A DNA stretch of 13,273 nucleotides from Aquificota bacterium (lineage in GTDB: Bacteria; Aquificota; Aquificia; Aquificales; Aquificaceae). Within the stretch, counting starts at the first letter, position 1; every line of letters starts with the position of its first letter. The stretch lies in NCBI GenBank assembly GCA_013153455.1, contig JAADEK010000067.1, forward strand, positions 1-13,273, written 5' to 3'. Shown in pieces: positions 1 through 13,273 of the stretch. The notes beneath the pieces are model-generated. The model was not told the origin of the DNA and searched no databases. It worked only from the letters and a program-made list of their open reading frames with translations. The translations under genes and the position numbers were made by a program.

Positions 1-432
1 GAGCAAAAGCCCGAAGAAAGACAAGAGAGCTTTGAGAGGGAGGTTCCTCAAGAGAGGACGGAATTTGAGCGCGAAGTCCCGTCCTCGGAGGAGAGACTGC
101 CCGAAAGGGAGCCGGAGCTTCCCCAAAGGATTGAAATCCCCGAAAGGGAAGAAATAAATATACCAGAAAGAGAGGAGATACCGAGCGCGGAGGAGCGCTA
201 CGAACCTCCCGAGAGGGTTGAGGTTCCCGAAAGGGAAGAGATAGAAGTTCCGGAGAGGGAAGAAATTGAGAGAGAAGTTCCGGAGCGCGAAGAGATAGAA
301 AGGGAGCCCGAAGTTCCGCAAAGGGAGGAGTATGAAAGGGAAGAATACGAAAGAGAAGAGTATGAGAGAGAAGACTACGAGAGGGAAGATGAGGAGAAAG
401 AAGAGAGGGAATACGAGGAGAGGGATGATTAA
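1..432 (+). CDS. C-terminal part of a Glu/Arg/Pro-rich low-complexity protein (5' end outside window)
   Basis: Frame 1 is open from the first base to the TAA at 430-432, giving 143 residues with no start codon inside, so the gene begins upstream of the window. I count 61 Glu and 23 Arg; Pro, Tyr, Ile and Val make up much of the rest. The middle carries repeats of PEREEI, and the end carries four consecutive Tyr-Glu-Arg-Glu-acidic units. There is no hydrophobic stretch, no cysteine and no recognisable domain. The segment is probably disordered or forms long, charge-patterned helices. Synonymous codons vary between repeat units, which argues for a real protein under selection rather than a spurious reading frame. 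The next gene starts 15 bases downstream, so the two are probably co-transcribed. The function is unknown; such tails occur on envelope, cytoskeletal and nucleic-acid-associated proteins alike, and the missing N-terminal part would decide. Confidence 0.75.
   Translation, partial: EQKPEERQESFEREVPQERTEFEREVPSSEERLPEREPELPQRIEIPEREEINIPEREEIPSAEERYEPPERVEVPEREEIEVPEREEIEREVPEREEIEREPEVPQREEYEREEYEREEYEREDYEREDEEKEEREYEERDD
139..297 (+). repeat. PEREEI hexapeptide-coding repeats
   Basis: Five copies of codons for Pro-Glu-Arg-Glu-Glu-Ile lie at 139-156, 163-180, 226-243, 250-267 and 280-297, separated by short linkers rich in Glu and Val. The copies use different codons for the same residues (for example AGG, AGA and CGC for Arg), so the repeat is conserved at protein level and is old at DNA level. 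Confidence 0.8.
331..390 (+). repeat. Tandem 15-base units coding Tyr-Glu-Arg-Glu-(Glu/Asp)
   Basis: Four consecutive 15-base units at 331-345, 346-360, 361-375 and 376-390 encode Y-E-R-E followed by E, E, D and D. No two units are identical at DNA level because Tyr, Glu and Arg codons alternate, while the peptide is almost invariant. The period of five residues does not match a simple heptad coiled coil. Confidence 0.85.
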
Positions 433-447
433 AATACTAATTACCGC

Positions 448-1224
448 ATGAAAAGGGGAGCTTTGTTGCTCTTTTTTACGATTCTCGGCGTTTCTTTCTC
501 TTTTCAGGACAGCGACCTTGACGGCGTTCCGGACGAGCTTGACAAGTGCCCGAATACACCCTTTTTTACGATAGTTGATGAGCACGGGTGTCCGGTCAAA
601 GAGATACCCGTAAAGAGGAAAAACTGGAAATTATACCTTAAACTCGGTTTTTCTCACGCGAGGGACAACGATTACGAATCAAACTCACTCTCTTACTCTC
701 TCGCTTTCTCCTACAGACGCGTATACCTCTCTTATACAGTAAGGTATTACACCTTTATAAACGGTATAGGGAGCGGTTGGGGAAGCTCAAGCCTATACGC
801 GAGCTACAGAAAATTTTTCAAGAACACCGCCCTCTACGCGGGTCTGAGGCTCTCCCTCCCGACGGGAGACAAGGAGATATCGGGCAGTTACGCAAACATC
901 ACCCCCTCGCTCTTTTTCAACTACTTTAAGGGAAAGTGGGACCTCTCCCTATACGCGGAGAGAACCTTCAGGTCTAATCCCGAGCGCAGGGACACGTGGC
1001 TCTTTTCCGCGGGAGCTGGATACGCGTTTTCACCCGACGTATACGTAAACCTCTCGTTTGATTTCGCGGAAAGCTCCCTGAGACCCGTATACAACAACTA
1101 CCTCAATCTATTCCTTTATTACAACCTAAAGAGATGGCTCTACTTTACGCTGAACCTCAGTAAGGGCTTGAGTCCATACGCGACAGACAGGAGCCTTACC
1201 TTTAAGGTAGGCTTAAGGTTTTAA
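448..1224 (+). CDS. Outer-membrane beta-barrel protein with N-terminal thrombospondin type 3 (calcium-binding) motif
   Basis: The product is 258 residues. It starts with a basic N-terminus and a hydrophobic signal peptide (about residues 2-19). A single thrombospondin type 3 motif follows directly at residues 21-38: Asp21, Asp23, Asp25, Asp29 and Asp32 lie around Gly-Val-Pro, followed by Cys-Pro-Asn-Thr-Pro. Cys34 and Cys48 could form a disulfide. From about residue 55 onward the sequence alternates polar and aromatic residues in short strands rich in Tyr, Phe, Ser and Arg, and it ends in Phe, the usual C-terminal signature for barrel assembly. In OmpA-type proteins this motif normally precedes a peptidoglycan-binding domain; here it precedes the barrel and there is no OmpA C-terminal domain. 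The ATG has only a weak Shine-Dalgarno sequence. The response regulator gene starts two bases after its stop, so it may be regulated or monitored by that system. The barrel assignment rests on pattern, not on a recognised family. Confidence 0.75.
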   Translation: MKRGALLLFFTILGVSFSFQDSDLDGVPDELDKCPNTPFFTIVDEHGCPVKEIPVKRKNWKLYLKLGFSHARDNDYESNSLSYSLAFSYRRVYLSYTVRYYTFINGIGSGWGSSSLYASYRKFFKNTALYAGLRLSLPTGDKEISGSYANITPSLFFNYFKGKWDLSLYAERTFRSNPERRDTWLFSAGAGYAFSPDVYVNLSFDFAESSLRPVYNNYLNLFLYYNLKRWLYFTLNLSKGLSPYATDRSLTFKVGLRF

Positions 1225-1226
1225 TT

Positions 1227-1847
1227 ATGAGCGAGAAGATACTTATCGTTGAGGACGACAAGCTTCTCGCAAACAGTCTAAAGGAGTATCTTGAGGCGAA
1301 CGGCTTCAGGGTTGAGCTCGCATACACTTATGAGGAAGCGCTTGAAAAACTTGAAAAAGGGGGATACACCGCTTACGTCATAGACGTAAACCTCACGGAC
1401 GGGAGCGGTATAAAGCTCATAGAGTATCTAAAGCTTTACGACGACCAGACCCCCGCGCTCATCATAAGCGCGCTCACGGACACCGCGACGATAGCGGAGG
1501 GTTTCAGCGCGGGAGCGGAGGACTACGTAAAGAAACCCTTTGACCCCGAAGAGCTCCTCATCAGACTAAAGGCAAGACTGAAAACCGATAACCTGACTTA
1601 CAAACACATAACCTACAGAGACGGGAGGTTCTTCTCAAACGACAAAGAGATAGAGCTCGGTGAGGTTGAAAGGTGCGTCCTTCTGAAGCTACTGAGGAAC
1701 AGGGGAAAGGTAGTATCAAAGGACTCACTCCTTAGTTGTATGAAGAACCCGTCGCCCACAGGGCTCCGGGTTATCATAAACACACTCAAGAAAAAAACAA
1801 ACCTGAACATAAAAGCGGTAAAAGGACTCGGTTATGTCGTTGATTGA
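1227..1847 (+). CDS. OmpR-family response regulator
   Basis: This is a 206-residue two-domain regulator. The N-terminal receiver (about residues 3-118) has the acidic pair Asp10/Asp11, the phosphoacceptor Asp53 followed by the usual Gly-rich turn, the conserved hydroxyl residue Ser81, and the Lys103-Pro104-Phe105 motif. The C-terminal part (about 125-206) has the layout of a winged-helix DNA-binding domain of the OmpR/PhoB type, ending in the typical Lys-Gly-Leu-Gly-Tyr hairpin, though it is shorter and more divergent than usual. It is therefore expected to be phosphorylated by the kinase encoded immediately downstream and to control transcription. The kinase gene starts within its last codons (14-base overlap), so the two are translationally coupled. 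The target promoters cannot be read from this window; the adjacent outer-membrane protein gene is an obvious candidate by position only. Confidence 0.92.
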   Translation: MSEKILIVEDDKLLANSLKEYLEANGFRVELAYTYEEALEKLEKGGYTAYVIDVNLTDGSGIKLIEYLKLYDDQTPALIISALTDTATIAEGFSAGAEDYVKKPFDPEELLIRLKARLKTDNLTYKHITYRDGRFFSNDKEIELGEVERCVLLKLLRNRGKVVSKDSLLSCMKNPSPTGLRVIINTLKKKTNLNIKAVKGLGYVVD

Positions 1848-2943
1848 GAAGCTCAAGAAACTCCTTCCGAAAAACCGATACGAGAGGGAAGCGATACTGA
1901 AATCCTTCCTTATATTCTTCCTCACCGTTGAGCTACTCGTGGGCGTTATATTCGTCCTCCTCATAAGGATAGAGATTGACCACCTGAAGCACAACGTCTT
2001 TCTTGAACTTGTGAACTACTCTTATACCTTCAAGGGGGAGGAGTTCGGTATAGAGGTCGTTGAAATAAAGAAAGATACACAGTTTTACGTTCTCAAGGAG
2101 GACGAGGAGGGGCTTTACATACTCATACCGGTTCCGGGGGTTGAGACCGATGCGCTGAAGATAATATACCCACGCGAGCGCTTCGCAAAGGACGTCCGGA
2201 ATATACTCCTCCAATACGGGCTTTTGTTTCTCCTTTTCTCCGCTCTAAACGCGCTAGTCTCGCTCGCCCTCGCGCTTTACGCGATAAGACCGCTCAGGCG
2301 CGCGGTTGAGCTAATCTCGGACATCACGAAGGACATAGCCCACGACATGAACACACCCCTCACGAGCCTCCTCATAAACCTAAAAATCCTCAAAAGCAGG
2401 TATAACGACGAGGTCCTTGACAGGATGCAGATGGCTATAAATCAACTCAAATACCTAAGCGAGAACCTGACCCCCCTCACGAAAGAGGTATCCCTTAGCA
2501 CCGAGGAGGTCAACCTCGCGAAGCTCATAAAGGAAACCCTTAGGGATTTCTCATCAATCTACCCCGATATAAAGCTCTACACGGAGTTAAAAGAGGTAAA
2601 GCTACAGGCGGACAGGAGGGTCCTGAAGCGTATCGTTGACAACTTGGTTTCAAACGCCTTTCGGCACAACGTAAAGGAGGGCTGGGTGAGGGTGAGCCTG
2701 AAGGACGGACAGCTCGTGATTGAGAACACCTCAAGACCCCTGAAGAATATTGACAGGATTTTTGAGCGCTTTTACAGGGAGAGCCAGAGGGGGATGGGGC
2801 TGGGGCTTTCGGTCGTAAAGAGGCTCGCGGACGAGATGGGCTGGGAGGTAAAGGCGGAGCAAAGGGACGGTGTGTTTAGGATTAAAATACTTTTCCATGG
2901 AAGAAAGGGCTCAGATAGGTATAGAAGACTTCTTAAAGGTTGA
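1834..2943 (+). CDS. Membrane sensor histidine kinase
   Basis: The 369-residue protein is the partner of the preceding regulator. It has a first membrane segment at about residues 20-44, a periplasmic sensor loop of roughly 75 residues rich in Glu/Asp/Lys, and a second membrane segment at about 124-151. The dimerisation helix has the phosphoacceptor in Ala-His170-Asp-Met-Asn-Thr-Pro-Leu. The ATPase domain shows the N box (Asn270, Asn274), an F box (Phe-Glu-Arg-Phe-Tyr) and a clear G2 box (Gly-Met-Gly-Leu-Gly-Leu-Ser). The first glycine box, normally Asp-x-Gly-x-Gly, is replaced by an Asn-Thr-Ser-Arg-Pro stretch, a variation also found in active kinases. There is little room for a HAMP domain. 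The ATG overlaps the regulator gene, and its own last 47 bases overlap the next gene. The signal sensed is unknown. Confidence 0.92.
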
Positions 2944-3232
2944 CCTAAGGGTCGCCAAGGTTCTTGAAGCGGAGCCCGTTGAGGGCTCGGAAAAGCTCCT
3001 TAAGCTCAGGCTCTCGCTCGGGGACGAGGAGAGGACAATCGTCGCGGGTATAGCGAAGCACTACGGTCCCGAGGAGCTTGTGGGGAAGAAGATAGTCGTG
3101 GTTGCGAACCTAAAGCCGAGGAAGATATTCGGTATAGAGTCTCAGGGTATGCTCCTCGCCGCGTCGGACGGTGAGAACCTCTCCCTAATCGTTCCGGAGA
3201 GGGACGTGAAGGAAGGGGCTAAGCTCAGTTGA
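2897..3232 (+). CDS. Trbp111-type structure-specific tRNA-binding protein (MetRS C-terminal-like / CsaA family OB fold)
   Basis: From the ATG at 2897 the protein is 111 residues, exactly the length for which Aquifex Trbp111 is named. The whole chain is one OB-fold tRNA-binding domain of the kind found at the C-terminus of many methionyl-tRNA synthetases and in CsaA. It has an N-terminal Asp-Phe-Leu-Lys-Val-Asp-Leu-Arg-Val segment, a central Val-Ala-Gly-Ile-Ala motif, the Val-Val-Ala-Asn-Leu-Lys-Pro strand, and the Ser-Gln-Gly-Met-Leu-Leu-Ala-Ala motif. Family members dimerise and bind the outer corner of tRNA without sequence specificity. A GTG at 2870 would add nine residues, but the ATG start gives the family length. 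It begins inside the kinase gene (47-base overlap) and its stop overlaps the start of scpA. No synthetase domain is present, so it acts in trans. Confidence 0.9.
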
Positions 3233-3846
3233 GATACTTCCACTTTGAGGAAGACCACCCCTTCTCCCTCATACTCCCCCTCATAGAGGAGGGAAAGCTT
3301 GACCCTTGGGAGGTTGATATAGTAGAGCTCGCCAACCTATACATAGAGGAGATAAGGAGGAGGGAGCTTCTTGACCTGCGCGTTCCTGCGCGCGCAATCG
3401 TCGCCGCTTCTTTCCTCCTTCGGAAGAAGGTTGAGGTTCTCTTCCCGAAACCCCCGAGGAAGGTCCAAAGGAGGAAATACACACTGAAAGAGATAGCGGA
3501 TATGCTTGAGGAGGAATACCGCGAGGTTGAGCGCGAGCTTGAGCGCAACGTAAAAGTCCTTAAAAAACACGCGAAGCGTCATAAATCTAATAAAAAGAAA
3601 GAAAAGAAGGGTAAAAGGAGGGAGATTCCCGTCCACGTTTCCCGCTTTGAGGACGTTCTTGAGGAGCTTTGGACACTCTTTAGGGATATGGAGCCCGGAA
3701 AGAGACTCAGCTTCTTTACGTTTCTCAGGAAGCGTGATATAGTCCCTCAGTTTATGGCTCTTTTATACCTTGATTTTGAGAACAAGGTCAGGCTCTCTCA
3801 GGAGGAGCCTTTCGGGGATATAACGGTTGAGGTTCTAAAATCCTAA
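3229..3846 (+). CDS. scpA: Segregation and condensation protein A (ScpA, kleisin subunit of SMC condensin)
   Basis: The 205-residue protein has the ScpA pattern. An N-terminal helical domain (residues 1-75) contains the [10 protein letters not shown] stretch and a conserved helix ending Ala-Ser-Phe-Leu-Leu-Arg-Lys-Lys. The central linker is very Lys-rich (about 111-131), and the C-terminal winged helix (about 135-205) contacts the SMC ATPase head. With ScpB and SMC it forms the bacterial condensin that organises chromosomes. It is shorter than typical ScpA (about 240-280 residues), mainly in the linker. The start is a TTG at 3229 overlapping the preceding TGA; no better start lies further in because the conserved region begins at once. 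The last 12 bases overlap the 3' end of thrC on the other strand. scpB is not in the window. Confidence 0.9.
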
Positions 3847-4893
3847 GACCTTTATGACTTGGTCAAGGTTCGGGGGAACGGTTATCGGCTCTTCGCATAC
3901 CTTTATAGCGGTGTCGGGGTCTTTTAGTCCGTTTCCCGTGAGCGTGCAGGTGATTATTTCGTCTCCCCTGAAGAAGCCTTCCCTCACGAGCTTTATGAGT
4001 CCCGCAACGCTCGCAGCGGACGCGGGTTCACAAAAGACTCCCTCCGTTGATGCGACGAGTTTGTAAGCGTAAAGGATTTCGGAGTCGCTTACCGCGTCTA
4101 TCTTGCCACCGCTTTCTTCCGCAGCTTTAAGCGCGGACTTCCAGCTGTAGGGGTTTCCTATCTTTATCGCGGTCGCTATCGTCTGGGGGTTCTTTATGGG
4201 GTAGCCCTTCACGATGGGAGCAGCTCCCTCCGCCTGCCATCCCATCATCTTAGGCAGTTTCGTTATCTTCCCCTCTTCGTAGTAGGTCTTAAAGCCCCTC
4301 CAGTATGCGGTTATGTTCCCCGCGTTCCCGACGGGTATGAAGTGGTAATCGGGTGCGTCACCGAGCGCGTCGCATATCTCAAAAGCTGCGGTCTTTTGTC
4401 CTTCAAGCCTGTAGGGGTTTACCGAGTTTACTATCTCAACGGGGAACATCTCACCTATCTTTCTTACGATGTAAAGGGCGTCGTCAAAGGTTCCCTGAAG
4501 CGCGAGAACCTTCGCGCCGTAAATCATGGCTTGTGATAGTTTGCCTATAGCCACCGCCCCCTTCGGAAGCAGGACAAATGCCTTCAGACCCGCCCTCGCC
4601 GCGTATGCTGCTGCGGACGCGGAGGTGTTTCCGGTGGAGGCGCAGATTACCGCCCTCTTTCCCGCCTCTACCGCCTTTGATATGGCGAGGGTCATACCCC
4701 TGTCCTTGAACGAACCCGTAGGGTTCAGCCCCTCGTATTTTAGGTATATCTTTCCCTTAAAGCCTATGGCTTTGGCGAGGTTGTTCGCTTCTATGAGGGG
4801 GGTGTTCCCCTCGTGGAGGGTTATAATCGGCGTCTTCTCGGATACGGGCAGGTATCTCTTGTAGCGCTCTATTATCCCTCGCCACTCGTTCAT
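3835..4893 (-). CDS. thrC: Threonine synthase (PLP-dependent)
   Basis: The 352-residue enzyme converts O-phosphohomoserine to threonine, the last step of threonine synthesis in the cytoplasm. The chain is collinear with short bacterial threonine synthases. It has Glu-Gly-Asn-Thr-Pro-Leu near residue 28, the cofactor lysine Lys63 in Gly-Ser-Phe-Lys-Asp-Arg-Gly-Met, the phosphate-contacting Ser-Thr-Gly-Asn-Thr-Ser-Ala segment, the Gly-Asn-Ala-Gly-Asn loop holding the PLP phosphate, a Cys-Glu-Pro-Ala-Ser-Ala motif, and the Leu-Thr-Gly-Asn-Gly-Leu-Lys-Asp end. The last motif and the overall length fit threonine synthase better than threonine dehydratase or cysteine synthase. The gene stands alone on its strand, and its 3' end overlaps scpA by 12 bases. 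No Shine-Dalgarno sequence precedes the ATG, but a promoter-like pair lies right against it, which suggests leaderless expression. Confidence 0.95.
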   Translation of the reverse strand: MNEWRGIIERYKRYLPVSEKTPIITLHEGNTPLIEANNLAKAIGFKGKIYLKYEGLNPTGSFKDRGMTLAISKAVEAGKRAVICASTGNTSASAAAYAARAGLKAFVLLPKGAVAIGKLSQAMIYGAKVLALQGTFDDALYIVRKIGEMFPVEIVNSVNPYRLEGQKTAAFEICDALGDAPDYHFIPVGNAGNITAYWRGFKTYYEEGKITKLPKMMGWQAEGAAPIVKGYPIKNPQTIATAIKIGNPYSWKSALKAAEESGGKIDAVSDSEILYAYKLVASTEGVFCEPASAASVAGLIKLVREGFFRGDEIITCTLTGNGLKDPDTAIKVCEEPITVPPNLDQVIKVLGF

Positions 4894-4897
4894 AACT

Positions 4898-4903
4898 TAG
4901 AAT
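4898..4903 (+). promoter_or_regulatory. Weak candidate -10 element for the pspA gene set
   Basis: TAGAAT differs at one position from TATAAT and lies 43 bases before the first gene of the plus-strand block, inside the only intergenic gap there (4894-4946). I see no convincing -35 hexamer at the right distance. The region is A/T-rich compared with its surroundings, as expected for a divergent promoter region. Confidence 0.25.
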
Positions 4904-4927
4904 AAAAATATCACAAACGGGAGTAAA
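4899..4927 (-). promoter_or_regulatory. Candidate promoter for thrC, possibly giving a leaderless mRNA
   Basis: Read on the minus strand, TTTACT (4922-4927) and TATTCT (4899-4904) are separated by exactly 17 bases. The -10-like element ends five bases before the thrC ATG, so transcription would begin at about the start codon. The lack of any Shine-Dalgarno sequence in front of thrC fits this. The evidence is sequence pattern only. Confidence 0.4.
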
Positions 4928-4933
4928 TTAAAG

Positions 4934-4940
4934 AAAGGAG
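4934..4940 (+). promoter_or_regulatory. Shine-Dalgarno sequence of the first gene in the pspA block
   Basis: AAAGGAG lies six bases before the ATG at 4947. It is one of the stronger ribosome binding sites in the window and fixes this start. Confidence 0.75.
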
Positions 4941-4946
4941 CGGGAG

Positions 4947-5348
4947 ATGCCAAAACTTGAGGAGATAAAGCGTATGCTAACGGAGTTGGGTCTGCGCGTT
5001 CGGGAAGAGATACCGGAGGAGAACATACTCATAGCGGAGGACGAGGAGAGGGGTATAAAGAACCTGATAGTTGACCTTGAGGACGACCTTCTGGTTCTTG
5101 AGCACCCGATAGGAAGGGTAAAGCCGGAGCGCTTCGGGTGGTTCCTCGCGAGGAACAGGGAACTGCCCTTCGGCGCCTTTGCACTTGACCCCGAAAGCGG
5201 TATCGTCCTTTGGCGCCAGACGCTAAACCCCGAGACGCTTGACGAGGAAGAGCTTGAGGCGAGCGTTTCCTCCCTTGAGCTGTTTTTTGCGGAGAGGGGC
5301 GAGGAACTGAAGGAAATACTGAAGGAGGCAAGAGATGGGACTTCTTAA
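4947..5348 (+). CDS. Small acidic protein, YbjN / DUF2170-like (tentative), first gene of the pspA block
   Basis: The 133-residue protein is soluble and acidic, with no signal peptide or membrane segment. It begins with a helix (residues 1-16), continues with short strands, and has a central Leu-Pro-Phe-Gly-Ala-Phe-Ala-Leu-Asp segment followed by Gly-Ile-Val-Leu-Trp-Arg-Gln-Thr-Leu. It closes with a long Glu/Leu-rich helix. This layout resembles the YbjN or type III secretion chaperone fold and small DUF2170 proteins. In E. coli the comparable gene yjfI also precedes a pspA-like gene (yjfJ). The match is from memory of the pattern, not a search. The pspA gene starts inside its last codons (14-base overlap), so translation is coupled. 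It may be a chaperone or partner of the PspA protein, which is an inference from context. Confidence 0.7.
   Translation: MPKLEEIKRMLTELGLRVREEIPEENILIAEDEERGIKNLIVDLEDDLLVLEHPIGRVKPERFGWFLARNRELPFGAFALDPESGIVLWRQTLNPETLDEEELEASVSSLELFFAERGEELKEILKEARDGTS
5322..5328 (+). promoter_or_regulatory. Shine-Dalgarno sequence of the pspA gene
   Basis: AAGGAGG lies six bases before the ATG at 5335, within the 3' end of the preceding gene. It is a near-perfect match to the anti-Shine-Dalgarno sequence and suggests high translation of pspA relative to its neighbours, as expected for a protein that assembles into large oligomers. Confidence 0.75.
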
Positions 5349-6009
5349 GAGGCTCGTGAGGATACTGAAGGCTCAAGCTCACGCAACCCTTGACAAGCTT
5401 GAAGACCCCATAAAGATAACCGAGGAAGCGATAAGGGAACTCCAAGAACAGATACAAAAAGCCACGGAAGCCCTCGCTCAAGTAAAGGCAAACCAGATAA
5501 GACTTGAGAGGGAAGCTCACAACGAGCTAATGAGGGCAAAAGCCCTACAAAAGCGCGCGGAGGAGATACTCCTACTCGCGAAAGAGGGGAAAATCCCCCT
5601 TGAGGAAGCGGAAAAGAAGGCTTCCGAACTCCTTGAGGAGGCAACCCTGAGGGAGCAAAACGCGAAGAAACTAAAAGAACAAGCGCAAAAACAAAAGGAA
5701 GCGGAGATAAAGCTCAGGGCAAAGATAGAGGAGCTGAAACTCCAGCTAACGAAAGCCCAAGCGGAGCTAAGGACCCTGAAGGCAAGACTTGAGACCGCAA
5801 GGGCGGTAAAGAAGGTAAACAAACAACTCTCAAAGATAGACCCGACCGAGACGCTTTCCGTCCTTGAGAGGATGAAGGAAAAGGTGGAAGAGGAAGAAGC
5901 CCTCGCACAAGCCTACGAGGAGATAACCCAACCGAGCACAGAAAGGCAAGAACCCCTCGCGAAGGAAAAACTTGAGGAACTAAAAAGGAAGCTCGGTCTT
6001 GGCACATGA
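5335..6009 (+). CDS. pspA: PspA/IM30 (ESCRT-III-like) family membrane-remodelling protein
   Basis: The 224-residue protein is almost entirely helical coiled coil, rich in Ala, Glu, Lys and Leu. It opens with an amphipathic helix (Met-Gly-Leu-Leu-Lys-Arg-Leu) and a conserved region ending Lys-Leu-Glu-Asp-Pro at about residues 19-24, the standard N-terminus of PspA/IM30 proteins. The next helices run without breaks to about residue 165, followed by a shorter region with Glu clusters and a final helix. Family members coat the inner face of the cytoplasmic membrane, form rods or rings, and protect against membrane damage. No pspF, pspB or pspC lies nearby, so the classic regulation of E. coli phage shock is not present here. 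In E. coli the second pspA-like gene, yjfJ, sits in a gene set with a DUF350 gene, much as here. The DUF4178-like gene overlaps its stop by four bases. Confidence 0.9.
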   Translation: MGLLKRLVRILKAQAHATLDKLEDPIKITEEAIRELQEQIQKATEALAQVKANQIRLEREAHNELMRAKALQKRAEEILLLAKEGKIPLEEAEKKASELLEEATLREQNAKKLKEQAQKQKEAEIKLRAKIEELKLQLTKAQAELRTLKARLETARAVKKVNKQLSKIDPTETLSVLERMKEKVEEEEALAQAYEEITQPSTERQEPLAKEKLEELKRKLGLGT

Positions 6010-6518
6010 ACCCCCTCAAGCGCATACGCTCACTCTTCAAGAAGGAAAGAAAGAAGGACGACCCCCTTGAAGCCTTAAAGGAGGGGGACATCGTTGAGCT
6101 TGACGGGGAGAGCTGGGAGGTCGTCGGAACCGCGGTATACGACTGGGGAAGCACAAAGGAAAAGGAGTGGGAACTGCGCTCACCCACAAAAAGGGGCTTC
6201 CTGAGCAAGGAAGAAGGGAAGATATACTTCTTCACCGAGATAGACCCCTCCCGAATAGAGCCCGACCCCCTCTCCCACTACAGGAGACACAAAAAACCCC
6301 CCGAGGAGATAGTTTACGAGGGAAAGCGCTACAGACTCTCCTTCGCGGGAAGGGCGCTCTACAAAAAAGGGGACGAGAGCTACCCGGTCACCGTTTGGGA
6401 GTTCAAAAACGAGGAAGGCGAGATTATAGACGTTGAGATATGGGGAGACTACGAAGCGGAGGCGTATAAAGGAAGAGAGCTACAAGAATGGGAAATCTTC
6501 TCCGTATTTCATACATAG
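6006..6518 (+). CDS. DUF4178-like protein
   Basis: The 170-residue soluble protein has a basic, possibly membrane-touching N-terminus (residues 1-17, with Lys/Arg clusters and Phe/Leu). Two related beta-rich halves follow. The first (about 24-80) starts Leu-Lys-Glu-Gly-Asp-Ile-Val-Glu-Leu and contains Trp-Glu-Val-Val-Gly-Thr-Ala and a Trp-Glu-Leu strand. The second (about 95-170) contains Tyr-Glu-Gly-Lys-Arg-Tyr, a Val-Trp-Glu-Phe strand and a Val-Glu-Ile-Trp-Gly-Asp segment. This is the pattern of DUF4178 proteins, which often lie beside DUF350 and spermidine-synthase-like genes. The function of the family is unknown to me. The ATG overlaps the pspA stop as ATGA; the next gene starts 31 bases before its end. 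It may be an adaptor between PspA and membrane parts, which is a guess from context. Confidence 0.7.
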   Translation: MNPLKRIRSLFKKERKKDDPLEALKEGDIVELDGESWEVVGTAVYDWGSTKEKEWELRSPTKRGFLSKEEGKIYFFTEIDPSRIEPDPLSHYRRHKKPPEEIVYEGKRYRLSFAGRALYKKGDESYPVTVWEFKNEEGEIIDVEIWGDYEAEAYKGRELQEWEIFSVFHT

Positions 6519-6940
6519 TCCTTTTTATCCTAATGACCGCCTGCGGCGGTGCAAAAAAGATACAAACAGACCCCCTTACCTTTTTCCTTGAGAACTACAA
6601 AAAGGGAGTATACAGATACAAAGTCCTTGAAGTAAAAAAGGAAAAGGAGGGGTGCACAGTTTTGCTCCGCGAACTGGTGAAAGGGGAAAAATACGAGCTA
6701 AAGGCAAATGAGCCCCTTTGCTCGCTCCTGCGTAAGGGAAGACTCATTGAGGTGGCGGGTGAGCGTTTCGTCCCTCCCCCGAGCTTTAGGCTCGTTGGGA
6801 ACGTCCCTCTCAGCGAGCACCTCTACATCTGGGTGATAGAAAGGGAAAGACAACCCCACGGTATCATAATCCTCCCTTGGGGCGGTGTTTGGGGAGACGG
6901 GCGCTACAGAATCCCGAGGGGCGGTTGGGGAGGTAAGTGA
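6488..6940 (+). CDS. Predicted lipoprotein of the pspA/DUF350 module
   Basis: The 150-residue product starts with a short signal peptide (hydrophobic residues 8-16) ending Met-Thr-Ala-Cys19-Gly-Gly. This is an acceptable lipobox, so Cys19 would be lipidated and the protein anchored on the outside of the cytoplasmic membrane or in the outer membrane. The mature part is basic with short strands and one further Cys pair (in Gly-Cys-Thr and Pro-Leu-Cys). Its last 30 residues are rich in Gly, Trp and Pro with an Arg/Lys end. I do not recognise a family. In related gene sets of other bacteria this position is often taken by DUF4247 proteins, also small secreted proteins with Gly-rich tails, but I cannot show homology. 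It overlaps the DUF4178-like gene by 31 bases and is followed after one base by the DUF350 gene. Confidence 0.75.
   Translation: MGNLLRISYIVLFILMTACGGAKKIQTDPLTFFLENYKKGVYRYKVLEVKKEKEGCTVLLRELVKGEKYELKANEPLCSLLRKGRLIEVAGERFVPPPSFRLVGNVPLSEHLYIWVIERERQPHGIIILPWGGVWGDGRYRIPRGGWGGK
6929..6934 (+). promoter_or_regulatory. Shine-Dalgarno sequence deciding the DUF350 gene start
   Basis: GGAGGT lies seven bases before the ATG at 6942, inside the Gly-Gly-Lys end of the lipoprotein gene. It supports 6942 over an in-frame ATG at 6885, which would add 19 hydrophilic residues before the first membrane segment and overlap the lipoprotein gene by 56 bases. Confidence 0.8.
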
Positions 6941-6941
6941 T

Positions 6942-7754
6942 ATGAGCTTTATACTTTCCGCCATTTTAGCCGGTCTTTGGCTTTGGCTCTCAAAGCTCAT
7001 CTTTGACTCCCTCTTTTACCCGCGCGTAAAGGTTGAGGAGGAGATATTCTCCCGCTCAAACAAAGCCCTCGCCCTCTCTTACGCGGGCTTCTTACTCGCA
7101 CTTTCGGTCTCATTTCTCCTCACCTTCGTCCCCCGAGACCCCTTTCGCGAAGCCCTGAACCTTTCCCTCATCACCCTGCTCCTGTTTTCGGGCGTTCTCG
7201 CCTTTGACACCATCGCCCTCAGGAAGGTTAACCTAAGGGAGGAAGTCCTTTCGGGGAACACATCCGCGGGACTCCTTCAGGGCACGCTCTTTATCTCCGT
7301 TTCCCTCATCACATCGGGCGCATACTGGGCTCGTGAGAATGTGATAACCTCCCTCGCCTACTCACTCGTCTACACAGCCCTCGGGCTTTCCCTCCTTTGG
7401 CTTTCCTCCCTCATACTTTCAAAAATCCTAAGACTTGACTTCCAAAGCGAACTTCTCAAGGACAACACCTCCGCCTCACTCGTCCTTTGTAGCATACTCC
7501 TCGGGGTTTCCCTCGTGGTCTTCGGAACCCTTTCGGGTGAATACGTGGGAAGCTTATTACTTGATATCCTCCTCACACTCCTTTACTTCGCATTTTCACA
7601 GCTCACGATGATAGGGCTTTACGTCCTCTTTGAGTTTGTCGTCTTCAGGCGCGTTCTCCTGTCCGCGGAGATTCTCTCAAACAACGCGGGAGCGTCAATA
7701 ACCCTGTCTTCCGTCTTCCTCGCGAGCGCCTTCATAACCCTGACGCTGATGTGA
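6942..7754 (+). CDS. DUF350-type polytopic membrane protein with four internal repeats
   Basis: From the ATG at 6942 the protein is 270 residues, almost all membrane segments (about eight), with short charged loops. The DUF350 signature, an acidic residue followed after a few positions by Asn and then small residues at the head of a membrane helix, occurs four times. It is at Glu34/Asn40, Glu101/Asn106, Glu170/Asn175 and Glu243/Asn248, spaced 66-73 residues apart. Ordinary DUF350 proteins such as E. coli YjfL are about half this length, so this looks like a double-length form. The conserved Glu and Asn at helix starts could line a pore or binding site, but the family has no proven activity that I know of. 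It follows the lipoprotein gene by one base, and the aminopropyltransferase gene starts on its stop codon. This places it as the membrane core of the module. Confidence 0.85.
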   Translation: MSFILSAILAGLWLWLSKLIFDSLFYPRVKVEEEIFSRSNKALALSYAGFLLALSVSFLLTFVPRDPFREALNLSLITLLLFSGVLAFDTIALRKVNLREEVLSGNTSAGLLQGTLFISVSLITSGAYWARENVITSLAYSLVYTALGLSLLWLSSLILSKILRLDFQSELLKDNTSASLVLCSILLGVSLVVFGTLSGEYVGSLLLDILLTLLYFAFSQLTMIGLYVLFEFVVFRRVLLSAEILSNNAGASITLSSVFLASAFITLTLM

Positions 7755-9232
7755 TGAGGGAAAGAACGGTAATAAACATCTCCGTATTCCTCACGGGCTT
7801 TTCCGGGATAGTCGCGGAATACGCCCTCGCGACCCTCGCGACATACCTCTTGGGAAACGCGGTTCTCCAGTGGAGCGTAACCATATCAATCTTCCTCCTC
7901 TTTATGGGGCTCGGGGCGCGGGCGAGCAAGCTCGTGCCCCACCGCGCGCTCACGGGAGCCTTCGTCCTCGCGGAGGTTTTCCTGTCTTTCCTCGTCGCGC
8001 TCTCTCCACTCATCGCCTACAGCTTCGCTCACGACCCGGGCTTGCTGAAGCCCGTCCTTTACTCCCTCTGTGCTCTCATAGGTGCGCTCATAGGGACCGA
8101 GATACCCCTCGCGATGCGCATAAACAGCGCATACGCGCGCCTTGAGGAGAACGTCTCGTCCGTTCTTGAGAAGGATTACCTCGGTGCGCTACCCGCGGGA
8201 CTCCTCTACGCATACGTCCTTTTGCCTAAGCTCGGACTCGTTCACACCACGCTTCTTGCGGGCTTGTTGAACCTCACTTCCGCGCTCCTCTTTTCGGTGT
8301 TTCTATCGCGCTCGCCCGCCCTCCGCGCACTCGTCCTTACCTCCCTCCTGCTCCTTTCGCTCTTCGGCGCTTTCGCGGAAAAGCTCGCCCTCAAGCAGGA
8401 ACAAAAACTCTACGGGGAGAAGATAATCTACTTTGAGAGAACGCCTTACCAGAAGATAGTCCTCACGCGTTACAAAGACGTTTACAACCTATACCTTGAC
8501 GGTCATCTGCAGTTTTCAACACTTGACGAAAAACGCTACCACGAGCTCATAGCCCACGCTCCCGCTTCCCTCCTAAAGGAGCACCGAAGGGCGCTCATAC
8601 TCGGGGGAGGTGACGGACTTGCCCTGAGGGAACTCCTCTCATACCCCTTTTCGGAAATCGTCCTCGTTGAGCTGGACCCCGGTATGCTCCGCTTTTCGCG
8701 CGAGCACCCTGTTATGAGGAGGATAAACAACGACAGCCTGAGGGACGAGCGCGTGAGGGCGCTCGTTGGGGACGCCTTTGAGTTCGTCTTCAAGGACGGG
8801 GGAACCTACGACCTTATCGTCGTTGACCTCGTAGACCCGAGGACGCCCTCAAGCGCGCGCGTCTACTCGCTTGAGTTCTACAGGCGGGCAAGACAGCTAC
8901 TTTCCGAGAACGGCATCCTCATCACGCAGGCGGGCGATGCCTTCTACAGGCGCGAGGTGTTTTGCTCAATAAAGAAGACCCTCTCCTCCGCGGGCTTTTT
9001 CGTCCTCCCGCTCGTTTTGAACATCCCCACGCTCGGGGAGTGGGGCTTTCTACTTGCGAGCAAACAAAAGCTTTCGCTCTCGGACGCAAAGCTGAAAGAT
9101 ACGTCCTTTCTCACTAAGGATATACTCGTCGGCGCCCTCGGTATGGGAAAGCGCGTGAGATGCGAAGATGAGGAGGTAAACACGCTCCTTAAACCCGTTT
9201 TAGTCCATTACTACTACAAGGAGTTTCCTTAA
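7754..9232 (+). CDS. Membrane-anchored spermidine-synthase-like aminopropyltransferase
   Basis: The 492-residue protein joins a membrane domain (residues 5-206, about seven segments) to a spermidine synthase fold (about 218-440). The membrane part carries the motif Tyr-Leu-Leu-Gly-Asn-Ala-Val-Leu-Gln-Trp-Ser near residue 31 and Asp-Tyr-Leu-Gly-Ala-Leu near 140, which I associate with membrane-bound SpeE relatives. The catalytic part keeps Leu-Asp249-Gly-x-x-Gln253 followed by Asp-Glu and Tyr-His-Glu, the nucleotide loop Gly-Gly-Gly-Asp-Gly at 284-288, Glu306 and Asp308, an Asp-Ala-Phe motif, and Asp358-Leu-Val-Asp361-Pro at the aminopropyl-transfer site. An active enzyme using decarboxylated S-adenosylmethionine is therefore likely; the acceptor is unknown. 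The ATG overlaps the DUF350 stop as TGATG; a GTG one codon earlier is also possible. A separate soluble spermidine synthase may exist elsewhere in the genome. Confidence 0.85.
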   Translation: MRERTVINISVFLTGFSGIVAEYALATLATYLLGNAVLQWSVTISIFLLFMGLGARASKLVPHRALTGAFVLAEVFLSFLVALSPLIAYSFAHDPGLLKPVLYSLCALIGALIGTEIPLAMRINSAYARLEENVSSVLEKDYLGALPAGLLYAYVLLPKLGLVHTTLLAGLLNLTSALLFSVFLSRSPALRALVLTSLLLLSLFGAFAEKLALKQEQKLYGEKIIYFERTPYQKIVLTRYKDVYNLYLDGHLQFSTLDEKRYHELIAHAPASLLKEHRRALILGGGDGLALRELLSYPFSEIVLVELDPGMLRFSREHPVMRRINNDSLRDERVRALVGDAFEFVFKDGGTYDLIVVDLVDPRTPSSARVYSLEFYRRARQLLSENGILITQAGDAFYRREVFCSIKKTLSSAGFFVLPLVLNIPTLGEWGFLLASKQKLSLSDAKLKDTSFLTKDILVGALGMGKRVRCEDEEVNTLLKPVLVHYYYKEFP

Positions 9233-9248
9233 AATATTTACAGTCTTC

Positions 9249-9254
9249 GGAGGA
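9249..9254 (+). promoter_or_regulatory. Shine-Dalgarno sequence supporting a TTG start
   Basis: GGAGGA lies five bases before the TTG at 9260 in the 27-base gap after the aminopropyltransferase gene. Its position makes this TTG the start of the hemerythrin gene rather than the ATG eight codons later. Confidence 0.7.
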
Positions 9255-9259
9255 GAGCG

Positions 9260-9712
9260 TTGGAGCTGAAGTGGGAAAACCGTATGAACACGGGCGTCTT
9301 TTGCTTTGACGAGGAACACAGAACAATACTCAGGATGTTGAACTTCGTCAGGGAACTCCTAACAAACGGGAGGAGAAAGGAGGCGAGCTCCTTCATAGCC
9401 CAGATACTCATACCGTATCTGGTTTCACACCTGAGGCACGAGGAGGAGGTCTTTGAGACCTTCGGATACCCTGAGGGACTCCTGCACGCGCGCTCGCACA
9501 GCTCAATAGAGAAACTCTTTGAGAGTTTCATACCCGCCCTTGAGGAGGGTCAGGACAGGGTTATAAAGCACTTTCAAGCGGTCGCTATGGGTTGGTTATA
9601 CGGACACATAGAAAAAACGGACAAGCGATACGGGGATTACTTCAGGGAGCTTGACCTCCTTGATAAGGTTAACGAGATACCCCCCGTCAGAAACGAGTTT
9701 ACCGAGGTCTGA
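9260..9712 (+). CDS. Bacteriohemerythrin (di-iron oxygen-binding protein)
   Basis: The 150-residue protein matches the single-domain bacterial hemerythrin pattern. All seven expected iron ligands are visible: His20 in Phe-Asp-Glu-Glu-His, His57 and Glu61 in His-Leu-Arg-His-Glu-Glu, His76 and His80 in His-Ala-Arg-Ser-His, and His116 and Asp121 in Gly-His-Ile-Glu-Lys-Thr-Asp. Trp5 and Gly12 are at the usual N-terminal places. Such proteins reversibly bind O2 and may deliver it to oxidases or buffer it, which suits a microaerophile. A Shine-Dalgarno sequence precedes the TTG start. It follows the aminopropyltransferase gene by 27 bases and precedes mqnE by two, so it may share a transcript with either or both. 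It has no signal peptide or fused sensor domain and is cytoplasmic. Confidence 0.93.
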   Translation: MELKWENRMNTGVFCFDEEHRTILRMLNFVRELLTNGRRKEASSFIAQILIPYLVSHLRHEEEVFETFGYPEGLLHARSHSSIEKLFESFIPALEEGQDRVIKHFQAVAMGWLYGHIEKTDKRYGDYFRELDLLDKVNEIPPVRNEFTEV

Positions 9713-9714
9713 AA

Positions 9715-10851
9715 GTGTTTTATCTTGAAAGTATGGAACCTTCGGTTGAGGTGGTATTCAAGACCGTTCGGGACAAAGAGTTTCTGAGGATAGCGGAGAA
9801 GGTCCTCTCACAAAAGCGCATAAGCCCGGAGGAGGCTCTATACCTATACGAGAGCGACCAGCTTACCGCCCTCGGACTGCTCGCGGAGTATATAAACAGG
9901 CAAAAGAACGACAGGCTCGCCTACTTCATCGTTAACGTCCAGATAAACCCCACGAACGTGTGCATGTATCAGTGCGATTTTTGCGCTTTCGGTGTGAAGC
10001 CCTCCGACGAGAGGGCTTACGAGATGAGTATGGAAGAGATGCTCTCAAAGGTGGAGAGTCTCGTGAGGATGGGAGGAAGGGAGGTTCACATCGTCGGCGG
10101 TATACCCTCCCACTGGGACTACAACAGATACGTTGAGATAGTGAGGGAGGTAAAGAGGAGGTTTCCCGAGGTTACGGTAAAGGCTTGGACCGCGGTTGAG
10201 ATTCACCACATGTCAAAGATTTCGGGAAAGAGCTACGAGGAGGTTCTGAGCGAGCTAAAGGAGGCGGGTCTTGACGCCCTTCCGGGCGGTGGGGCGGAGA
10301 TATTCTCCGAGCGCGTTCGGCGCATAATCGCACCGTACAAAGCGAGCGCAAGGGAGTATCTTGAGGTTCACAGAACCGCCCACAGGCTCGGGATACCCAC
10401 AAACGCGACGATGCTCTACGGGCACGTTGAGACGCTCCGCGAGCGTGTTGAGCACATGCAAAAGCTCAGGGAGCTTCAGGACGAGACGGGGGGGTTTCAG
10501 GTCTTCATCCCGCTCGCATACTGGCCCTCGGGGACTCGCCTCGGGGGAGAGAGAACCTCCTCGGTTGACGACCTAAAAACCATAGCGGTATCAAGGATAT
10601 TCCTTGATAACTTCCCGCACATAAAGGCTTACTGGGTTACGCTCGGGGAGAAGCTCGCTCAAATAGCCCTTAACTTCGGGGCGGACGACCTTGACGGAAC
10701 GATACAAGAGGAAAGGATAGTTCACTCCGCGGGGACTGACTCCGCATACGGACACTCCGTTATGCACCTGGTTAACCTCATAAGGAAAGCGGGTAAAGTT
10801 CCAGCCCAGAGGGATACCTTTTACAACGTTATAAAACTCTACGACCGATAA
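9715..10851 (+). CDS. mqnE: Aminofutalosine synthase MqnE (radical SAM, futalosine menaquinone pathway)
   Basis: The 378-residue enzyme joins 3-[(1-carboxyvinyl)oxy]benzoate to the adenosyl group of SAM, forming aminofutalosine, an early step of the futalosine route to menaquinone. The radical SAM cluster is held by Cys83, Cys87 and Cys90 (Cys-x3-Cys-x2-Cys, in Asn-Pro-Thr-Asn-Val-Cys). Other family motifs are Val-Gly-Gly (in His-Ile-Val-Gly-Gly-Ile-Pro), Ala-Trp-Thr-Ala-Val-Glu-Ile, Leu-Pro-Gly-Gly-Gly-Ala-Glu-Ile-Phe, Thr-Met-Leu-Tyr-Gly-His and His-Ser-Ala-Gly-Thr. The Leu-Pro-Gly-Gly-Gly-Ala-Glu segment fits MqnE and its sister MqnC; length and the Val-Glu-Ile-His-His-Met region favour MqnE. 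The GTG start at 9715 has GAGGT six bases upstream; an ATG at 9733 is the alternative. The 3' end overlaps tsaC by 23 bases. Other mqn genes are not in the window. Confidence 0.9.
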   Translation: MFYLESMEPSVEVVFKTVRDKEFLRIAEKVLSQKRISPEEALYLYESDQLTALGLLAEYINRQKNDRLAYFIVNVQINPTNVCMYQCDFCAFGVKPSDERAYEMSMEEMLSKVESLVRMGGREVHIVGGIPSHWDYNRYVEIVREVKRRFPEVTVKAWTAVEIHHMSKISGKSYEEVLSELKEAGLDALPGGGAEIFSERVRRIIAPYKASAREYLEVHRTAHRLGIPTNATMLYGHVETLRERVEHMQKLRELQDETGGFQVFIPLAYWPSGTRLGGERTSSVDDLKTIAVSRIFLDNFPHIKAYWVTLGEKLAQIALNFGADDLDGTIQEERIVHSAGTDSAYGHSVMHLVNLIRKAGKVPAQRDTFYNVIKLYDR

Positions 10852-11425
10852 CCTTTTCTATCTCTTCCCTCTTTACCCTTCCCTCCCTTAGGATACGAAC
10901 TCCCTCCCTCAGGTCAACAATCGTTGAGGGCTCACCCGTTATAATTCCCGCATCAACGTATAGGTCAACGAGTGAACCGAAATAAGAGAGGGCTTCCTCA
11001 ACGCTTTTTGCGGGGGGTTTTCCCTCCGGGTTTGTGCTCGGTGCGACGAGGGGCTTCCCGAATGCGGAAATCAAGTCCCTCACAAATCCCCTCCTCGGGA
11101 CCCTTACCGCTATGCTTTCCCTGTTTACGTGTGAGAACCTTTCGCACTCCTTCTTAAGAACGAGCGTAACTCCTTCAAGTTTTATAAGCTTTTCTCCTTC
11201 TTTGGGCATTCGGAGGCACATCTCCCTCACCCAACCCTCGTGGGGTATGAGGACGAGGAAGGGCTTTCCCGAAGGGCGACGAATCTCGTAAAGCTTCCTG
11301 ACCGCTTCGGGATTTGTAGCATCCGCGAGCATACCGTAGAGCGTGTCCGTGGGGGCGACTACGATACCTCCCCTCTCAAGAACCCTAACCGCCTCACCGA
11401 GAGCCTCTTTATACGGGATTATCAT
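10829..11425 (-). CDS. tsaC: L-threonylcarbamoyladenylate synthase (TsaC/YrdC type)
   Basis: The 198-residue cytoplasmic enzyme makes threonylcarbamoyl-AMP from threonine, bicarbonate and ATP, the first step of the universal t6A modification at position 37 of tRNAs reading ANN codons. It has the YrdC fold signatures: Pro25-Thr-Asp-Thr-Leu-Tyr-Gly31, then [15 protein letters not shown], and Ser-Thr-Ile-Val-Asp. The usual Ser-Ala-Asn-x-Ser-Gly motif reads Ser-Thr-Asn-Pro-Glu-Gly here, a modest change. The chain ends after the YrdC domain, so the extra Sua5 C-terminal domain is absent. It starts on the stop of the NlpD-like gene (ATGA overlap) and ends inside the 3' end of mqnE. Two tRNA-related genes (this and the Trbp111 gene) lie in this window but on different transcripts. 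Confidence 0.92.
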
Positions 11426-12627
11426 CTCTTAACCGATATATGGTTAAGGGGGTTTAGGAGCGCGCCGTTTGAGTCTCTTAGCTCAAAGTGAAGGGCGCAC
11501 CTTCCCTCGTCGGGCTTTGTCCCGACGTATCCAATCACATCACCCTTTTTTACCCTCTGTCCCAGCCTTACGGTGTTCTTTGAGTTGTAGGCGTAAACGC
11601 TTATGTAATTGTCGTGCCTTACGATTACCATATTTCCGAAGGCGGTAAGGTCATCACCGCTGTATATCACCTTCCCGCTGTCAACGACCCTGACGGGCTT
11701 TCCGCACTCGGTGTATATGAGTATTCCCCTTTTGTTCTTTACAACCTTCCCGTTGACGGGAAGGTTCTTTACGGAAATCTTCGGAACCTTCGGTTTCTTT
11801 TCAACGTATACGTATTTGTAAACGGGTATCTTTAGAACCTGACCCACGTATATGCGGTTTGATTTTAGTCCGTTCACGCGCTTTATGGTTCTTACGCTCG
11901 TTCCGAACTTTTTGGCTATCTTTATCAGGCTGTCCCCTTTTTTGACCCTGTATCTTACGTATACGCGTTTCCTTACCTTTTCGTAAACGACGCGCTCGCG
12001 CGTTCTTACGTTTTCCTCCTTTTTCCTTCTCACCACTTCCTTTACGGGAATCTTCAGCTTTTGCCCTACCCTTATCCTGCTGGACTTTAAATTGTTTACT
12101 CGTTTTATCTCCTTTACGCTCGTTCCGAATTTTTTAGCTATCTTGCTGAGTGTATCACCGCGCTTGACGCGGTAAGTGATGTATTTAGTTCTCGTTGTGG
12201 TTTTTGTTCTTTTCGCGGTTTTGTAGCTCTTTGAGCGGACGCTCTTTACGGGAATCTTTAGTTTCTGACCGACCCTTATGCGGTTTGAGCGCAGGTTGTT
12301 CGCCCTCTTTATGGCGCTTACGCTCGTTCCGAAGCGCTTTGCTATCGTGCTAAGGGTGTCTCCTTTTTTAACCTTGTAAAGGATGTAATTGCTTGATGTT
12401 TTCCTCCTTGAGCGGGCGACGCAAATCTTCTCACCCGCCCTGAGGTATTTCCTTTTCTTGAGGTGAGGGTTTAGCTCGTAGAGTTCTTTCAGGCTGAGTT
12501 TATACTTTTTTGCTATCTCCCAGAGCGTCTCCCCCTTTTTTACGCGGTGGTATACACCGCACTGGGCTCCCCACGATAGGCTCAGGATACTAAATATACT
12601 TAATATCAAAACCGTAAAGGGGCTCAT
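11422..12627 (-). CDS. NlpD-like periplasmic protein with four LysM domains and a degenerate LytM (M23) domain
   Basis: The 401-residue protein has a signal peptide (residues 1-21) with the mature chain starting near Gln22. Four LysM peptidoglycan-binding domains follow at about 26-70, 82-127, 150-195 and 224-269, joined by Lys/Arg/Thr-rich linkers. A C-terminal LytM/M23 domain spans about 286-397. Two zinc-ligand positions of active M23 enzymes are lost: the His-x3-Asp motif reads Lys-Arg-Gly-Ile-Leu (about 299-303), and the final His-x-His reads Ala378-Leu-His380. In E. coli such degenerate domains (NlpD, EnvC) do not cut peptidoglycan but activate cell-division amidases, so a regulatory role is inferred here. 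Cys23/Cys69 bracket the first LysM and Cys308/Cys377 lie in the LytM domain; both could be disulfides. The start overlaps acyP by 38 bases and is backed by a good Shine-Dalgarno sequence. The tsaC gene follows by ATGA overlap. Confidence 0.9.
11821..12384 (-). repeat. Three closely similar LysM-coding repeats
   Basis: LysM domains 2, 3 and 4 (coded at 12247-12384, 12043-12180 and 11821-11958) share the peptide pattern Val-Lys-x-Gly-Asp-(Thr/Ser)-Leu ... Phe-Gly-Thr-Ser-Val ... Val-Gly-Gln-x-Leu-Lys-Ile-Pro-Val. They also share DNA stretches such as ACGCTCGTTCCGAA (plus strand). LysM 1 (12418-12552) is clearly more diverged. This points to duplication of one ancestral unit within the lineage. 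Confidence 0.85.
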
Positions 12628-12862
12628 CCGATTGCTCCTTTATAACTTCAAGTTTGTCAACGCGCGCTGCGGGGGGTCCCTTCAGGAGGTCTTTTATGAA
12701 GTATCCCACGAGCTCGTCGTCTCCCTCTACGAGAACCTCAACCCTCCCGTCAGGAAGATTCCTCACCCACCCGTTTAGCCCGTAGCTGTCCGCTATCCTC
12801 TTTGTGTAAGCTCTGAAGCCCACTCCCTGCACCAAGCCTTCCACGAAAATCCTCAATCTCAT
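12590..12862 (-). CDS. acyP: Acylphosphatase
   Basis: The 90-residue enzyme hydrolyses acyl phosphates such as acetyl or carbamoyl phosphate. It shows the full family signature: Gly-Leu-Val-Gln-Gly-Val-Gly-Phe-Arg17 with the phosphate-binding arginine, and Gly-Trp-Val-Arg-Asn35 with the catalytic asparagine. The Pro-Asp-Gly-Arg-Val-Glu strand follows. Length is normal for a free-standing acylphosphatase. Small, stable acylphosphatases are common in thermophiles, where unstable acyl phosphates break down readily. The ATG at 12862 has no Shine-Dalgarno sequence, but a TATATT lies five bases upstream. Its last 38 bases overlap the NlpD-like gene, whose ribosome binding site is inside acyP, so the two are probably translated from one transcript with tsaC. 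The gap to the divergent gene on the other side is only 15 bases. Confidence 0.95.
12635..12640 (-). promoter_or_regulatory. Shine-Dalgarno sequence of the NlpD-like gene inside acyP
   Basis: On the minus strand AAGGAG lies seven bases before the ATG at 12627. It supports this start although it makes the gene overlap acyP by 38 bases; the signal peptide also needs this start. Confidence 0.75.
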
Positions 12863-12867
12863 GTTTA

Positions 12868-12873
12868 AATATA
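12868..12873 (-). promoter_or_regulatory. Candidate -10 element of acyP
   Basis: TATATT on the minus strand ends five bases before the acyP ATG, the same spacing as the -10-like element of thrC. No good -35 hexamer is visible 16-18 bases upstream, so this is weak. The 15-base gap is wholly A/T-rich apart from its ends, and a TATATT also reads on the plus strand (12870-12875), too close to the divergent ATG at 12878 to serve a normal leader. Confidence 0.3.
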
Positions 12874-12877
12874 TTAC

Positions 12878-13273
12878 ATGGAGAATATAGTCACGTTTTT
12901 GCTAAATCCCCTAAAAAACAGGCGCGTATGGGCTGTTTTGATGCCAGACGGGGAGCTTATGGACGATATCGTATCCGTAAAGAGGGCTCAGACTTGTATG
13001 GAGGAACAAGAGGAGTTTTGGTTAAATCCCTTCGGGGGTGCATACCACTGGGACACGGAAGTGAGCGAGCCGTATGAAGAGGAGTTTATCAGATTCAAAA
13101 AGGAAGCGGTTCAGTATATGTGTATATTCAACCTCACGGAGGCTGACCTTCAGTATATAGACGTCGCACCCCTCAGCGGTGAGCTTATCTTCAACGAGGA
13201 AGAGCTGAAAAAGAAACTAAGCCCTAAGGAACTGAAAGAGTTCAAGATATTTATGAACGAGCTTTGGGAATAC
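12878..13273 (+). CDS. Unrecognised soluble protein, N-terminal 132 residues (3' end outside window)
   Basis: An open frame runs from the ATG at 12878 to the last base of the window without a stop, giving 132 residues. It is acidic with many Glu and Trp/Phe/Tyr residues and no signal peptide or membrane segment. A first part (residues 1-40) reads like mixed helix and strand with Val-Trp-Ala-Val-Leu-Met-Pro-Asp-Gly-Glu. A middle part is aromatic (Glu-Glu-Phe-Trp-Leu-Asn-Pro-Phe-Gly-Gly), and the end is helical and charged. Codon use matches the neighbouring genes, which supports it being real. I do not recognise a family. It is divergent from acyP with only 15 bases between the two starts and has no Shine-Dalgarno sequence. 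The start could lie elsewhere, but no upstream in-frame candidate looks better. Confidence 0.7.
   Translation, partial: MENIVTFLLNPLKNRRVWAVLMPDGELMDDIVSVKRAQTCMEEQEEFWLNPFGGAYHWDTEVSEPYEEEFIRFKKEAVQYMCIFNLTEADLQYIDVAPLSGELIFNEEELKKKLSPKELKEFKIFMNELWEY

Follow-up and report, generated by a model that had tools for sequence, protein, structure and literature searches.

Terminal lysine of a neighbouring envelope protein as candidate target of a membrane-bound aminopropyltransferase in a PspA operon

In this work, we have followed up a six-gene block in a 13,273-nucleotide stretch of Aquificota DNA (the window), whose last gene encodes a membrane-bound aminopropyltransferase (APT). Our results show that in many phyla the APT stands beside a protein that ends in lysine, at 96 of the 97 APT loci with DUF350 or DUF4178 in view, and at the level of sequence the tie between terminal lysine and APT is strong. 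The operon, the intact active-site residues of the enzyme and this tie are directly established. We propose, at a probability of about 0.62, that the block is a system for modifying envelope-protein tails, coupled to a PspA coat, in which the APT would aminopropylate the C-terminal lysine.

RESULTS

The six open reading frames (ORFs) of the block all lie on the + strand, at 4947..9232:

4947..5348, + strand: gene 1, CesT/Tir-like chaperone-fold protein, 133 aa (Pfam CesT_Tir_1, E 2.7e-25)
5335..6009, + strand: gene 2, PspA/IM30 protein, 224 aa (Pfam PspA_IM30, PF04012, E 2.1e-43)
6006..6518, + strand: gene 3, DUF4178 protein, 170 aa (Pfam PF13785, E 2.8e-23, 83 bits)
6488..6940, + strand: gene 4, lipoprotein, 150 aa, proposed tail carrier (lipobox-like LMTAC with Cys19)
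6920..6937, + strand: C-terminal tail GGWGGK of the lipoprotein (from the sequence)
6942..7754, + strand: gene 5, membrane protein, 270 aa, with two DUF350 stretches (Pfam PF03994, E 1.5e-28)
7751..9232, + strand: gene 6, APT, 493 aa (Spermine_synth, E 2.7e-42)
8525..8836, + strand: APT active-site segment with D259, Y263, GGGDG 285-289, D309, D341, D359 and D362 (from the alignment)

Consecutive genes overlap by 14, 4, 31 and 4 bases, with a single-base gap at 6941 ahead of gene 5 (from 6942), and these coordinates bear out the close coupling of the six genes claimed in the original prediction. The start of gene 5 was taken as the ATG at 6942, its longest ORF beginning at GTG 6885; gene 6 starts at GTG 7751, with an ATG at 7754. 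The terminal Lys codon of the lipoprotein is AAG at 6935-6937, followed by the stop at 6938-6940. Promoter and terminator scans gave counts only modestly above those of shuffled sequence (3 vs 1.6 and 11 vs 6.9, respectively).

The gene identities first proposed hold for all but gene 1, which had been called YbjN/DUF2170-like and is assigned by Pfam to CesT_Tir_1; YbjN is a weaker, secondary score (E 7.8e-5), and DUF2170 is absent from the Pfam matches listed for this protein. Genes 1 and 2, which overlap by 14 bases, form a CesT/Tir-PspA dyad. Gene 2 is the sole PspA match found in the source genome (G000, 83% complete) and scores below the cut-off of the classical PspA equivalog TIGR02977 (39.4 vs 242.95 bits). 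The Pfam search of the lipoprotein returned no family, and there is no ATP-grasp ligase family among the six genes.

Each of the 6 genomes in the genus (Aquifex, by match names) that have the APT contains the six genes in the same order, so that the neighbourhood comparison upheld the unit in five genomes besides that of the window. In one of them (G001) it is present without the four flanking genes tested, and a seventh genome of the genus (G005, 89% complete) gave no full-length APT, DUF4178 or PspA match. The lipoprotein is kept in all six genomes that have the module, with a GK end in each. The window lipoprotein, used as query in a protein search, matched only itself among 16 candidates, and carriers were therefore sought by their position beside the APT; an iterated lipoprotein profile gave no matches beyond the genus. 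Among 136 Aquificota genomes, 8 have DUF4178; two of these lie outside the genus and match weakly, and no tail-like ORF was seen in short stretches around their matches. Searches of plasmids gave no sign of the whole module (12 records were APT-like, 1 had PspA). SpeD is present elsewhere in the source genome. Since each of the six genus members with the APT, the source genome included, also has a stand-alone SpeE-like gene, the membrane APT is probably dispensable for spermidine.

The APT joins an N-terminal domain of 6-7 transmembrane (TM) segments (about residues 4-210) to a spermidine-synthase-fold domain (about 212-474). It passes the cut-off of NCBIfam PRK03612 and falls below that of the SpeE equivalog TIGR00417 (139.9 vs 249.55 bits). 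Its active-site positions are invariant in 76 aligned sequences, except for the nearly invariant G286, and the Asp and Tyr positions line up with those of solved spermidine synthases, which we take to be the catalytic positions of that enzyme. Soluble SpeE homologues share the fold (in the VIA list, of the catalytic domain only), and SpeD-like ORFs were found in 24 of 86 discovery loci.

Hydropathy over the same 76 sequences suggests seven TM segments, the positive loops lying on the same side as the N-terminus; this count would place the catalytic domain outside. In two AF2 models, the fifth and sixth segments form one unbroken helical stretch of 54-58 residues, and this counts against seven segments. 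The mutual-information pairs 157-168, 149-170 and 64-187 lean towards a hairpin, in a noisy signal that leaves other pairs unexplained. The membrane segments contain three invariant glutamates, E23, E75 and E117. The carrier tail is predicted to lie outside and decarboxylated S-adenosylmethionine is cytosolic, a point against the transfer proposal.

In the discovery set, 68 APT places had DUF350 or DUF4178 in the same orientation at most 4.5 kb upstream. A GK- or HK-ending ORF lies beside the APT at 67 of them, with GK in 63, the next commonest dipeptide ending, PR, being found in 13. The GK/HK count was 2/41 in a control interval 5-8.45 kb upstream, 2/55 on the opposite strand and 0/21 in the counted interval at APT places without DUF350/DUF4178, while GK ended 1 of the 198 distal signal- or TM-like ORFs of the same loci; the loci are related, so that these counts cannot be taken as independent trials. 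Where an APT gene has no DUF350 nearby, a lysine-tailed neighbour of this kind is mostly lacking, as at the Actinomycetota APT-like places without DUF350 (GK/HK in 0/8, L229 being a short stretch), and when 12 genomes with such an APT were searched for DUF350, three had a GK protein beside a distant DUF350.

A terminal K was found in the holdout sets, at 4/4 Bacillota and 7/7 Actinomycetota loci with DUF350 and at 18/18 Pseudomonadota loci with DUF350/DUF4178. Early scans sought GK, or GK and HK, ends only, and the first rule, a G/H residue at a set place, missed 10 of the 29 holdout lysine tails in loci with module genes: three end in TK, two in IK, and five were missed by placement (on the other strand only, farther, overlapping or downstream). 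The TK ends came from inspection of Actinomycetota L219, L220 and L222, which had no GK/HK match, and the IK ends are those of Pseudomonadota L303 and L304. For Pseudomonadota, where the rule admitted any K-ending TM-like ORF on the same strand from -150 to 3300 bases upstream, the first rule returned 14 of 20 loci (13 of these with DUF350/DUF4178 in view). The tails of L290, L292, L296, L302 and L298 (as L306) were found after looser strand or distance limits or with refetched sequence; at L293 and L307 neither a tail nor a module gene was in view. Of the 97 APT loci, 91 have Gly-Lys or His-Lys ends, 86 were found under the first rule of each scan, and the sole miss, L064, is cut by a contig end and starts 246 bases upstream. 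The residue ahead of the lysine varies (G, H, T or I).

The proteins that carry the tail are diverse. BLAST sorts the discovery carriers into 11 groups, which include DUF4247 lipoproteins and DUF4178 fusions; some of the groups could be distant homologues of each other. On a FastTree of 127 APTs the carrier class, lumped by hand into five, switches at least seven times. DUF350 or DUF4178 adjoins most carriers. A clear hydrophobic segment is lacking in 7 of the 67 discovery carriers, two being cut by contig ends and five being peptides of 61-85 residues. A twelfth BLAST group, a channel-like chance ORF of L085 that ends in IHK, was left out.

The terminal residue differs where another enzyme, or none, accompanies the tail. 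In sister systems linked to a YgiC/YjfC-type peptide-spermidine ligase, the tails end in Gly or Ser, with Lys in 0/25; DUF1190 loci with an adjacent ligase of this type show GG, GS or SS ends (K in 0/21), and E. coli YjfM and YgiB end in GG. Two loci, L122 and L128, have APTs that branch within the lysine-tailed section of the tree, yet they bear a ligase and their tails lack Lys; among the 123 APT loci scanned besides the window, they alone have a YgiC/YjfC-like ORF. DUF4247 proteins end in K in 12/12 genomes with a full-length APT, and in RRR and GRR in 2/2 Bacillota genomes that have PspA-DUF350-DUF4178-DUF4247 and in which no APT was found, a contrast that covers two genomes.

DISCUSSION

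Since the lysine end accompanies the APT in distantly related bacteria and on different partner proteins, we take the tail to be the enzyme's probable target. The polyamine-related modification at the membrane suggested in the original prediction is thereby supported and sharpened, with the C-terminal lysine of the lipoprotein as the likely acceptor. We infer the transfer to lysine, the role of its product and the roles of DUF350 and DUF4178. SpeD would make decarboxylated S-adenosylmethionine, and the APT would transfer the aminopropyl group of this donor to the terminal lysine, at its side-chain amine, and not to putrescine. The acceptor would be a small anchored Gly/Ser/Arg-rich protein, in the window the lipoprotein ending in GGWGGK, and the product a C-terminal N6-(3-aminopropyl)lysine, which would add a positive charge to the end of a flexible envelope tail. 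The CesT/Tir-like protein, PspA, DUF4178 and DUF350 may assemble the system or place it at the stressed membrane.

To a wider scheme we give an even chance: in a widespread bacterial modification, the APT would cap exported tails at C-terminal Lys, perhaps with several aminopropyl units, and YgiC/YjfC ligases would cap the sister tails at C-terminal Gly with spermidine. Polyamine-tipped envelope tails beneath a PspA coat would then be a point of convergence for two unrelated types of enzyme. If the seven-segment topology holds, the transfer would be extracytoplasmic, and decarboxylated S-adenosylmethionine would be brought across by the membrane domain with its three invariant glutamates.

The lysine tail could instead be a docking or regulatory end that sits in the APT pocket or on DUF350 and controls the APT, whose own product would be a small polyamine or a modification of some other target. 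This too accounts for the co-variation of terminal lysine and APT, and a short linear binding motif would suit the diversity of the carriers no less than an acceptor would. We consider it unlikely: it offers no account of the Gly/Ser ends in the ligase systems, the residue type that a carboxylate-directed ligase would need, and bacterial membrane-APT fusions are said, in a passage of PMC12803844 that cites Li et al. 2019, to have been shown to be uninvolved in spermidine/spermine synthesis.

Alternatively, the block could be a common Psp-type operon for envelope stress: the enzyme would adjust a polyamine level and PspA would sense it, which is among the options raised by Ravi et al. 2024 (PMC11237479), and the tail end would be incidental. 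This reading fits the co-occurrence of the PspA-CesT dyad with polyamine genes and the common fold of soluble SpeE homologues. It is improbable in view of a terminal lysine that is near universal with the APT and absent with a ligase or without an APT, and of the SpeE-like gene that stands alone in every APT-bearing genome of the genus. Recognition of the lysine by DUF350, DUF4178 or an export or processing system, with the APT tracked through gene co-travel, would suit the DUF350/DUF4178 genes beside most carriers and the carriers that are DUF4178 fusions, but is very improbable, given that lysine is gone at L309/L310 (L323/L324), which have DUF350, DUF4178 and PspA and no APT, and that in E. 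coli the ligase operon yjf has DUF350 (yjfL) but not the lysine.

A modified terminal lysine would give the widespread membrane-bound spermidine-synthase-like enzymes one named candidate acceptor at each locus, across many phyla and including culturable organisms. If true, it would add a hypusine-like modification to bacterial envelope biology, explain the repeated meeting of PspA, DUF350 and polyamine enzymes, and suggest the C-terminal Gly-Gly of YgiB and YjfM as substrates of the E. coli ligases. Heat, which had been considered as a setting, is unlikely as the common factor, because the record titles include gut and marine genomes (e.g. Goat_Cecum, Sheep_Ileum, Aquimarina). Among the open-licence PMC papers listed in our searches, none was found to describe a C-terminal lysine or aminopropyl-lysine in such a setting.

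The union of a PspA half and an aminopropyltransferase half, put forward as new in the original prediction, had been described before. The relevant part of Ravi et al. 2024 (PMC11237479) presents a second-group CesT/Tir-PspA operon of six to seven genes, with CesT/Tir-PspA, a 7TM-spermidine synthase, YjfL/DUF350, a lipoprotein with the Ctha_1186 domain and DUF4178. The window has the same kinds of gene, likewise with DUF350, DUF4178, the CesT/Tir-PspA dyad and a spermidine-synthase domain joined to a membrane domain. The words 'lysine' and 'glycine' do not occur in the main text of that paper, and what is added here is the tail end, the link between it and the enzyme, and the contrast with the ligase systems.

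The comparison with E. coli yjfI-yjfL/yjfC drawn in the original prediction proved correct on inspection of that operon. As in the window, yjfIJKLMC and ygiBC have an exported Gly/Ser-rich tail protein adjoining a polyamine-related enzyme, and yjf also has PspA-like and DUF350 genes. In contrast to the window, an ATP-grasp ligase (YjfC, YgiC) replaces the APT, the tails end in GG and not GK, yjf has DUF2170 and DUF2491 where the window has CesT_Tir_1 and DUF4178, and ygiBC has no DUF350 neighbour within the 10 kb examined. SpeE differs from the window APT, which has an N-terminal membrane domain and falls below the SpeE equivalog cut-off. In the hypusination of eIF5A, an aminobutyl group is added to lysine. 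By analogy, the proposed reaction would resemble hypusine/deoxyhypusine formation in placing an aminoalkyl group on a lysine side chain, although donor, enzyme fold and target are different, the lysine of eIF5A is internal and not C-terminal, and the APT is not a member of that family.

The gene block and its distribution

The coupling of the six genes put forward in the original prediction was borne out: all of them lie on the + strand, from 4947 to 9232, joined by overlaps of 14, 4, 31 and 4 bases and by one gap of a single base. The start of gene 5 was taken as ATG 6942, the longest ORF beginning at GTG 6885. In order, the genes code for:

gene 1 (+): CesT/Tir-like protein, family CesT_Tir_1 (E 2.7e-25)
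gene 2 (+): PspA
gene 3 (+): DUF4178 protein
gene 4 (+): lipoprotein ending GGWGGK
gene 5 (+, from 6942): membrane protein with two DUF350 stretches
gene 6 (+): membrane-bound aminopropyltransferase (APT)

The DUF2170 label first given to gene 1 was wrong. Gene 6 scores above the cut-off of the membrane-type polyamine aminopropyltransferase profile PRK03612 (507.8 bits versus 472) and below that of the SpeE profile (139.9 versus 249.55). The union of these genes had been presented as new; the set already appears in passages of Ravi et al. 2024 (PMC11237479), and the Aquifex block is a further member of it. It is suggested there that the system monitors polyamines or the aminopropylation of other substrates. 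According to a passage of PMC12803844, which cites Li et al. 2019, bacterial membrane-APT fusions have been shown to play no part in making spermidine or spermine, and a section of PMC10948618 describes BacA as a DUF2170 protein with a CesT/Tir-like fold that adjoins a PspA.

Around the block, the window also carries:

448-1224: outer-membrane-like protein whose start resembles thrombospondin type 3 (weak Pfam match)
1227-2943: response-regulator/kinase-like pair, directly after the former (by eye)
9260-9712: hemerythrin-like protein, downstream of the block
11422-12627 (-): LysM-repeat protein with a peptidase-like C-terminus (by eye)

By tblastn, the hemerythrin-like gene is also downstream in loci L034, L036, L033 and L035 (in part), and is not near the block in genome G001 (locus L032).

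A full-length APT was found in 6 of the 41 genomes searched, all within the window's genus (seven genomes); among the remaining 35, 34 had a shorter SpeE-like match only and one (G035) had none. The block was upheld in relatives, as the six genes stand in the same order in all five other APT-bearing genomes of the genus. In G001 the 14 kb examined around the block holds none of the four flanking genes tested, so the block has stayed together independently of its surroundings. A DUF4178 match above the cut-off was recorded in 8 of 136 Aquificota genomes, six of them from the window's genus; by name, the protein matches belong to Aquifex aeolicus and Aquifex pyrophilus. The module thus seems almost restricted to this genus within Aquificota, suggesting that it was acquired as a unit. 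Elsewhere in the family, one genus has a different PspA (G015:C1:289451-290101, G022:C1:288246-288893); neither genome gave a DUF4178 match in the phylum-wide search (136 genomes).

A lysine tail beside the aminopropyltransferase

When the genes beside the APT were read in the best 80 loci by APT profile, the neighbouring small protein ended in Gly-Lys nearly everywhere. The discovery set comprised 89 APT places, namely these 80 plus the window and genus loci, minus the duplicate L055. A GK or HK end was present in the set interval at 67 of the 68 places with a same-strand upstream DUF350 or DUF4178, the sole miss, L064, having only 246 bases of contig upstream. GK accounted for 63 of the 68, with PR as runner-up among all dipeptides (13) and a mean of 1.6 over the 400; when the ORFs were filtered for a TM segment in their first 110 residues, the counts were 52 for GK and 6 for VH, the next. 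As controls, the opposite strand of the interval gave GK/HK in 2/55, and the interval 5-8.45 kb upstream in 2/41; among 198 distal signal- or TM-like ORFs of the same loci, one ended in GK and 25 in K. The end was found in the set interval at 0 of 21 APT places without upstream DUF350/DUF4178, several of which are cut contigs. A GK protein lies beside DUF350 elsewhere in 3 of 12 such genomes searched for DUF350 (those of L066, L072 and L091), and in L117, with neither gene upstream of its APT, a GGGK lipoprotein lies directly downstream.

With one chance ORF left out, the 67 carriers of the tail fall into 11 BLAST groups, which include:

a group of 34 members, mostly lipoproteins
the Aquifex lipoprotein
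DUF4247 lipoproteins (two tested)
several groups of short peptides, about 47-87 residues

DUF4178 proteins are also among the carriers, with the tail on a C-terminal extension. Of the 67, 60 have a hydrophobic segment; among the remaining seven, two are truncated at contig ends and five are short peptides that fall below the threshold. Beyond an anchor, present in most, the carriers have in common a Gly/Ser/Arg-rich tail that closes with lysine. Over the 68 ORFs, with the chance ORF counted, the last two positions were fixed by the selection rule itself (G in 63 or H in 5, then K), and at positions -3 to -20 the commonest residue reaches at most 38/68. Carrier class (five, lumped by hand) changes at least seven times on a FastTree phylogeny of 127 APTs. 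At L302:5151-5789 and L105:8141-8746, DUF350 and the short tail peptide are separated by a protein of roughly 200 residues that has a TYGPIVI-like stretch close to its start; in L123 (2731-3471) a comparable stretch appears to be fused to the tail. A channel-like ORF beside the module, upstream of DUF4178 (L085:1785-2615), has an IHK end, whether by chance or not, and is left out of the carrier count.

In the holdout phyla, all four new full-length APT loci from Bacillota (149 genomes) had a GK lipoprotein or TM protein. In Actinomycetota (198 genomes) a K end was found at 7/7 APT loci with DUF350 (4 GK, 3 TK), and a GK/HK neighbour at 0/8 APT-like places without it. Among Pseudomonadota (299 genomes; 21 of 31 APT matches examined), all 18 loci where DUF350 or DUF4178 could be seen had a TM-like protein ending in K. 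Thirteen of these proteins lay in the set place (G/H preceding K in 11, I in 2), and the other 5 were found once strand or distance was loosened; L288 had one despite showing neither gene in its short contig, and L293 and L307 had none. Over all loci with module genes in view, K was found in 96/97 and GK or HK in 91/97, or 86/97 under each scan's first rule. Since the loci share ancestry, Fisher values only describe the contrast.

Tails where the aminopropyltransferase is missing or a ligase is adjacent

DUF4247 occurred in exactly the seven genomes with a DUF350-linked APT in the Actinomycetota sample, and in seven Bacillota genomes, five with a full-length APT. Its tail ended in K in 12/12 APT-bearing genomes (9 GK, 3 TK). 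Genomes G217 and G256 keep PspA-DUF350-DUF4178-DUF4247 in a row (L323:4964-7505, L324:4792-7742). Neither genome gave an APT match at E up to 1e-30, and the 11 kb stretches examined lack APT, SpeD and ligase alike; here DUF4247 ends in GGGRIMRRR and GKIRKRGRR. The lysine is gone together with the enzyme (p 0.011, from two genomes only and, given shared ancestry, describing the contrast), and these operons may therefore have another cationic end or another enzyme.

The YgiC/YjfC-like peptide-spermidine ligase was found in only 2 of 123 APT loci scanned, L122 and L128, both of which fall among the lysine-tailed members of the APT tree. There the ligase and, next to it, a TM protein ending RSFGG (L122) or RSYGG (L128) lie divergent to the APT (L122:7245-8985 (-), L128:7060-8824 (-)). 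They could be mixed systems, with the APT producing a polyamine that the ligase uses.

A proposed acceptor

The literature searched held no description of the lysine tail or of its link to the APT. On the sequence evidence, the simplest reading is that the tail end would be the acceptor, which would account for the enzyme's identity, the terminal residue and the two contrasts, enzyme missing and enzyme swapped for a ligase. With the tail and its link to the APT, the substrate of this orphan enzyme family can be tested directly. We propose that the lysine amine could accept the aminopropyl group, the tail being modified before export or the enzyme facing out, and that a Gly or Ser carboxylate would serve the spermidine ligase in the same way. 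Either enzyme type would then leave an envelope tail with a cationic, polyamine-like tip, and such a tip could bind anionic lipids or surface polymers at the sites of PspA assembly on the inner face. In 200 Pseudomonadota genomes, a DUF1190 search gave 26 matches in 23 genomes, and none of the 26 ended in K; a YgiC/YjfC-like ligase adjoins 21 of them, with ends GG (16), GS (3) and SS (2). Likewise, in the known ligase systems of E. coli, the tails of YjfM and YgiB end in GG.
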